Below, piece by piece: positions 1 through 64,000 of a stretch of DNA of 64,000 nt. The notes beneath the pieces are model-generated. The model saw nothing but the letters and a program-made list of their open reading frames with translations, was not told the origin of the DNA and made no database searches. A program made the translations under genes and the position numbers. Every line of letters starts with the position of its first letter. The first letter of the stretch is position 1. The DNA comes from Spongiibacter nanhainus. GTDB lineage: Bacteria; Pseudomonadota; Gammaproteobacteria; Pseudomonadales; Spongiibacteraceae. The stretch covers positions 3,160,001 through 3,224,000 of the forward strand of contig NZ_CP066167.1 of assembly GCF_016132545.1 (NCBI RefSeq). Reading direction: 5' to 3'.

Positions 1-283
<283 letters not shown>

Positions 284-538
284 AATCTTTTACATCAGTC
301 TTAGACATGATGAGATGGTTACGCAAAACCTGCTTTACCATCTAAAATCTCGGCTCAGAAACGTGTTAATCGATATAACCAAATTAATGAATCATACGAG
401 TCACTTGTTTCTGAATATTTGCGTCGCAAATACACTCAACAAGCGCCCACACGAATTATCTGATCTCGTCTTGTTAAATAACTCGATACCGCCAGGGTGA
501 TCGATGCGCTTCAGGTCTCCCCCGAAGCGAGGACGCGT
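284..538 (-). other. rRNA operon leader
   Basis: This is the transcribed spacer between the promoter-proximal -10 box and mature 16S. It holds a boxA-like antitermination element near 471-484 and no protein gene. A 78-codon reading frame that crosses the leader and the start of 16S on the plus strand is considered spurious. Confidence 0.85.
471..484 (-). promoter_or_regulatory. boxA-like antitermination element of rrn leader
   Basis: On the minus strand the leader reads GTTATTTAACAAGA, close to the boxA consensus TGCTCTTTAACAA that loads the NusB-NusE antitermination complex. It lies about 55-70 nt downstream of the P2 -10 box and about 190 nt upstream of mature 16S, as expected for an rrn leader. 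Confidence 0.65.
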
Positions 539-566
539 ATTATAAACACTTCGTCCTCTCTAGCAA
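539..566 (-). promoter_or_regulatory. rrn promoter P2
   Basis: The minus strand has TTGCTA (561-566), a 16-bp spacer and TATAAT (539-544), followed by the GC-rich discriminator ACGCGTCCTCG. Upstream (571-590) lies an A/T-tract UP-element-like stretch. A GC-rich discriminator is typical of stringently controlled rRNA promoters. Confidence 0.8.
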
Positions 567-679
567 GCAGTTTTTGAAACTTTTTTGCCAGCCCGACTGC
601 CTGATCAATTCTTGATCCGCCGCTCCAAACACCGCTTCCGCGTTGTGTTCAAAGCCGGCCCCGGCAACCGAGGACGCGC

Positions 680-707
680 ATTATAGAGACGGGCGGATGA
701 GAGTCAA
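680..707 (-). promoter_or_regulatory. rrn promoter P1
   Basis: The minus strand has TTGACT (702-707), a 16-bp spacer and a perfect TATAAT (680-685), followed by GCGCGTCCTCGG, nearly the same discriminator as P2. An A-tract UP-like element lies at about 709-730, inside the msrQ coding end. The msrQ stop codon (704-706) falls inside the -35 hexamer, so rRNA initiation begins where the preceding gene ends. Confidence 0.85.
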
Positions 708-1300
708 CGGTTTTTGAGAAGTTTTTTAATTCGGGGTAAAAACAGGATCAACAGAAGAACGGCATAAAACACCGCATCGAAGTAGCTGGAGCGGGTTTGC
801 CAGGCGATATGGAGCCACGCCAAGCCCGCAGCGGGGTAAACCAACTTGTGCAGGCGGCGCCAGTTTTGTCGCAGGCGCCGCACTGCCCAGTTGTTCGACG
901 TCAGCCCCAGCGGCACCATCAATACCCAGGCTAAGAAGCCGGCAATGATATAGGGCCGCTCGGACAACTCTTCTTTGGTGATGGCCCAATCCCAGCCGAA
1001 CAGATAGGTAGCCACAATAAGCAAATGCAGGCTGGTATAGAACCAGGCGTACAAACCCAGCATCCGGCGGTAGCGCAGCACCCAGCCAGCTTTACTCAAA
1101 TCCCGCATCGGACTCACCGCCAAGGTGATCAGCAGAAAGCGAATCGACCACTCGCCGGTGGTGTGAATTAGCGTCTTTACCGGGTCAGGACCCAGGCTGT
1201 CACCGACAGCCGCCCAAGCCAACAAGCCAAAAGGCAGTAAACACAACACAAACAGCAGCGGCTTGCCCACCCGCTGCTGGGCTTCGCGAAGTGCCACCAT
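704..1300 (-). CDS. msrQ: Heme-binding membrane subunit MsrQ of the methionine sulfoxide reductase system
   Basis: MsrQ is the b-type heme membrane partner that passes electrons to periplasmic MsrP for repair of oxidised methionine in envelope proteins. The 198-residue product has the family length and about six hydrophobic segments. Histidines in membrane context, such as the LHLL segment near residue 90 and the LHKLVYPAAGLAWLHIAW segment near 150-165, are the expected heme ligands. The ATG follows the msrP stop by one base, so the two genes are translationally linked. The stop codon overlaps the -35 box of the downstream rrn promoter. Family assignment is by resemblance to YedZ/MsrQ and by the msrP neighbour. 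Confidence 0.93.
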   Translation of the reverse strand: MVALREAQQRVGKPLLFVLCLLPFGLLAWAAVGDSLGPDPVKTLIHTTGEWSIRFLLITLAVSPMRDLSKAGWVLRYRRMLGLYAWFYTSLHLLIVATYLFGWDWAITKEELSERPYIIAGFLAWVLMVPLGLTSNNWAVRRLRQNWRRLHKLVYPAAGLAWLHIAWQTRSSYFDAVFYAVLLLILFLPRIKKLLKNR

Positions 1301-1301
1301 T

Positions 1302-2285
1302 TCAGTAGTAGCGGCGCAGGTTCATGCCCTTGTAAAGGGACGCGACCTGCTCTTCATAGCCATTGAACATCTGCGTTTTGATGCGGTTGGGTTTCAGCAG
1401 GCTATTGGGCAAACGCCGCTCATAGCGCTGACTCCAGCGCGGATGGTCCACATTGGGGTTCACATTGGCATAGAAGCCATATTCATCGGGGGCGATCCCC
1501 ACCCAGGAGGTGCGGGGCATGGTTTTGCGGAAGCGAATAGCCACAATGGACTTGATGCTTTTAAAGCCGTACTTCCACGGCACGACCAGGCGGATCGGCG
1601 CGCCATTTTGGTTGGGTAGTACTTTGCCATAGAGCCCGACACTCATCAGTGTCAGCGGATGCATGGCTTCGTCCATGCGCAGCCCCTCTACGTAGGGCCA
1701 ATCGATCACCGAGAAGGCGCTGCGCACCCCGCGCATCTCATCCCGGCGCACGGCGGTGACAAATTCAACATACTTGGCGTCTGAGGTGGGCTCGAAGCGC
1801 TTGATAAGGTCAGCCAGTGGGAAGCCTACCCAGGGAATCACCATTGACCAGGCCTCCACACAGCGCAGCCGGTAAATGCGCTCCTCCAGGGTCATCCACT
1901 TCAGGACGTCCTCGAGCTGATAGGTCCCGGTCTTTGCGGCCTCCCCTTCAACCGTGATCGACCACGGGTCGGTGGTCAGTGCCGAGGCGTACTTGGCTGG
2001 ATCGGATTTGTTGGTGCCAAACTCATAAAAGTTGTTGTAGTTGGTGACATCCTCGTAGGGCGTCAAGGTCTCATCAGCAAAGAAGGGGTTGTCGGACTTT
2101 TTGGACACGGCGCTGTAATCCAAGGACGCCAATGACTGGCTCGACGCCAGCGCCGGCGCCGCGCCTCCCAGCGCTCCCAGCGCCGAGGCGGCAGCGATGC
2201 CTTTCATAATATCGCGGCGCTTCAGGTACACCGACTCGGGGGTGATTTCACTGCTGGGAATATCGGCAGGTGGACGGATAAGCAT
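1302..2285 (-). CDS. msrP: Periplasmic molybdenum methionine sulfoxide reductase MsrP
   Basis: MsrP is a molybdopterin enzyme of the sulfite-oxidase fold that reduces methionine sulfoxide in periplasmic proteins, with electrons from MsrQ. The product begins with a Tat signal (KRRDIMKG, twin Arg at residues 23-24, then an Ala-rich hydrophobic stretch). It carries the Mo-ligand cysteine in [13 protein letters not shown] at about residue 142. I chose the ATG at 2285 because GGGAG lies about 10 nt upstream. A GTG at 2306 would add seven residues but has no Shine-Dalgarno. Length (327 aa) matches the family. The gene lies just downstream of pssA, as in pseudomonads. Confidence 0.94.
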
Positions 2286-2358
2286 AACTCGAACTCCCTG
2301 GGGCACGTCGCTGTAGAGAATAGGCTTCTACCTAGAAGACGCGTCCGACCTCCAAATG

Positions 2359-3216
2359 TTACGACTTGGAGGCAAAAAACCGTCTATACACCGCCAGTAC
2401 GGGCCCCGACATGGCGTAGATCAGTGCCGCCGCCAGCAGCATCCGGGCCGGATCCACCGACACCAGACTGAACAATAATACCACCGCGATCATCGCCACA
2501 AAGGGAACTCGCCCACGCAAGTCCAGCCCCTTGAAGCTGTTGTACTGGATATTCACGATCATCAGCAAGCCCACCAGCGCCATCAACACGCCGACCAGCG
2601 CCGCCAGCTCAATAGGTACATCATTGTTGACCCAGCCCTCCTCGGCGCAGACCCAGACCACGCTGGCCATCACCGCCGCCGCCGGCGGGCTGGCCAGGCC
2701 GGTGAAAAAGTTCTTGTCGGCGGTATCAATCTGGGTATTAAAGCGCGCCAGACGAAGAGCCGCGCAGGCCACATATATGAAGGACACTGCCCAACCGAAT
2801 TTGCCCAGGTCCACCACCCCCCAGGTGAACACCACCAGGGCTGGTGCCACACCAAATGAAACCATGTCGGAGAGACTATCGAATTCGCCGCCGAACTTGC
2901 TCTGGGCATTCATCAGGCGGGCGACCCGGCCGTCCATGCCATCGAAGATCATCGCGGCAAAGATCGCCACCGCCGCATTGACGAACTGGCCGTGCATGGC
3001 GGACACAATGGCAAAGAACCCAGAAAACAACGCCGCCGTGGTAAACAGGTTGGGCAGCAGGTAAACACCACTCTTGCGCTCAGTGCGGCCATCGACGGAG
3101 ATTTCTTCTTCGTGATCGTCGATCAGCGACAGCGCCTCTTTCTCCAGCTCAAACTGAGAACTTTTGCGCGACTCGTCGGCATCCTCTGGCGGTTGTTTAG
3201 GCGAGTCCTGGGACAT
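2359..3216 (-). CDS. pssA: CDP-diacylglycerol--serine O-phosphatidyltransferase
   Basis: The enzyme makes phosphatidylserine from CDP-diacylglycerol and serine, the committed step to phosphatidylethanolamine. The CDP-alcohol phosphotransferase signature is clear: DGMDGRVAR, then GGEFDSLSD, with the spaced Asp residues that bind metal and CDP. About six to eight membrane segments follow a soluble, acidic N-terminus of about 55 residues. The ATG at 3216 is preferred because AGGAAGG and GGAAG precede it; a TTG nine codons upstream is the alternative. This is the integral-membrane type II PssA, not the peripheral E. coli type. Confidence 0.92.
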   Translation of the reverse strand: MSQDSPKQPPEDADESRKSSQFELEKEALSLIDDHEEEISVDGRTERKSGVYLLPNLFTTAALFSGFFAIVSAMHGQFVNAAVAIFAAMIFDGMDGRVARLMNAQSKFGGEFDSLSDMVSFGVAPALVVFTWGVVDLGKFGWAVSFIYVACAALRLARFNTQIDTADKNFFTGLASPPAAAVMASVVWVCAEEGWVNNDVPIELAALVGVLMALVGLLMIVNIQYNSFKGLDLRGRVPFVAMIAVVLLFSLVSVDPARMLLAAALIYAMSGPVLAVYRRFFASKS

Positions 3217-3272
3217 AACTTCCGACACCTTCCTATTAAGCAATTAAAGAGATCCTAAGGCACTATGATATG

Positions 3273-4181
3273 TTATTTATCGGCGCGGTACGATGACAGG
3301 GCGCAATCCCAAAAAGCCCGAACTAACGGGTTTTCGAGCCGGCGCGCTAGAGCCACAATACCAATATCCATAGCCGGCAGTGGTGGCGACACCGCCACCG
3401 TTCGCACCCGTTCCCTGAGAAATGACGTGTCCAACACCAATTCCGGCACGATGCCCACCCCAAAGCCCAGCCCTACCGTGCTAACAATGGCCTCGTGACC
3501 ACTCACTTGCGCATAGACTCCCGGGTTTAGTGATTGCTCGCGAAACCAGTGTTCGATCAGCTCCCGGGCGACACCCCGCTCAGGAAGAATAAACGGCAGC
3601 TCATTCAATAGCGCCAGGTCCATCTCGCCCTCGATGTGACCAAGCCGGTCGTTGAGAGCACAGGGAATATTGGGCACCAACAGCCGCAGCGGGGAGCGAG
3701 TCAGGGATTGAAAAGCCAGGCGATCAGGCAGCACCTCGGGGCGGCCAGTGATGCCCACCTCCTCTCCGCCTTTGGCAACACGGTCCAGGGCATCGGCCTG
3801 GTCACCAGTGTGAAGTTTGAGTTCGATAGCCGGATAGCGCTGCCTAAACACCTCTAAAATATTGTTGAGCACACTGTAGGAGGCAGTGACCGAACAGAAC
3901 AAGCTAATGGCGCCACGCAGGGTTTTATCCGCCTGCAAGCGCTGCCGGACCGCCTGCCAGCCCTGCACCGTTTGCTCGGCATAGGTGAGAAACTCTTGGC
4001 CCGCTGGGGTAAGCGTGACCCGACGGTTGTCCCGCTCCAGTAATTGCGAGCCCAGTTGCTCCTCCAAGCGCTGAACCGCCCGACTCACCGCCGAGGCACT
4101 GAGGTGGGCCGCCTGCGCCGCCTTGCCAAAGTGCAGGGAGGTGGCCAGATAGATGAACACCTCCAGATCTTTGCTGTTCAC
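3273..4181 (-). CDS. ilvY: LysR-family activator IlvY
   Basis: The protein has an N-terminal winged helix-turn-helix (about residues 1-60, with HFGKAAQAAHLSASAVSRAV) and a C-terminal effector-binding domain. It resembles E. coli IlvY along its length, for instance CSVTASYSVL, LHTGDQADALD and GHEAIVSTVGLGFGVGIVPE. IlvY senses acetolactate/acetohydroxybutyrate and activates ilvC. The GTG start at 4181 is preceded by AAGGAG at 8 nt. The gene is divergent from ilvC across about 200 bp holding a T-N11-A box. The 302-aa length is normal for the family. Confidence 0.92.
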   Translation of the reverse strand: MNSKDLEVFIYLATSLHFGKAAQAAHLSASAVSRAVQRLEEQLGSQLLERDNRRVTLTPAGQEFLTYAEQTVQGWQAVRQRLQADKTLRGAISLFCSVTASYSVLNNILEVFRQRYPAIELKLHTGDQADALDRVAKGGEEVGITGRPEVLPDRLAFQSLTRSPLRLLVPNIPCALNDRLGHIEGEMDLALLNELPFILPERGVARELIEHWFREQSLNPGVYAQVSGHEAIVSTVGLGFGVGIVPELVLDTSFLRERVRTVAVSPPLPAMDIGIVALARRLENPLVRAFWDCALSSYRADK

Positions 4182-4212
4182 ACCTAAAACTCCTTACCGA
4201 AATCAAACCCAA

Positions 4213-4233
4213 GCAATATTGCAAAAAACGCAA
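4213..4233. promoter_or_regulatory. Candidate IlvY (LysR-type) binding site
   Basis: The ilvY-ilvC intergenic region contains TTGC-N7-GCAA (4219-4233), a T-N11-A LysR box, which overlaps the perfect palindrome GCAATATTGC (4213-4222). Its position between the divergent genes fits known IlvY control. Binding is inferred. Confidence 0.55.
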
Positions 4234-4381
4234 CATATCATCAAATATATATCACTTAACGCAACAACGCACAGCTGGTACAGTGCGCGCCACTGCCGGA
4301 GAGTCCGAGCACCGAATCAACTTGGATACACCGCGACACGGGGTGTATCACTCACTGCATTGTTAACAAAAGGAGGCCACC

Positions 4382-5857
4382 ATGGGCCAGAACTACTTCA
4401 ACACCTTGCCGCTGCGCCTGCAGCTGGAAGAACTGGGTAAATGCCGCTTTATGGAGCGCAGCGAGTTCGCTGACGGCTGCAACTACCTGAAAGGCAAAAA
4501 GATTGTCATCGTAGGCTGTGGCTCACAGGGCCTGAACCAGGGCTTGAACCTGCGCGACTCAGGCCTGGACGTGTCTTACGCCCTGCGCCCCGACGCTATT
4601 GAGCAACAGCGCCAAAGCTGGAAGAACGCGACTGAAAACGGCTTTACCGTCGGCACCTATGAAGAGTTGATCCCCACGGCCGACGTGGTCATGAACTTGA
4701 CTCCAGACAAGCAGCACACCTCTGTCGTCAACGCGGTCATGCCTTTGATGAAAGACGGCGCCTGCCTGGATTACGCCCACGGCTTCAACCTGGTTGAAGA
4801 AGGCATGCAAATCCGCAGCGACATCACCGTAGTAATGATGTGCCCCAAATGCCCCGGTACCGAGGTGCGCGAAGAGTACAAGCGGGGCTTTGGTGTTCCC
4901 ACGCTGATTGCCGTTCACCGGGAAAACGACCCCAAAGGCGAAGGCTTAGCCATTGCCAAGGCGCTGGCCTCTGGCACCGGCGGCGATCGCGCCGGGGTAC
5001 TGGAGTCCTCCCCCATCGCCGAGGTGAAATCTGACCTGATGGGCGAGCAAACCATCCTCTGCGGCATGCTGCAGACTGGCGCCATCCTGTGCTTTGACAA
5101 AATGGTAGAAGAAGGCATTGAGCCCGGTTACGCCTCCAAGCTGATTCAATACGGCTGGGAGACCGTCACTGAGGGTCTCAAGCACGGCGGTATCACCAAC
5201 ATGATGGACCGGCTGAGCAACCCCGCCAAGATCAAAGCCTTTGATCTCTCTGAAGAACTCAAAGACATCATGCGTCCGCTCTACGAGAAGCATCAGGACG
5301 ACATCATCAGCGGCCACTTCTCCAAAACCATGATGGAAGACTGGGCCAACGACGACAAAAACCTGTTGAACTGGCGCGCTGCAACGGCGGAAACCGCCTT
5401 TGAGAAGACGCCGTCCACCGACGCCGATATCTCCGAGCAGGAATACTACGACCACGGCATTTTGCTGATTGCCATGTGTAAAGCCGGCGTCGAGCTGGCC
5501 TTCGAGTGCATGGTGGCCGCCGGCATGAAGCCCGAGTCCGCCTACTACGAGTCTCTGCACGAGACACCGCTGATTGCCAACACTATCGCGCGCCGCAAGC
5601 TGTACGAGATGAATGTGGTGATCTCTGACACTGCTGAGTACGGCTGCTACCTTTTCGATCACGCCTGCCGTCCGCTGCTGAAAGACTTCATGAGCAAAGT
5701 CTCCACCGACGTTATCGGCAAAGGCCTGAACGTTAAGGACAACGGCGTTGACAACCAGGAGCTGATCGCGGTGAACGCCGCCGTTCGCAACCACCCGGTT
5801 GAAGTGGTCGGCCGCAAACTGCGCAGCTACATGACGGAAATGAAGAAAATCGTCTAA
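4382..5857 (+). CDS. ilvC: Ketol-acid reductoisomerase, class II (long form)
   Basis: KARI converts acetolactate or acetohydroxybutyrate to the dihydroxy acids of valine and isoleucine synthesis, using NADPH and Mg2+. At 491 aa this is the long, class II enzyme with a duplicated C-terminal domain, like E. coli IlvC. It begins [20 protein letters not shown] and has the Rossmann motif [10 protein letters not shown] near residue 45. Metal-site regions such as [18 protein letters not shown] and [15 protein letters not shown] are present. A strong AAAGGAGG precedes the ATG by 7 nt. A terminator follows at 5901. Many relatives in this gene context carry the short class I enzyme. Confidence 0.97.
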
Positions 5858-5900
5858 ATGGCAGAAGCTGATGGGCTACCAAGCCCCGCTCAGACTGACG

Positions 5901-5930
5901 AAAACCGCGGCCATGCCGCGGTTTTTTTTT
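5901..5930 (+). terminator. Rho-independent terminator of ilvC
   Basis: An 11-bp perfect stem (AAAACCGCGGC, loop CAT, GCCGCGGTTTT) runs directly into ten T residues, 44 nt after the ilvC stop. Confidence 0.95.
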
Positions 5931-6043
5931 GACGTATGACCGGCTCATCAGCGGCGCCTGACACCAATACGGAATGGCAATTGCTAGGTAATATCAGTGA
6001 AGTACTTTGCCAATCAACGCTAAGACAAATAAAAGGTGTCGCA

Positions 6044-7534
6044 ATGAAGCAACTGAGCCACACGGATGCCATTTTCGTTTACAACGAAACCACCAACACC
6101 CCACTGCATATCAGCCCTATCCTTATCTATGACACCAGCAGCGCCGAAGGCGGCGTCAGATTTAAGGATATTCTTGCCCGCTTTGAAGAGCGCATCCACA
6201 AGTCTCCGGTGTTTCGCCAGAAGCTGGTCAAAGTGCCCTTCAATCTGGACAGCCCCTATTGGATCAACGACGAGAATTTTGACCTCGAGTTTCACGTCCG
6301 CCATCTGTCGCTGCCCAAACCCGGCGACTGGCGCCAGTTTTGTATTTTGCTGGCCCGACTCCACAGCCGCCCTCTGGACCTCAACCGGCCACCCTGGGAG
6401 GCCTATATCATCGAAGGCCTGGACAATATCACCGGCATGCCACCCGGTGCCTTTGCGATGTATATGAAAATCCACCACAGCGCCATCGACGGCGCCACTG
6501 GCAACCAGATGATTGAGGCCCTGCACGATCTTGAGCCCTACCCACAAACCCAACACACCCCGACACCCTGGCAGGGCGAGGCGCCGCCCAGCGACTTCAC
6601 CTTGCTGAAAAACGCTTATTTCAACGCACTCAAATCCCCGCGACAGGCCATGCGGGTAGCCAAGCACGCCTACCGCTCCCACAAGGAAGGTAAAAAAGGC
6701 TACAAGGGCAAAGCGTTTACCAACCATGAAGTCAAAGACCGTATTCGCTTCAATGAGGCAGTGACGCCACACCGAGTGTTCGGCGGCTTCCGCATGGACT
6801 TACAGGAGCTGAAGTACATTAAGAATACCGTAGCCGAGGGCACCCTGAACGACGTGCTGCTGAGCATTGTGGGGGGCGCCATGCGCCGCTATTTGGCAGA
6901 GAAAAGCGAACTCCCAGAAAACTCTCTGGTGGCCGGCGTCCCCATCAGTACTCGCGACGCTGACAACCACAACGCCGAAGGTGGCAACCAAGTGGCGGGC
7001 ATGCGTTTGCACCTGCGCACCGATATTGCCGACCCGGTAGAGCGCTTAAAGCTGATCCACCAAGACGCGGTATCCTCAAAAGCCTACGCCAATGCCATTG
7101 GCGTCGAGCGCATGGCAACGATTATTGACTCGATCCCCTCGGGGCTCGCCTCGGTCGGCATGCGAGTCGCGGCCGGTACCCATTTAGCGGCTCGCACTCC
7201 CATGCTGCATACCATTGTTACCAATGTGCCCGGCCCCCAGTTCCCCATGTATATGGCGGGAGCCCGGGCCGGTCTGTGGTTGGGTGCAGGCTGCCCGTTG
7301 GATGGCACCGGGCTGTTCCACACCATCAACAGTTACTACGGCAGTGTTTGCCTGGCCTTTATTTGCTGCCGGGAAATGATGCCGGACCCCGACTTCTACC
7401 ATCAGTGCATTACCGGCGCCTACCACGAGCTGCTGGAGGCCGCGCAAGCCATCGAAGCCAAAGCAGCCAACAGTCCGCGAGGAAAAGTGGAGGCCGCGCC
7501 AAAACCCAAAGCGCGCAAAGCCCGCTCTGCCTAA
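6044..7534 (+). CDS. Wax ester synthase / diacylglycerol acyltransferase (first copy)
   Basis: WS/DGAT enzymes join acyl-CoA to a fatty alcohol or diacylglycerol to make storage wax esters or triacylglycerol at the inner membrane. The catalytic HHxxxDG motif is present as HHSAIDG at residues 144-150. Other family landmarks are the N-terminal LSHTDAIFVYNET, the PLDLNRPPWEAYIIEG stretch and the later NVPGPQFPMYMAGA motif. The 496-residue length is typical. The ATG at 6044 is chosen for its AAAAGGTG five nt upstream; the open frame extends further 5' but lacks support. The C-terminus is Lys/Ala/Pro-rich. A second WS/DGAT lies at 36527. Confidence 0.93.
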   Translation: MKQLSHTDAIFVYNETTNTPLHISPILIYDTSSAEGGVRFKDILARFEERIHKSPVFRQKLVKVPFNLDSPYWINDENFDLEFHVRHLSLPKPGDWRQFCILLARLHSRPLDLNRPPWEAYIIEGLDNITGMPPGAFAMYMKIHHSAIDGATGNQMIEALHDLEPYPQTQHTPTPWQGEAPPSDFTLLKNAYFNALKSPRQAMRVAKHAYRSHKEGKKGYKGKAFTNHEVKDRIRFNEAVTPHRVFGGFRMDLQELKYIKNTVAEGTLNDVLLSIVGGAMRRYLAEKSELPENSLVAGVPISTRDADNHNAEGGNQVAGMRLHLRTDIADPVERLKLIHQDAVSSKAYANAIGVERMATIIDSIPSGLASVGMRVAAGTHLAARTPMLHTIVTNVPGPQFPMYMAGARAGLWLGAGCPLDGTGLFHTINSYYGSVCLAFICCREMMPDPDFYHQCITGAYHELLEAAQAIEAKAANSPRGKVEAAPKPKARKARSA

Positions 7535-7550
7535 CTCGCCCCTATCAAAC

Positions 7551-7570
7551 GCGCGCCTGCCCAGGCGCGC
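7551..7570. other. GC-rich hairpin after the first WS/DGAT gene
   Basis: GCGCGCCTG and CAGGCGCGC form a near-perfect stem with a tight loop, 16 nt after the stop codon. There is no T run, so it is either a weak or Rho-assisted terminator or a 3'-end stabiliser. Confidence 0.5.
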
Positions 7571-7720
7571 AGCCTCAGGCCCTGCGCCACATCGACAGCT
7601 CGCCACCTTGTTTACATCAAGGCGCCATTAGCCGTATTGTTTTGCAAAATAATTCACGGTTTGGCGGCCAGGCCCTTTTTTGCCAAGCTGCGCTGCCCGT
7701 TCAAGGCAAAGGCATACAAG

Positions 7721-8875
7721 ATGTCGATATTTCAGTTCTCCACCACCAGTTCCCTCGTCAGTGGTCCCGGCAGCATCGAAGAGCTCGCCGACATCTGCCG
7801 TCGACTGGGAATCACCCACCCGCTAGTCGTATGTGATCGAGGTGTTGTTGAGGCTGGCTTGCTGAGCAGCCTGGAAACGGTATTGGCCCAGCACGCCTTG
7901 CCTTATCAGCTGTTCAGCGACGTTATCGCCGACCCGCCCGAGACGGTTATCCAGGCTGGCCTGCAAACAGCTGTGGACGCCGAGGTCGACGGTGTTATCG
8001 GCTTTGGCGGCGGCAGCTCGCTGGATACTGCCAAGCTGGTTGCGCTGCTGGCTCGGTCTGGGGAGTCGCTGCCTACTATTTACGGTGTGGACCAAAGCCG
8101 GGGGCCCCGACTGCCCCTTATCCAGATTCCCACCACCGCAGGCACCGGGTCAGAAGTCACACCGGTGGCTATTGTCACTACCGGTGATAGCACCAAAGCC
8201 GGGGTAGTCTCACCGCAGCTGCTGCCCGACGCCGCCATACTGGACGGCGCCTTGACCACCAGCCTGCCCCCCTTCGTGACGGCCTGCACTGGGGTCGATG
8301 CGATGGTTCATGCCGTCGAGGCCTATACCAGCGTCATCAAAAAGAACCCCTACTCGGATATGTTGGCCGAGAAAGCACTGCTGCTAATGTCCCGCAACAT
8401 ACACCGGGTATTCACAGAGGGCGCGGACCTGGAGGCCCGTCAGGCCATGCTGCTGGGCGCTTGCCTGGCTGGACAGGCCTTTGCCAATGCGCCCGTGGGC
8501 GCGGTGCATGCCCTCGCCTATCCGCTGGGTGGTCACTATCATATCCCCCACGGACTCAGTAACTCCCTGGTCCTACCCCATGTGCTGCGGTTTAACATCG
8601 AGCAGGCGGCCCCGCTCTACGCCAGGCTTCTGGATATCGTCGCACCCGAGGCCACCGCCTCTTCAAGCACGGAAAAAGCAGAGCAGTTTGCTTGCTATTT
8701 CGAAGGGCTTATCGACGATTTATCTTTACCATCGACTCTGAGTGCGGCGGATGTGCCCGAGAAGGATTTAGCCATGCTTGCTAGCGAGGCCATGTTGCAG
8801 ACCCGCCTGCTGGTTAACAACCCCCGGCAAGTTCTGGAGACAGACGCCTTGTCGATATATCAACAGGCATACTAA
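7721..8875 (+). CDS. Iron-containing (group III) alcohol dehydrogenase
   Basis: The 384-residue protein belongs to the NAD(P)-dependent metal alcohol dehydrogenase family that interconverts alcohols and aldehydes or ketones. It has the nucleotide-binding GFGGGSSLDTAK motif near residue 93 and the signature PTTAGTGSEVTPVAI. The metal ligands are visible as GVDAMVHAVEAYTS (Asp and His) and the His-rich GGHYHIPHGLSN. I start at the ATG at 7721, with AAAGG nearby, rather than at an upstream in-frame ATG. Upstream at 7606-7622 lies the inverted repeat CCTTG-N7-CAAGG. The substrate is unknown. The neighbours suggest a role in a ketone/alcohol pathway. Confidence 0.9.
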   Translation: MSIFQFSTTSSLVSGPGSIEELADICRRLGITHPLVVCDRGVVEAGLLSSLETVLAQHALPYQLFSDVIADPPETVIQAGLQTAVDAEVDGVIGFGGGSSLDTAKLVALLARSGESLPTIYGVDQSRGPRLPLIQIPTTAGTGSEVTPVAIVTTGDSTKAGVVSPQLLPDAAILDGALTTSLPPFVTACTGVDAMVHAVEAYTSVIKKNPYSDMLAEKALLLMSRNIHRVFTEGADLEARQAMLLGACLAGQAFANAPVGAVHALAYPLGGHYHIPHGLSNSLVLPHVLRFNIEQAAPLYARLLDIVAPEATASSSTEKAEQFACYFEGLIDDLSLPSTLSAADVPEKDLAMLASEAMLQTRLLVNNPRQVLETDALSIYQQAY

Positions 8876-8910
8876 TTCCGCAAATCAGTACCTAAGGAAG
8901 GAATATCGCT

Positions 8911-9348
8911 GTGTCAGATTTGGCCTTAGCCCGAGACCACTATTATTGGTTTACCCCCATTACCACCCGCTGGATGGATAACGATATCTACGGGCACGTT
9001 AACAACGTCACCTACTACTCCTACTTTGATACGATCGCCAACCGGTTTTTGATAGAGCGTGGCGGCCTGGATATCCAGCATGCCGATGTTATTGGCTATG
9101 TTGTCAGTTCGCAGTGCAACTACCGCAGCGCCATCGCCTTCCCCCAGTCTATCGAGGGGGGCTTTCGAGTAAATAAAATTGGCAATTCATCGGTGGAATA
9201 CGGATTGGCTATTTTTGCGGAAGGAGAAGACCAGGCCAGTGCTCACGGCAGCTTTACTCATGTGTTTGTCGACCGAAACAGCGAGCGCCCGCAAGCGATT
9301 CCAGAGGCTTTGCGTGCAGCACTGGAAAGCGTGCTGGTGGTTGCTTAG
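8911..9348 (+). CDS. 4HBT-fold acyl-CoA thioesterase
   Basis: A 145-residue hot-dog fold thioesterase of the 4-hydroxybenzoyl-CoA type, predicted to hydrolyse acyl-CoA in the cytoplasm. The active-site segment TRWMDNDIYGHVNNVTYYSYFD (residues 18 onward) has the catalytic Asp and the His-Val-Asn motif. The GTG start is supported by AAGGAAGG nine nt upstream. It follows the alcohol dehydrogenase by 35 bp on the same strand, so the two are probably cotranscribed. It converges on the lipoyl-protein gene with only 24 bp between stops. Confidence 0.88.
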   Translation: MSDLALARDHYYWFTPITTRWMDNDIYGHVNNVTYYSYFDTIANRFLIERGGLDIQHADVIGYVVSSQCNYRSAIAFPQSIEGGFRVNKIGNSSVEYGLAIFAEGEDQASAHGSFTHVFVDRNSERPQAIPEALRAALESVLVVA

Positions 9349-9372
9349 CCCAACCCGGCCTCAGCACTGCCG

Positions 9373-9609
9373 CTACTCTGCCACAATCGTCGCCACAAGG
9401 TCGCCCCCTTTGACAACGTCATCAACCTGAACGCAGCGGCGAAGGATGCCCGCCGCCGGGGCTTCAATTTCAAACACCGCTTTCGCCACCATGATATCGG
9501 CCACCAGGTCGCCCGGAGCTACCCTATCGCCACTTTCAAAGTACCAGTTTGTCAGTGCACCCTCTGTAGTATCAGTCCATAAGTCCTCAGGAATTTTTAC
9601 TTCAATCAT
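9373..9609 (-). CDS. Free-standing lipoyl-domain protein
   Basis: This 78-residue protein is a single biotinyl/lipoyl-attachment domain with nothing attached. The modified lysine is Lys43 in DIMVAKAVFEIEAPAAG, matching the lipoyl beta-hairpin of E2 proteins. In 2-oxoacid dehydrogenase complexes this domain is fused to the E2 acyltransferase; here it stands alone after the two E1 genes on the same strand (13 bp from the E1-beta stop). It could act as a mobile acyl carrier for the E1 enzyme, with the acyltransferase and E3 supplied from elsewhere. The ATG at 9609 is chosen because it gives a compact domain (IEVKIPED) with GGAG upstream. Confidence 0.86.
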   Translation of the reverse strand: MIEVKIPEDLWTDTTEGALTNWYFESGDRVAPGDLVADIMVAKAVFEIEAPAAGILRRCVQVDDVVKGGDLVATIVAE

Positions 9610-9622
9610 GTGGTGCACTCCT

Positions 9623-10633
9623 TCACAGCATGCGACATGCCGCAGCATGGATTTTTTCGCTATTGGGCAGCGCGTACTGCTCCATGGGCGGCGTAAAAGG
9701 TATCGGGATATCGGGGTAGGCTACCCGCGCTGGCGAGGCGCGAAGGATTGAGACATCGCGCTCCACCACCGATGCGATCAGCTCACCGCTGACACCAAAG
9801 CTCTGATAGTCCTCATCCACCACCAGTAAGCGGCCGGTCTTTTGTACCGACGCAAACAATAGCTCGCGATCCAAGGGCACCAATGAACGCAGGTCCAATA
9901 CTTCGGCCGAGACCCCCTCCGCCTCCAATGTTTTGGCTGCCGCCAAGGCTTGATGGACACCAGGCCCCAACGCAGCAATAGTCAGGTGATCGCCCTCACG
10001 TACAATTTTCCCGCTACCCAGCGGCAGCGTGTAGGATTCTGTGGGGACATGAACGATAGAGCCGGGCTCAGTGCCGAGCCACCCCATACCTTGCAGGCCC
10101 TTGTGAAACATAAACACTACCGGGTTATTATCAGCGATAGCCGCGTTCATCAGCCCCTTGGCATCGTAAGCATTGGAGGGTGATACCACTTTCATTCCCG
10201 GTAGATGGGCAAAGGTGCCATACAAACACTGGCTGTGCTGCCCACCATCGCTGTAACCGCCCCCCACTGCGGTCATCAGTACCATTGGGCAAGGCTGAGC
10301 CCCGCCAGAAAAATAGGCATTCTTGGCGGCAAGGTTATAGATCGCGTCCATACACACACCAAAGAAGTCCACAAACATAAGCTCGGCGATGGGACGCATA
10401 CCCTGGGTAGCGGCGCCCACCGCCGCACCAATAAACGCGGTTTCCGATATTGGGGTATCGCGAATACGCTCTTCACCAAATTCTTCCAACAAACCCTGGG
10501 TAGTACCGAACACCCCACCCAGTTTGCCGATATCCTCCCCCATCACAAAAACCGTCGGGTCGGCACGCATGTTCTGGGCAATGGCTTCTGACATTGCTCT
10601 GGCAATAGTCAAACGGCGTTTCTTTTCAGTCAT
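9623..10633 (-). CDS. Thiamine-dependent dehydrogenase E1 component, beta subunit
   Basis: This is the beta half of an alpha2-beta2 E1 enzyme of the pyruvate/branched-chain/acetoin dehydrogenase class, which decarboxylates a 2-oxo compound with thiamine diphosphate and passes the acyl group to a lipoyl arm. It shows the typical FVMGEDIGKLGGVFGTTQGL, RIRDTPISETAFIGAAVGAA and AGVRP-like GMRPIAELMFVDF segments. The 336-residue length is standard. The ATG at 10633 lies 10 bp after the E1-alpha stop; upstream in-frame sequence overlaps E1-alpha and is not used. Substrate is not readable from sequence; acetoin-type or branched-chain-type are the candidates. Confidence 0.9.
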   Translation of the reverse strand: MTEKKRRLTIARAMSEAIAQNMRADPTVFVMGEDIGKLGGVFGTTQGLLEEFGEERIRDTPISETAFIGAAVGAATQGMRPIAELMFVDFFGVCMDAIYNLAAKNAYFSGGAQPCPMVLMTAVGGGYSDGGQHSQCLYGTFAHLPGMKVVSPSNAYDAKGLMNAAIADNNPVVFMFHKGLQGMGWLGTEPGSIVHVPTESYTLPLGSGKIVREGDHLTIAALGPGVHQALAAAKTLEAEGVSAEVLDLRSLVPLDRELLFASVQKTGRLLVVDEDYQSFGVSGELIASVVERDVSILRASPARVAYPDIPIPFTPPMEQYALPNSEKIHAAACRML

Positions 10634-10643
10634 GCTTTGGCTC

Positions 10644-11630
10644 CTACACGAACACGCAATCAAGGGCTTGAGCGGGTTGCGGAAAATCCGCCTCCCGGGC
10701 GAAATCGAAGGCAGAAGCCACCGTCGACCGAGCATCCTCCTCGAGAACCGACACGTCACCCTCGCTACAGACGCCGCTTTCCAACAAGTGTCGACGCATG
10801 GCTCGGATAGGGTCCCGGGCGATTGCCCCGGTTTTTTCGCCCTCGGGGCGATAAGCTTCAGCGTCCCCCATAAAGTGTCCTGCGAGCCGGCTGGTTTCGA
10901 TTTCAATCAAGGTTGGCCCCTCACCGCGCCGAGCGCGGGCTATGGCTTGCCCCGCGGTGGCAAAGACCGCCAAAGGATCGTTATCCGCCACGCGATAACC
11001 GGGGATGCCATACGCCTGGGCACGAACCTCGTTGCCCGGGACCGCCGTGGATGCTTGCTTGGCGACAGAAATCCCCCACTGGTTATCCTCAATCACACAG
11101 ATAAAGGGTAACTGCCATACTGCGGCCAGATTCATCACCTCGTGAAAGGCTCCCTGGTTACACGCCCCTTCGCCAATAAAGGCAACCGCCACTCGATCTT
11201 CGCCGCGCATTTTAAAACTCAGTGCCGCCCCGGCCGCCGGCGCCATGCCCTCGGCAATAATGCCGCTGCATACAAAATTCACCTGCGTGTCGAAGAGGTG
11301 CATATGGCCACCACGGCCCCCGGATAAACCTGAGGCCTTCCCGAAGATCTCTGCCGTCATACGGGGTAAATCCACCCCCTTGGCAATGGCGATATGATGG
11401 GGGCGGTGAGTCGCAGTCACTGCATCGTCTTTTCGCAGATGGGCGCACACTCCCACTGCACAGGGTTCCTGGCCATTAGACAGGTGCATCTCACCGGGTA
11501 TCGGCCCAGCTGCCATGTTAAAAACCGGTTGCTTGCCCTCTAGGTATGCTTTTTCGGTGGCTTCCTCAAAGTATCGGCTGGTAACCATTTTCAAATACAT
11601 CCAGCGTTGCTGTTCACTGGTCGCTTGCAT
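10644..11630 (-). CDS. Thiamine-dependent dehydrogenase E1 component, alpha subunit
   Basis: The 328-residue protein is the thiamine-diphosphate-binding half of the E1 enzyme. The binding motif runs from GEGACNQG to about 30 residues on at EDNQWGIS, and GGRGGHMHLFD is the family segment that lines the cofactor site. I chose the ATG at 11630, with GAGAGG eight nt upstream, over an ATG nine codons earlier that has no Shine-Dalgarno. It heads a three-gene run E1-alpha, E1-beta, lipoyl protein with gaps of about 10 bp. Acetoin dehydrogenase AcoA is the closest-feeling family. No E2 or E3 gene follows. Confidence 0.9.
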   Translation of the reverse strand: MQATSEQQRWMYLKMVTSRYFEEATEKAYLEGKQPVFNMAAGPIPGEMHLSNGQEPCAVGVCAHLRKDDAVTATHRPHHIAIAKGVDLPRMTAEIFGKASGLSGGRGGHMHLFDTQVNFVCSGIIAEGMAPAAGAALSFKMRGEDRVAVAFIGEGACNQGAFHEVMNLAAVWQLPFICVIEDNQWGISVAKQASTAVPGNEVRAQAYGIPGYRVADNDPLAVFATAGQAIARARRGEGPTLIEIETSRLAGHFMGDAEAYRPEGEKTGAIARDPIRAMRRHLLESGVCSEGDVSVLEEDARSTVASAFDFAREADFPQPAQALDCVFV

Positions 11631-11686
11631 GGCATATCCTCTCGATAACAGCGTCATAAAACTAAAAAGCTAAGCGGCAACTATCG

Positions 11687-12082
11687 TTAAACCGCATCAG
11701 CTAAATCACACAACAGAGCGTAATCGAGAAGCTGCTTGATGCCGCCCTCATCATCGAGAAAGGCCACGGGACCATGATTGGTAAACAGCAACTCTGTGTA
11801 TTCGGGAAACAGCGTTTTCTCATGGATTGCGCCCAGCGGTTCGTAGCCATAACATCCGGCTACAGCCTCACCGGCAACGTATTGCATACGCCCGGTGATC
11901 ACGTAGTATTCCCCGGCCCCATGATGCTTGTGGATAGGGAAAAAACTCCCTGGCTGGCAGCGAAACAACACTGTCCACACACCGGATTCCTGACTGACTC
12001 TCAATAGCTTGAAGTCGATACCGTCAATTATTGGAATCCACTTCAAGGTACTGGCGTCTTTTAGAATTTCGCTAGCTTCCAT
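11687..12082 (-). CDS. Dke1-like cupin dioxygenase
   Basis: A 131-residue single-domain cupin resembling acetylacetone-cleaving dioxygenase (Dke1) and the 2,4'-dihydroxyacetophenone dioxygenase/ChrR-type cupins. The three-histidine iron site of Dke1 (spaced H-x-H and a later H) is matched by His51, His53 and His87, in HKHHGAGEYYVITGRM and GAIHEKT. Dke1 splits a beta-diketone with O2 into a carboxylate and a 2-oxoaldehyde. Here the gene lies 56 bp upstream of E1-alpha on the same strand, so it probably leads the operon. The substrate is inferred only. The ATG at 12082 is preferred over a start 14 codons earlier. Confidence 0.8.
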   Translation of the reverse strand: MEASEILKDASTLKWIPIIDGIDFKLLRVSQESGVWTVLFRCQPGSFFPIHKHHGAGEYYVITGRMQYVAGEAVAGCYGYEPLGAIHEKTLFPEYTELLFTNHGPVAFLDDEGGIKQLLDYALLCDLADAV

Positions 12083-12383
12083 GACACTGACTCTCTCGCA
12101 ACGTTTGGCATTCTTGGGGCTCAAAAAGCGCTTAAGGGCCCGTGGAGCGAATCCTGATATACGGACACACCACGGCTTTCAGCCACTATAAATCCCACCC
12201 CATCTGCAGACTTGAACGCCAAAGCAGGTATACATGGTCATCTGTGCACTGCGAGCTTAGCTAGGTTTGACAGCGCACAGGCTCATGGCTAATAGTGCAG
12301 TTGAGAGACGGCTACCGCGACCGGAAGCTAACTAGCGGAATGCTGCCATACCAATAACAACAGCAAGCAACGAGGGCATTGCC
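12083..12383. other. Divergent regulatory region between cupin and araC-type gene
   Basis: About 300 bp with no coding sequence. It carries a plus-strand promoter (12267-12295) for the AraC-type regulator and must also hold the promoter of the cupin/E1 operon, which I could not pin down. This is the natural place for the AraC-type protein to bind. Confidence 0.6.
12267..12295 (+). promoter_or_regulatory. Predicted sigma-70 promoter of the AraC-type regulator
   Basis: TTGACA (12267-12272), a 17-bp spacer and TAATAG (12290-12295). The start codon lies about 80 nt beyond the expected start site. Confidence 0.65.
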
Positions 12384-13379
12384 ATGATGCAAGCCACCTC
12401 AGCCACCGGCACTGCCGTACACTGGAACACTGACGACCTTCCCCTTGCCGACAAATTTGATGCCTGGCGGGATATGCTGTGCCAGTCACATCTGCCCTGG
12501 TCGGTGGATCGTCCCACCACCGATAAGACCTTCAACGCCAACATCCAGATGCATAGCTTTAACGGTTACCGGCTGATTAAATGTATATGTGACCCGCTGG
12601 TGGGATATCGAGGTATGCAGGAATTTGCAAACACCGATGACGCCTACCTGAGTGTCTTGTATATCAAGCGGGGAAGAGAAAACCTTCGCATCGACTATCA
12701 GGACATCGAACTACAGGCTGGCCAGCTTATTCTCTGGGACAGTACCCGCAAAATGCACTTCAATGTTCCCGAGCGCCTGGAAAAAGTGACACTGATGTTG
12801 CCCGAACGCAGTCTAACCAGTGTGTTTGCCCATGCCCACGACTATGCTGGCATCCCGCTTTCGGCCACTACTGGCATGGGCGCGGTCTTTGCCAACCACC
12901 TACTTCAGCTTGAACAGCAAATGCCGAAAATTGGTGCAGAGACTGGCACCGCGCTAATGCGGCCCACCATGGACATGCTCGCCGCTCTGCTCTCCAGCAA
13001 AACCTCGCTATCCCCAGCCACCCTCAAGTTCGTCATGCTAAGGCGGATTAAACAGTTCATCGTTCACAACCTGGGCAACGAGCAGCTCGGCCCGGCCATG
13101 ATTGCCGAAGCGCACCAGATATCACTGCGCTATCTTCACTTGCTCTTTGAAGACGTAGGCACCAGCGTCTCCCAGTGGATTCGCCAGCGTCGCCTGGAGC
13201 GCAGTAAGGACGATATTCTCAGCGCCGGTATCAGCAAGCTGTCCATCGCTGAAGTTGCCTATCGCTGGGGGTTCAGTGACCCCAGTCATTTCAGCAAGGT
13301 GTTTAAGAGGGAATACGGCGTTTCGCCTAGGGGAATGTTGAATGCCCAGCGCCTTCATAGTGGCGAAGCGCTGCAATAA
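12384..13379 (+). CDS. AraC-family transcriptional regulator
   Basis: The 331-residue protein has an N-terminal ligand/dimerisation domain of the AraC_binding_2 type (about residues 20-200) and a C-terminal double helix-turn-helix, with ISKLSIAEVAYRWGFSDPSHFSKVFKREYGVSP as the conserved second half. This domain pairing is common in activators of aromatic or alkane catabolic operons. It is divergent from the cupin/E1 genes, which makes it their probable regulator. GAGGG lies eight nt before tandem ATG codons. Its 3' end overlaps the convergent TetR-type gene by 53 bp. Confidence 0.9.
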   Translation: MMQATSATGTAVHWNTDDLPLADKFDAWRDMLCQSHLPWSVDRPTTDKTFNANIQMHSFNGYRLIKCICDPLVGYRGMQEFANTDDAYLSVLYIKRGRENLRIDYQDIELQAGQLILWDSTRKMHFNVPERLEKVTLMLPERSLTSVFAHAHDYAGIPLSATTGMGAVFANHLLQLEQQMPKIGAETGTALMRPTMDMLAALLSSKTSLSPATLKFVMLRRIKQFIVHNLGNEQLGPAMIAEAHQISLRYLHLLFEDVGTSVSQWIRQRRLERSKDDILSAGISKLSIAEVAYRWGFSDPSHFSKVFKREYGVSPRGMLNAQRLHSGEALQ

Positions 13380-13980
13380 ACAGCGGCAGACTGATCTCGA
13401 GAGGCTCCTGACTCGCTATAGCACTATCGGCCGACACTGGATATAGAAGTGCAGTGCCGTCTTGATGATGGTCAGAACGAGCAGCTCCAGCCGCATTGCA
13501 GCGATTGGGGCGGGCCTTTTCTGCGATCATCGAAGACCGGATACAGACCGCGCCGACGACCAACTGAATCATCGTAAAATAACACTGTAGTGCCTGCTCG
13601 GCAGAGAAGCCGGCCTCGGTCAGTGTGTCCACAAAAGAGTCGGTGACATAGGCTGCCTGCTCACCCAAGCTGATCGCACCCAGCACTGACACCCAGCTCA
13701 TATCCCGGCACAGCGCGCTGTACATTCGGCGGGCAACGGTTTCCACCCACTGCTCCCAGGGCAATGGCTCGCTGGGAATCACATCGGCACTGGCAATAAA
13801 TGCGTCCAGGGCAGCAGAGAGCAAGGCCTCTTTATTGGGGAAGTGCTTGTACATCGCCATAGCACTCACATTGAGGCGCGCGGCAACCTTTCGCATCGAC
13901 AGCGCATCAACGCTCGATTCCGCGATGATATCCAGAGCCGTCGCTACAAAATCTTCTCGGCACAAGTTTTTCCCAGCCAA
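13327..13980 (-). CDS. TetR-family transcriptional regulator
   Basis: The 217-residue protein has a TetR N-terminal helix-turn-helix (about residues 8-55: LSMRKVAARLNVSAMAMYKHFPNKEALL) and a variable ligand-binding C-terminus (TetR_C-like). It lies 40 bp downstream of the P450 gene on the same strand, probably as the second gene of one operon. The perfect palindrome at 15455-15470 in the P450 promoter is its likely operator, which would make the operon self-repressed. The last 53 bp of the gene overlap the AraC-type gene on the other strand. Confidence 0.9.
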   Translation of the reverse strand: MAGKNLCREDFVATALDIIAESSVDALSMRKVAARLNVSAMAMYKHFPNKEALLSAALDAFIASADVIPSEPLPWEQWVETVARRMYSALCRDMSWVSVLGAISLGEQAAYVTDSFVDTLTEAGFSAEQALQCYFTMIQLVVGAVCIRSSMIAEKARPNRCNAAGAARSDHHQDGTALLYPVSADSAIASQEPLEISLPLFIAALRHYEGAGHSTFP

Positions 13981-14020
13981 GGCTATTGTCTCCTGTATCC
14001 GTCCTCAGGCTATGCTTCGC

Positions 14021-15400
14021 CTACACGAGTGGGCGTCTATCAAAGGCTATCGGCAGGCGTACCAGGGTATGAGCAAACATTGATGCCTGAAATGGCGCAC
14101 TGCCGTTGATGCGAAGATTTTCGGTGCGCCTGAGAAATTCCCTGAGCACTATACGAATTTCACTGCGAGCGAGCTCGCGACCAATACAGGCATGGACTCC
14201 ATGACCAAAGGTCAGGTGCTTTTTGCCATTGGCCCTGTCGAGCTTAATGGCATCAGGATTCTCAAACACCCGCTCGTCGCGATTACCCGAAGCCCACATC
14301 AGAAACAGTCGACTACCGGCTGGCAATTCGACGCCATGCAACTGCGTATCCTGTTTCACCCATCGAAAGTGCCCCTGGAACGCCGACTCCAGTCTAAAGA
14401 CTTCTTCGATAAAGTCTGGCAGTTTACTCATATCGGCGCAGAGCTCTGCGTATATGTCGGGGTTCTCAATCAGCATCTTCAGGGCGTTGCTCATGCTGGT
14501 GGCACTGGAATCACTGCCGGCGATCAACAACTGGAACATAGCACTGACAGCGGCTGCCTCTGTCATGACATTGTCGGGGTCATTAACCGCTTCGACAAAA
14601 ATCGCGCTGAGATCGTCACGGGGACGCCTTTTAGCCTCCAGGAATTGCTCCCAGCAATAACGGACAAAGGCAATCAACTCTGCCTGCGCCACCATCAATT
14701 CCCTGTGTGTCGCAATACCACTCTGGGTGGTAATGCCATGGACACACCATGCTTTCACCTTCTCATAGTCGTCTTCGGGAAAACCCAGTAAACGTATAAT
14801 GACACGCATTGGCAGGCGCCAGGCGAAGGCCTGCATAAATTCCACCTCTCCGCTGTCGATAAACTCGTCCATCATGCTTTGGCAGAGAGCTTCGACCATT
14901 CCATCAAGAGTTTTCACAAAGCGGGAATTCAGCCCCTTGTGAGCGACCTTCCGCTCACTGGTGTGAATTGGAGGGTCCGATAGCGCCAATACATTGCCGG
15001 GAATCAACCCCAGATCCGCGAGGCGCTGCTGCTTTTTACCCAGGTCGACAATGATTTGGCCCGGCCTTAGTCCCGCAATGGCCCCTTGGTAGGTTGATGA
15101 GAACAGGTCGGTATTCTTGCTGACCGCAGCAATATCCTCATAGCGAGAGACACAATAGATGCCATTTGCCAACCGATAAATCGGATAGCCATCTCTGAGC
15201 ATCTTGTAGAAGGGATAAGGGTTTTGAAAACACGCGTTGTGCAGAGGACGGAAGTCTTCTGGGGATTGCGCGATGTCGGGAATTGGCTCGGCGGTGTCCT
15301 GGTGACGTGGCATGTCGCGCATTAACGCTGCCCTAGCCCTCAGCATCGCCTCAATGCCGTGAGACAAAGCCTTTCGTCGAATATGAAAGCCACTATGCAT
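14021..15400 (-). CDS. Cytochrome P450 (soluble bacterial class)
   Basis: A heme monooxygenase of about 459 residues. The heme-binding loop FGHGVHACIGRELAR places the thiolate at about Cys405. The K-helix ExxR is in EEVFR, and the I-helix oxygen-binding motif is AGSDSSA, in which Ser replaces the usual acid-alcohol Thr. It resembles the CYP107/CYP109/terpene-steroid group of bacterial P450s, which take electrons from ferredoxin; no ferredoxin or reductase gene adjoins. Substrate unknown. The start is uncertain: GTG 15412, ATG 15400 and ATG 15346 are all in frame, none with a strong Shine-Dalgarno. It is followed by a TetR-type gene. Confidence 0.92.
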   Translation of the reverse strand: MHSGFHIRRKALSHGIEAMLRARAALMRDMPRHQDTAEPIPDIAQSPEDFRPLHNACFQNPYPFYKMLRDGYPIYRLANGIYCVSRYEDIAAVSKNTDLFSSTYQGAIAGLRPGQIIVDLGKKQQRLADLGLIPGNVLALSDPPIHTSERKVAHKGLNSRFVKTLDGMVEALCQSMMDEFIDSGEVEFMQAFAWRLPMRVIIRLLGFPEDDYEKVKAWCVHGITTQSGIATHRELMVAQAELIAFVRYCWEQFLEAKRRPRDDLSAIFVEAVNDPDNVMTEAAAVSAMFQLLIAGSDSSATSMSNALKMLIENPDIYAELCADMSKLPDFIEEVFRLESAFQGHFRWVKQDTQLHGVELPAGSRLFLMWASGNRDERVFENPDAIKLDRANGKKHLTFGHGVHACIGRELARSEIRIVLREFLRRTENLRINGSAPFQASMFAHTLVRLPIAFDRRPLV

Positions 15401-15438
15401 GATCTTGAGCACTCTGCAATAAACAAAAGCGATCGAGC

Positions 15439-15468
15439 ATTGTAATCACGCCCAGGTTTACATGTAAA
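15439..15468 (-). promoter_or_regulatory. Predicted promoter of the P450-TetR operon
   Basis: On the minus strand TTTACA (15463-15468), an 18-bp spacer and TACAAT (15439-15444). The -35 hexamer lies inside the 16-bp palindrome at 15455-15470, so a bound repressor would block RNA polymerase. Confidence 0.65.
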
Positions 15469-15470
15469 CC
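15455..15470. promoter_or_regulatory. 16-bp perfect palindrome, likely TetR-type operator
   Basis: GGTTTACATGTAAACC is a perfect inverted repeat with no spacer, the size and form of many TetR-family operators. It covers the -35 region of the P450 gene, whose operon includes a TetR-type gene. I saw no second full copy in this window. Confidence 0.7.
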
Positions 15471-15800
15471 GACCTAATGAGCTTGGCGCGCAGCAGGCCC
15501 TGCCAATAGCCAAGGCAGCGTTTGCAATCGAGCATCAAATGAACGTAAGCGCGCGGATGGGACTGAGGACTATCAGAGCAATAGCCGTGACAAGCCCCGC
15601 TTATAGGATTACCGAAGGCTTCCACAACAAAATGGAAATGATCTCGCGGCGAGCGTATGGTTTTAGAAACTTTGAGAACTACCGACTACGAGTGCTGGCC
15701 CATTGTGGATGGGACGGTGTGATAAATAGGGTTTAGTGAGTGCCATCCCCCGTTAATGGGGTAGAGCCGTAGAGCCCAGAGAAATAGAGAGGGGAAAAAA
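15471..15800. other. Gap between P450 promoter and tRNA-Lys
   Basis: About 330 bp without a convincing gene. A 65-codon plus-strand frame (15539-15736) has no Shine-Dalgarno and no recognisable features. A small hairpin (CCCC...GGGG near 15748-15762) and a T-run on the minus strand just after the tRNA are the only structures seen. Confidence 0.6.
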
Positions 15801-15875
15801 TGGTGGGCCGTGATGGATTCGAACCATCGACCAATTGGTTAAAAGCCAACTGCTCTACCACTGAGCTAACGGCCC
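15801..15875 (-). tRNA. tRNA-Lys (anticodon UUU)
   Basis: The minus strand folds as a cloverleaf: acceptor GGGCCGT paired with ACGGCCC, D-stem GCTC/GAGC, anticodon loop CTTTTAA (anticodon TTT), T-arm with GGTTCGAATCC, and an encoded CCA end. The sequence is close to E. coli tRNA-Lys. It sits directly downstream of queC/upstream in map order, as in related genomes. Confidence 0.97.
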
Positions 15876-15889
15876 CGAAGGAGGCGCAT

Positions 15890-15917
15890 ATAATACGGAT
15901 TTAGATAAAAAAAACAA
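15890..15917 (-). promoter_or_regulatory. Predicted tRNA-Lys promoter
   Basis: On the minus strand TTGTTT (15912-15917), a 16-bp spacer and TATTAT (15890-15895), followed by a GC-containing discriminator about 14 nt before the mature tRNA end. Confidence 0.6.
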
Positions 15918-15944
15918 CAGCCTGGCAACAAAAAAGTAACACTG

Positions 15945-16628
15945 TTAGCGACTCACCGCATAGCGCGTGGGGTCAGGCAAGCCCGCTTGTAGAAACCCTT
16001 CCCTACGCAAATGGCAACTGTCACAGCGACCACAGGCTTCGCCGTCCGCATTTGCCTGATAACAAGAGACGGTTTGACTGTAGTCGACTCCCAAATCCAC
16101 CCCCAACTTAATGATTTCCGCCTTGGTCAAATCAATCAGCGGGGTGCGGATTTGCAGGCTCTCCCCCTCAACCCCGGCCTTGGTGGCCAAGTTGGCCATG
16201 CGCTGGAAAGCCTCGATAAAATCCGGGCGGCAGTCTGGATAGCCCGAATAATCTACAGCGTTGACGCCGATAAAAATGGTGTCGGCCGCCAGGACTTCGG
16301 CCCAGCCCAGAGCAATGGAGAGAAATACCGTATTGCGGGCCGGCACATAGGTGACGGGAATGCCTTCGGCCCCGCTGAAATCGGGTACATCGATGCCGGT
16401 GTCGGTCAAAGCCGAGCCACCAATACTGCTGAGATCGAGATTGATGACCTTGAAGGCCTGGGCGCCGAGCTGCTCCGCTATCCGCCGGGCCGCCTGCAGT
16501 TCAGCGCGATGACGCTGGCCATAGTCAAAGGCCAAGGCATAACACTCGTAGCCTTCCTTTCTGGCCTGAGCCAATACGGTTGCGCTATCCAGGCCGCCCG
16601 AAACCAGCACCACGGCTTTTTTACTCAA
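15945..16628 (-). CDS. queC: 7-cyano-7-deazaguanine synthase
   Basis: QueC turns 7-carboxy-7-deazaguanine into preQ0 with ATP and ammonia, on the way to the tRNA base queuosine. The ATP-pyrophosphatase loop [12 protein letters not shown] is at residues 10-21. The C-terminal zinc site is visible as [16 protein letters not shown]. The 227-residue length is normal. It follows queE, its pathway predecessor, by 36 bp on the same strand. Confidence 0.96.
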
Positions 16629-16664
16629 AGTTCACCTCGACATTTCAATAGTGGCGACCGGGAT

Positions 16665-17357
16665 TCAGTGCCCCGGGCTGTCGTTCCACAATAGCTTGTG
16701 AAGTTGCAGCTGGAATCTAACAGCCAGGTTGTCTGCGACAATCCACTCCGCCAAGGCGGTGGCGTCCACCTGACCGTAACTGGGCGAAAACCATACATCA
16801 CCCACCCGCTCCGAGAGCCGGTGCAAGTCGAGCTGCATCCTAGCCCACTCGTAGTCTTCACGGTTACAGATTACAAATTTGATTTGGTCTGCAGGATTCA
16901 GATATTGCAGATTTTCCCACAGATTGCGCTGTAGCTCCCCTGAGCCGGGCGTTTTCAGATCGAGCACTTTGCTCACCCGGCTGTCCACGTCGGCCACTGA
17001 CATTGCCCCCGATGTTTCCAGAGACACGTGATACCCGGCGTCACAAAGACGAGCCAGCAGCGACAGGCAAGCCGGCTGCGCCAGAGGCTCACCGCCGGTC
17101 ACACAGACATAGCGCGGTGCATAGCCGGCAACGTCAGCCAAAATAGCGTCGAGGGTGCGACGCTCACCACCGTGGAAGGCATACTCGGTATCACAATACT
17201 GGCAGCGCAGAGGGCAGCCTGTCAGGCGCACGAAAACCGTGGGTAGGCCCGCGGTATTGGCCTCGCCCTGCAGAGAGTAGAAGATTTCCGTGATCCGCAG
17301 CTCGCTGTCTAACTTCCCCTCAGTGCGAACTGGGCTATCAGTTATTACCGGATCCAC
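16665..17357 (-). CDS. queE: 7-carboxy-7-deazaguanine synthase (radical SAM)
   Basis: QueE rearranges 6-carboxytetrahydropterin to 7-carboxy-7-deazaguanine using a 4Fe-4S cluster and S-adenosylmethionine. The CxxxCxxC motif is Cys48, Cys52 and Cys55 in GCPLRCQYCDTEYAF. GEPLAQPACLSLL matches the SAM-binding region (GGEP). At 230 residues it is the longer gammaproteobacterial form. The GTG start directly abuts the TAG of the upstream cpoB gene, so translation is probably coupled; no other good start exists before the core domain. Confidence 0.94.
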   Translation of the reverse strand: MDPVITDSPVRTEGKLDSELRITEIFYSLQGEANTAGLPTVFVRLTGCPLRCQYCDTEYAFHGGERRTLDAILADVAGYAPRYVCVTGGEPLAQPACLSLLARLCDAGYHVSLETSGAMSVADVDSRVSKVLDLKTPGSGELQRNLWENLQYLNPADQIKFVICNREDYEWARMQLDLHRLSERVGDVWFSPSYGQVDATALAEWIVADNLAVRFQLQLHKLLWNDSPGH

Positions 17358-18224
17358 CTAGAAATTATCGCGGAGGAATTCCCGCGATTTTTTAACCGCC
17401 GAATTACCCGTGTTGCCGTAGCGATCCAGCACGTTGGTCAGCATCTGTTGAGCCTTCTGCTTCTCGCCCTGAAGAAAGTAAACGGTACCCAATTTATACA
17501 TGGCGGCCGGCACTTTGCCATTGTTGGGGTAGTCGGTCAGTAATTTTTGAAAGGCCTGAGCGGAGGCCTCCAAGTTGCGCTCGCCCACCGCATAGAGTTC
17601 ACCCAGCCAATACCACGCATTGGGCGTATAACGGTCATCGGGGTAACGCTGAATATAGCTTTTGAAAGCCTCGATCGCCTGATCATAGTCCCGCGCCTTG
17701 ACCAAAGCGTAGGCCTGGGCGTAATCCTGGGACGGATTGCCCGTTAAGGTGGCCGCGGCCTCAGAACCAGATGCGTCGTCAGATTCGCTGGCATCAGCCG
17801 GGCTGGCAGATGCCGCCGGGCTGACGCCAGCACTGGGCGAAGCAGCCACTGCGCTATCCGCCGTGGCGGTTTCGCCTTCAGCTGACGCCATGGCCGCTGG
17901 GTCATCACTGCTACTGCCCAGGGGGGAAGACGGAGCGGTACCACTCATGGCACTGAGCCTGCGATCCACGTCCAGATAGCGATCGAGACTTTGCTGTTTT
18001 AACTGGCGCAACTGATGCCCTTGCTGCTCAACGGTTCCCCGCAGTGACATAACCTCCTGCCGCAGCTGCTGCAGCTGGCGATAGAGCTCTGCCTGCATAC
18101 TGGCATTACTGCCCTCGGCACGGCGGCCGGGGTCGTTAATGTCTTCAATGGGGGCTTGCGCCCCCACAGGGCCGGCGAAAACGCCGGCCAGAATCATGGG
18201 AATAGCCGTTTTTTTCAATTGCAT
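17358..18224 (-). CDS. cpoB: Cell division coordinator CpoB (YbgF)
   Basis: CpoB is a periplasmic TolA-binding protein that links outer-membrane constriction to peptidoglycan synthesis. The 288-residue product has a signal peptide (about 1-22, ending GAQA), an N-terminal trimerising coiled coil (about 40-90, heptad-rich QLYRQLQQLRQEV), a Ser/Ala-rich low-complexity linker (about 90-160), and C-terminal TPR repeats (about 165-285, with YTPNAWYWLGELY). The low-complexity linker is longer than in E. coli. The ATG at 18224 is preferred over the TTG just before it because of AAAAGG upstream. It ends the tol-pal operon. Confidence 0.94.
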   Translation of the reverse strand: MQLKKTAIPMILAGVFAGPVGAQAPIEDINDPGRRAEGSNASMQAELYRQLQQLRQEVMSLRGTVEQQGHQLRQLKQQSLDRYLDVDRRLSAMSGTAPSSPLGSSSDDPAAMASAEGETATADSAVAASPSAGVSPAASASPADASESDDASGSEAAATLTGNPSQDYAQAYALVKARDYDQAIEAFKSYIQRYPDDRYTPNAWYWLGELYAVGERNLEASAQAFQKLLTDYPNNGKVPAAMYKLGTVYFLQGEKQKAQQMLTNVLDRYGNTGNSAVKKSREFLRDNF

Positions 18225-18260
18225 CAATTTGCCTTTTCGTCGAATTGCCTCTACCGACGC

Positions 18261-18764
18261 TTATTTTAGTTCAACGCGACGGTTTTTAGCATAGGACGAT
18301 TCACTTTGACCAAATGCTACCGGACGCTCCTCACCATAGCTGACGGTTTCAATACGGTAACGAGGGATACCGTTGATCGCCATGTACTCGGCCACTGCCT
18401 GCGCACGACGCTCGCCCAGGGCAATGTTGTACTCCCGGGTGCCGCGCTCATCGGCGTGACCTTCCAGGCGAATCGGGCCAGTGGTGTTCTTCAGACGGTT
18501 GATCTGCGCGTCCAAAGCACGGCGAGTGTCCATAGACAGCGAAGCCTGATCAAAATCGAAGTAGAACACCGTTTGCAGGTTGGCCATCTCTTCGGCGGTA
18601 TCGAACTCTGAGCTGGAGCTGGAATCTTTCGGCTCAGTATAGGTGCTGAAACCGTCGTCGTTCATTGACCCTTCACCACTGGCGTCAGTATCGGTTGACG
18701 AACAACCGCTTAACAGCAGACCAGAAAGTACCGCACCCAGAACAAATTTATATTGGAATTTCAT
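18261..18764 (-). CDS. pal: Peptidoglycan-associated lipoprotein Pal
   Basis: Pal is an outer-membrane lipoprotein that binds peptidoglycan and TolB. The lipobox LLSGC gives lipidation at Cys21. An acidic, Ser-rich linker (about 25-60) leads to the OmpA-type domain with VFYFDFDQASL and the diaminopimelate-binding GHADERGTREYNIALGERRA segment. The 167-residue length is typical. AGGGAAAA precedes the ATG. It sits between tolB and cpoB as expected. Confidence 0.97.
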   Translation of the reverse strand: MKFQYKFVLGAVLSGLLLSGCSSTDTDASGEGSMNDDGFSTYTEPKDSSSSSEFDTAEEMANLQTVFYFDFDQASLSMDTRRALDAQINRLKNTTGPIRLEGHADERGTREYNIALGERRAQAVAEYMAINGIPRYRIETVSYGEERPVAFGQSESSYAKNRRVELK

Positions 18765-18890
18765 AGTTTTTTCCCTGTTTAATGGTTAGATCACGCAAGA
18801 CCCTTTTAGGCGGTCCTTGCATTTTCCTGTTGCACAGTAAATTGCACTACCAATTACACATCCAGATACACGCAGATACTACGTTTCTTT

Positions 18891-18920
18891 TTACCGCGAC
18901 TTACCGCGTCTTACCGCGAC
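18891..18920. repeat. Three tandem 10-bp repeats after tolB
   Basis: TTACCGCGAC, TTACCGCGTC and TTACCGCGAC stand head to tail, ending exactly at the tolB stop codon (18921). They lie in the 156-bp tolB-pal spacer. The role is unknown; slippage or a protein site are possible. Confidence 0.85.
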
Positions 18921-20216
18921 CTATTCTTCGAGGTAGGGAGACCAAGCAGGTTCCCTTACTTCGCCGAATTTTGATGGCAGGCGATATTTTACGCCACCAT
19001 CCACAGAGACGGCCGCCAGCACCCCCTTGCCGTTATGCTTTGTGGCGTACAGTAGCATACTCGCGTTTGGCGCTACACTGGGAGACTCGTCCAATTCGGT
19101 CGTGGTGAGAACTTCGACACGGTCGCGCTTAAAATCTTGCACTGCGATGTGAAAATTACCGTTACTTCTGTGTACCATGACCAACCCTAGGTTGTCCGGC
19201 AGCACTCGGGCCCGGGCGTTATAGTCCCCTTCAAAGGTCACCCGCTCTACGTAACCGGTCGCCAGCTCGACTTTGTAAATTTGCGGCTTGCCACCCCGGT
19301 CGGAAGTAAATACCAGGTGTTTGCCGTCGGGCATCCACGCCGGCTCAGTATCGATGGCAAAATGCGTGGTGATCCGGCGCAGTTTGCGGGTCGCCAGGTC
19401 CATAACATAGATATCCGGCGAGCCATCTTTGGACAGCACCATGGCCATTTGATCGCCATTGGGTGAAAACGCCGGTGAACCGTTGATACCAGTGAAGCTG
19501 GTGATTTGCTCCCGCTTACCGGTACTCAGATTCTGTAGGTAAATCGCCGGCCGACTGGTCTCGAATGACACGTAGGCAATGCGGTTGCCGTCCGGCGCCC
19601 AGGTCGGTGCCAGAATCGGCTCTTTGGTATCCAACAACACTTTCTCGTTGGCACCGTCAATATCGCTTTGCAGCAAGCGGAAACGGAAGCGGGCATCACC
19701 CTCCCGAACAGCAGAGACATAAAGCAGCTGGGTACGGAATGCCCCCCGCACATTGGTCAGTTGCTCATACACCCGATCGGCGATGGTGTGGGCCAGATAC
19801 CGAGGCCGGCTGGCGCGGCTCAAATCAGTGCCAGTAAGAATAACCCGCTGGGTATTTACATCCAGAAGCTGATAGCGGGCAACCAGGTTATCAGTGCCGG
19901 AAACCCCCAACTGACCGACCAACACGTAATCTACGCCCAGGCTTTTCCAATCCCGGAAATACACCTCCTCGGCAGAGGCCGGCCGACTCAACATATCGGC
20001 TCGGCTCAGTGGTCTGAACAAGCCACTGCGGTGGAGATCGCTCTCGACAATCGCCGCAATATCCTCGGCGACCGTCAGCCCCGGTTTCCAAGCAAAGGGC
20101 ACGATCGCGATAGGCACTGGGTCGTCATTGCCCTGGTTCACTTCGATGGTTAACTCGGCCCTGGCCAGGGGGCCAAGAAGCACGAGGATAAGCAGTAAAA
20201 CAGCTCGCATCGACAT
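18921..20216 (-). CDS. tolB: Tol-Pal system beta-propeller protein TolB
   Basis: TolB is the periplasmic propeller that binds Pal and contacts TolA. The 431-residue product has a signal peptide (about 1-20, ending ARA), an N-terminal alpha/beta domain (about 22-160) and WD40-like PD repeats, for instance [26 protein letters not shown] and [17 protein letters not shown]. The start codon overlaps the tolA stop in TAATG. A second Met two codons on is also possible. Confidence 0.97.
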
Positions 20217-20956
20217 TATCGCCTCAAATCTGTTGGGTTGAATCGTATGGTGAAGCGGCGGAAGTTTTTGCTAAACACACCGGGCTCTTTCGCCGCCAGT
20301 TCGCGCAATTCCTGCACTTGACCCACTCGCTCTATGGCATCCAGCGCCGACTGATCAAACGCGAGATGGCCACTACTATCGACGACATTGGGGTTAATAA
20401 ATTCACCCGTCGGCAAAATCTCGAAGCGTACCACCACCACCATATTGTTTCGGGCGGTTGGGGGTCTACGCCAATTGCGCTGCACCAAGTCGGCGATCAG
20501 ATCGCTGTAGGTAGACGCCAACTCGGCATCTTCGATCGCCTCATCCTCACTGGCGATAGCCGCGGCTAGCTCTTCCTCCTGCTGACGGCGAATTTGCTCT
20601 TCCAGCGCCCGCTGTTTGGCTTCCTCCCTCGCCTTTTCCCGAGCCCTTTCCTCCGCTTTTTTCTTGCGAATCTCTTCCGGAGTGGGCCCCTTGGGTTTTG
20701 GCTCAGGCTTGGGCTCAGGTTTTGGAGCCGGTTTGGGCTCGGGTTTTGGTTTTGGTTTTGGCTTAGGCGCTGGCTTGGGAGGCGGCGCCTTCTTAGGCGG
20801 CGCCGGTGGTGGCTTTTCCACCACCAGTTTTGCGTGGATCACCCTGGGTTTGGCCTTGAGTTCCTGGCTTTGCTGCAGCCCAGGCACACCCACAATGATC
20901 AGCAATGCGATCAATCCATGCAGTAACAGGGTTGCCAGTGCGGGTATCAGCTGCAT
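20216..20956 (-). CDS. tolA: Tol-Pal system protein TolA, short Pro/Lys-rich form
   Basis: TolA spans the periplasm from the TolQR motor to TolB and Pal. The product is 246 residues, much shorter than E. coli TolA (421). It has an N-terminal membrane anchor (about 5-25), a Pro-Lys/Pro-Glu stem (about 50-90, repeats of KP and EP), a shorter charged helical stretch ([20 protein letters not shown]), and a recognisable C-terminal TolA domain (about 145-246, [22 protein letters not shown]). The stem resembles TonB more than classic TolA. Its tail overlaps tolB by one base. Confidence 0.94.
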
Positions 20957-20958
20957 GC

Positions 20959-21399
20959 TTACCTGCCACTATCCGCCAGCGGTTCCTGGGTGATAAGCCC
21001 CACCGAGGCGGCCCCCGCCCCCTGTAAGGTCGCCATGGCCGCGACGACTTTGCCATAGCTAACGGCATTGTCGCCCTTCACCATCACCGGAGTCTTGGGC
21101 TTATTACGCAAAATTTTGGCCAGTTTATCGCCAATTTCCGCCAGCTCCACCGGCTCGTTTTGCTTGGCCGGATCCCCCAAACTCACGTAGTAACGACCTT
21201 CCTTATCAACGGATACCACAATCGGATCGTCTTCCTCGGAGGATACCGGTTCGGTGGACGCCTCAGGCAAATCCACTTGCACCCCCTGCACCAACAGCGG
21301 AGCTGTCACCATAAAAACGATCAACAGCACCAACATCACGTCGATATAGGGCACGACATTGATATCGGACATTGGCTTGCGTTTGGCGCGACGGCCCAT
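20959..21399 (-). CDS. tolR: Tol-Pal system protein TolR
   Basis: TolR pairs with TolQ as the proton-driven motor that energises TolA. The 146-residue product has one membrane segment (about 20-40) carrying the conserved Asp in INVVPYIDVMLVLLIVFM, and a periplasmic ExbD/TolR domain. The start at 21399 is set by AAGGAGA six nt upstream; longer in-frame sequence overlaps tolQ and is not used. It lies 25 bp after tolQ and 2 bp before tolA. Confidence 0.96.
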   Translation of the reverse strand: MGRRAKRKPMSDINVVPYIDVMLVLLIVFMVTAPLLVQGVQVDLPEASTEPVSSEEDDPIVVSVDKEGRYYVSLGDPAKQNEPVELAEIGDKLAKILRNKPKTPVMVKGDNAVSYGKVVAAMATLQGAGAASVGLITQEPLADSGR

Positions 21400-21424
21400 A
21401 GTGTTCTCCTTATTCCCGCCGCCG

Positions 21425-22102
21425 TTAGTCTTTGGTGTGCACCTGACGGTGCAGAATACTGGAGAACTCATCGGCAAAGGTTTCATATTTGCCGTAATAG
21501 GAATCCACTTTAGCGGAGAAGCGGTTAAAAGAGACCACCGCCGGGATTGCCGCTATCAAGCCCATGGCCGTTGCGATCAAGGCCTCGGAAATACCTGGTG
21601 CCACCGTCGCCAGTGTGGCTTGCTGCACCTGCCCCAGACCGTGAAAAGACCCCATGATGCCCCAGACCGTGCCCAGCAGACCGACATAGGGGCTGGTGGA
21701 ACCCACCGTGGCCAAAAACGGTAAGTGGTGCTCCATTCGCTCTTCTTCCCTGGCCAGCGCCACTCTCATGGCCCGCTGGCAGCCATCCATAATCGCATCG
21801 GAATCAATATTGCGTTTGGCGAGACGAGTAAACTCTTTGAAGCCGGCCCGGAATACGCTTTCCATACCCATCGCCGGCTGCTTGTCTTTGCTGCCCTCGT
21901 CGTACAATTGGTTGAGGTCGGCGCCAGACCAGAAATGGGATTCAAACCGCGCCATCTCACCCTCAGCGAGGCGGAAATACATGATGCGCTGCACGATCAT
22001 GTACCAGGACACCACTGATGCCAGCACCAGAATGGCCATAATGGCCTGTACAAAAAAGCTGGCCTGGCTGATCAGGTGCAGTACGGAAAGCTCTTGATCC
22101 AC
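21425..22102 (-). CDS. tolQ: Tol-Pal system protein TolQ
   Basis: TolQ is the three-helix inner-membrane subunit of the Tol motor, of the MotA/TolQ/ExbB family. The 225-residue product has membrane segments near 15-37, 132-155 and 165-190, with the conserved GLLGTVWGIMGSF and the Thr-rich APGISEALIATAMGL. The GTG start is supported by GGGAGAAG seven nt upstream. It follows ybgC by 16 bp. Confidence 0.97.
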   Translation of the reverse strand: MDQELSVLHLISQASFFVQAIMAILVLASVVSWYMIVQRIMYFRLAEGEMARFESHFWSGADLNQLYDEGSKDKQPAMGMESVFRAGFKEFTRLAKRNIDSDAIMDGCQRAMRVALAREEERMEHHLPFLATVGSTSPYVGLLGTVWGIMGSFHGLGQVQQATLATVAPGISEALIATAMGLIAAIPAVVSFNRFSAKVDSYYGKYETFADEFSSILHRQVHTKD

Positions 22103-22118
22103 TGCGTTCTTCTCCCTA

Positions 22119-22547
22119 TTAGTCGGTATGTGTTCCGCTTGGCTGCGAGACGGTTTGCGCGGCCAAGGCCGCCCGCATCGCGTCAGGTATCGCTTTGGGG
22201 CGCCGCGTCTCGCAATCTACACAGGCGATACGAATATCGCCGTCGCACAGCAGCTCGCCGCCCCGATACACCTCTTGGTAAAAGGTCATACCGGCGCGCC
22301 CCAGTTTGCTAAGGTTTGCACTGACGTCCAGACAATCGTCCAGTTGTGCAGAGCGACGGTATTTCACATGGGCCTCACTGACCACAAACATCAGCCCATT
22401 GTTCCCCACGGCGGCTTTTCCAAAGCCCAATGTGCGCATAAACTCGGTGCGCGCGCGCTCCATATACTTTAGGTAATTCACATAAAACACGATACCGCCG
22501 GCATCGGTGTCCTCGATGTAGACCCGCAGCGGTAGGTGAAATTCCAT
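22119..22547 (-). CDS. ybgC: Acyl-CoA thioesterase YbgC
   Basis: YbgC is a hot-dog thioesterase encoded at the head of the tol-pal operon. The active-site motif RVYIEDTDAGGIVFYVNYLKYMERAR is clear at residues 8 onward. The 142-residue length is normal. I use the ATG at 22547, whose first base overlaps the ruvB stop in TGATG; the GTG one codon upstream is also open. Confidence 0.95.
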   Translation of the reverse strand: MEFHLPLRVYIEDTDAGGIVFYVNYLKYMERARTEFMRTLGFGKAAVGNNGLMFVVSEAHVKYRRSAQLDDCLDVSANLSKLGRAGMTFYQEVYRGGELLCDGDIRIACVDCETRRPKAIPDAMRAALAAQTVSQPSGTHTD

Positions 22548-23578
22548 CACAGATCCAGTTCAGCGGTAGTATTACCGGGATAATCCAGGCCAAAATGACG
22601 ATACGCCAGCGCGGTAAGGACACGCCCCCGAGGGGTGCGCATGATGTAACCCTGCTGAATCAAATACGGCTCCAGTACATCCTCTATGGTGCCCCGCTCC
22701 TCGCTGATGGCGGCGGCAAGGCTGTCGATGCCCACCGGCCCGCCATCGAATTTCTCCATTAACGCCAGTAGCAAGCGGCGGTCCAGATGGTCAAAACCCT
22801 GCTCGTCGACATTGAGCATTCTCAATGCTTGATCGGCAACCTCTGCGGTAACACGACCATCGGCGCGCACCTCGGCAAAATCCCTCACCCGGCGCAACAG
22901 GCGATTGGCTATGCGGGGAGTGCCCCGGGAGCGCTTGGCAATTTCCTCCGCGCCCTCGGGCTCAATGGCCATATCGAGAATGCCCGCCGAGCGGCTCACA
23001 ATGGTGGAAAGATCCGCCACATTGTAAAACTCCAGACGCTGAACAATGCCGAAGCGATCCCGCAGCGGCGACGTCAGTAGCCCCGCCCTGGTGGTCGCTC
23101 CCACCAGAGTAAAAGGCGGCAGATCCAGTTTGATAGAGCGTGCCGCCGGCCCCTCGCCGATGACGATATCCAGCTGAAAGTCTTCCATCGCCGGGTAGAG
23201 GATCTCTTCGATATGGGGACTGAGGCGGTGAATCTCGTCGATAAACAGTACGTCGCCCTGCTCCAGATTGGTCATCAGCGCCGCCAGGTCACCGGCTTTT
23301 TCCAGCACCGGGCCGGAGGTGGTGCGCAGGGACACTCCCATCTCGTTGGCGAGAATATTGGCCAAGGTGGTTTTACCCAGGCCCGGGGGACCAAAGATCA
23401 GAGTGTGGTCCAAGGACTCCTGACGTTGACGGGCAGCGCGGATAAAAATATCCATCTGCTCACGCACCGCTGGTTGGCCAATGTAGTCCTGCAGGGCCTT
23501 GGGGCGGATGGCGCGATCAAAGCGCTCCTCTCCGGGCTCCCCGCCCTCTGCCGCCACCAGTCGATCGATTTCTATCAT
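22547..23578 (-). CDS. ruvB: Holliday junction branch migration ATPase RuvB
   Basis: RuvB is the hexameric AAA+ motor that drives branch migration with RuvA. The 343-residue product has Walker [10 protein letters not shown], Walker B FIDEIHRL, sensor GATTRAG and the C-terminal winged helix. Its ATG lies 8 bp after the ruvA stop, and its stop overlaps ybgC. Confidence 0.98.
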
Positions 23579-23585
23579 GCCTGCC

Positions 23586-24179
23586 CTACTTGATCATGTT
23601 TTTGAGTGCCTGGCGGATCAGCGCATCGCTGCCCTGCCCCTCGGTTTCTAAGGCCGCGATGGCCCTGCTGGCCTCCTGGGGTTTGTAGCCCAGTGCCACC
23701 AACGCCGCCTCGGCCTCTGCCGCTGCATCGACTACCGCCTCCCGGGGCGCACTGGCTAAACCGGCAGGAACCTGCCATTTTTGCAGTCGGTCCCGCATTT
23801 CTATAACCAAACGCTCAGCAGTTTTCTTGCCCACACCGGGCACCCGCACCAGGGAGGCCGTATCACCATCTTGCACACAGCGCACAAAATCGTCGCTATC
23901 CATGCCGGACTGAATGGCCAAAGCCATTTTGGGGCCAACGCCGTTGACCTTGATTAGATCCCTGAATAACTGACGACTGGAGGTATCGGCAAAACCATAC
24001 AGTTGCTGGGCATCTTCGCGGACCACAAAATGGGTGTAAAGCGCCACCTCGTCGCCCAGCGCCGGCAACTGATACAGCGTCGTCATGGGGACTAACACCT
24101 CGTAGCCTACCCCGCCAACATCGACAACGATTTCCGGGGCTTGTTTTTCGATCAGTATGCCGCGCAATCTGGCAATCAT
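23586..24179 (-). CDS. ruvA: Holliday junction DNA-binding protein RuvA
   Basis: RuvA tetramers hold the Holliday junction and load RuvB. The 197-residue product has the OB fold ([28 protein letters not shown]), two helix-hairpin-helix motifs ([10 protein letters not shown] and [12 protein letters not shown]) and the C-terminal RuvB-binding domain ([16 protein letters not shown]). It lies between ruvC and ruvB in the usual order. Confidence 0.97.
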
Positions 24180-24225
24180 TCCACTTCCTTATCTTATGTT
24201 TACAGCATGGGGGCTAAAGATAGGC

Positions 24226-24738
24226 CTATAGCTGGGCGACTACTGGCCGCAATCGCGCATGGGCATGACACACAGCTGCCGCCAGAGCATCCGCAGCATC
24301 CTCTTGTGGCGCGGCGGGCAGGTTTAGCAGCACGCGTATCATATGCTGGATTTGATGCTTATCTGCCGCCCCAGTCCCCACCACCGCCTTTTTTATCTGC
24401 CGGGCGGAATACTCCGACACAGCGACACCTTCACTGACACAGGCAACCACTACCGCGCCCCGGGCTTGCCCCAATTTCAGCGCAGACCCCGCGCTCTTTG
24501 CCATAAAAACTTCCTCAACCACGGCTTCCGCCGGGCTGTATTCACGGATCACGGTTTGCAGATTGCGAAAGATCATTTCCAGGCGCGTCGGTAAGGCCGT
24601 GGCAGGCAGGCGAATGACGCCGCTGGTGACATAGCGACAGCGGGAACCCTCAACATCGATAATGCCGAAACCGGTTTTTTGTGAGCCGGGGTCAATCCCG
24701 ATAATGCGCGTCGCGGTGCGTGTCCCAGTTTGTGTCAT
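24226..24738 (-). CDS. ruvC: Holliday junction resolvase RuvC
   Basis: RuvC cuts Holliday junctions symmetrically. The catalytic acids are visible: Asp in IIGIDPGSQKTGFG, Glu in VVEEVF, and the Asp pair in EDAADALAAAVCHA. From the ATG at 24738 the protein is 170 residues, the family length. An ATG seven codons upstream (24759) is also open; neither has a good Shine-Dalgarno. The DNA just upstream is a tandem repeat array that separates ruvC from yebC, whereas in E. coli these genes are close. Confidence 0.95.
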   Translation of the reverse strand: MTQTGTRTATRIIGIDPGSQKTGFGIIDVEGSRCRYVTSGVIRLPATALPTRLEMIFRNLQTVIREYSPAEAVVEEVFMAKSAGSALKLGQARGAVVVACVSEGVAVSEYSARQIKKAVVGTGAADKHQIQHMIRVLLNLPAAPQEDAADALAAAVCHAHARLRPVVAQL

Positions 24739-24826
24739 AGTGGCGGGCGGATTGGCCATGTTTGCCCGCATTATGCATGAAGAAGCGCCATGAAGTCTCG
24801 GTGGGGCCTGTGCTTGCCTGGACGCC

Positions 24827-25207
24827 ATGGCGGACAGGTAAAGCGTTGTCCGCCCTACCAATCGGTGCCGTAGGGCGTACATCGCCCTTTATGTACGCCG
24901 CCTCATGCCAACGTTGGCATCGGTACAATGACATGCCTCCCACGGAGAGCATGGCGGACAGGTAAAACGTTGTCCGCCCTACCCACCGTGCCGTAGGGCG
25001 TACATCGCCCTTTATGTACGCCGCCCCGTGCCAACGCTGGCATCGGTACAATGACATGCCTCCCACGGAGAGCATGGCGGACAGGTAAAACGTTGTCCGC
25101 CCTACCCACCGTGCCGTAGGGCGTACATTGCCCTTTATGTACGCCGCCTCATGCCAACGCTGGCATCGGTACAATGACATGCCTCCCACGGAGAGCATGG
25201 CGGACAG
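24827..25207. repeat. Tandem array, three copies of a 123/124-bp unit
   Basis: Units start at 24827, 24951, 25074 and (11 bp only) 25197, each beginning ATGGCGGACAG. Copies differ at only a few positions. Each unit can form several hairpins: GGCGGACA/TGTCCGCC, GGCGTACAT/ATGTACGCC, and the palindrome TGCCAACGTTGGCA in copy 1. The GTAGGGCG motif flanking hairpins resembles REP-like elements common in gammaproteobacteria. The array fills the yebC-ruvC gap. Because two units are 123 bp, long frames run through it on the minus strand, but these are not believed to be genes. Confidence 0.93.
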
Positions 25208-25232
25208 TGCCAGCTAAGGAGACTGCGCCTAC

Positions 25233-25985
25233 TTAGTCTTCGTTCAGGGCTTCCAGCACCGCATCGGGGATGTCGGCATTGGTGTAAACGTTTTGCACGT
25301 CGTCGGAATCTTCCAACATATCCACCAAACCGAGGATATTCTCGGCGCCACTTTTATCCAGCTCCACGGTGGTAGAGGGCAACATAGCAATGCTGGCACT
25401 ATCATGCTCCAAACCTGCCGCCACCATCGCCTCTTTTACCGCCAAAAAATCTTCCCATGGGGTCAATACATCGATAGAGCCATCGTCATTGGTGACGACA
25501 TCGTCGGCACCCGCCTCTAGCGCCGCCTCCATAATCTGCTCCTCACTGGCACCTGCGGGATAACAGATCTGGCCTTTTTTACTGAACAGGTAGGCCACCG
25601 AACCATCGGTACCCAAATTGCCACCGCGCTTTGTAAAAGCGTGCCGTACTTCGGCGACGGTGCGATTGCGGTTGTCGGTCATGCACTCGACTAATACCGC
25701 CACCCCGCCGCTACCGTAGCCTTCATAGGTGACTTCTTCGTAGTTGTCGCCGTCGGCGTTGCCTGCGCCCCGGGCAATGGCTTTATCGATGGTATCGCGC
25801 TTCATATTATTGGACAGCGCTTTGTCCATCACCGCCCGCAGACGGGGGTTATCTTCCGGCGCAGGGCCGCCCTCTCGGGCCGCCACTACCAGTTCGCGGA
25901 TAATCTTGGTGAAGATTTTGCCCCGCTTGGCATCCTGGGCGGCTTTGCGATGTTTGATATTGGCCCATTTACTGTGACCGGCCAT
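25233..25985 (-). CDS. yebC: YebC/PmpR-family DNA-binding / translation regulator
   Basis: The 250-residue protein begins [25 protein letters not shown], the unmistakable YebC N-terminus. Family members bind DNA as regulators, and recent work on relatives links them to relief of ribosome stalling. It follows aspS and precedes ruvC, as in E. coli, though here with the repeat array in between. Confidence 0.97.
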
Positions 25986-26044
25986 GTCTCACTCCTCGCG
26001 TTGGCTATTCAGGACTGTTCAGTCTCCTCAGTGTATCGGCAGCA

Positions 26045-27817
26045 CTACGACTCGTCGGTTTTGCGCAGCCGAATATTGAGTTCGGTGAGCTGGCGACTTT
26101 CCACCACCCCAGGCGCATCGGTCATCACGCAGGCTGCGGTCTGGGTCTTGGGGAAGGCGATAACATCGCGAATGGAACGCGCGCCACTCATCAACATCAC
26201 CAGGCGATCCAGGCCAAAGGCCAAACCACCGTGGGGCGGCGCACCGTATTTGAGAGCGTCCAGCAGGAAGCCAAACTTCTCTTCCGCTTCTTCTTTATCG
26301 ATGCCCAGCACATCAAATACTGCCCGCTGCATATCCGGCTGATAGATACGTAGAGACCCACCACCCAACTCGGTGCCGTTGAGCACCATGTCGTAGGCAA
26401 TGGACAGCGCCTCGGCAGGCGCCGCCTTGAGCTCTTCCGGGCTGCAGGCCGGTGCTGTAAAAGGATGGTGCAAAGAGGTCAGGCCACCCTTGTCGTCCTC
26501 TTCGAACATGGGGAAGTCCACTACCCATAGCGGCGCCCAGTCGCAGGTATAAAGATTGAGGTCCTCGCCCAGCTTGCAGCGCAGCGCGCCCAAGGCCTCG
26601 TTGACCACCTTGGCACTGTCGGCGCCAAAGAAGATCAGATCGCCATTCTCAGCACCGACGCGTTCCAGAATAGCGCCCCGCACGTTTTCCGGCAGGAATT
26701 TGACGATGGGCGACTGCAGGCCGTTTTCCAGATCGGCCTTATCGTTAACCTTGATATAGGCCAAGCCCTTGGCACCGTAGATCCCGACAAACTTGGTGTA
26801 ATCGTCGATCTGTTTGCGGGTCAGCGCTTCATTGCCACCGGGGACTTTCAGTGCGGCAACCCGGCCCTTGGGATTGTTGGCCGGCCCGGAAAAGACTTTG
26901 AATTCGACCTCTGCCATCAAATCGCCGACATCCACCAGTTCCAGGGGAATCCGTAGATCGGGCTTGTCGCTACCAAAGCGAGACATGGCCTCGGCAAAGG
27001 GCATCCGCGGGAAATCGCCCAGATCCAGATCCAGCACCTCTTTATAGAGATCGCGGATCATGCCCTCAGCCACAGCCATGATCTGCTTGTCGTCCATAAA
27101 GGAGGTTTCGATATCGATCTGGGTAAATTCCGGCTGACGATCTGCGCGCAGATCTTCGTCCCGGAAGCACTTGGCGATCTGGTAGTAACGGTCAAAGCCC
27201 GACACCATCAACAGCTGCTTAAAGAGCTGGGGAGACTGGGGCAGCGCGAAGAACTTACCGCCGTGGGTCCGGCTCGGCACCAGATAATCCCGGGCCCCCT
27301 CTGGAGTGGCCCGAGTCAGAATTGGGGTCTCGATATCCAGAAAACCCTGCTCATCGAGGTAGCGGCGCAACACAGAGGTAATCCGCGCCCGCAGACGCAG
27401 TTTGTCGGAGATCGCATTGCGTCTCAGATCCAGATAACGGTAGCGAAGACGCACATCTTCACCGACCTCTGTGTGCTCGTCCAACTGAAACGGGGGCGTT
27501 TCGGCCTCGTTGAGAATCTCGATTTCCTTACCCAACACCTCGATTTCACCGGTGGCCATATTGGGATTCACGGTCGCAGCATCGCGAGCGCGTACCCGGC
27601 CACGAATTTTCAGCACATATTCGCCGCGCACCCGGTCTGCGGTTTGGAAGTGCTCACCGGTATCGGGGTCAAACACCACCTGCACAATCCCTTCGCGGTC
27701 CCGCATATCCAGAAAAATCACTCCACCGTGGTCCCGGCGGCGATCCACCCAACCACAGAGCGTGACTTCCTGGTCGATGTAATCACTGTTCAAACTGCCG
27801 CAATAGTGACTGCGCAT
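26045..27817 (-). CDS. aspS: Aspartyl-tRNA synthetase
   Basis: The 590-residue class II synthetase has the N-terminal OB-fold anticodon domain ([31 protein letters not shown]), the catalytic core with motif 2 [19 protein letters not shown], the bacterial GAD insertion (about 280-420) and motif 3 [13 protein letters not shown]. The length matches E. coli AspRS. It is first in the aspS-yebC-ruvCAB group. Confidence 0.98.
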
Positions 27818-27884
27818 TGATACTGTTCCCGTTTATACCGTTGCTGTAAGTTCGCGACGCCCCACTAAGGGGGCGTCCATTGAT

Positions 27885-28196
27885 TTAGCTGCTACCCGCA
27901 CTGGACGAGCTACTGGGCGTCGAGGATTTCTCTCCTCCCGACTTGTCGCCACCACTCTTGCCGCCGCTGTCCCCGGCGGGAGCACTGTCCCCGGCCAGGT
28001 TTTTCTTTTTTCCGCCCGATTTAAAATCGGTCTCATACCAGCCGCCGCCTTTGAGGCGGAAGGCCGCCGCCGAGACTTTTTTCACCAAGGTCTCCTGACC
28101 ACAGGCGGGGCAGGTGGTCAGCTTGGGGTCACTCATTTTTTGTAGGGCTTCCAGCTGATGCCGACAAGCCTGACAGGCATACTCGTAAATTGGCAC
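27885..28196 (-). CDS. FmdB-family zinc ribbon protein
   Basis: A 103-residue protein starting PIYEYACQACRHQLEALQK, with a zinc ribbon of Cys pairs (CQAC near residue 8 and CPAC near 33). The C-terminal third is low-complexity Gly/Ser/Lys with a Ser tract. FmdB proteins are thought to be regulators or ribosome-associated; the role here is unknown. The GTG at 28196 follows GGGAGGAG by six nt. It lies just upstream of aspS, a conserved position in gammaproteobacteria. Confidence 0.88.
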   Translation of the reverse strand: MPIYEYACQACRHQLEALQKMSDPKLTTCPACGQETLVKKVSAAAFRLKGGGWYETDFKSGGKKKNLAGDSAPAGDSGGKSGGDKSGGEKSSTPSSSSSAGSS

Positions 28197-28463
28197 GGGG
28201 GCTCCTCCCAATAAACAAACGCCACGCCGGAGTTACCGGCGCTCCACGGTGATTCAACCGAATTCAATACTACCGCCCGGATAATTGGGGCGAAGGGCCG
28301 TTTGGCAAGCCTCCCGGCGAAAAAAGGAGCGAGATTATACCGCAAACATCGGCGGTCAAGAAATGCACACGGTTAAACAGAGGGAGAAGGGGCTAGGCAC
28401 CCGGCAGAAAAGCTGCCGGGCGGGAGGGCGGCCGGCGTAACCGGCCGGGGAAAACGCCGTAAA
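28197..28463. other. Gap with two GC hairpins downstream of the HU-like gene
   Basis: The 267-bp gap has CCCGGCAG/CTGCCGGG (28400-28420) and GGCCGG/CCGGCC (28431-28447), both just 3' of the HU-like gene on the minus strand. Neither is followed by a clear U run, so they may be Rho-assisted ends or stabilisers. No gene is seen. Confidence 0.5.
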
Positions 28464-28886
28464 TTAGGAGGCGAAATCCTTGAGTTTCTTCAGCGGGCGA
28501 ACCTTAACAGCGGTGCTGGCGGGCTTGGCCTTAAAGACGGTTTCTTCACCAGTGAAGGGGTTAATACCCTTGCGCGCCTTGGTGGCAGGCTTCTTCACAG
28601 TGGTGATCTTCATCAGGCCAGGAATAGTGAATTCACCCAAAGAGCGTTTTTTGATGCTGCGCTCAATCAGTACTTCCAGCTCGCCCAATACAGACTCAAC
28701 CTGCTTGCGGCTCAGGTCAGTATTGGTGGCGATTTCATTGAGAATCTGAGTCTTGGTCATTTTCTCGCTGATCGCTGTCATTTTACGCTTGGGTGCCGCC
28801 GCGACTTTTGCTTTCGCTTTTGGAGCGGCTTTCGCTTTAGTCTTGGCTGCTGCTTTTTTCTTTGGAGCTGCTTTTTTGGTCGCCAT
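28464..28886 (-). CDS. HU/IHF-family DNA-binding protein with Lys/Ala-rich N-terminal tail
   Basis: The C-terminal 95 residues are an HU-fold domain (MTKTQILNEIATNTDLSRKQVESVLGELEVLIE, then FTIPGLMKITTVKKPATKARKGINPFTGEE). The first 35 are Lys/Ala/Pro-rich, resembling histone H1-type tails. Total length is 140 residues against about 90 for plain HU. It is likely an abundant nucleoid protein that binds DNA through both the arms and the basic tail. The ATG follows AGGATC by eight nt. Similar tailed HU proteins occur in Pseudomonas relatives. Confidence 0.9.
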   Translation of the reverse strand: MATKKAAPKKKAAAKTKAKAAPKAKAKVAAAPKRKMTAISEKMTKTQILNEIATNTDLSRKQVESVLGELEVLIERSIKKRSLGEFTIPGLMKITTVKKPATKARKGINPFTGEETVFKAKPASTAVKVRPLKKLKDFAS

Positions 28887-29060
28887 AGAGTTAGATCCTG
28901 TATCACGTTGTTGTTGAATGGCATGGCTCGGTCTACGGCACCGGCAACGACCGCCTCTGCTGCCTATCTCTGTGCCTGCACGTACGTATAGAGCATTGCA
29001 CACTGTAATACAAGGCTATCGCCGTGGATTTGACTTAAAAATCGCAAAAATAAGCTATTT

Positions 29061-30287
29061 TTATAGGGTATCGGGCCAAAGCTGCTGAATCAGACGACCC
29101 GCTACATGTTCACCAATGGGTAACGATGCTGTGGCAGCGGGCGACGGTGCGTTGCCGACATGCAGGCTCCGGGCGCTGTGGACAAAGTGAAAATCGCTAA
29201 TCAATCGTCCTTGCTTATCGACGGCTTGGGCACGGACTCCCGCCGGGTGAGGCAGTAAGTCACCCTCTACCAAGGACGGGCAATAGCGCTGCAACTCCAG
29301 CAGATACCGCCCTTTTATTAACGAGTCGAGCATCTCCTTGATGCCGGCCCCCACATTGGCCCTGAGCATTCTCCAAAACCCGGGATAAACCGCCATAGCC
29401 CAAAGGTCCGACGGGGAGACATCACGCCAACGATAACCCTCTCGTTTTAACGCCAGCACCGCGTTGGGACCTGCCGTGATGTTACCGGTAACAGTGGGGG
29501 TTAAATGGACGCCGAGAAACGGCAGGTCGGGGTTAGGCACGGGATAGATCATTGCGCCAATCCAGTCCCGGCAGCGCTCGGCAAGGCGGTAAAACTCGCC
29601 TCGAAAAGGCACAATGCGAAAATCGCAGGGCAGCCCCATCATCTCTACTAGCTGATCCGCCATGAGGCCCGCACAGTTCACCAAACCACTGGCTCGGTAG
29701 TTGCCATTTGAGGTATCCACCAGTACCCCGTCACTCTGCTCTTTTAGTGCGAGCACCTGAGCACCGGTGACAATTTCCGCACCGGCATTTTTCAGTTCAT
29801 TACACAGTGACTGTGCAATCTGGCGGTAGTCGACAATGGCCGACTCCTTAACCAGGCACGCCGCTACCCCGGTAATGCGTGACTCGCGCTCTGCGAGTGC
29901 TCCGGCGTCAAGCCAGGTCAAATCCAGGCCATTCAATGAAGCCCGGTCGGACAGTTGCTGCAGGCGCTGGCGCTCCAGCTCGGTAGTCGCGACAATCAAC
30001 TTTCCGCACCGACGGTAGGCCAAGCCCCGCTGTTCACAAAACGCCCGCACAGCCTCTCGCCCACGCTGGCAATACTGGGCTTTCAAACTCCCCGGAGGGT
30101 AGTAAACCCCAGCGTGAACCACCCCACTGTTGCGATTGCTTTGGTGGAGAGCAATATCAGGTTCCTTCTCCAGCAACACCACCTTACGCCCTGGTTGGGC
30201 GCGGAGCAGGTGCCAGGCACTGGACAGGCCGACAATACCAGCCCCCACCACAACAACATCGCAGCTGCGCCGCTGCTCGTTCACCAT
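29061..30287 (-). CDS. lhgO: L-2-hydroxyglutarate dehydrogenase-like FAD oxidoreductase
   Basis: LhgO oxidises L-2-hydroxyglutarate to 2-oxoglutarate, feeding electrons to quinone. The protein has the FAD Rossmann motif VVVGAGIVGLSSAWHLL near residue 11, the LhgO-typical SNRNSGVVHAGVYYPPGSLKA and the C-terminal SPAATASLPIGEHVA. From ATG 30287 it is 408 residues, near the family length. A longer frame starts inside the HIT gene; I use the ATG seven nt after the HIT stop. A D-amino-acid-type oxidase function cannot be excluded but the motifs favour LhgO. Confidence 0.88.
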   Translation of the reverse strand: MVNEQRRSCDVVVVGAGIVGLSSAWHLLRAQPGRKVVLLEKEPDIALHQSNRNSGVVHAGVYYPPGSLKAQYCQRGREAVRAFCEQRGLAYRRCGKLIVATTELERQRLQQLSDRASLNGLDLTWLDAGALAERESRITGVAACLVKESAIVDYRQIAQSLCNELKNAGAEIVTGAQVLALKEQSDGVLVDTSNGNYRASGLVNCAGLMADQLVEMMGLPCDFRIVPFRGEFYRLAERCRDWIGAMIYPVPNPDLPFLGVHLTPTVTGNITAGPNAVLALKREGYRWRDVSPSDLWAMAVYPGFWRMLRANVGAGIKEMLDSLIKGRYLLELQRYCPSLVEGDLLPHPAGVRAQAVDKQGRLISDFHFVHSARSLHVGNAPSPAATASLPIGEHVAGRLIQQLWPDTL

Positions 30288-30294
30288 TGAATAA

Positions 30295-30729
30295 TCACAG
30301 CAGTGCTGACACAAAGTCACTGCAGCGCTGGGCAAAGTGGTCGGCCACTACGCTGGCCTCCTGCACCAATACACCTGCGTCATAAGCTTTGGCTGGCACC
30401 GCCCCCCACACGGGTTTTGGCCAGGCGGCATCGGTAGTAAAGCGGGCGATATGGTGTATATGCAACTGCGGCACCATGTTGCCCAGCGCCGCCACATTGA
30501 GCTTGTCTGGTTGATGAATAGCTTGCAGAACCTCCGAGGCCCAGCGGGATTCCTGCCAGAACTGTCGCTCGTCGCTAGCCGACAGGTCGATCAGCTCTTT
30601 GGCACCAGCAACTCGTGGCACCAGAATTAGCCAGGGGTAGTGACGCTCATCCATCAGCAACACGTCACACAACGGCAGCTGCCCCACCCTCTGACAATCC
30701 CGCTCCAATGCACTGTGCAATTCGAACAT
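30295..30729 (-). CDS. HIT-domain protein
   Basis: A 144-residue histidine-triad protein. The catalytic region reads NMVPQLHIHHIAR (His90, His92) in place of the classic HxHxH, and the later AWPKPVWG is common in this bacterial subfamily. HIT proteins are nucleotide hydrolases or transferases. It lies 7 nt before the lhgO start, probably cotranscribed. The substrate is unknown. Confidence 0.86.
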   Translation of the reverse strand: MFELHSALERDCQRVGQLPLCDVLLMDERHYPWLILVPRVAGAKELIDLSASDERQFWQESRWASEVLQAIHQPDKLNVAALGNMVPQLHIHHIARFTTDAAWPKPVWGAVPAKAYDAGVLVQEASVVADHFAQRCSDFVSALL

Positions 30730-30869
30730 GTTCTACTCTCCTCTGTTTTGACCCGGCAAGGTCGGTGCTAGGGTCCGTATCCAACAGCCAGCTGTACGGC
30801 GTTGGCCATCAATCGTAGAATGCCTGCCTATTGTAACCACGTCGTATTCGAACAAAGTAGAGAGACACC

Positions 30870-32606
30870 ATGCGCGCCAGTCAATTTCTTATCGCCACCC
30901 TAAAGGAGACTCCTGCCGACGCCGAAGTCATCAGCCACCAACTGATGCTGCGCTCAGGCATGATCCGCAAGCTGGCCTCCGGTTTGTACACCTGGCTCCC
31001 CATGGGCCTGCGGGTACTGAGAAAAGTGGAGCGAATCATTCGCGAAGAAATGGACCGCAGTGGTGCCCAGGAAGTGTTGATGCCAGTCGTACAACCGGCT
31101 GAATTGTGGGAAGAATCCGGTCGCTGGGAACAGTACGGCGCCGAGTTGTTGCGCATCAGTGACCGCCACGAGCGAGCGTTCTGTCTAGGCCCCACCCATG
31201 AAGAAGTCATTACCGACTTGATCCGCAACGAAATCAAAAGCTACAAACAGCTGCCGGCCAATTTCTATCAAATCCAAACCAAATTCCGCGACGAGATCCG
31301 CCCCCGCTTCGGCATCATGCGCTCTCGGGAGTTTGTGATGAAGGACGCCTATTCCTTCCACAAGGACCAAGCGTCGCTGGAAGCGACCTATCAGGTAATG
31401 CACGCCACCTACAGCGCCATCTTTACCCGGCTGGGCCTGGACTTCCGCCCGGTAATTGCCGATACCGGTTCCATTGGCGGCAGCGGTTCCCACGAGTTTC
31501 ATGTATTGGCTGAATCCGGCGAAGACGATATCGCTTTCTCTGACACTTCAGACTATGCCGCAAACGTAGAAATGGCCGAGGCCTTGCCCCCCGCCGGTGA
31601 GCGACCTGCAGGCACCCAAGACATGACGGAGGTCGCCACCCCCGGTGTTCACAGCATTGATGAGCTGTGTCAGTTTATGGACTGCGCGCCCAGCCAGACC
31701 GTTAAAACTCTGATTGTCTATGGCGAAACCGACGGCGATCAAGAGGATGATGACAGCGCCCCACTGGTGGCCCTCGTGGTCCGCGGCGACCACGCCCTCA
31801 ACGACATCAAGGCAGAAAAACTGCCGGGTGTCCGCGCTCCACTAACATTTGCCAGCGACGAACATATCAAAGCGGCACTGGGGTGTGGCCCGGGATCAAT
31901 CGGTCCATGTGGTCTGAGCATACCCTGTATTGTCGACCGCAGCGCCGCCCATTGCGCCGATTTTATCTGCGGCGCCAACAAAGAGGGCTACCACCTCAGC
32001 GGAGTGAACTGGGAGCGCGACCTGCCGCTGGGCGAAATAGCGGACATCCGCAATGTCGTCCCTGGCGATCCCAGCCCCGACGGCAAGGGCACTCTGATGA
32101 TCAAGCGGGGTATCGAGGTGGGCCATATCTTTCAGTTGGGCACCAAATACTCCGAGGCCATGAACGCCACTGTGCTGAACGAGCAGGGCAAGTCCCAAGT
32201 CATGATCATGGGCTGCTACGGTATCGGCGTTACCCGGGTGGTGGCCTCGGCTATCGAGCAAAACAACGACGAGCAGGGCATTGTCTGGCCGGAGTCACTG
32301 GCCCCCTTCCAGGTCGTGCTGGTGCCCCTGAATATGCACAAGTCAGAGCGGGTAAAAGAGACCTCTGAGCGCCTCTACCACGAATTGCAGGACGCCGGTA
32401 TTGATGTCTTGCTGGACGACCGCAACGAGCGGCCGGGCGTCAAGTTTGCCGATATGGAGCTGATTGGCATTCCGCACCGGGTGGTCATTGGCGACCGGGG
32501 GCTGGATAAAGGCATGCTGGAATACAAACACCGCCGTCAAAGTGACAGCGAGGACGTCGCCATTGACGACATCCTGGCCCAACTGCATGACAAGATTGGC
32601 CACTAA
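30870..32606 (+). CDS. proS: Prolyl-tRNA synthetase
   Basis: The 578-residue enzyme is the bacterial form with the YbaK-type editing insertion (about 225-400, ending [10 protein letters not shown]). Motif 2 ([21 protein letters not shown]) and the C-terminal anticodon domain are clear. Misacylated Ala-tRNA-Pro is hydrolysed in the insert. The ATG has an AGAGAGA-type Shine-Dalgarno. Its last 20 bp overlap the next gene. Confidence 0.98.
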
Positions 32607-33237
32607 GTCCCGTTTTTTGCGGCGCCACCACAACACCGTATTGGCGCCGGCCGCGGCCGTGCTGGCGGCATGGCTGCTATTGCCCACCCCCGCATTGGCA
32701 ACCAATGCCTCGCCTGGGGCCAGCGAGCGTGCGGCACTGGGTCAGTATCTTAAAACAGCCATCGATCAGGCGGACAGTTTCCAGGACCGCTTCGACGCTG
32801 AAGTCTGGCTACTGGATATGTCGGGACGCCTTAAGCCCTTTATCGCCGACCCGCAGCAGCGTCTCGATTTTTTACGCAGCGTTCATCGCGAGGCCAGTGC
32901 CGCCGGCCTGGCGCCGGAGTTGGTGCTGTCGGTGATTCAGGTAGAGAGCCGCTTTGACCGCTTCGCCATCTCACGGGTTGGCGCCCAGGGACTGATGCAG
33001 GTAATGCCGTTCTGGCGCAAGGAAATTGGTCGCCCCGACGACAACTTGACGGAGATCGACACCAACCTCCGCTATGGATGCCAGATTCTCAAATACTACC
33101 TGGAGCGCGAGAAAGGCCGGCTTCGCCCGGCACTGGCCCGATACAACGGCAGTCTGGGGAAAAACTGGTACCCCAAACTGGTGCTCAATGCCTGGCGCAA
33201 AAACTGGTATAACGGCGAGTTGGCAGGTCTGCGTTAG
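32587..33237 (+). CDS. Periplasmic lytic transglycosylase (SLT domain)
   Basis: The 216-residue protein has an N-terminal signal-like hydrophobic stretch (about 15-35, ending ALA) and a lysozyme-like SLT domain. The catalytic Glu is in [28 protein letters not shown] near residue 120, and [10 protein letters not shown] is the usual later motif. It cleaves peptidoglycan glycan strands to 1,6-anhydromuramoyl products. The ATG at 32587 overlaps proS by 20 bp; a TTG three codons on is possible. Its stop overlaps the stop of the convergent CnrX-like gene. Confidence 0.9.
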
Positions 33238-33728
33238 GGCTCTTGCCTCTGACCAGGCGACGGTGGCCGCGTCTCACACTCCGGCTTTTTGTCCTTAAAC
33301 TTCTTGCGGCGCAATTCATGACGCTCGGCAATTGGCGTCCGCTCAGCCGCACTCAGCGAAGGCAGCACCTCAATAAGCACCTGATGCATCACACCCTTTA
33401 AGGCAGAGTCAGCCTGCCGGATGCGCTGAAACCCCAGGCTCAGCGCTTCAGCGTCCAGCGGCTCTGCTTTTAGCATTTTCAGCACATCGCGCCGGGCCGA
33501 CTGCAGTTCCCGAAACGCCGACCGCGCCTCGGCTCGGTGGGCCACCATCCCTTCCCGTATCGCGCCGCGGAACTGCTCCGGCGCGTCGCGCAACATCATA
33601 CGGCTGATATCCCGCACCGCTCTGGCCTCGCCATCCACCAAACGCTCACTGACAATCAGCCCCAGCACGGCGCCATTAACCAGCAGGGACAACAGCAGTG
33701 CCACCAACAACCAACGCCGCCCGGTCAT
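33234..33728 (-). CDS. CnrX-like periplasmic metal-sensor protein (Metal_resist type)
   Basis: The 164-residue product has one N-terminal membrane anchor (WLLVALLLSLLVNGAVLGLIV) and a helical periplasmic domain of the CpxP/Spy/CnrX heavy-metal sensor type, with Arg/Glu-rich helices and scattered His and Met (MVAHRAEARSAF, GVMHQVL, AERHELRRK). In the CnrYXH system the CnrX domain senses metal and releases the sigma factor. Here it is the last gene of the EF-hand/ECF/anti-sigma operon, overlapping the upstream gene in ATGA. The sensed ligand is unknown. The basic C-terminus is unusual. Confidence 0.72.
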   Translation of the reverse strand: MTGRRWLLVALLLSLLVNGAVLGLIVSERLVDGEARAVRDISRMMLRDAPEQFRGAIREGMVAHRAEARSAFRELQSARRDVLKMLKAEPLDAEALSLGFQRIRQADSALKGVMHQVLIEVLPSLSAAERTPIAERHELRRKKFKDKKPECETRPPSPGQRQEP

Positions 33729-34201
33729 GACTCGTCCCCCGCCAACCATTCCCCGACGTCGTAACTTGAGAATAGATACTGATCTGCGGACGCCTCCAGG
33801 TAATCTTCGGCAAGACCTTCCTCCGGCGTTGCCACCAGCCATCCCGCGCTGCCACCGGACAGGCCTATAGCCAACCCAAGGCCCAGCGACGCCATGGCGC
33901 TGAGCGCACTGAGCTGCCAGGCCGGCCTGGACCGCTGCCGAAGGGGAATCTGCTCATGCGCCACCACCGCCAGCAAACGCTGGCGCAAATCGGCGTCTAC
34001 GGTCAGCGACGGCAGCTGTCGATAGCACGCCGCCACGGCGGCGTCTTCAACCTGCGCCGCCTGCCACTGCCGCCTAAATGAAGGTAGGCACCACAGTAGA
34101 GGCAGACAGAGCCGCAACAGCAGCGGCCAGTCGACCGCACGGACACCGTATTGCTCGACCCATTGCCCAAAATAGAATTGCGTTGATTTGCGGTTGGCCA
34201 T
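33725..34201 (-). CDS. Putative anti-sigma factor, single-pass membrane protein
   Basis: This 158-residue protein has a charged cytoplasmic N-half with Arg/Leu-rich helices (for example LPSLTVDADLRQRLLAVVAHEQI), one membrane segment (about 95-125, LSALSAMASLGLGLAIGL) and a short acidic outer tail. It has no named domain I recognise. Its place right after an ECF sigma gene and before a CnrX-like gene suggests an anti-sigma factor. The ATG at 34201 has AGGTGG eight nt upstream; two other in-frame starts lie just before it. Confidence 0.65.
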   Translation of the reverse strand: MANRKSTQFYFGQWVEQYGVRAVDWPLLLRLCLPLLWCLPSFRRQWQAAQVEDAAVAACYRQLPSLTVDADLRQRLLAVVAHEQIPLRQRSRPAWQLSALSAMASLGLGLAIGLSGGSAGWLVATPEEGLAEDYLEASADQYLFSSYDVGEWLAGDES

Positions 34202-34220
34202 ATTCATATCCACCTGTATC

Positions 34221-34793
34221 TCAGTCCGACTCGGACTGGGCCTGAATAAGTGTTTTCAATCGAGCCCGGCCCCGGCCCAACAGCGATTCCACAGCCTTGA
34301 CCGACAGGGACATAATGCCGGCAATGTCTTTCACCGGTAGATCACGGTAATAGCGAAACGCCAGCGCCGCTCGTTGGTTTTCCGGCAGCTGTAGCAACAC
34401 CGCCGCGATATCCCGCCGCTGGTCCCGCTCACTGCTTGGATCCCTCCCATGTCCGGCGCTGTCAGCGTCCAGAGTGCTGTTTACCACTTCGCTATCAACC
34501 AGTTGGCGGCGCTGATAGCGCTGCACATGGTTAATCGCCAGGTTGTGGGCCACGGTATGCAACCAGGTGCTCAACTTGGCGTCTTCCTGCCAACTGGGTG
34601 CCTGACGCCAAAGCCGAAGAAACACCTCCTGACAGAGGTCTTCGGCCTCGTGTTTCGACAGCACAATCCGATAAATCAGATTGAGGACGCGAGCACTGTG
34701 ACGTTCGACAAGCTCCCCCAGGGCCGAGTGATCACCCTCGGCCAGCTGGCGCATCAACTCATCGTCAGTCACCACTCCCGCGACCCCAAGCAC
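34221..34793 (-). CDS. ECF-type RNA polymerase sigma factor
   Basis: The 190-residue protein has the sigma-2 region (DLCQEVFLRLWRQAPSW, NLAINHVQRYQRRQ) and the sigma-4 helix-turn-helix (LPENQRAALAFRYYRDLPVKDIAGIMSLSVKAVESLLGRGRARL). It belongs to the extracytoplasmic-function group. GAGGGGG lies six nt before the GTG at 34793. An out-of-frame ATG between them opens only a ten-codon frame. The gene sits between an EF-hand gene (12 bp upstream) and a putative anti-sigma gene (20 bp downstream). Confidence 0.94.
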   Translation of the reverse strand: MLGVAGVVTDDELMRQLAEGDHSALGELVERHSARVLNLIYRIVLSKHEAEDLCQEVFLRLWRQAPSWQEDAKLSTWLHTVAHNLAINHVQRYQRRQLVDSEVVNSTLDADSAGHGRDPSSERDQRRDIAAVLLQLPENQRAALAFRYYRDLPVKDIAGIMSLSVKAVESLLGRGRARLKTLIQAQSESD

Positions 34794-34805
34794 CCATGGC
34801 CCCCT

Positions 34806-35339
34806 CTATTGGGAGCCGTCGCCGCCTTTCTGGTGCTTATGCATGGCCTTCATCATGGCGCGAAACTCATCCCGGCTTATTTCACCGTCGCCGTTGCTGT
34901 CGAGCTTAGCCGCCATCTTTTGTGCCTGGGCCTGGGATTCTGCGGCGGAGATTTTGCCATCGCCATCGGCATCCACTTTGTTGAAGTACTTGCCTTTGGA
35001 CGCTGCGGTGCGCTGCTCTCTCATTTTTGCTTTTATCTGCTCTATTTCCTCGCGAGTGACAAAGCCGTCGCCATCGAGGTCAGATTTGGCAAACATCTGC
35101 GCCCGGTGCTGAGCGACTTCGTCTGTGGTGACGACGCCATCACCATTGAGGTCAAACTTGGGACGCTTGCCATTGCCCGCGTGCGCCTGCCCCGCCGCCA
35201 AAGCGGCCAGCACAAAGGCGAAACATAGCGGTTTAAGTGACTGTGTAATCGTTTTACTTGCCTGAGACAGGCCTGGGTGTGAAATTCTGGTGTTTGAGGT
35301 GCTCTTGCGTGACATTTTGCGTGACCATTTGGGTGTCAT
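34806..35339 (-). CDS. Secreted four-EF-hand calcium-binding protein
   Basis: The 177-residue protein has an N-terminal export signal (about 36-54, cleaved near AHA) and four calcium-binding EF-hand loops: 63-74 (DLNGDGVVTTDE), 87-98 (DLDGDGFVTREE), 123-134 (DADGDGKISAAE) and 147-158 (DSNGDGEISRDE). All twelve-residue loops keep the D-x-D/N-x-D-G pattern and final Glu. It is the first gene of an operon with an ECF sigma factor. The role is inferred as a periplasmic Ca2+ sensor or buffer. The first 35 residues before the signal are unusual and a later start is possible. GGAGCG precedes the ATG. Confidence 0.93.
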   Translation of the reverse strand: MTPKWSRKMSRKSTSNTRISHPGLSQASKTITQSLKPLCFAFVLAALAAGQAHAGNGKRPKFDLNGDGVVTTDEVAQHRAQMFAKSDLDGDGFVTREEIEQIKAKMREQRTAASKGKYFNKVDADGDGKISAAESQAQAQKMAAKLDSNGDGEISRDEFRAMMKAMHKHQKGGDGSQ

Positions 35340-35474
35340 AATGGCGCTCCGAATTGATAGTGTGGATCGGAATTCAGTGTTAACGGCCGTTACCTGTTAA
35401 ACACCGGAACCACGCAAACCCCTCGCATCACTACCAAGACAGACGCCGGCACATTGCCGGCGGCAGCCAGGGGA

Positions 35475-36161
35475 TCACACCTGTTCGGAATCAACCCAAT
35501 CCGATAAGTAGTGCCAGCGCCCCTCTGCCACCATATAACTGCGGTTACGGGCCCCGTCTATGGCCGGGTCGGCCTCGCTGTAGCCGGCATCGCCCGGATA
35601 CAGCATGCACACCCGGCCCTGATGATCAGTAATACGTGGGCGATAGTGCGGCACCTCGCGGCCGGTACTGAAGCGCCGCACGTCGGCGTAGTTTCGACAC
35701 AGGGATAACTCCGACAGTGTCGCCACCGTGGGGGGCATCATCGCCAATTCACCACTGCGGTGTCGTGCAATCGCCTCTGCTGGGCTCAACCACAGGTAGT
35801 CATCCATTTCCTCACCGTCCACAACCACGTCTCGCGTTGCGGTGTCGACGACAAAAAACCAGGTTGCAAAGCGGCGTTTGGTAAACGGCGGCGTGGTCCA
35901 ATGGGAATAGAACAGCATGTCCTCGGATAGCAGCGACAAGCTGGCTTCTTCCTCGGTCTCGCGCACTGCCGCAATGCGGGCAGCCTGCTCCCCATCGCCT
36001 GTCTGCCGGTCTTCGGGATCAACGGTACCGCCGGGAAATACCCAGTGCCCGCCACCCACCTTCAACTGTTGGTGACGGCGCAGCAGTAAAACGTGTAATT
36101 GATCTTCACTATCATTTACTACCACGGCGGTAGCCGCATCGCGCAAAACTTCTTTGGTCAT
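35475..36161 (-). CDS. NUDIX hydrolase
   Basis: The 228-residue protein has a NUDIX box (GGTVDPEDRQTGDGEQA, RETEEEAS) with an insertion between the two Glu-rich parts, typical of the NUDT7/NUDT19-like group that attack acyl-CoA or nucleotide substrates. The C-terminal 80 residues are outside the core fold. The substrate is unknown. The ATG at 36161 is supported by a GAG purine tract; a longer frame exists but is weaker. Confidence 0.85.
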   Translation of the reverse strand: MTKEVLRDAATAVVVNDSEDQLHVLLLRRHQQLKVGGGHWVFPGGTVDPEDRQTGDGEQAARIAAVRETEEEASLSLLSEDMLFYSHWTTPPFTKRRFATWFFVVDTATRDVVVDGEEMDDYLWLSPAEAIARHRSGELAMMPPTVATLSELSLCRNYADVRRFSTGREVPHYRPRITDHQGRVCMLYPGDAGYSEADPAIDGARNRSYMVAEGRWHYLSDWVDSEQV

Positions 36162-36526
36162 GTCACACTCTTTTTTGTTTATTGGCGCCGAAGTCATCAC
36201 CCACGTTGCACCACCCTTTCAAGAATGATGTCCGGCGCTGCCATAAACTGAGAGGGTGAGCCATTCTCTGCTGGCGGCCCCTCAACATTGCGTCGATGCT
36301 GGGTATACTGTGCGGCGTTAGGTCACTGGCGACTGTCAATTGACCAAAAAAGTTGCACGAGCGATGACTTCGGCAATAGTCGGTGTCTGCATTAGGGCAT
36401 AGACTTAGCGATGATTCAAACAGGCAGAGCCGGCACAATGGTACTGCTGAGACACGTTTAAAGCTTGCATTCTTAGACGTCGAAATCGCTGATTAAGACA
36501 ATTTACAACAAGGTAGTAAGGCGACT
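36162..36526. other. Gap between NUDIX and second WS/DGAT gene
   Basis: About 365 bp with no supported gene. The only structure I see is the palindrome GTCAATTGAC (36335-36344), which might be a regulator site. It must contain the promoter of the WS/DGAT gene. A 91-codon minus-strand frame here lacks any support. Confidence 0.55.
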
Positions 36527-37927
36527 ATGGCAAAACTAAGTATTATGGATCTGGCATTCTTTGCCACTGAGACGGAAGCAAGCCCCAAACATGTCGGCGG
36601 GATGATGCTGTTCCGCAAGCCAGCAAATGCACCGGCCGATTTTGTCGAGTCGGCGGTCCGCGATTATGTCGGTCGCGCTGAGGATGTTCAGCCGCCCTTT
36701 AACCAAGTCATCGAGTTTGGTCGTTTGAGCCTGCCCCATTGGAGCCAGGACCCCAATTTCCATATCGACAACCACATTTTTCACCACACTCTTGAGGGCG
36801 ATGACTTCCGGGACAGTCTTTACGAGCTGGCCGGCCAACTTCACGGCCCAGTCCTGCCCCGCGACAAGCCCATGTGGGAAGTGCACATTGTTGAAGGTAT
36901 CGACCCCGAGCGTTTTGCCCTTTATATCAAGCTCCATCACGCCTACGCCGACGGCGTTACCATGTCATCTATTTTGGCCAACAGCCTGAGCAAGTCGCCC
37001 CGAGCCAAACGAGCCAACCCGATGTGGGCTGCGCTACCCAGCAAAAAACGCCTGGAAAATGCCGCAGACAGCGTATCAATTACCAAAAGCCTACTGAAGC
37101 TGGGCGGCAAATCTGGCGACTATATTAAGTCGACTCTGGGGCTGTACAAGCTCAGTGCCCAGTTGGTGTTGGAGCTCGCCAATCTCACCAAAAATGCGGT
37201 GGCCGTACCCTTTAAAGCCAACGCCAATACCCCCTTAAATGGGCGGGTAGTGGCTGGCCGCCAGGTCACGACAGCGGCCGTGCCCATGACCAAGGTTAAC
37301 CACCTCCGGGAGCTCACCCGTTCGACCCTGAATCACATCGCCCTGACTTGCGTGGATGGCGCCCTGCACCGCTACCTTCAGGAAGTCGATGCCGATATCG
37401 ACCAGCCAATTACCATCCAAATGCCGGTCAATCTGCGCCGCCGCGGTGATAACAGCATGGGTAACAAAATCGGTATTGTACTGGTGGAGCTGGCAAACCG
37501 TACCGAAGACCCCTATGAGCGCCTGCGGGAAATCGGCTTTACCCTGCGCAATGTGCGCTACCAAGTGGACGGCGTTCCCCCCGCGTCGGTAATGGCCTAC
37601 ACGGTACTACTGGGCAGTGTGTCTCAGCTCTCCGAACTGCTGCATATTGAAGATCGTGTGCCGCCGCTGGGCAATACGCTGGTGTCCAATGTTCCCGGTC
37701 CTGAAAAGGCGCTCTATCTCAACGGCGCGAAACTGGAAGAGATGTACCCCATCAGCGCCCTGACTCCTGGCTGCCACCTGAATATTACGCTATATAGCTA
37801 TGATGGCCGCCTGCAATTTGGCCTAGTGGCGTCATCGGCAATGCCGAGACTTGAAGTACTCAGCGATTACATACATGATGCCTTTAACGATTTGGAAGCG
37901 GCGGTTACCACACCCCGGCACCCCTAA
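36527..37927 (+). CDS. Wax ester synthase / diacylglycerol acyltransferase (second copy)
   Basis: This 466-residue WS/DGAT has the catalytic HHxxxDG motif as HHAYADG at residues 137-143. The N-terminal LSIMDLAFFATETEASPKHVGG and the later SNVPGPEKALYLNGAKLEEM are family landmarks. It is quite different in sequence from the copy at 6044, suggesting different substrate preference. It lies 167 bp before a fatty acyl-CoA reductase on the same strand, so here the likely product is wax ester. AAGG precedes the ATG. Confidence 0.94.
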   Translation: MAKLSIMDLAFFATETEASPKHVGGMMLFRKPANAPADFVESAVRDYVGRAEDVQPPFNQVIEFGRLSLPHWSQDPNFHIDNHIFHHTLEGDDFRDSLYELAGQLHGPVLPRDKPMWEVHIVEGIDPERFALYIKLHHAYADGVTMSSILANSLSKSPRAKRANPMWAALPSKKRLENAADSVSITKSLLKLGGKSGDYIKSTLGLYKLSAQLVLELANLTKNAVAVPFKANANTPLNGRVVAGRQVTTAAVPMTKVNHLRELTRSTLNHIALTCVDGALHRYLQEVDADIDQPITIQMPVNLRRRGDNSMGNKIGIVLVELANRTEDPYERLREIGFTLRNVRYQVDGVPPASVMAYTVLLGSVSQLSELLHIEDRVPPLGNTLVSNVPGPEKALYLNGAKLEEMYPISALTPGCHLNITLYSYDGRLQFGLVASSAMPRLEVLSDYIHDAFNDLEAAVTTPRHP

Positions 37928-38007
37928 GCAGCCATTGAGGGCACATCGAAGCAGCACCACTAAACAATGTTATAGAAACTAAAAGTAACGACATAAATTA
38001 CCTACAC

Positions 38008-38021
38008 ATAACTATAGTTAT
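38008..38021. promoter_or_regulatory. 14-bp palindrome upstream of acyl reductase
   Basis: ATAACTATAGTTAT is a perfect inverted repeat 74 bp before the reductase start and two nt before a hairpin. It could be an operator of a local or global regulator. Confidence 0.5.
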
Positions 38022-38023
38022 AA

Positions 38024-38043
38024 GGGAGCTGGTAACAGCTCCC
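38024..38043 (+). other. GNRA-looped intergenic hairpin
   Basis: GGGAGCTG, loop GTAA, CAGCTCCC: an 8-bp perfect stem closed by a GNRA tetraloop, between the WS/DGAT and reductase genes. No U run follows, so it looks like an mRNA stability or processing element rather than a terminator. Confidence 0.6.
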
Positions 38044-38094
38044 AATGCCTTAAAAGCTCACTGACAATAATTCACACTCTGCAGGAGAAGCAGC

Positions 38095-40086
38095 ATGAGC
38101 TATTTCGTCACCGGTGGCACCGGATTTATCGGCCGCTTTCTAATCGAGCGCCTGGCCAAACGCAAAGGCACTATCTATGTTTTAGTGCGACGCGGGTCTA
38201 AAAGTAAATTTAAGGCGCTGCAGGAACGGACCGGACTGAGCGATGCTCGACTGGTCCCCGTTTACGGCGACCTGTCTAAGCCCAAGCTGGGTATTGGTCC
38301 TAAACAAATGGGCGAGCTTAAGGGCAAGGTGCGGCAATTCTTCCACTTGGCCGCCATTTACGATTTAAGTGCCGACGCCGAGAGTCAGCAGATCGCCAAT
38401 ATCGACGGCACCCGTCACGCCATAGCTGCAGCGGAGTTAATGCAGACCAAGTGCTTCCACCTCGCCAGCTCGATTGCCGCCGCCGGGCTTTACAAAGGGG
38501 TATTCCACGAAGACATGTTCGACGAGGCCGAAGGCCTGGAACATCCCTACTTTCGTACCAAGCACGAATCCGAACTCCTGGTGCGCCGGGAATGCTCTAT
38601 CCCCTTCCGCATTTACCGTCCCGCCATGGTGGTGGGCGACTCCAAAACCGGGGAGATGGACAAGGTCGACGGCCCCTACTATTTCTTCAAATTGCTGCAG
38701 CGTTTGCGCTACCGGATGCCCCAATGGATCCCACTGATCGGTATCGAAGGTGGGCAGATGAATATCGTGCCGGTGGATTACGTCGCCGATGCCATGGACT
38801 ATCTGGCCCATCAGCCCAAACTGGACGGCCGCTGCTTCCATCTGGTGAATTCCAACAGCCACAAGGTCGGTGAGGTACTGAATATTTTCGCCGACTCGGC
38901 CCACGCGCCGCGGATGGCAGCGCGCATCGATTCGCGAATGTTTGCCTTCATCCCCGCCTCAATTCTCGGCATGCTAAAAAACATGCCCCCCATCAGACGC
39001 ATTATTAACAGCATTCTGGCGGACTACCATATTCCCAAGGACGGTCTGCAATTTATCAATATGCCGACCCGTTTCGACGATCGGGATACCCAAAAGGCCC
39101 TAAAGGGCAGTGGCATTAAACTGCCTGAACTGGAGAGTTACGCCGACAAGTTGTGGGATTACTGGGAACGCAATCTGGACCCGGACCTGTTTAAAGACCG
39201 CAGCCTCAAGGGCAATGTCGCCGGCAAGGTGGTGGTGATTACTGGCGCCTCATCGGGGATCGGCAAAGCCGCTGCTCTTAAGCTGGCCGACGCGGGCGCC
39301 CAGGTCGTGCTGGTGGCACGCACTGTAGAAAAGCTGGAGGAAACCCAGCAACAGATCGCGGCGCGGGGCGGCACCAGTTACAGCTATACCTGCGATGTTT
39401 CCAACATGGAATCCTGCGATGAGTTAGTGACCACGCTGCTGAAAAACCACGGCCACGTCGACGTCTTGGTCAACAACGCCGGTCGCTCCATTCGCCGCTC
39501 ACTGGAACTGACCTTTGATCGCTTCCACGACTTTGAGCGCACTATGCAGCTCAACTATTTTGGCGCCATTCGTTTGGTGATGGGCCTGGCGCCGTCGATG
39601 CTGGAGCGCCGCAGTGGCCACGTCATCAACATTTCGTCGATTGCGGTTATCGTTGGCGCATCGCCGCGCTTCTCCGCTTATGCCGCCTCCAAATCCGCCC
39701 TGGATGCCTTCTCTCGCAGTGCGGCGGCGGAGTTTTCAGATCGCAATATCGCCTTTACCACCATCAATATGCCACTGGTGCGCACACCGATGATCGGGCC
39801 GACCTCAATCTATAACGCGGTGCCGACGCTGTCGCCGGAAGAGGCCGCCGATATGATTTGCGACGCCATTGTGAAGCGTCCCAAACGCATCGCCACGCCT
39901 CTGGGTATTTGCGCCCAGGTGCTAAACGCGATTTTGCCCAAGGCCACCGAAATTATTATGAACACCGTATTTCGCACCTTCCCGGACTCGGCCGCAGCCA
40001 AAGGTGAAGAGGAAGGCGGCAGCAAAGCTGAGCCCTCTACCGAGCAAGTGGCACTGGCTGCCGTGTTAAAAGGCTTCCACGTTTGA
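38095..40086 (+). CDS. Two-domain fatty acyl-CoA reductase (AcrA/FcrA-like)
   Basis: The 663-residue protein has an N-terminal extended SDR of the NAD-binding-4 type (about 1-370, GGTGFIGRFL at 6-15, then Y and K in YFRTKHES) and a C-terminal classical SDR (TGASSGIG from residue 383, catalytic Tyr529 and Lys533 in SAYAASK). This fusion matches mycobacterial and marine bacterial acyl-CoA reductases that make fatty aldehyde or alcohol from acyl-CoA. Fatty alcohol is the substrate of wax ester synthase encoded just upstream. AGGAG precedes the ATG by seven nt. Confidence 0.92.
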   Translation: MSYFVTGGTGFIGRFLIERLAKRKGTIYVLVRRGSKSKFKALQERTGLSDARLVPVYGDLSKPKLGIGPKQMGELKGKVRQFFHLAAIYDLSADAESQQIANIDGTRHAIAAAELMQTKCFHLASSIAAAGLYKGVFHEDMFDEAEGLEHPYFRTKHESELLVRRECSIPFRIYRPAMVVGDSKTGEMDKVDGPYYFFKLLQRLRYRMPQWIPLIGIEGGQMNIVPVDYVADAMDYLAHQPKLDGRCFHLVNSNSHKVGEVLNIFADSAHAPRMAARIDSRMFAFIPASILGMLKNMPPIRRIINSILADYHIPKDGLQFINMPTRFDDRDTQKALKGSGIKLPELESYADKLWDYWERNLDPDLFKDRSLKGNVAGKVVVITGASSGIGKAAALKLADAGAQVVLVARTVEKLEETQQQIAARGGTSYSYTCDVSNMESCDELVTTLLKNHGHVDVLVNNAGRSIRRSLELTFDRFHDFERTMQLNYFGAIRLVMGLAPSMLERRSGHVINISSIAVIVGASPRFSAYAASKSALDAFSRSAAAEFSDRNIAFTTINMPLVRTPMIGPTSIYNAVPTLSPEEAADMICDAIVKRPKRIATPLGICAQVLNAILPKATEIIMNTVFRTFPDSAAAKGEEEGGSKAEPSTEQVALAAVLKGFHV

Positions 40087-40154
40087 TCGGGGCAGTCACA
40101 GGGATGTGACGGGAAAGTAACGGAAAAATAACGGCAAAGCACAGCGGTTCAGCG

Positions 40155-40952
40155 TCAGCGGTATTCGATCCGCGCGCTGAGCCGGTTGTACAGGGAGGGG
40201 AGCAAACGTTTGATGGTGGGAGCCAGGCCACTGAGCCCTCGGCCGATAACCACCTGATCCCGGCCTTTGTCCATCGCCCGCACCATCTGCCGGGCGCAAT
40301 CCTCAGCGGACAGGCCGTTGAGATTGCCCTCATCGTCGCTCTGTTGTGCGCTGCCATCGGCGGTCAAAGCGTTGATAGCGATGGCCGTATTGATGGAGCC
40401 CGGGCACACAGTCAGGCAGTGAATACCTTGCTTGGCCGTTTCCGCGCGCAGGCAGTCCATAAAGCCCACCACGGCGAATTTGGAGCCGGAATAGCCGCTG
40501 CGCAATTGTGACCCCACCAAGCCCGCCACACTGCTGACCGCCACAATAGTGCCCCGGCCCCGCGATATCATTCCCGGCAAAACCACTTTGGTCAGAGCGA
40601 CACTGCCCAGATAATTCACCTCCATCAGCCGCCGGTAAACGGAAAAATCGGTATCGATAAACCGAGAGCGCTGGGAGACTCCGCCGTTGTTGACCAGCAC
40701 ATCGACCGGCCCGACCCGTTGCAAAATGGCCTCCCCCAGCGGCAGCAGGGCCTCGGGATCGGCGAGATCCAGGGGCTCGACCCAGTGCTGCTCAGCTCCC
40801 CCGGGGAGGCTGTCGCGGAGTTCAGATAAGGTCGCTTCAGAGCGGGCAGACAATACCAGTCGCGCGCCCCGCGCCGCCAGCTGACGGGCCAGCTCCAGCC
40901 CAATTCCGGAGCTGGCCCCGGTGATCCACACTGTTTTGTCGCGGTAATCCAC
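40155..40952 (-). CDS. Short-chain dehydrogenase/reductase (DHRS7-like)
   Basis: A 265-residue SDR with the cofactor motif TGASSGIG (residues 11-18), the NNGG structural motif (NNGGVSQRS), and catalytic Ser (VSSVAGL) with YSGSK. It resembles membrane-associated DHRS7-type or 3-ketosteroid/retinol-type reductases. The substrate is not readable. It faces the wax ester genes convergently, and its start lies 6 bp after the DUF4404-like gene. Confidence 0.9.
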   Translation of the reverse strand: MDYRDKTVWITGASSGIGLELARQLAARGARLVLSARSEATLSELRDSLPGGAEQHWVEPLDLADPEALLPLGEAILQRVGPVDVLVNNGGVSQRSRFIDTDFSVYRRLMEVNYLGSVALTKVVLPGMISRGRGTIVAVSSVAGLVGSQLRSGYSGSKFAVVGFMDCLRAETAKQGIHCLTVCPGSINTAIAINALTADGSAQQSDDEGNLNGLSAEDCARQMVRAMDKGRDQVVIGRGLSGLAPTIKRLLPSLYNRLSARIEYR

Positions 40953-40958
40953 CCCCGC

Positions 40959-41225
40959 CTACACCCCAATACTGGCGAGTTTGACCATGATGTCCTTGAG
41001 AATGCCGGACACAGTGGGGTGATCGACCTCGAAGCTGGAGATCATCTCCTCGACCCGCTCCTGGAGTCCGCTGTCTTCCAACACCAGATCGGGACCGCTG
41101 CCCAGTTCCCGGTCAATGTCGTCAACCAGGGCGTGCAATTTGGCCCGGGACTTACCCTCCATGGCCTGTTCGTCAATTTCTAACTGCAGTTGTTTGAGCT
41201 GCTCGTGTAAGTGCTTGGTATCCAT
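40959..41225 (-). CDS. Small DUF4404-like protein
   Basis: An 88-residue acidic helical protein (KHLHEQLKQLQLEIDEQ, ending DIMVKLASIGV). It has the length and pattern of the DUF4404 family of short coiled-coil proteins. GGAG lies nine nt before the ATG. It is followed by the SDR gene 6 bp on. Function unknown. Confidence 0.75.
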   Translation of the reverse strand: MDTKHLHEQLKQLQLEIDEQAMEGKSRAKLHALVDDIDRELGSGPDLVLEDSGLQERVEEMISSFEVDHPTVSGILKDIMVKLASIGV

Positions 41226-41320
41226 CGTGATACTCCGTACTGATATCCTCTCAGCATAGCAATCACAGCGCATTTCGCCTATGTCATTTCTTGGATTACG
41301 CGCACGGAGACAGATCAGGG

Positions 41321-41797
41321 TCAGTGATAATAGCGAGCTACCAGCCGCCGGCTCTCCCGCTGGCAGTGGGCCAATTCATCGAGCCGATTGTCCGCCCGAT
41401 AGGCCCGCTCCAACATATGCAGAGATATCTCCACGTTGTGCTTTAGAGGCAGCAACTTACCACCGGGCCTGCGCAATGCCTGTAGTAAGCGATAGTGCAC
41501 CGCCAGCAGGCAGTGGCGCTGAAGTGCCCTATCGCCACAGCGTACAAAGCATTCCGACAAAAAATGCCCCGACAGCATATAGCGGTCCAAATCATCCAGC
41601 GCCGGTGTACTCTGCCCGTCCAGCACTAGCTCACTAAGCTCAAAGCTGCTGCCCAAAAACCGCAGCGCTTCCTGCCAATTGCGCTCGGCATAGGCCCGAC
41701 GCCCCGCGGTCATCCACTGCTGCCAGCACTCACTGCCAGTATCTTTGTAATTTGCCAATTGATCCCTGTGTTGCTGACATAAAAATCGAATCGCCAT
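41321..41797 (-). CDS. Conserved-looking hypothetical protein, helical and Leu/Arg-rich
   Basis: I do not recognise this 158-residue protein. It is helical and rich in Leu, Arg, His and Cys (Cys in CQQH, ECF, CGDR, CLLA), with no signal peptide or membrane segment. The pattern ALRFLGSSFELSELVL suggests TPR-like helices. GGGAG lies before the ATG. It stands alone between DUF4404-like and a Fur-like box about 100 bp upstream. Confidence 0.65.
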   Translation of the reverse strand: MAIRFLCQQHRDQLANYKDTGSECWQQWMTAGRRAYAERNWQEALRFLGSSFELSELVLDGQSTPALDDLDRYMLSGHFLSECFVRCGDRALQRHCLLAVHYRLLQALRRPGGKLLPLKHNVEISLHMLERAYRADNRLDELAHCQRESRRLVARYYH

Positions 41798-41898
41798 CAA
41801 TGTTCTCCCTTTTCCTATCACCTTTTTCCTATCACCATCGTGATCTCAATACTCGCCCGGCGCTGAACACCGACGACAAGCAGCGCACTCACAATTAA

Positions 41899-41915
41899 TA
41901 ATAATGGTTATCATT
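41899..41915. promoter_or_regulatory. Fur-box-like element
   Basis: TAATAATGGTTATCATT matches the Fur core TGATAATGATTATCATT at 15 of 17 positions. It lies between the hypothetical gene (starts 41797, minus) and an SDR gene (starts 42042, plus), so either or both could be iron-regulated. Confidence 0.6.
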
Positions 41916-42041
41916 TGTATTAATCAAGGGGCGCCAAGATATTTGGCCGATTTTGGCCATCGAGTCGATCACATCGGTCATTGTGACCAACCCCGGCTTG
42001 CCGTCACCCTAGGTAGCGAATAACAACAATGGGAGCCTGAT

Positions 42042-42812
42042 ATGTCAGTTCTGGAGCAATTCTCTCTGCAGGGCCGCGTCGCCCTGGTTACCGGCGCGGG
42101 CCGAGGCCTGGGTAGAGCGATGGCGGTTGCCTTTGCCGAGGCCGGTGCCAGCGTCATCTGCGCCGCCCGTACCGCAGCCGACGTCGAAACCAGCGCGGAA
42201 CTCTGCAACGCCACCGCAGGCCAGGGGCTTGCGGCAATCTGTGACGTAGGCAATGCCGATCAACGTGAGGCTGCGGTCAAGCTGGCCACTGAGCGCTTTG
42301 GCAGACTGGATGTTCTGGTAAATAACGCTGGAGGCGCCTATCCCAATGACCCCTTGAACACCTCAACGGCGGATTTCGACCGGGATTTTCACTTCAATGT
42401 CACTACGGCGCTGGCAATGAGCCAGCTTTGTCTACCACAGCTGCGTGAGCACCAGGGCTCTATCATCAATATCAGCTCCGCCGCCGCGCGCTACGCCCAA
42501 GCAGGTTTTAGCAGTTACAGCACCGTTAAAGCGGCCCTAAGCCAACTCACTCGCTCATTGGCCGCAGACTTTGCCCCGGCGGTGCGGGTCAACGGCATCG
42601 CTCCAGGCTCCATTCTGACCGATGCCTTGGGGCAGTTTCTGGATCAGGAAACGCAGCAGAAAATGGCCGACCTCACCCCCATGAAGCGACTGGGCAGAGC
42701 AGAAGATATTGCTGCTGCGGCACTCTACCTTGCATCGCCGGCAGCAGCCTGGGTGACGGGTAAAATTCTTGAGATTGATGGCGGCGCAGAGGCCTCTACC
42801 TGGCCTTTTTGA
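42042..42812 (+). CDS. Short-chain dehydrogenase/reductase (FabG-like)
   Basis: A 256-residue classical SDR: TGAGRGLG (17-24), NNAGG (about 91-95), catalytic Ser (NISSAAA) and YSTVK (about 158-162). It resembles 3-oxoacyl-ACP reductase/7-alpha-hydroxysteroid dehydrogenase-like enzymes. GGGAG precedes the ATG. A Fur-like box lies 127 bp upstream. The substrate is unknown. Confidence 0.9.
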   Translation: MSVLEQFSLQGRVALVTGAGRGLGRAMAVAFAEAGASVICAARTAADVETSAELCNATAGQGLAAICDVGNADQREAAVKLATERFGRLDVLVNNAGGAYPNDPLNTSTADFDRDFHFNVTTALAMSQLCLPQLREHQGSIINISSAAARYAQAGFSSYSTVKAALSQLTRSLAADFAPAVRVNGIAPGSILTDALGQFLDQETQQKMADLTPMKRLGRAEDIAAAALYLASPAAAWVTGKILEIDGGAEASTWPF

Positions 42813-42922
42813 CTACGCAGGCGACAAGTGTGCTGCCAACCTAACGGGCACTGGCAGTAGAGAAACTTGGTGATGTCGTTATAATCGGTCGCTTACCACA
42901 CCATCAGGGATTGGAGCGACAC

Positions 42923-43738
42923 ATGGATCCACAAGTATTACTCGATCAGTACGGGCCAGAAGCCATGCAGGCCGGCATTCGCATTGCCGGCTCGTTAGCC
43001 ATCATCCTGATCGGCTACTGGTTCGCCAAGCTGTTTTCCGGGTTGTGCCGAAAAGCCCTGGCCAAACGTGAGTTTGACGCCACCCTGTCCAACTTTATCG
43101 CCAAGCTGTTGTTTTTCTTTGTGCTGGCTCTGGCGGTCGTGCCGGCCCTGGCTCACATCGGGGTACAAACGGCGTCGGTTATTGCCGCTCTCGGTGCCGC
43201 GGGTCTGGCGGTCGGCTTGGCCCTACAGGGCTCACTGGCAAACTTTGCCGCAGGCGTTCTGCTTATCGCCTTTCGCCCCTGCCGCGTTGGCGACTGGGTC
43301 GACGCCGGTGGCTGTTCGGGCACCGTCGAGAGCATTAGCCTGTTTCAGACCACCCTGCTCACCGCAGACTACAAACGCATCACCATTCCCAACGGCCAGG
43401 TCATGTCCGACGCCATCACCAACTACAGCGTGATGCCGCGGCGACGGATCGACCTGGTGGTGGGCATTTCCTACGATTCGGACATGAAAAAGGCCAAAGA
43501 CATACTGAAACAACTGGTCGAAGCTGACGAGCGCATTCTCAAAGACCCAGCTGCCACGATCGCGGTTACCGAGCTGGGCGAGTCGTCCGTCAATCTGATT
43601 TGTCGCCCCTGGGTGGCCACTGCCGACTTCTGGCCCGTGCGCTGGCAATTGACAGAATCAATTAAAGCGGCCTTTGACGACAACGGCATTTCCATCCCCT
43701 TCCCGCAGATGGATGTGCATTTTGACAAAACCGCCTAA
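42923..43738 (+). CDS. mscS: Small-conductance mechanosensitive channel MscS
   Basis: A 271-residue MscS-family channel that relieves turgor at hypo-osmotic shock. Three membrane segments (about 20-40, 60-85, 90-115) are followed by the pore helix ALGAAGLAVGLALQGSLANFAAGVLLIAFRP and the cytoplasmic beta domain. GGAG before the ATG at 42923 favours it over an in-frame TTG four codons upstream. A terminator follows at 43763. Confidence 0.95.
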   Translation: MDPQVLLDQYGPEAMQAGIRIAGSLAIILIGYWFAKLFSGLCRKALAKREFDATLSNFIAKLLFFFVLALAVVPALAHIGVQTASVIAALGAAGLAVGLALQGSLANFAAGVLLIAFRPCRVGDWVDAGGCSGTVESISLFQTTLLTADYKRITIPNGQVMSDAITNYSVMPRRRIDLVVGISYDSDMKKAKDILKQLVEADERILKDPAATIAVTELGESSVNLICRPWVATADFWPVRWQLTESIKAAFDDNGISIPFPQMDVHFDKTA

Positions 43739-43762
43739 ACCCTTTTTCGCGTAAAATTCAGG

Positions 43763-43790
43763 ACCGGCCGCCCAGCGGCCGGTTTTTTTT
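43763..43790 (+). terminator. Rho-independent terminator of mscS
   Basis: ACCGGCCGC, loop CCA, GCGGCCGGT form a 9-bp stem followed directly by a run of T, 24 nt after the stop. Confidence 0.93.
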
Positions 43791-43857
43791 GTCACTGAGT
43801 AATGAATACACAACTCAACTCAACACAGCTATCTACAACACCGTACCGGGAGAGTAC

Positions 43858-44583
43858 ATGAGAAACGCACTTCTACTTTCAAGCGCCCTGCTTGCCGCCA
43901 ATTTCGCTCAAGCCGCCGACCCGGCCCCGCTGTGGAAGGGCGATATCGAATTTGGGTTTTACCAAACCGAAGGCAATACTGACGAAAGCAGCCTGCTGGG
44001 TAAATTTGCCGGCAAACGCAGTAGTGGCCTGTGGACCTATGACATTGTCGCCGATGGCAAAAACAGCGAGACCGAAGGCGTACGCTCCGCTGAACGCTAC
44101 TTCCTCTCCAACCGCCTGGCCTACGATGTCAGTGAATTCAACTACACCTTTGGTTACGTCTCTGTGGACAAGGACCGCTTCAGCGGTTATCGCTACCAGG
44201 GCACAGTGTCCGGCGGTTACGGTCGCCGCATTCTGAAGAACGACACGGTAACCTGGGACGCAGAATTCGGTCCCGGTCTGCGAGTCAGTGAACTGGAGAA
44301 CCCCGGCCCCGACGACGAGGATGGCAAAGTGGAAGAGGCCATTATCCGTCTGTCCACCGAACTGGTGGCGCAGGTCTCCGATAACGCCTCCTTCAGCCAG
44401 TTGATCTCCTCTGAGGCTGGCGACGAAAACACCGTGACCAAGTCTGTATCAGCACTGAAGACCAAAATCGTCGGCGGTTTCGGCCTAAAAATCAGCTACA
44501 CCATCGAATACAACGAGACCGTGCCCAACGACACCGTCCATATGGATCGGCAAACCGCGGTCACCCTGGTCTACAGCTTCTGA
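43858..44583 (+). CDS. Outer-membrane DUF481 (YdiY-like) protein
   Basis: The 241-residue product has a signal peptide (about 1-20, ending AQAA) and a DUF481-type beta-barrel, with alternating hydrophobic strands and a C-terminal aromatic strand VTLVYSF. Such proteins are salt- or acid-induced outer-membrane proteins of unknown function. GGGAG precedes the ATG at 43858; the upstream open frame is not used. It lies 96 bp before the sucrose phosphorylase-like gene. Confidence 0.86.
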   Translation: MRNALLLSSALLAANFAQAADPAPLWKGDIEFGFYQTEGNTDESSLLGKFAGKRSSGLWTYDIVADGKNSETEGVRSAERYFLSNRLAYDVSEFNYTFGYVSVDKDRFSGYRYQGTVSGGYGRRILKNDTVTWDAEFGPGLRVSELENPGPDDEDGKVEEAIIRLSTELVAQVSDNASFSQLISSEAGDENTVTKSVSALKTKIVGGFGLKISYTIEYNETVPNDTVHMDRQTAVTLVYSF

Positions 44584-44608
44584 GCTAGCTCTCGCTGCGC
44601 GACAGCGC

Positions 44609-44675
44609 AATCTCCCGGCGGCCGGCAGGATACTTGCATCAAGGCCTAACAACGCCTAATAACCGCCGGGAGATT
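44609..44675 (+). promoter_or_regulatory. 13-bp inverted repeat sequestering the downstream RBS
   Basis: AATCTCCCGGCGG (44609-44621) and its exact complement CCGCCGGGAGATT (44663-44675) flank a 41-nt interval. The second arm contains the GGGAG Shine-Dalgarno (44668-44672) of the gene starting at 44680. In RNA the repeat would pair and hide the ribosome site, so translation could be gated by temperature, a ligand, a protein or ribosome movement from the upstream gene. Confidence 0.75.
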
Positions 44676-44679
44676 CAAT

Positions 44680-46122
44680 ATGGCTCTGCGTAACGCCGTC
44701 CAGCTTATCTGTTACCCCAACCGCATCGGCGACAACCTCGCCGATCTGTACCAGGTCCTGGACCAGCATTTCGCCGACGCCATTGGCGGCGTTCATATTC
44801 TGCCCTTCTTCCCCTCCAACGCCGACAGCGGGTTTTCGCCCCTCACCCATAAAGAGGTCGACCCCGCCTATGGCGACTGGGCGGATATCGAGCGTATTGC
44901 CGAGCGTTTTGACCTGTGCTGCGACCTCACCGTAAACCACATCTCTGACGAATCGGAGGAGTTCAAAGATTTCATCGAACGCGGCTTTGACTCCCTCTAC
45001 GCCGACCTGTTTGTCGACGTGGACAAATTGGGGGAAATTACTCCCGACGACATGGCCAAAATCCATATCCGTAAGGAGAAGGAGCCATTCCGGGAGGTAG
45101 CCTTTGCCAACGGTGGCCACGCCAGGGTCTGGTGCACCTTTACCGAGCACCAGATCGACCTAAATTGGAACTCCCCTCTCACCTACCAGTTGATGGAAAA
45201 CTACATCGGCTATCTCACCCAACGGGGGGTTAAGCTGTTTCGCCTGGACGCCTTTGGCTACACCACCAAACGCATTGGCACCAGCTGCTTTCTGGTGGAA
45301 CCGGACGTGTATCGCAACCTCGACTGGATCAATGGCGTCGCTCAGCTCCACGGTGCCGAAACCCTGCCTGAAGTCCACGACCACAGCAGCTACCAGTACG
45401 CCATTAGCCGCCGCAACATGCATCCCTACGGCTTTGCCCTACCACCATTGCTGCTTTACTCCCTGTTGGATGCCAACAGTACCTATCTCAAGCACTGGCT
45501 GAGAATGTGCCCCCGCAACATGGTTACCGTGCTGGATACCCACGACGGCATCTGTATCCCCGACGTAGAGGGCGTCTTGCCGGACGAAAAAATCCGCGCG
45601 CTGATTGACAATATCTCGGCCCGCAGCGCCGATCCGATTCTGCGGCGCAGTGCCGCCAACGTGCACAGTGTTGGGGCGATTTATCAATTAACCTGCACTT
45701 TTTATGACGCCTTGATGCAGAACGACGATGCCTATATCGCCGCCCGGGCCATTCAGTTCTTCACCCCCGGCATACCCCAGGTCTACTACGTGGGCTTGCT
45801 GGCCGGCTGTAACGACAACGAACTGATGGAAGAAACCGGCGAGCTAAGGGACATCAACCGCCATTTTTACTCCCTGGACGAAGTGGACGAGGCGGTGCAA
45901 CAACCGGTGGTCAAGCGCCTGCTGAAATTGATGCGTTTCCGGAGCCAGTACCCCGGTTTTGACGGGCACTTTGAGTTGCACTACTCCAATAACTCCAGCG
46001 TGCGGATGGGTTGGCGCCATGGCGAGCACTACTGCGAAGTGTTTGTGGACTTGAACTTCAATACCGTAGCCATCGACTACCTCGATGCCGATACCCTAAA
46101 ACCCTGCCATATGCAGTGCTAG
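44680..46122 (+). CDS. Sucrose phosphorylase-like GH13 enzyme
   Basis: The 480-residue protein is close in pattern to bifidobacterial sucrose phosphorylase: VQLICYPNRIGDN at the start, the nucleophile Asp190 in RLDAFGY, the acid/base Glu231 in ETLPEVHDHS, and Asp289 in LDTHDGIC. Such enzymes split sucrose with phosphate into glucose-1-phosphate and fructose; relatives use glucosylglycerate or sucrose-6-phosphate. No sugar transporter or regulator lies nearby, so a role in compatible-solute turnover is as likely as sugar use. Its ribosome site is in a long inverted repeat. Confidence 0.88.
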   Translation: MALRNAVQLICYPNRIGDNLADLYQVLDQHFADAIGGVHILPFFPSNADSGFSPLTHKEVDPAYGDWADIERIAERFDLCCDLTVNHISDESEEFKDFIERGFDSLYADLFVDVDKLGEITPDDMAKIHIRKEKEPFREVAFANGGHARVWCTFTEHQIDLNWNSPLTYQLMENYIGYLTQRGVKLFRLDAFGYTTKRIGTSCFLVEPDVYRNLDWINGVAQLHGAETLPEVHDHSSYQYAISRRNMHPYGFALPPLLLYSLLDANSTYLKHWLRMCPRNMVTVLDTHDGICIPDVEGVLPDEKIRALIDNISARSADPILRRSAANVHSVGAIYQLTCTFYDALMQNDDAYIAARAIQFFTPGIPQVYYVGLLAGCNDNELMEETGELRDINRHFYSLDEVDEAVQQPVVKRLLKLMRFRSQYPGFDGHFELHYSNNSSVRMGWRHGEHYCEVFVDLNFNTVAIDYLDADTLKPCHMQC

Positions 46123-46293
46123 GGCTGCTCCAACACCGACTGGCGAGCCTTCCAGACCGACAGGGCGCCACTACGGCGTTCCCTTATTGCTCACCAGCCC
46201 CTGCAGCGGCAGTATTTGACCCGAGATTGTCAGCGTATTGACCGATCTGATCAGTCACTGTCACAAAGGGGTCACTGTCATTCCGGGTGGGCT

Positions 46294-46322
46294 TTGGCTA
46301 AAATCAACGCGATTTTTATAAT
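46294..46322 (+). promoter_or_regulatory. Predicted sigma-70 promoter of the desaturase gene
   Basis: TTGGCT (46294-46299), a 17-bp spacer and a perfect TATAAT (46317-46322), about 43 bp before the start codon. Confidence 0.7.
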
Positions 46323-46364
46323 GCGCCAAGATATTGGCCTGTCATTCCGAGGCATTTTCCCCAG

Positions 46365-47594
46365 ATGGATCCACAGCAGCAACCCGCAAGTTCCCAGCAA
46401 CGCGCCCCCGATAGTGAGGCCAAACCGCCACTGTTGTGGCTCCAAACTATACTCTTCTCCAGTACCCTGCTGATCGCCGCCATTGGCGTGCCCTGGTACG
46501 GTATTACCCACGGTTTCACCTGGTTGGGCTGGCTGGGTTTTGCCGTGGTACTGGTCGCCAACGGCATGTCCATTACCGCCGGCTATCACCGTCTGTGGGC
46601 CCACAACACCTACAAAGCCCACTGGAGCTTGCGTCTATTCTTCGCACTGTTTGGCGCCGCAGCCACCCAAAACAGTATTCTTATCTGGGCCTCAGGCCAC
46701 CGCCGCCACCACCGCCACGTAGACGATGTTGAGCAGGACCCCTACTCAGCAAAACGCGGTTTGTGGTTCTCCCACATTGGCTGGATGCTGCGGGACTACC
46801 CTGCCAGTGCTGACGATTTTTCCAACGCCAGAGATTTGCAGCGCGACCCCATCGTGATGTGGCAACACCGCCACTACCTGCCGCTGGTGTTGCTGATGAA
46901 CATCGCCCCGGCGCTGGCCCTGGGCCTGGCGACGGGCAACCTGGCAGAGCATTTGCTGCTGGCCGGCGTACTTCGCTTGGTGGTCAGTCACCACACCACG
47001 TTCTTTATCAATTCCCTGGCGCATTTCTGGGGTCGCCGCCCATATACCGACGAAAACACTGCCCGGGACAATGATCTACTGGCCTTGTTCACCTACGGTG
47101 AGGGCTACCATAACTACCACCATATCTTTCAGAACGACTACCGCAACGGTGTTCGCTGGTGGCAGTACGACCCCACCAAGTGGTTGATAAAATCGGCGTC
47201 CTGGCTGGGACTGACCTGGGATCTGAAAAAAGTGCCGGATTTTAAAATCCAGCGGGCCGTGGTCAGCATGCATTTCAAACGGGCCGAACAAAAGCTGCGC
47301 AACCGCAAGGGCGACCCCGATGCCTCCAAGCTGCAGGAATTTTTGGAGCAGGAGTACCAGCAATTCCGCCAACACCTGCAAGACTGGAACGCCATCAGTC
47401 AGGGTTGGATGGAGACCAAAAAAGCACGCCTTGCGGCGCAAAAAGAAGCGCTGCAGCACAATCTGGCCGAGCAATACGACCACTTGCACGAAGCCTGGGA
47501 GCATACCCGCCTTCGCAGTCGCCTCAAGGAGCTGGAATACGCGCTGAAAATGCAGCGCAAGCGCTTGGAGGCACTGACACTACAAATGGCATAA
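46365..47594 (+). CDS. Acyl-CoA/lipid delta-9-type desaturase with C-terminal coiled coil
   Basis: The enzyme introduces a cis double bond into acyl chains using a di-iron centre. Three His boxes are present: HRLWAH (near 72), HRRHH (near 109) and HNYHH (near 249). Membrane segments lie near 25-65 and 165-205. The last 120 residues (about 290-409) are a charged coiled coil with Gln/Lys/Leu heptads (QQFRQHLQDW, LKELEYALKMQRKRL), absent from short family members; it may dimerise or bind a partner. No clear Shine-Dalgarno precedes the ATG. Confidence 0.93.
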   Translation: MDPQQQPASSQQRAPDSEAKPPLLWLQTILFSSTLLIAAIGVPWYGITHGFTWLGWLGFAVVLVANGMSITAGYHRLWAHNTYKAHWSLRLFFALFGAAATQNSILIWASGHRRHHRHVDDVEQDPYSAKRGLWFSHIGWMLRDYPASADDFSNARDLQRDPIVMWQHRHYLPLVLLMNIAPALALGLATGNLAEHLLLAGVLRLVVSHHTTFFINSLAHFWGRRPYTDENTARDNDLLALFTYGEGYHNYHHIFQNDYRNGVRWWQYDPTKWLIKSASWLGLTWDLKKVPDFKIQRAVVSMHFKRAEQKLRNRKGDPDASKLQEFLEQEYQQFRQHLQDWNAISQGWMETKKARLAAQKEALQHNLAEQYDHLHEAWEHTRLRSRLKELEYALKMQRKRLEALTLQMA

Positions 47595-47624
47595 AGCTTT
47601 GCCCAGCGGCAATTAGCACTCACC

Positions 47625-47648
47625 ACGGCGCCACAGGGCGCCGTTTTT
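47625..47648 (+). terminator. Rho-independent terminator after the desaturase
   Basis: ACGGCGCC, loop ACAG, GGCGCCGT form an 8-bp stem followed by four more T residues. Confidence 0.85.
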
Positions 47649-47677
47649 GTCTCTGTGATTGGCCGTGGCCGCCGCCG

Positions 47678-48691
47678 TCAATCTACCCAGCCCCACACAG
47701 TGAATGCCGGGGTCTGCAGCTCGCCTTGCCAAACCTGGGCTGGAGCCGAGTCTGTCGCGGGGGAGCGGTAAACCAGGCGGAAGCGCTCCCCCGGCGCCAC
47801 TGCCGCGATATCGCCAACGAGATCTCCGTCTTTTCCTTCTGCGCTGACAAACCAGCGACGCTTGGCCAGATCGATATCGATGGCATACTCCTCAACCGGG
47901 GCCAGATCAATACGGTCTTGCGGTCCATACTGATAGCCGCTGCAACGTTTATCGACCCGTTGTATCTTACGGTCTGAATCCCCCAACGGCTGCAACGTAA
48001 AGCCGCAATGATCGACATTGTCTACCAGCGCCACAGGGCTTTTTGAGACATTGCGCAGCCGCAAACGCACAGTGGGACTCTGGGGGCCTCGACGGGGCGC
48101 GTCCAGACCCGGCAAGGCATCGTCATTGGGCTCAGGTTCCAACAGCGTCATCGCCAACGCCAGGGGGCTCCAACGATAGCCCCGGATAAGGGCACTGCCG
48201 TCCTGGCCCACGGCCAACTCGACCTCCATAGGCCGCTGAAACCCCTCTCGGCCGCCGCGGATGGATTCAATCTCGAGCCCCGCCCCCTGTTCGACAAAGT
48301 ACTGTTCAATGCCATATTTGACCCGAATCGCGCCGTTGCCGGGCAAGCTCAGCACCCGCCCCTTCAAAAACATGCCCTGACTGGGCGGTTCGCTGAGCAG
48401 GTAATCCAGCCGGTAGAGGTTTTCGGTAGTGGGCTTGATTACCGCGTAGACCTGCTGCCCACGCTGCAATGCCTGCCGGGGAAGCGGCCCCCGGTAGTCA
48501 CTTCGCGCTACGGTATTCGCCGGATAACTCAAGCGAACGTAGTCGCCTCTGAGCGGGTCGCGAGGGTCGACAGGAGCAGTCTGCATATACAGCGTCTCGC
48601 CCTGGCGGAGCAGAGTCTCCCGCTGCCAGACCATGTAGGACAATAACGCCACTTGCCCAAGGGCCACGATCAAGACCAACAGACTACGCAT
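47678..48691 (-). CDS. GDYXXLXY-domain membrane protein
   Basis: The 337-residue protein has an N-terminal membrane anchor (about 1-24) and the defining RGDYVRLSY motif near residue 49. This family is nearly always encoded next to a DUF2157 protein, as here, with an 8-bp overlap. The C-terminal half is Pro/Arg-rich and predicted extracytoplasmic. The joint function of the pair is unknown. The ATG at 48691 is preferred; the longer frame overlaps the partner gene further. Confidence 0.86.
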   Translation of the reverse strand: MRSLLVLIVALGQVALLSYMVWQRETLLRQGETLYMQTAPVDPRDPLRGDYVRLSYPANTVARSDYRGPLPRQALQRGQQVYAVIKPTTENLYRLDYLLSEPPSQGMFLKGRVLSLPGNGAIRVKYGIEQYFVEQGAGLEIESIRGGREGFQRPMEVELAVGQDGSALIRGYRWSPLALAMTLLEPEPNDDALPGLDAPRRGPQSPTVRLRLRNVSKSPVALVDNVDHCGFTLQPLGDSDRKIQRVDKRCSGYQYGPQDRIDLAPVEEYAIDIDLAKRRWFVSAEGKDGDLVGDIAAVAPGERFRLVYRSPATDSAPAQVWQGELQTPAFTVWGWVD

Positions 48692-49982
48692 TGGGCTTCT
48701 CCAGTTTGCGGCGAGTTTGCTGACGACTGAAGCGGAGCCCCACCACAAACAACGCGGCCCCCAACAGCAAAAATACCCCTGCGCGACTCAATAAGCTGGT
48801 AAACAAATCGCCAAACCGGGCTACTGCCAGTGCAGTGAGAATGCCGCAGCCCACCACCACCCGCTGCCCTCTGACGCTCTCGGTTCCCGAATAAATCAGT
48901 GCCAGTGAGATGGCCAAAATAGCCACGTTGCAGACGAGCTGCAGCAAGGGGTCGGTGGCCTCTACCAGCACACTGAGGGCTATGGCTAGCAGTGGCAGTG
49001 TTACCACTCCCACTTCCAGCCAGGCCAGCCCAGTACCGGGTCGACTGCGGGGAGAGAACAAACGCAACAGCAATGCGCCCAAGCAAAACACACTCAATAC
49101 CGCGACATAAACTGCAGCAGGGCCGCCGTCGAAACCCAGCTGCTCTAAATCACTAATAAAGCTGCCCACAAAAAGGATCAGTACCCAATAGAGCAAGCCG
49201 GTGCGATAGCAGACATTCCCACTCAGGGGCCAAGGCCCCTGGGACAACCAGGGAGCAAGCAGCAGATAGCTGGCAGCCAGCAAGGCAACGCTGAGATACA
49301 GCGCGCTGTCTTCCAGGCGCCAAATATCCAGCCCCAGTGCCGCCGGTAATACCAGCAAGGCCAGGCTGAGCAACGAGGGTGAACGCAAGCGGTAGGCCAG
49401 GGGCAAAATGGCCACGGCAATAAGAGCGCCACCCCACAGTACAGCGCGACCGAAATCCGCGCTCTCCATCACCGTCCAAACTAACAGTAATGCTGTCGCC
49501 AACAGCCCGTGGAGCACTGACGGTAGCGCCCAGGCCATAGCCAGTGCACCCAGGCCCCAGAGCCAGAAGCCATCGGGATAGTGGGCATCAATATGGTAAA
49601 TCTGAGCGATTAGCCAGATGCCCGCGCCAAACAACATGGTGCCCAGCACATGCAGGCTCTCGCCAAGTCTGCTTCCCTGATCTCGCCGGCGCCAAATCCA
49701 GCCCGCCAAGTGGGCCAATAGCAGGGCACCCAAAATGACCGACAACTTGCTGTAACGGGACATGGCCGACCAGTTGTAGGCAAACACCAGGATAACGCCG
49801 GCGCCGATCAGCAGCGCGCCGATGGCGGCAAAAATCGCCTTGCCCCAGTTACCGTCCCCAGGCTCCACTGCAGGGGTGTCTGGGTAGCGGGCCAGAAGCC
49901 GCTCTGCCTGTTCATCCGAAATCAGGCCTTCGCGCAGCCATTGAGCAATCTCGCTCCGCATCCACAGCTTGCTATCGGGCAT
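48684..49982 (-). CDS. DUF2157 multi-spanning membrane protein
   Basis: The 432-residue protein begins with a soluble DUF2157 region (EIAQWLREGLISDEQAERLLARY) and then about twelve membrane segments. It pairs with the GDYXXLXY gene downstream. Family role is unknown; the N-terminal helical domain is shared with other membrane proteins of unknown function. Confidence 0.86.
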   Translation of the reverse strand: MPDSKLWMRSEIAQWLREGLISDEQAERLLARYPDTPAVEPGDGNWGKAIFAAIGALLIGAGVILVFAYNWSAMSRYSKLSVILGALLLAHLAGWIWRRRDQGSRLGESLHVLGTMLFGAGIWLIAQIYHIDAHYPDGFWLWGLGALAMAWALPSVLHGLLATALLLVWTVMESADFGRAVLWGGALIAVAILPLAYRLRSPSLLSLALLVLPAALGLDIWRLEDSALYLSVALLAASYLLLAPWLSQGPWPLSGNVCYRTGLLYWVLILFVGSFISDLEQLGFDGGPAAVYVAVLSVFCLGALLLRLFSPRSRPGTGLAWLEVGVVTLPLLAIALSVLVEATDPLLQLVCNVAILAISLALIYSGTESVRGQRVVVGCGILTALAVARFGDLFTSLLSRAGVFLLLGAALFVVGLRFSRQQTRRKLEKPNA

Positions 49983-50020
49983 AGTTATCCTTAAACATTA
50001 TTGGGGCCTGTTCTCTCTCT

Positions 50021-51583
50021 TTAGGCAGGCCGCAATTCTTCCATGACACGCTCTGCGAAACCGTGACCGGCTTCCGCATACAGATTAAAAGCAATGCAGC
50101 CCAGGTCATTCAGCTCCTTCTGCTGATCTGGGAAACGGGCCACCACGGCGATAGTGCCGGAAAAACCCAGGCCGTGCAGCAGGCGCACCACCTCCACATT
50201 CTCAGCGTGATTGGTGAGGCTGACCAGTACCAATTTGCGCTGGTGCATGGCAACCCGGGCGAGAAAATCACGGTCTGTGGCGTCGCCGTGTACACAGGCA
50301 ATACCGTCTGCAGTCAATGCCGCGGCCTTGGTCGTATCCTCTTCTACCCCGATGACCCGGTCCGGAAAATGATTCTGAAGATACTCGTAGGCGCCTGAGC
50401 CAACCCGCCCCATCCCAAATATCACCACCTCAGATTCTCCAAGGCTGACAGGGCGCTCCTCATACACCAGCCTGGAACGCTCGAAGCGGTGAAGCCGGCT
50501 GGCGAGGCGACTGTAGAGCTCGTGAATGTGGGTATTGAAAGGCACTGCGATAAACAAGGATAGCGCCATGGCCACCGCCAGGGTGGTCAACCAAGTAGCC
50601 GGCAACAGGCCAGCCTGTACCGCCAGGGCCGCCACAATAAGCCCAAATTCGCTGTAGTTAAACAGCGCCAGCCCGGACAGCAGCGCCGTTCGCGCCCGCA
50701 GCCTCAGCAGCGCCAGTAGGAAAAAATAGATGATGGGGCGCAAGAAAATCAGCGCCGACAATATCACCGCCACAAGGACCATTTGACCACTGGGCAAACC
50801 GTAGTAGCCAATACTGAGGAAGAAGGCGGTGAGAAACAAATCTTTGAGGCTAATCAGGCTCTTATAAAGCTCCGCGCTTTTTTCATCGCCAGCCAGCAAG
50901 ACCCCAAACAGCAGCGCGCCAAGCCCGGCTTTTAAATGCAGGCTCTCAAACAGCCAGGCACTGCCAAGTGCAGTGGCGAGACCGAACAACACCAGCAGTT
51001 CACCGTGGCCAGCTTGTCGCATCAACATCGTCAGCAGCGGCCGTAGCAGGGGCAGGCCCAACAGGCCCAGAGCCCATATAGAGGGGGGGTGGCCGGCGGA
51101 AATAACCAGGTAGGCCACCGCCATCAGATCCTGCACGATTAGGATGCCAACAGTGATGCGGGCGTGCAGTGATGCCCCCTCCCCGCGCTGATCAAATATT
51201 TTGATGGCAAACACTGTGCTTGAGAAGGACAACGCGAATGCCAGAGTCGCCGCCACCTGCAACTCCACCTCGGCGATCCCCACCAGCCAGGGCAGAGCGA
51301 GAATCATCGCCGTTGTCAGGGGCACCACAATCAGCGCGTGCAGAAAGGCCGGCGCCCAGATTTGCGGCGCCATCAGTTGTCGTAGGTTGAGTTTGAGGCC
51401 TATGGTAAACAGCAGCAGGGTGACCCCGAGGTCCGCCAAAGACTGAATGGTCCCCCTGTCTCCCAGGGATAGCGCGCCAGCAAAAAAACCGGTTAACAGA
51501 AAACCCAGCAGTGGCGGCATTCCCAATCGGGAGAAACCGGTACCCACCAAAAACGCCATAACCACCAGCAGTGGTTCAACCAT
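50021..51583 (-). CDS. CPA2-family cation:proton antiporter with TrkA-N domain
   Basis: The 520-residue protein has about twelve membrane segments of the Na+/H+ exchanger fold (1-370), with the FTIGLKLNLRQL and FSFSSTVFAIKIFDQ-type transport motifs, and a C-terminal NAD-binding RCK/TrkA-N domain (about 395-510, VIFGMGRVGSGAYEYL). It resembles KefB/KefC and YbaL. It likely moves K+ or Na+ against H+ under control of a bound nucleotide. Confidence 0.93.
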   Translation of the reverse strand: MVEPLLVVMAFLVGTGFSRLGMPPLLGFLLTGFFAGALSLGDRGTIQSLADLGVTLLLFTIGLKLNLRQLMAPQIWAPAFLHALIVVPLTTAMILALPWLVGIAEVELQVAATLAFALSFSSTVFAIKIFDQRGEGASLHARITVGILIVQDLMAVAYLVISAGHPPSIWALGLLGLPLLRPLLTMLMRQAGHGELLVLFGLATALGSAWLFESLHLKAGLGALLFGVLLAGDEKSAELYKSLISLKDLFLTAFFLSIGYYGLPSGQMVLVAVILSALIFLRPIIYFFLLALLRLRARTALLSGLALFNYSEFGLIVAALAVQAGLLPATWLTTLAVAMALSLFIAVPFNTHIHELYSRLASRLHRFERSRLVYEERPVSLGESEVVIFGMGRVGSGAYEYLQNHFPDRVIGVEEDTTKAAALTADGIACVHGDATDRDFLARVAMHQRKLVLVSLTNHAENVEVVRLLHGLGFSGTIAVVARFPDQQKELNDLGCIAFNLYAEAGHGFAERVMEELRPA

Positions 51584-51775
51584 TCGCCACCTTCCTTGCT
51601 ACTACTCTAATGCAACTCACATTATGCCGATTTCTCGAGCTTTCGTCTGAACTGCACGAACTGCGCCAAAGGGATGAGGGCAAAACCGCCGATTTCCTCT
51701 AACCTGATGCGCTGATTAAGACACCCATTAGCCGGTGCGCAAAACAATAAACACCGCTATTCCCGTGAGAGACCT

Positions 51776-53269
51776 ATGAACTCGTCAAACAAAACGTCCC
51801 CCAGCCACCCTCGCCTTAGTAGTGACATCAATCACTGGGATATCGATACCGACGTCGCCATCATCGGCTTTGGCGGCGCAGGTGCCTGCGCCGCCATTGA
51901 AGCCGCCGACGCCGGCGCCAAAGTCGATTTGTTTGAACTGGCCAGCGCCAGCGGTGGCTCCACCGCGCTGTCCAGCGCCGAAATATATATGGGCGGCAAC
52001 GGCGGCACCGCCGTCCAGCAGGCCTGTGGTTACAGCGATGATACTGAAAATATGCTCAGCTATCTGCGCGCCTGTTTTGGCAACCAGGCCGACGAGGCCA
52101 AGCTGCGCAGCTACTGCGAGAACAGCCTCAACCACTATCAGTGGTTAACCGGGCTGGGTGTGCCATTTAAGATGAGCGAGCTCAAAGAGCGCGCCATTAT
52201 GGCCCTCACCGATGACTGCCTGCTGTACACCGGCAACGAAAAAGCCTATCCCTTTCCCGAGGCCGCGCAGCCCATTCCCCGGGGCCACAACCTGGAGATA
52301 GAGGGCGACAATGGCGGCCCACTGCTGATGAAAATCCTTACCGAAGCCGTCGCGGACCGGGGCGTCAATGTGCATTACGAGAGCCGCGCCCTGACACTGA
52401 TTATCGATGACAACCAGGAGGTGGTCGGTGTGGTGGTGCGAGTGGACCAGGAGGAGATTAACGTCCGCGCCCGCCGCGGCGTTATTCTGTGTGCCGGCGG
52501 CTTCTGTATGAATGAAGAGATGGTGCGTAAATATGCCCCCACCTTCGACTGTGGGCTGACCCCCATCGGCAACCCCGGCGACACCGGCAGCGGCATACTG
52601 ATGGGACAAGGTGTGGGCGCCGCCACGGTAAACATGCACGAGTGTTTCGTCAGCCTGCCCTACTACCCGCCATCGAGCCTGACCTACGGGATTTTGATCA
52701 ACGATAAAGGCCAGCGCTTTATCAATGAAGACTGCTACCACGGTCGCGTGGGCTATAACACACTGCTGGAGCAGCGCAATTCCAAACGTATCTACTTGGT
52801 CACCGATGTCGCCGGCTACGGCGATTACGAAAAAATGAGTTACCTGGGCGCGCAGGTCGCCGGCACCGGAGACACCATCGAAGAGCTCGAGGGCGAACTG
52901 GAACTCCCCGCCGGCAGCCTTGACTACACCCTCTCGTCATACAATCGCCACGCCGCAGAAGGTCAAGACCCCAGTTATCACAAATCCGCAGAGTGGCTCC
53001 GTCCCATCGAAGCCCCCTATGTTGCACTGGATTGCACACTGGGGCGCGGCCCCTTCTACCCCTTCTTTACTTTGGGGGGACTGGATTCTTTGCCAACAGG
53101 TGAAGTGCTCAACACCGGCGGCGAGGTCATAGCCGGCCTCTATGCCGCCGGACGCACCACGGCAGGTATTCCCCGCACGGCATCCGGCTACGCCAGCGGC
53201 ATGTCGGTGGGCGATGCCACCTACTTTGGCAGACTGGCTGGCCAAACAGCCGCCAAACGCGACTGCTAA
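51776..53269 (+). CDS. FAD-dependent oxidoreductase, KstD/fumarate reductase flavoprotein family (first copy)
   Basis: A 497-residue FAD_binding_2 protein. The dinucleotide motif is IIGFGGAGACAAIEAADAG (near 29-47) with GGSTALSSAE following, and the C-terminal FAD clamp is GRTTAGIPRTASGYASGMSVGDA. It resembles 3-ketosteroid-delta-1/delta-4-dehydrogenase relatives that act on steroid or other cyclic ketones. The substrate is unknown. A second, different family member is at 55319 on the other strand. An upstream GAGAG serves as Shine-Dalgarno. Confidence 0.85.
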   Translation: MNSSNKTSPSHPRLSSDINHWDIDTDVAIIGFGGAGACAAIEAADAGAKVDLFELASASGGSTALSSAEIYMGGNGGTAVQQACGYSDDTENMLSYLRACFGNQADEAKLRSYCENSLNHYQWLTGLGVPFKMSELKERAIMALTDDCLLYTGNEKAYPFPEAAQPIPRGHNLEIEGDNGGPLLMKILTEAVADRGVNVHYESRALTLIIDDNQEVVGVVVRVDQEEINVRARRGVILCAGGFCMNEEMVRKYAPTFDCGLTPIGNPGDTGSGILMGQGVGAATVNMHECFVSLPYYPPSSLTYGILINDKGQRFINEDCYHGRVGYNTLLEQRNSKRIYLVTDVAGYGDYEKMSYLGAQVAGTGDTIEELEGELELPAGSLDYTLSSYNRHAAEGQDPSYHKSAEWLRPIEAPYVALDCTLGRGPFYPFFTLGGLDSLPTGEVLNTGGEVIAGLYAAGRTTAGIPRTASGYASGMSVGDATYFGRLAGQTAAKRDC

Positions 53270-53372
53270 TCCCGACGCGGCGCTGTCACGAAAGCGACTT
53301 CCAACAGTCATTTTAATGACATCTTCTAGCTCGATCCTGTGTGTTTGCTTTCAACAGCTCGAGGAGAAGATT

Positions 53373-55262
53373 ATGCAGTTCAAACTAGCGCCGTTAGCAT
53401 TGCTGCTGACGACAGCTCTGACGCTAAGCGCCTGTGGCGGTGACGACGGGGACCGCGGGCCGCAAGGGCTACCGGGACAGGACGGCGCCAACGGTGCGCC
53501 GGGTGACCAAGGACCGCAGGGGGATCAAGGCCCACAGGGCGAGCAGGGCCCCCAAGGTGAGCAAGGCCCACAAGGACCTGCCGGCGAAGATGCCTCTGCG
53601 TCGACGATATCCCTTTCTTTCCTGGGTCGCTACGAAACTGGTCAATTCGACGAATCCGCCGCTGAGATCGTCGATTTCGACCCGGCAACACAGCGTGCGT
53701 TTGTGGTTAACGCCAACTCTGGTCAAATTGACGTGCTGGATGCGTCGTCGCCAGCGACACCCACCCTGATTAACTCCCTGGATGTCGCCGCGGATGTGGC
53801 AAGCGCCGTTGCAGGCCTCGACGCCGCTGACCTCGGCGCCGCAAACAGCGTTGCGGTAAAAGGTGACCGGATCGCTGTGGCTATCGAAGCCGACATTAAA
53901 CAGGATAAGGGTTATATCGCCTTTTATTCCACCAATGGCACCTTTGTTTCTGCTGTGGAAGCGGGCGCCCTCCCCGATATGGTGACCTTTACCCCCGATG
54001 GCAATAAGGTGTTGGCCGCCAACGAAGGTGAACCCAACGGCGATTACTCGGTCGACCCTGAAGGCTCGATTACGATTATTGACGTGTCCGGTGGCATCGC
54101 TGCTTTAAGCGCCGCAAACGTGACTCAACTTAGCCTCAATAGCGCGACGCTGGTCGGCGATGTGCGTATCTCTGCAAAATCGGCCTCTCAGGGACAAGAT
54201 TTGGAACCCGAGTACATCGCCGTATCAGAAGATAGCCAAACCGCTTACGTTATCCTGCAGGAAAACAACGCGGTGGCCGAGATTGACCTGGCCACAGACA
54301 CCGTGACCCGCATTGTCGGGCTGGGCTACAAGGACTTCTCCATCCCCGGCAATGAGCTGGATGCCAGTAACCGGGACGACATCGTTAACATCCGCAACTG
54401 GCCGGTATTTGGCGTATACATGCCCGATGGCGCCGACGCCTATACTGTTAACGGCACAACCTATCTGGTTACCGCCAATGAGGGAGATGGTCGCGAGTAC
54501 CTGACAGATGCGGCGGATGAAGCGGATTGCACCGCACAGGGTGGTTTTGATTTCGACGACGGCGATTGCTTTCACTATTTGGATGAAGTTCGCATCAAGG
54601 ATATCAATGACGACTTCGGCGCCACCTTTGATCCCGACCTGCTGGCCCGCCTCCCGGCAAACTTTGAAGAGGACGAGCAACTGGGTCGCCTGAAAGTCAT
54701 CACCGACTTGGGCACCAGCGGCACCTGCGCATCTCTTGCCACAACCGGACAGCCAGGCGCCGACTGCACCTATGAAGCGCTCTATGCCTATGGCGCCCGC
54801 TCATTCACAATCTGGAACACCAACACCATGCAGCCGGTGTTTGACTCAGGCAACGCCTTTGAAGTCATCACCGCTAATCGCTACGGCCTGTTCGGTTTTA
54901 ACGCCAGCAACGACGACAACGAGGGTGACGACCGTTCAGACGATAAAGGCCCTGAGCCAGAAGCGGTTGAAATTGGTGTTGTTGACGGCAAGACCTACGC
55001 TTTTATTGGCCTGGAGCGGGTTGGCGGCATCATGGTCTACAACATCAGCAACCCCGAAGCCCCGATCTTCGTTCAGTTCATTAACGAGCGCGACTTCAGT
55101 ATTGCCGATGCGGAGGATGACTTTGAGCTGGTCGGCGACCTGGGCCCTGAAGCCATCAAGTTTGTCAGCCAGGCTGATAGCCCAACCAGTCGCCCGATGT
55201 TAATCGTCGGCAACGAGGTCACCGGCACAACAGCCTTCTACGACATTGAGGTTCTTCACTAA
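53373..55262 (+). CDS. Collagen-like lipoprotein with choice-of-anchor I type beta-propeller
   Basis: The 629-residue product has a lipoprotein signal (lipobox LSAC, lipidated Cys21), then 16 uninterrupted Gly-X-Y triplets (residues 26-73, many GPQ and GEQ), and a large acidic beta-propeller-like domain resembling choice-of-anchor I proteins (SLDVAADVAS, PDMVTFTPDGNKVLAANEGEPN, EYIAVSEDSQTAYVILQENNAVAEIDL). The collagen-like stalk would hold the propeller away from the membrane. GAGGAGA precedes the ATG at 53373; the frame runs on upstream but overlaps the previous gene. A terminator follows. Confidence 0.88.
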   Translation: MQFKLAPLALLLTTALTLSACGGDDGDRGPQGLPGQDGANGAPGDQGPQGDQGPQGEQGPQGEQGPQGPAGEDASASTISLSFLGRYETGQFDESAAEIVDFDPATQRAFVVNANSGQIDVLDASSPATPTLINSLDVAADVASAVAGLDAADLGAANSVAVKGDRIAVAIEADIKQDKGYIAFYSTNGTFVSAVEAGALPDMVTFTPDGNKVLAANEGEPNGDYSVDPEGSITIIDVSGGIAALSAANVTQLSLNSATLVGDVRISAKSASQGQDLEPEYIAVSEDSQTAYVILQENNAVAEIDLATDTVTRIVGLGYKDFSIPGNELDASNRDDIVNIRNWPVFGVYMPDGADAYTVNGTTYLVTANEGDGREYLTDAADEADCTAQGGFDFDDGDCFHYLDEVRIKDINDDFGATFDPDLLARLPANFEEDEQLGRLKVITDLGTSGTCASLATTGQPGADCTYEALYAYGARSFTIWNTNTMQPVFDSGNAFEVITANRYGLFGFNASNDDNEGDDRSDDKGPEPEAVEIGVVDGKTYAFIGLERVGGIMVYNISNPEAPIFVQFINERDFSIADAEDDFELVGDLGPEAIKFVSQADSPTSRPMLIVGNEVTGTTAFYDIEVLH

Positions 55263-55290
55263 CAACGAAGCACAACAGCAATATCTACAC

Positions 55291-55313
55291 AGCCCGCAGA
55301 TAGCGGGCTTTTT
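55291..55313 (+). terminator. Rho-independent terminator of the collagen-like gene
   Basis: AGCCCGC, loop AGATA, GCGGGCT, then five T residues, 28 nt after the stop. Confidence 0.9.
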
Positions 55314-55318
55314 GTTGC

Positions 55319-57031
55319 CTAGTCCTGAAAGCCGGTGAGTTTCTTGGCCGCCTGATAGGCAAAGGTCATTGACGGTCCAAGGGTCGAACCGGGGCCAGGA
55401 TAGGTTGGCAGCACCGCTGCACTACAGTTACCCACCGCATACAGACCTTCGATTACCTGACCGTCTTCTCGCACCACCTGGGCATCGGGGTTGGTCGCCA
55501 GGCCACCCTGGGTACCAAAATCGCCGGCATCTATGCGAATCGCATAGAAAGGCGCCTCGTCGATTGGCCCCAGGCAGGGGTTGGGCGTCACCCTCGCATC
55601 GCCGTAGTAGCGGTCGTAGGCCGAATCACCACGCTGGAAATCCAAATCTTTGCCGGTGCGGGCGTAGTCATTCATTTTGCCTACCGTCGCTTCCAGGTTA
55701 TCGGCATCGATACCCAATTGCTGGGCCAGAGCCCGAATACTGTCGGCCTTGCCCACCAATTTGCTCTCAAACCAGGATTTGGGAATGGTCCAGTCCGGCT
55801 TCAGTTGTGCAGTCATTAAGGGGCCAACAATGTAATCACGACGGAAACGAGCATCAAAGACCAGGTACATTGGCGAACAGGGATTGTCATCGCTGTGCAC
55901 CTTGTAGAGCTCTTGCTGAAAGGCCATATAGTTTTGCGATTCATTGGCAAAACGCAGGCCTTTCATGTTCACCACACAAGAACCGGGGTAGGACTTTTCC
56001 ATAATACTTAAACGCGGCGCCGGCTCGCCGGGCACCGAGATAGTGGTACACCACCAGGCCCCATCCATCAGTCGAGTCGCTGCGCCGAGACGCTGGCCCT
56101 CAGAAATGGCATCGCCGGTATTGGTGGACACACCGCCGCTCCAGGCACTGTTAGTTGGGGCGGGCAAATACTGCTCACGCATCGCCTGGTTCTGCTCGAA
56201 GCCGCCTGCCGCCAGCACCACGCCTTTTCTTGCCTGCACGCGGATCGTTTCACCACCGCGCCGCAGCTCGGCGCCCACCACTTTGCCACCTTCGTCAATA
56301 AGGGAAACAAAGGTGGTATTGGTCCACACTGGAATATCGCGCTTTTTTACCGAATACCAGAGCCTGGCAACGCCAGCGGCGCCAGTACATATTTGCCGGC
56401 TGACACGATGCCCTTTGAGCAGCCAGGCAAAATCCAGAAAATAGCTGGCCAGTAGCTTCAGTGTGAGCTTAATCCAACCCGGCCCTTGCACGGTCAGCAA
56501 TGCCGCTTCAACCTGGGTAAAGTAAACTCGGTCGAACAGCCGCATCATATGATGAGAGGGGCGCAACCGTTTTACGTCCTCTCCCAATAACGAGGAGTCA
56601 AAACGCTCTGGCTCCATCGAGCGATGCCCTGTCCGCGATCCCTCCACATTGGTGTAATAGTCGGGGTAATGCTCTAGGGTCACGTAACGAACGTCACTGC
56701 GCTGGTGGAGAAAATCCACCATCTTGGGCCCATTTTCCAAGTAGGCGTCAACCATTTCCTCGGGTACCGCGCCCTTCGGCGTGGTACTGAGCAGATACTG
56801 CTTGGCATCGTCAAAACTATCCTGAGCGCCCGCCGCTTTGGCATAGCGGTTACAGGGCACCCACACGCCCCCGCCGGAAGTGGCACTGGTGCCCCCCACC
56901 AGCTCAGATTTCTCCACAACCAGCACATCCCGCGTTCCCATTTCATAGCAACTGAGCGCTGCGGTAAGCCCACCATTGCCGCTGCCGACCACGAGCACGT
57001 CGACGCTATAATCCCAACCAGCAGTTGTCAT
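55319..57031 (-). CDS. 3-ketosteroid dehydrogenase-like FAD oxidoreductase (second copy)
   Basis: The 570-residue protein is a KstD-type FAD_binding_2 enzyme: VVGSGNGGLTAALSCYEMG near 13-31, GGTSATSGGGVWVPCNRY following, and the C-terminal FAD-binding YPGPGSTLGPSMTFAYQAA. Enzymes of this shape introduce a double bond next to a ketone in steroids or related rings, passing electrons to quinone or dye acceptors. It is longer and more KstD-like than the copy at 51776. The ATG at 57031 has GGGGAT upstream; the open frame extends 36 codons further but has no support. Confidence 0.9.
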   Translation of the reverse strand: MTTAGWDYSVDVLVVGSGNGGLTAALSCYEMGTRDVLVVEKSELVGGTSATSGGGVWVPCNRYAKAAGAQDSFDDAKQYLLSTTPKGAVPEEMVDAYLENGPKMVDFLHQRSDVRYVTLEHYPDYYTNVEGSRTGHRSMEPERFDSSLLGEDVKRLRPSHHMMRLFDRVYFTQVEAALLTVQGPGWIKLTLKLLASYFLDFAWLLKGHRVSRQICTGAAGVARLWYSVKKRDIPVWTNTTFVSLIDEGGKVVGAELRRGGETIRVQARKGVVLAAGGFEQNQAMREQYLPAPTNSAWSGGVSTNTGDAISEGQRLGAATRLMDGAWWCTTISVPGEPAPRLSIMEKSYPGSCVVNMKGLRFANESQNYMAFQQELYKVHSDDNPCSPMYLVFDARFRRDYIVGPLMTAQLKPDWTIPKSWFESKLVGKADSIRALAQQLGIDADNLEATVGKMNDYARTGKDLDFQRGDSAYDRYYGDARVTPNPCLGPIDEAPFYAIRIDAGDFGTQGGLATNPDAQVVREDGQVIEGLYAVGNCSAAVLPTYPGPGSTLGPSMTFAYQAAKKLTGFQD

Positions 57032-57202
57032 GGAGATCCCCACATAATTCCGGAAGGCGGCACAGCTGATGTTGTTATGCGGAAAAAGGCACTGCGCCAC
57101 AGTTTGGCAAATAGTAGCCATCCCGGCGCGCGGGCCCAATCATCCGTCTGTGGGAGGAGCAGAATTGTTATACTGGCGGCAATTTCATAGGAACCCTGAC
57201 TG

Positions 57203-57883
57203 ATGGCCAGTTTTTATCGGAATGTGATCAAGCGGGTGGAGTCCCACCACGGCGATATCGCTGGGATTGAGGAGCGTTTACCCACCAGCTTGAGTGCCCA
57301 GGCGCTGAGGGAATTACCAGATCATCGCTACCTGGCTGAAATGGCCGCGTGTATTTTTCGGGCCGGCTTTGTGTGGCGGGTCATCAGTCAAAAGTGGGAC
57401 GGCTTTGAAGAGGTATTTAACGGCTTCTTACCCATCTGGGTCGCCTCCCGCAGCCCGGAAGACATTGAAGCGATGGCCCAGGATACCCGCATCGTACGCT
57501 ACCTGACCAAAGTGAAAGCGGTGCAGGACAACGCCGTTATGATATTGGATCTGGAGCATAGCCACTGCGGCATTGGCGCCTTTATCGCCGATTGGCCCAG
57601 CGATGACATCATCGGCTTGTGGCAATATCTAAAAAAGCATGGCAGTCGCCTGGGCGGCAATACCGGCCAGTACTTTCTTCGTTTCGTGGGCAAAGACAGC
57701 TTTATACTCAGCCGGGATGTCTGCACAGCACTGCGCGCCGAGGGTCTAATCGACAGCCCTAAGCCCACTGCACTCAAGGAGCTGAAAAAGGCGCAAGCCG
57801 CCTTCAATCAGCTTCAGCAGGAGAGCGGACGCTCTCTTGCTGAACTCAGCATGCTGCTGGCCCTTTCCCTGGGCCCACGCTAA
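57203..57883 (+). CDS. DNA-3-methyladenine glycosylase I-like (Tag family) protein
   Basis: A 226-residue protein resembling the Tag family of base-excision glycosylases (helix-hairpin-helix fold), with FRAGFVWRVISQKWDGFEEVF in place of the Tag aromatic-pocket region and IVRYLTKVKAVQDNA near the middle. The N- and C-terminal Cys/His zinc ligands of E. coli Tag are not seen, and the protein has a C-terminal helical extension. It could be a diverged glycosylase with altered specificity. It has its own start 171 bp from the KstD-like gene on the other strand. Confidence 0.72.
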   Translation: MASFYRNVIKRVESHHGDIAGIEERLPTSLSAQALRELPDHRYLAEMAACIFRAGFVWRVISQKWDGFEEVFNGFLPIWVASRSPEDIEAMAQDTRIVRYLTKVKAVQDNAVMILDLEHSHCGIGAFIADWPSDDIIGLWQYLKKHGSRLGGNTGQYFLRFVGKDSFILSRDVCTALRAEGLIDSPKPTALKELKKAQAAFNQLQQESGRSLAELSMLLALSLGPR

Positions 57884-57921
57884 GCCTGCTGCAGCCGGGG
57901 CACAGAGCCCTGGCACCTGGC

Positions 57922-59772
57922 TCAGTGAACGTGGGCAACCACCCCAACCTGGGGCATATTGGCCAAGCCGATCTCCCTGGCGTGCTCCTCAAAATCCTTA
58001 TTTTTCCAGAAGAAAGCACCGGGCATCGTGGTGGGCACAACCAGAACGTAGAACAGCGCGCGTCCAATCAGAACTACCGCTGCGGTAGACACAAGCAAGG
58101 CCGCAGCAATACCCAGATTCAAGGCGTGAAGCTCCGGATTGATAGCCAGCGCCAGAGCCAAAACGACATTGAGGCCCAACAGACTGTTACGTAACCAGTA
58201 GCTCTTACCGAACAGCGTGCTCTGAATATAGTGGGAAACGCTACCCTCGTTGTTGGCGACATTCATGGCCGCCGCATGCCGCCACAGGCCAAAGCTTTCC
58301 AGCACACAGCCGGCAACGATCGCCCCGGCGCAGTACCGCAACGCACCGGCGCTATCGGCATTGAGGTACGCCAGCGTAGGCACTGCCACCAGGCCCACTA
58401 ACAGACCACCCAGGGTCAGGGCACTGCCGACAAAGCTACTGGCCGTTTGCCAGTGGTCCCAAAATGGCCGGGCCGGTATCCGATAGCAGCGGTACATATA
58501 GTACAAGCCCACCGCACCCGCCAGAAGCGCTGGGTAGGCCAGGCCTGCAGCAAGCTTGGGATAGGCACCCAGATCACCAACCAGCGATTGCACTACGGCG
58601 TTCTCCGGCGCCACTGCCAGCAGGTGCAAGCCGACAAATGCCATAAATATCACCATCCCCAAGCCTTCCCGACATACCGGTGAATGGCGGAGGTTGTTAA
58701 ATCCACGATACGCTCTCAGAGGCTTGCCAAGGTGGGTGGCTGACATCAGCATGCCCAGCGCCGCAGCACCTGCACAAATACCCACTAGGGGCAGATACAT
58801 AACCGAGTCACGGAGTGACACCAGCGCCTCAACACCAAACTGGGCACCGAGAAACGCCAGAAAGAAGGCGCCCACCGCCGTCTGCCCAAGTAGGGTAAAC
58901 AGCACCAAGGGGTTTTCCCGGGAACTCAGTTTGGCAAAGCTCCACTTCTTTTCGACCCCTTTCTTTTGATCCACAACGGGACGGTACTGGCCGTCTTCAC
59001 CTTTGTGATATTTAACCGGCATGCCGTCGGTGCGGGTTACTTCGTCGGGCATTTTTTTGGTTTGCTGAAAACGTATATTGGGATGAGTAATTTCCGGGTC
59101 CGGGAAACCGGGAATACTCACTTTGGCCTGTTCACGATTTTCCGGTAGGTCCTCAACCACGCCAAAATTCAGTGCGTTGCCCAAGCAGGCCGACACACAG
59201 GCTGGCTTCAGGTTAACTTCCAAGCGATCCACACACATATTACACTTGCTCACCTGTCCCTTTATCGGGTCGAGCTGTGGCGCATTGTAGGGGCACACCC
59301 AAGTGCAATAACCACAACCAAAGCAGGTCTCGGGATCCTGGAGTACGGCGCCGTACTCAACGTGCTTGGTGTAGGCCCGAGTCGGGCAACCTTTGAGGCA
59401 CACCGGGTCATCGCAGTGGTTGCACGCCATAGAGATATTCATGCGCTTGAAGTCGGGGTAAGTCCCGCCCTCTACATAACCTACGCTGCGAAAACTGATG
59501 TGGGCGGGGTTGTCATTCTTCTCACTGCACGCCGCTTCACAGGCATGACAACCAATGCAATTATCCGCCGTAAAGTGGAAGGCGTGCTGTTTATTGCGGT
59601 GCGGGTTTTCCCCCACCCCCGGCTCCTCGTTGATAAACATTTCCCGCCCAGCCGGCACCGCGCCACCACTGCGGGCAATCAGGTCGATAGGAGCCTGGTA
59701 AAAATTCACTTCACGTGCTTCGGGCTCTTTCAGAAAAGCGTATTGGGGTTCGTCGTCTCTTACTTTCCACAT
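57922..59772 (-). CDS. Fused DmsB-DmsC-like electron-transfer and membrane-anchor subunit
   Basis: The 616-residue protein fuses a DmsB-type ferredoxin domain (about 60-235) with four 4Fe-4S cysteine sets (CIGCHACEAAC, CNHCDDPVCLKGC, CFGCGYCTWVC, CNMC with CVSAC) to a DmsC-type membrane anchor with about eight hydrophobic helices (about 290-590). It would pass electrons between the quinone pool and the molybdoenzyme encoded just upstream. In most systems these are two genes. The pairing with a Nas/Nap/Fdh-type catalytic subunit is unusual. Confidence 0.92.
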   Translation of the reverse strand: MWKVRDDEPQYAFLKEPEAREVNFYQAPIDLIARSGGAVPAGREMFINEEPGVGENPHRNKQHAFHFTADNCIGCHACEAACSEKNDNPAHISFRSVGYVEGGTYPDFKRMNISMACNHCDDPVCLKGCPTRAYTKHVEYGAVLQDPETCFGCGYCTWVCPYNAPQLDPIKGQVSKCNMCVDRLEVNLKPACVSACLGNALNFGVVEDLPENREQAKVSIPGFPDPEITHPNIRFQQTKKMPDEVTRTDGMPVKYHKGEDGQYRPVVDQKKGVEKKWSFAKLSSRENPLVLFTLLGQTAVGAFFLAFLGAQFGVEALVSLRDSVMYLPLVGICAGAAALGMLMSATHLGKPLRAYRGFNNLRHSPVCREGLGMVIFMAFVGLHLLAVAPENAVVQSLVGDLGAYPKLAAGLAYPALLAGAVGLYYMYRCYRIPARPFWDHWQTASSFVGSALTLGGLLVGLVAVPTLAYLNADSAGALRYCAGAIVAGCVLESFGLWRHAAAMNVANNEGSVSHYIQSTLFGKSYWLRNSLLGLNVVLALALAINPELHALNLGIAAALLVSTAAVVLIGRALFYVLVVPTTMPGAFFWKNKDFEEHAREIGLANMPQVGVVAHVH

Positions 59773-59845
59773 AATTCAAAACCTATAGCGGCCATGTAGT
59801 GGCCTAGATGTTCATTGCAACGCCATACAGACTTGTAACGGGGGC

Positions 59846-62029
59846 TTAAAACGCCCGCCGCTCGACATTCAGCCTGGCTGCCTCTCGCTGATCGACGTGT
59901 TCGATTCTCACCGCGCATTGCTTGAACGCCGGCTGGCGGGAGTAGGGGTCCAATAAGCCCAGCGACAAGCGGTTGACGCAGTCGTGATAATGCATGGGGA
60001 TAAACAACATATTGCGGGGAACACGCTGAGTGAGCTGTGCCATCACCACCGCATCACCGCGGCGTGACACTAGGCGCACATACTTCTGATGCTCGACGCC
60101 GAACTCCTTCGCCGAGTCTGGATTAATTTCCATATAGGGGGTTGGTGAAAATTTATTGAGATTGCCAATTTTCCCGGTCTTGGTGCGGGTGTGAAAATGT
60201 TCCACCACCCGGCCGCTGTTCATCCAGAACGGGTAGCTAGTGTCCGGTACTTCATTGTCTTCAATGTAGTCCATGGCCAGCAGATTGGCCTTGCCATTCG
60301 CGGTGGGGAAGACGCCATCGCTATATAGCCTGGGGTTACCGGTTTGATCCCCTTCTCGCATCGGCCATTGAATACCCCGCTGCTGCTCAATCAAATCGTG
60401 GCTCATCCCGGAGATATCCAGGTTTCGCCCCTCCCCTTTCGACAACTGTTTCATTTCATCAAAGATGTCGGAGGAAGATTCCGGGAATGGGATGGCGCGA
60501 CCGCGCTCAAAACGCTTGGCCAGTTGGGTAAAAATCCAGTGATCAGGCTTGGCATTACCCGGCGGCTCAACAAACTTGCGCACCAGATTCACCCGCCGCT
60601 CAGTGTTGGTCTGTACTCCTTCTTTTTCACCCCACAGGGCGCCGGGCAAGTACACATGGGCGTAATCGACAGTTTCACAATCCCGGTAGCCATCTTGGAC
60701 TACCATGAACTCGAGCTTTTCCAGCGCCTTTTTGATTCTGGGCTGATTGGGCATGGAGGTCAGTGGATTTGTAGCCACGATCCACAGGGCTTTTATCTCG
60801 CCAGATTCGATGGCGGGAAAGATATCCGTTTGCTGAAGACCCCGTTTGGGCGGAAAGAAGTCCTCATCGACGCCCCAAAACTCCGCCACTTCTTTGCGAT
60901 GCTCTGGTTTTTCCAACATGCGATAGCCGGGCAAGCCGGAACAGGACGACCACTCTCGGGTGCCCATGGCGTTGCACTGACCGGTAATGGACATACTGGT
61001 GCCACCAGGAACACCGATGTTGCCGGTGATCAGGTTGAGGTTGTTGATGCCACATACACCATCGGTGCCATGGGTGCTCTGATTGATCCCCATGGTCCAA
61101 ATACTCATCGCCGACGGCGCTTTAGCGTAGATTCGGGCCACATGGCGTATGGTGTCAGGATCAATACCACAGATTCGCGACGCGGTTATGGGGTCGTACT
61201 TTTCTACCGTAGCCGCCAATTCGTCGAAGCCGGAACAATGAGCGTCGATATAACGCTGATCCTGTAGCCCCTCCTTAAGAATCACATGAGCCAATGCGTT
61301 GAGCAGTACCAGGTCGGTGCCCGGCGTGATCGGCAAGTGAATATCGGCGAACTGGGCAAACATGGTGACCCGGGGATCCACCACGATCAGCGGGAATTTG
61401 CGCTTTTCCAGCGCCTCCTTAAGGCGCCAGTAGATGATCGGGTGTTGCTCAGGCAGGTTTGAGCCAAATGCCATCAGACAGTGGGTGTGCTCAAAATCCT
61501 CATAGCATCCAGGCGGGCCATCGGCACCAAAGGAGCGCTTGTAGCCCGATACTGCCGAGGCCATACACAGGGTGGTGTTGCCATCGTATTGGTTGGTCCC
61601 TATGACCCCACGTACTAATTTGCCCAGGGTGTAGAACTCTTCCGTCAGCAACTGCCCCGTGGAGACAACAGCGACACTGTCGCGGCCGTATTTTTCCTGA
61701 ATACGCTTAAACTCGGCCGCCGTATGATCCAAGGCGGTATCCCAATCCACCGGCGCAAAGTCCTGATAGATACGGTCACGCATCAGTGGCTCGGTGCCCC
61801 GACCCGAGGTGGTACTCAGCTCGTGCTCAAAAATCCCCTTGATACACAACTTACCTTGATTGACCGGGGCATTGCCCTTGCCCCGGCTGGCCACCGGCTT
61901 ACCAGCGTCGTTGAGCCCCACTTCGATCGAGCATCCAGTAGAGCAGTACCCGCAGACGGCATACTTCCACTCCACCACTTTTTTATCGGCAATTGTGATT
62001 GGCTTGCGATGTTTCCTGCCAAAGATCAT
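59846..62029 (-). CDS. Molybdopterin oxidoreductase, Nas/Nap/Fdh-like clade
   Basis: The 727-residue protein has an N-terminal 4Fe-4S site (CGYCSTGC and KLCIKG) and the molybdopterin-guanine-dinucleotide domains. The Mo ligand is Cys in NTTLCMASAVSGYKRSFG, the segment typical of assimilatory nitrate reductase NasA and formate dehydrogenases. There is no Tat signal, so it acts in the cytoplasm. Its neighbour is a fused DmsBC-like protein, and NtrC-like sites lie upstream. Nitrate assimilation fits the motif and the sites; the membrane partner is at odds with this. GGGGAG precedes the ATG at 62029 by eight nt. Confidence 0.9.
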   Translation of the reverse strand: MIFGRKHRKPITIADKKVVEWKYAVCGYCSTGCSIEVGLNDAGKPVASRGKGNAPVNQGKLCIKGIFEHELSTTSGRGTEPLMRDRIYQDFAPVDWDTALDHTAAEFKRIQEKYGRDSVAVVSTGQLLTEEFYTLGKLVRGVIGTNQYDGNTTLCMASAVSGYKRSFGADGPPGCYEDFEHTHCLMAFGSNLPEQHPIIYWRLKEALEKRKFPLIVVDPRVTMFAQFADIHLPITPGTDLVLLNALAHVILKEGLQDQRYIDAHCSGFDELAATVEKYDPITASRICGIDPDTIRHVARIYAKAPSAMSIWTMGINQSTHGTDGVCGINNLNLITGNIGVPGGTSMSITGQCNAMGTREWSSCSGLPGYRMLEKPEHRKEVAEFWGVDEDFFPPKRGLQQTDIFPAIESGEIKALWIVATNPLTSMPNQPRIKKALEKLEFMVVQDGYRDCETVDYAHVYLPGALWGEKEGVQTNTERRVNLVRKFVEPPGNAKPDHWIFTQLAKRFERGRAIPFPESSSDIFDEMKQLSKGEGRNLDISGMSHDLIEQQRGIQWPMREGDQTGNPRLYSDGVFPTANGKANLLAMDYIEDNEVPDTSYPFWMNSGRVVEHFHTRTKTGKIGNLNKFSPTPYMEINPDSAKEFGVEHQKYVRLVSRRGDAVVMAQLTQRVPRNMLFIPMHYHDCVNRLSLGLLDPYSRQPAFKQCAVRIEHVDQREAARLNVERRAF

Positions 62030-62049
62030 GCACTTTTCTCCCCATAGTG

Positions 62050-62066
62050 CGCACAATATATGTGCA
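62050..62066 (-). promoter_or_regulatory. Weak NtrC-like site
   Basis: The minus strand reads TGCACATATATTGTGCG, matching about 12 of 17 positions of the NtrC consensus TGCACCAAAATGGTGCA. It is centred 44 bp from the stronger site at 62094, about four helical turns. Confidence 0.35.
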
Positions 62067-62093
62067 CGCCGTTTTTAATTGGCTCCGCCGGAG

Positions 62094-62110
62094 TGCACCA
62101 TATTGGTGTT
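62094..62110. promoter_or_regulatory. NtrC-like binding site upstream of molybdoenzyme
   Basis: TGCACCATATTGGTGTT (its complement reads AACACCAATATGGTGCA) matches the NtrC consensus TGCACCAAAATGGTGCA at 14 of 17 positions. It lies about 65 bp upstream of the molybdoenzyme start. I found no clear sigma-54 GG-N10-GC promoter beside it. Confidence 0.5.
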
Positions 62111-62238
62111 TTTGGCGTAAATCCGGCCTTACAGGGAGGAATATCTCAAGAAGCATGCCAAACCTTGGCACAGGCTCGTGGTCGCCTACAAAAAGGTAAT
62201 AGAGCACCCAATTCCGCAGAGGCATCAAAGCTTAGAGA

Positions 62239-62266
62239 CAAAAAAAAGGGGGCCTAAGCCCCCTTC
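62239..62266 (-). terminator. Rho-independent terminator of the OmpA-family gene
   Basis: On the minus strand AAGGGGGC, short loop TTAG, GCCCCCTT, then a T run (62239-62247), about 35 nt after the OmpA stop. Confidence 0.9.
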
Positions 62267-62299
62267 TCGCTTACCCATTCGGATAAGTATATGCAGGAA

Positions 62300-63391
62300 T
62301 CACTCAGCCGCTTGAGTCTGCACCACAGCGACTACGCGACGGTTTTTCTGGCGCCCTTCAGCAGTACTATTATCTGCAATGGGCCGCTGCTCACCGAAAC
62401 CTACTGCGCTCAAGCGGTTAGCAGCAATGCCGTAATCCTTGATCAGCGCATTGCGCACAGAATCCGCGCGGCGCTGGCTCAGCGCTTGGTTGTAGGCATC
62501 AGTACCGGTGTTGTCAGTGTGGCCTTCGATCACACCTTTGACGCCGTCGTTGGCTTTCATGAACTCAGCAACCTTGGCCAGTTCGCTGCGGTACGCTGCA
62601 GGGATAACTGAAGAATCAACCGCAAACAGAACGTTCAGCTTGACTGACTGAGTTTGGCTCAGCACAAACGTACAACCCATTTCGTCAACCTTCACACCGG
62701 GCTCAGTGTTTGGACACTTGTCGCGGTAGTTGGGTACACCGTCGCCATCCCGATCCAGCGGGCAACCGTTGGCGTCAACCGCCACACCCGGGGGCGTGTT
62801 GGGGCAGTCGTCTTTGCGATCCATAACGCCATCGCCGTCCTGGTCGGTACCGGCTTGCTCGCCCTCAGCACCAAACAGATAACTCAGACCCAAAGAAACC
62901 AAGCCACCCTGATAGGAATCATCAGTACCGTAGAGATAACGCACATCACCACGAACAGACCAGCGGTCGGTCAGGAAGGAACGCACACCCATACCAGCAT
63001 TAAGTTGAGTGTATTCATCATCGGTATTGTTGTCGTATTCCAGAGTTTTGACACCAACGCCGGCTGCGGCGTAGGGGAGCCAAGCACCCTGTTGGGTGAA
63101 GTAGTACACACCGGACAGGCTGCCACCGAATACTTCGGCGTCCAGGCCCTGAATATCGTCTTCATTGTCTGGCTTGGCGTAGTCCGCGCTCAGTTCCACA
63201 CCCCAATGGGTATTGATCCGATACTCCACACCGAGAATGCCAGTGCCAGCTTCATCAAGCCCTGTATCGCTATCAAAGATCTGATAACCCACCGCAGGAT
63301 TGAAATACCACACATCCTTGTCGTCAGCCGCCATGGCCGCAGACGAGGCGACAGCGCCAGCCAAGGCCAAGCTAGTTAACACCTTATTCAT
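62300..63391 (-). CDS. OmpA-family outer-membrane protein with thrombospondin-type-3 repeats
   Basis: The 363-residue protein has a signal peptide (about 1-23, ending AMA), an N-terminal OmpA-type beta-barrel (about 25-190), two calcium-binding type-3 repeats (DQDGDGVMDRKDDCPNTPPG and DRDGDGVPNYRDKCPNTEPG), and a C-terminal OmpA peptidoglycan domain with EGHTDNTGTDAYNQALSQRRA. It anchors the outer membrane to the wall. AAGGGGAG precedes the ATG at 63391. It ends in a strong terminator. Confidence 0.95.
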   Translation of the reverse strand: MNKVLTSLALAGAVASSAAMAADDKDVWYFNPAVGYQIFDSDTGLDEAGTGILGVEYRINTHWGVELSADYAKPDNEDDIQGLDAEVFGGSLSGVYYFTQQGAWLPYAAAGVGVKTLEYDNNTDDEYTQLNAGMGVRSFLTDRWSVRGDVRYLYGTDDSYQGGLVSLGLSYLFGAEGEQAGTDQDGDGVMDRKDDCPNTPPGVAVDANGCPLDRDGDGVPNYRDKCPNTEPGVKVDEMGCTFVLSQTQSVKLNVLFAVDSSVIPAAYRSELAKVAEFMKANDGVKGVIEGHTDNTGTDAYNQALSQRRADSVRNALIKDYGIAANRLSAVGFGEQRPIADNSTAEGRQKNRRVVAVVQTQAAE

Positions 63392-63580
63392 AGAACTCCC
63401 CTTCTTAAAATTGGCAGTTTTCATTTAAAAATCACTACTTGGGCGACTATTTACAACGAGAATACCACGTAGAAGCCCACTTTCATCCCAGTTTTTGCGT
63501 AATTTTACCGGAGCAGCGCCTAATACCGGCTAATTTGCGGTGCTTCGTAACATTCTGCAACATAAACACGATTACAAAAT

Positions 63581-64000
63581 CTACTGGCACCATCCCATGA
63601 CGTCTTTAACGAACGGAATAGTCACCTTTCTCTTCATCTGCAAACTAGAGCGATCCAATTTCGCGACCAAATCAACCAAGTAATGCAAATCCCTTCGCCC
63701 GCGAGAAAGGATATACCTTACGACCGCCTCGTCGATAATGATACCCCGTGCCCGGCAGCGCGTGACAACAACATTCAGTAACTCTTCGTCGCCCAGGGCT
63801 GGCAGCCGATAGGTAGAAAAACTTTTCATCCTCGAGTAAAGGTCAGGCAGACAAAAACGCTCTGCCTGTATGCCCCCGGAGCTCGACACCAGCCAAGATT
63901 GCCCGTTAGCCAGGGCGGCGTTGTAAAGGTTAAACAGCGCGACTTCCCACGCGCGGTCTCCCACAACGGCGTCAATATCATCCAGGCAAAGCAGGTCACA
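63581..64000 (-). CDS. hda: DnaA-homologous regulatory protein Hda (5' end beyond window)
   Basis: The frame stays open to the window end, so the first part, including Walker A, is missing. Visible parts are a Walker B region (LCLDDIDAVVGDRAWE), the sensor and box VII region (LPDLYSRMKSF), and the C-terminal AAA+ lid ending VTIPFVKDVMGW, matching E. coli Hda (VTIPFVKEIL). Hda with the beta clamp stimulates ATP hydrolysis by DnaA to limit re-initiation. Confidence 0.92.
   Translation of the reverse strand, partial: CDLLCLDDIDAVVGDRAWEVALFNLYNAALANGQSWLVSSSGGIQAERFCLPDLYSRMKSFSTYRLPALGDEELLNVVVTRCRARGIIIDEAVVRYILSRGRRDLHYLVDLVAKLDRSSLQMKRKVTIPFVKDVMGWCQ

Follow-up and report, generated by a model that had tools for sequence, protein, structure and literature searches.

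A Dke1-like cupin gene linked to E1 subunits and a free lipoyl carrier recurs in sphingomonads without an adjacent E2

Lipoyl carriers are usually regarded as the arms of E2 acyltransferases or as the H protein of the glycine cleavage system, and the acetoin dehydrogenase complex comprises AcoA, AcoB and AcoC. A stand-alone lipoate-binding protein with its own ligase, LbpA, has been described in Hdr-like sulfur oxidation (PMC6067878). Among cupin oxygenases, Dke1 of Acinetobacter johnsonii (PDB 3bal) is an acetylacetone dioxygenase (PMC4019311, PMC7226712), and its hydrophilic residues with described roles include Tyr70, Arg80, Glu98 and Thr107 (PMC4019311). The 2,4′-dihydroxyacetophenone dioxygenase DAD (PDB 4p9g) has a cupin fold with a three-histidine iron site (PMC4219425), features that the cupin reported here appears to share, and several plasmid relatives of our cupin carry the DAD family name in their records. 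Our search of the literature on stand-alone lipoyl domains, E1-lipoyl sets and DAD clusters found no description of the gene set reported here, although this is no proof of its absence from print.

The window (the whole stretch of DNA analyzed, 64,000 nucleotides from Spongiibacter nanhainus) encodes a cupin, E1-alpha, E1-beta and a lipoyl domain in that order on the minus strand, separated by 56, 10 and 13 bp, as described in the initial annotation. The features are:

11687..12082, minus strand: Dke1-like cupin (Cupin_7), 131 aa, with a three-histidine site (His51/His53/His87)
10644..11630, minus strand: E1-alpha, 328 aa, with the ThDP motif GEG...EDN; acetoin-dehydrogenase type, judging by the operons of its relatives
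9623..10633, minus strand: E1-beta, 336 aa, with SET and GQHSQ motifs common to its relatives
9373..9609, minus strand: stand-alone lipoyl domain, 78 aa, with Lys43
12384..13379, plus strand: divergent AraC-family regulator (Pfam AraC_binding_2 and HTH_18)

The Pfam scores were 134 bits for Cupin_7, 222 bits for E1_dh, 139 and 112 bits for Transket_pyr and Transketolase_C in E1-beta, and 42 bits for Biotin_lipoyl. An alternative ATG start at 11657 would extend E1-alpha to 337 aa. The features checked for a 2-oxo acid or acetoin dehydrogenase, the ThDP motif and conserved histidines, are present in E1-alpha/E1-beta. Lys43 of the 78-residue protein aligns with the E2 lipoyl lysine and appears invariant by alignment (Lys in 29 of 29 rows). 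The divergent AraC regulator probably controls the set.

Counterparts of all four genes occur together (defined as “type A”) in 9 of the 397 sphingomonad-family genomes searched, with cupins 53-62% identical. A second form (“type B”), in which the E1 is more distant and an M24 gene intervenes, was found in 14 of the sphingomonad genomes, and two genomes carry both forms; the sphingomonad cupin listing used a type B cupin as the query (E ≤ 1e-15) and leaves weaker cupins uncounted. The cupin also matched 31 plasmid records. Seven were opened, four of which have the type B set with E1 and lipoyl genes and three of which (L183, L185 and L186) do not. Type B loci L229 and L246 come from one genome, and L182 and L228 apparently from one plasmid, so the 19 type B loci correspond to 17 distinct ones. 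Sphingobium sp. RAC03 and Novosphingobium sp. PP1Y are among the type B carriers, and Croceicoccus sediminis appears to carry type A. A scan of genome contigs with a single cupin query returned 29 stretches, none of which was confirmed. Given that the set recurs in other genomes, we consider it to be more than a chance neighborhood. This recurrence supports the functional link among cupin, E1 and lipoyl genes that was originally suggested, and removes non-conservation as a possible objection. None of the 17 genomes searched from the same genus has an E1-alpha match at E ≤ 1e-60, which makes acquisition of the set probable.

In type A clusters the cupin and E1 genes are in divergent operons, not in a single operon, and the added neighbors encode a TonB receptor, an SDR, an AraC regulator and a lipoate-ligase-like protein. 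AraC matches were detected in all nine clusters and in another cupin-bearing locus, L118, whose E1-alpha has GEA instead of GEG (AraC domains were confirmed by Pfam in L237 and L118 only). The lipoate-ligase-like gene has tblastn matches in all nine clusters (Pfam on L237), and a propionate/acetate-CoA-ligase-like gene follows the cupin, as a strong match, in four of the nine, one being the query itself. Beside the window set we saw no CoA-ligase-like gene and no lipoate-ligase-like gene; the genome has one LplA/LipB-type and one PF03099 match. Four window genes considered as further members, encoding an iron alcohol dehydrogenase, a thioesterase, a wax ester synthase and a P450, were rejected, because tblastn scans of the type A and type B clusters found none of the four. 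The suggestion that the first two handle the products is not supported, as they are on the opposite strand and neither has a match in these clusters or in L118.

We consider it somewhat more probable than not that the four genes form a catabolic module for aerobic C-C-bond-breaking on a ketone, in which E1 loads the lipoyl carrier. The module would be AraC-controlled and, in the sphingomonad counterparts, TonB-fed. Based on fold and residues, the cupin would be a dioxygenase with Fe(II) bound by three histidines, cleaving beside a carbonyl. Family membership suggests that E1-alpha/beta, a ThDP enzyme of acetoin-dehydrogenase type, would split an acyloin or 2-oxo fragment and load the acyl group onto Lys43 of the free carrier.

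Among 80 loci with E1 relatives (E1-alpha 62-75% and E1-beta 67-78% identical to those of the window), 77 have a lipoyl match and 67 have an E2 catalytic gene; in 62 of the latter, gene calls show E2 and lipoyl as distinct genes. Most belong to operons that encode a sigma-54 activator and have individual genes for the lipoyl domain and E2; a Zn alcohol dehydrogenase is also present in many. The relatives in Halomonas faecis and two Salipiger, and the Frigidibacter relative, have E1, lipoyl and lipoate-ligase-like genes and no E2 in the fetched stretch. Three further sets of E1 with a lone lipoyl gene occur in the window genome, near P450 or Rieske oxygenases. The oxygenase differs among clusters: it is a Rieske protein in L062 and, by tblastn, in L093 and L097, and a cupin in the window. 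A lone lipoyl gene is usual in this E1 family, in which E2 is split into two genes, a point overlooked in the initial annotation.

Phylogenetic analysis of E1 with type A sequences included, using a chosen subset of 51 rows, did not firmly group the window with type A (support 46/48). A sister relationship to the E1 of Sphingomonas Y57 in a first tree (0.84), which excluded L095 (a duplicate of the L086 locus), L059, L089 and L090 as well as any locus lacking the complete E1 pair, dissolved once the type A sequences were added. Cupins of one family pair with two E1 lineages.

For the E2 census, the profile matched 65 of 65 positive loci, which are its own source and match by construction, and 38 of 38 places in an independent check. 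Open-frame length was rejected as a test for stand-alone E2, because a stand-alone E2 in G579 lies within an open frame of 485 residues; instead, every E2 place was fetched and checked for a lipoyl domain. The window genome has four PF00198 places, none of them within the window: two correspond to full-length E2s and two to stand-alone E2 catalytic proteins, and the stand-alone proteins accompany a different E1 subgroup. Only one E3 match in this genome exceeds the cut-off, and it is located at 1.84 Mb, outside the window. Neither an E2 in the fetched cupin-E1-lipoyl clusters nor a tblastn match to E3 in the type A and type B clusters was found. The description of the set as having no E2 or E3 thus holds at the locus and not genome-wide. 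In seven of the nine type A genomes (completeness unstated) every E2 gene found bears its own lipoyl domain, and stand-alone E2s are present in the other two. Three of the seven hold just three E2 genes; ten control genomes (G461-G470) hold two to three. Two E2 fragments in G823 (L285 and L286) fall outside the 36 intact genes. The census fits the earlier proposal of a dedicated carrier with a borrowed acyltransferase or a non-CoA acceptor, in that the acyltransferase would be borrowed or absent.

Because the lipoyl domain and the acyltransferase have separate genes in most close E1 relatives, the carrier is probably one half of a split E2. In the window genome, the acyl group would most likely be taken by one of the two stand-alone E2s elsewhere, and the carrier would be re-oxidized by the general E3. 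Given that no stand-alone E2 was found in seven of the nine counterparts, the acyl group there may go to a housekeeping E2 or be released as free acid, and the CoA-ligase-like enzyme of four counterparts could activate a short acid.

A less probable alternative is that the carrier operates without any E2, mainly as an electron and acyl relay, the acyl group being hydrolyzed or passed to another acceptor and the acid re-activated by a CoA ligase. The cupin-E1-lipoyl clusters without E2, the four E1 relatives noted above, the seven genomes with only lipoyl-bearing E2s (three with E2 numbers within the range of the controls) and the CoA-ligase-like gene are consistent with this, but housekeeping E2 cores could act in trans on the carrier, the window genome and two of the type A genomes have stand-alone E2s, and the clusters showed no conserved acceptor or thioesterase. 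We find it similarly doubtful that the set represents a conventional split acetoin-dehydrogenase complex drawing E2 and E3 from other loci, with the cupin a separate enzyme of the same pathway that does not feed E1 directly. The sigma-54-type operons of most E1 relatives, the two stand-alone E2s and general E3 of the window genome and the varying oxygenase point in this direction; however, seven of the nine type A genomes yielded no stand-alone E2, and the pairing of one cupin family with two E1 lineages argues for a closer functional tie.

The cupin resembles Dke1 in sequence and in predicted fold (the model was built on two sequences, with pLDDT of the five models from 83 to 53), with 36% identity to 3bal by structural alignment. 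The proposed three-histidine site was confirmed, as His51, His53 and His87 align with Dke1 His62, His64 and His104, so that the iron ligands and cupin fold appear to be kept. Equivalents of Tyr70, Glu98 and Thr107 are also retained, and Arg80 is replaced by Val; this position is Arg in all nine type A cupins and in L118. The pocket phenylalanines of Dke1, Phe115 and Phe119, are replaced by Leu and Asn both in the window copy and in the type A cupins. Phe occupies both in L185 (annotated as acetylacetone-cleaving) and L186, whose fetched stretches have no linked E1 and lipoyl genes, whereas the window cupin has both. Because of the change from Arg80 to Val in the window copy and the differences at the two Phe positions, acetylacetone itself is an unlikely substrate as judged from sequence, and a beta-diketone, as originally proposed, is at most a candidate. 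It is improbable that the cupin is a metal-binding sensor or isomerase-like protein in a loosely assembled, horizontally moved catabolic island, although Cupin_7 takes its name from the ChrR cupin, a ChrR chain is among the weaker matches, the set was probably acquired and Arg80 is lost in the window copy.

In the conserved set, E1 is retained with a free lipoyl carrier but no E2, and no stand-alone acyltransferase was found in seven of the genomes with the set. The set provides a defined system for asking what becomes of an E1-made acyl group when E2 is missing, and points to an uncharacterized, probably oxygen-dependent ketone pathway in sphingomonads and the window gammaproteobacterium. More speculatively, there may be a class of E2-free ThDP-lipoyl modules in which an oxygenase (a Dke1-like cupin, or a Rieske protein in the paralogous set) prepares the substrate and a free carrier delivers the acyl group without a dedicated, or possibly any, CoA acyltransferase.

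Acetoin dehydrogenase relatives with a split E2 were found in Stutzerimonas, Halomonas, Marinobacterium and Ruegeria. In contrast to these, the window set has no E2 catalytic or lipoate-ligase-like gene alongside, an AraC regulator replaces the sigma-54 activator, and a cupin is added. Scanning six window neighbors (NCBIfam, Pfam) revealed no hdr-like sulfur-oxidation genes. The carrier resembles LbpA in being a small free lipoyl protein without E2, with a ligase-like gene in the sphingomonad clusters, but the partner of LbpA is an Hdr-like complex, whereas that of the window carrier is a ThDP-dependent E1.

Four consecutive genes on the minus strand of the 4.08 Mb contig encode a cupin related to acetylacetone dioxygenase (Dke1), the two subunits of an E1 enzyme and a lone lipoyl protein, separated by gaps of 56, 10 and 13 bp. 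Re-reading of the positions on the minus strand reproduced the order and spacing given in the initial annotation. Active-site residues are retained, and the families were assigned with Pfam; none of the four genes scores above the cut-off of any NCBIfam model.

12082-11687, minus strand: cupin (Cupin_7)
11630-10644, minus strand: E1-alpha (E1_dh)
10633-9623, minus strand: E1-beta (Transket_pyr and Transketolase_C)
9609-9373, minus strand: lipoyl protein of 78 residues (Biotin_lipoyl)
12384-13379, divergent from the set: AraC-family regulator (Pfam)

No close relatives of the cupin were found in the first cupin scan, and 29 loci fetched around more distant cupins in related genomes all lack an E1 match within 1.5 kb. 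E1-alpha was absent (E ≤ 1e-60) from all 17 genomes of the same genus. Apart from the window genome, just three of the 369 genomes sampled across the class encode it at ≥53% identity. Among seven plasmid records opened, four have the order cupin, M24 gene, E1-alpha, E1-beta, lipoyl gene, based on record annotation for Croceicoccus marinus and Sphingobium sp. RAC03 and on gene calls and tblastn for Novosphingobium resinovorum and Novosphingobium sp. PP1Y. When 397 genomes from the family that includes Sphingomonas sp. Y57 were searched with one of these plasmid cupins, 27 places in 23 genomes matched (E ≤ 1e-15). All were fetched, and 24 have E1-alpha, E1-beta and a lipoyl gene within 10 kb, so the link proposed in the initial annotation recurs in sphingomonads. 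The three places without the full set are one in genome G491 and two on a single 7-kb contig of genome G728.

These sphingomonad clusters are of two types. Type A, found in nine genomes, corresponds to the window set (cupin 53-62%, E1-alpha 62-68%, E1-beta 64-70% and lipoyl protein 34-43% identity). A TonB receptor and the cupin are encoded in one direction, and AraC, SDR, E1-alpha, E1-beta, lipoyl and LplA/B-type genes in the other; all eight gene kinds were matched in 9/9 clusters, with Pfam names verified on one type A locus, L237. A propionate/acetate-CoA-ligase-like gene follows the cupin with a strong match in four of the nine (≥62% to the L237 copy, L237 included), a weak match in three and none in two. 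Type B comes from 14 genomes and four plasmid records, with one organism apparently represented among both; its E1 is more distant (E1-alpha 36-43%), and an M24 gene separates the cupin from E1. Two genomes have both types. Sphingomonas sp. Y57 has, in addition to type B, a third arrangement (E1-alpha, E1-beta, lipoyl, cupin, AraC); its E1-alpha (locus L118:9001-10002) has the ThDP motif GEA rather than GEG or GDG. The cupin tree places the window inside the type A cupins (support 68-83), and the E1 tree places it, with weak support (46/48), near type A and loci L118, L086 and L099.

Convergent with the set, three successive plus-strand genes at window positions 5936-9348 encode a wax ester synthase-like protein, an iron alcohol dehydrogenase and a 4HBT thioesterase. 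None of the three has a match in type A or B clusters, which speaks against the suggestion that the dehydrogenase and thioesterase are partners of the set.

The wider E1 family places the lone lipoyl gene in context. A scan of named genomes with an alignment of five E1-alpha proteins returned at least 578 relatives, of which the best 80 were kept (62-75% identity; Marinobacterium, Halomonas, Stutzerimonas, Ruegeria, sphingomonads and others). Of these best 80 loci, 79 have E1-beta, 77 a lipoyl match and 67 an E2 catalytic match; E3 was detected in six and a cupin in one. Of the 67 E2-bearing loci, 62 have a small lipoyl gene and an E2 catalytic gene called separately (the gene caller did not resolve the other five), and 62 have an LplA/B-type match. 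The NCBI annotation of a Sphingomonas paeninsulae plasmid shows the same split. A lone lipoyl gene adjoining E1-beta is thus usual in this family, because lipoyl and E2 are mostly separate genes there; the window is distinguished by the absent E2 half and the extra cupin.

A typical operon, in Stutzerimonas kunmingensis (L138), encodes a sigma-54 activator, a gluconate-2-dehydrogenase-subunit-3-like protein, a GMC oxidoreductase, E1-alpha, a zinc alcohol dehydrogenase, E1-beta, a lipoyl protein (80 residues), an E2 catalytic protein (233 residues) and an LplA/B-type protein. The split-E2 operon is widespread (L138:4511-13896 and other best-80 loci), often with the GMC oxidoreductase and the subunit-3-like protein. 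We take the E1 family to be of acetoin dehydrogenase type, from such gene make-up and the general features of aco operons. In four loci (L137, L151, L154 and L161, from Halomonas faecis, two Salipiger and a Frigidibacter), E1, lipoyl and LplA/B-type genes are kept and an E2 catalytic gene was not found within the fetched stretches.

We searched for E2 with a profile of 68 catalytic sequences. The 65 loci in which it is positive are those it was trained on; in an independent check it was positive in 38/38 places fetched via Pfam PF00198. It matched none of the nine type A loci, none of the 19 type B loci (17 distinct) and not the cupin-only locus L245; 14 further loci, among them the window's first 30 kb, were likewise negative. 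In a census, every PF00198 place of the nine type A genomes was fetched and a lipoyl domain sought in the same frame. Of 36 intact E2 genes, 34 have their own lipoyl domain; G579 and G823 each have one stand-alone E2, adjoining a separate lipoyl frame. No stand-alone E2 was found in the other seven genomes (25/25 lipoyl-bearing). Two of these, G549 and G703, are nearly single-contig, which makes an overlooked gene improbable in them. Of the four E2 genes in the window genome, two include lipoyl domains and two are stand-alone; the genome also has one match each to E3 (above cut-off), LplA/LipB-type and PF03099. The claim that E2 and E3 are lacking thus holds for the clusters examined, but not for the genome.

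The window genome has three further E1 and lone-lipoyl sets.

L062:9150-12783 (G000:C1, about 3749149-3752782): E1-alpha, E1-beta and lone lipoyl protein, 55, 59 and 43% identical to the window set
L060:8229-15077 and L061:2375-13338: two sets of another subgroup

The L062 E1 is the closest paralogue of the window E1 (55% and 59%). A Rieske oxygenase is upstream, a TonB receptor, AMP ligase and AraC gene are close by, and E2 was not found within the fetched stretch. Both sets of the other pair have a P450-like gene nearby. One is also accompanied by a Rieske oxygenase and an aldehyde dehydrogenase, the other by SCP2, an acyl-CoA dehydrogenase and a stand-alone E2; the latter set gives the impression of a steroid- or terpenoid-type catabolic cluster. 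The adjoining oxygenase differs between sets, which suggests that the E1-lipoyl pair may process carbonyl fragments produced by an oxygenase.

The cupin would carry out O2-dependent C-C cleavage of a ketone, and E1 would split an acyloin or 2-oxo fragment and acylate the free lipoyl carrier, with E3 probably shared. In the window genome, the acyltransferase could be a borrowed stand-alone E2; in the seven type A genomes with only lipoyl-bearing E2s, these would act in trans, or E2 would be unused. The CoA-ligase-like gene, where present, would fit a free-acid product. The initial annotation, in which the cupin cleaves a beta-diketone or hydroxyketone and E1 loads the fragment onto a dedicated carrier, is confirmed in its observation and supported in part in its interpretation.

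We do not class the set with full 2-oxo acid dehydrogenase complexes because E2 and E3 are not encoded alongside. No literature on a cupin-E1-lipoyl gene set was found in the open-access literature, which misses most subscription journals. The set would work like Dke1-type ketone cleavage paired with a split acetoin-dehydrogenase-type E1. As a free lipoyl protein that is not part of an E2 complex, the nearest precedent we encountered is LbpA, from Hdr-like sulfur oxidation; it too has a ligase of its own (PMC6067878).
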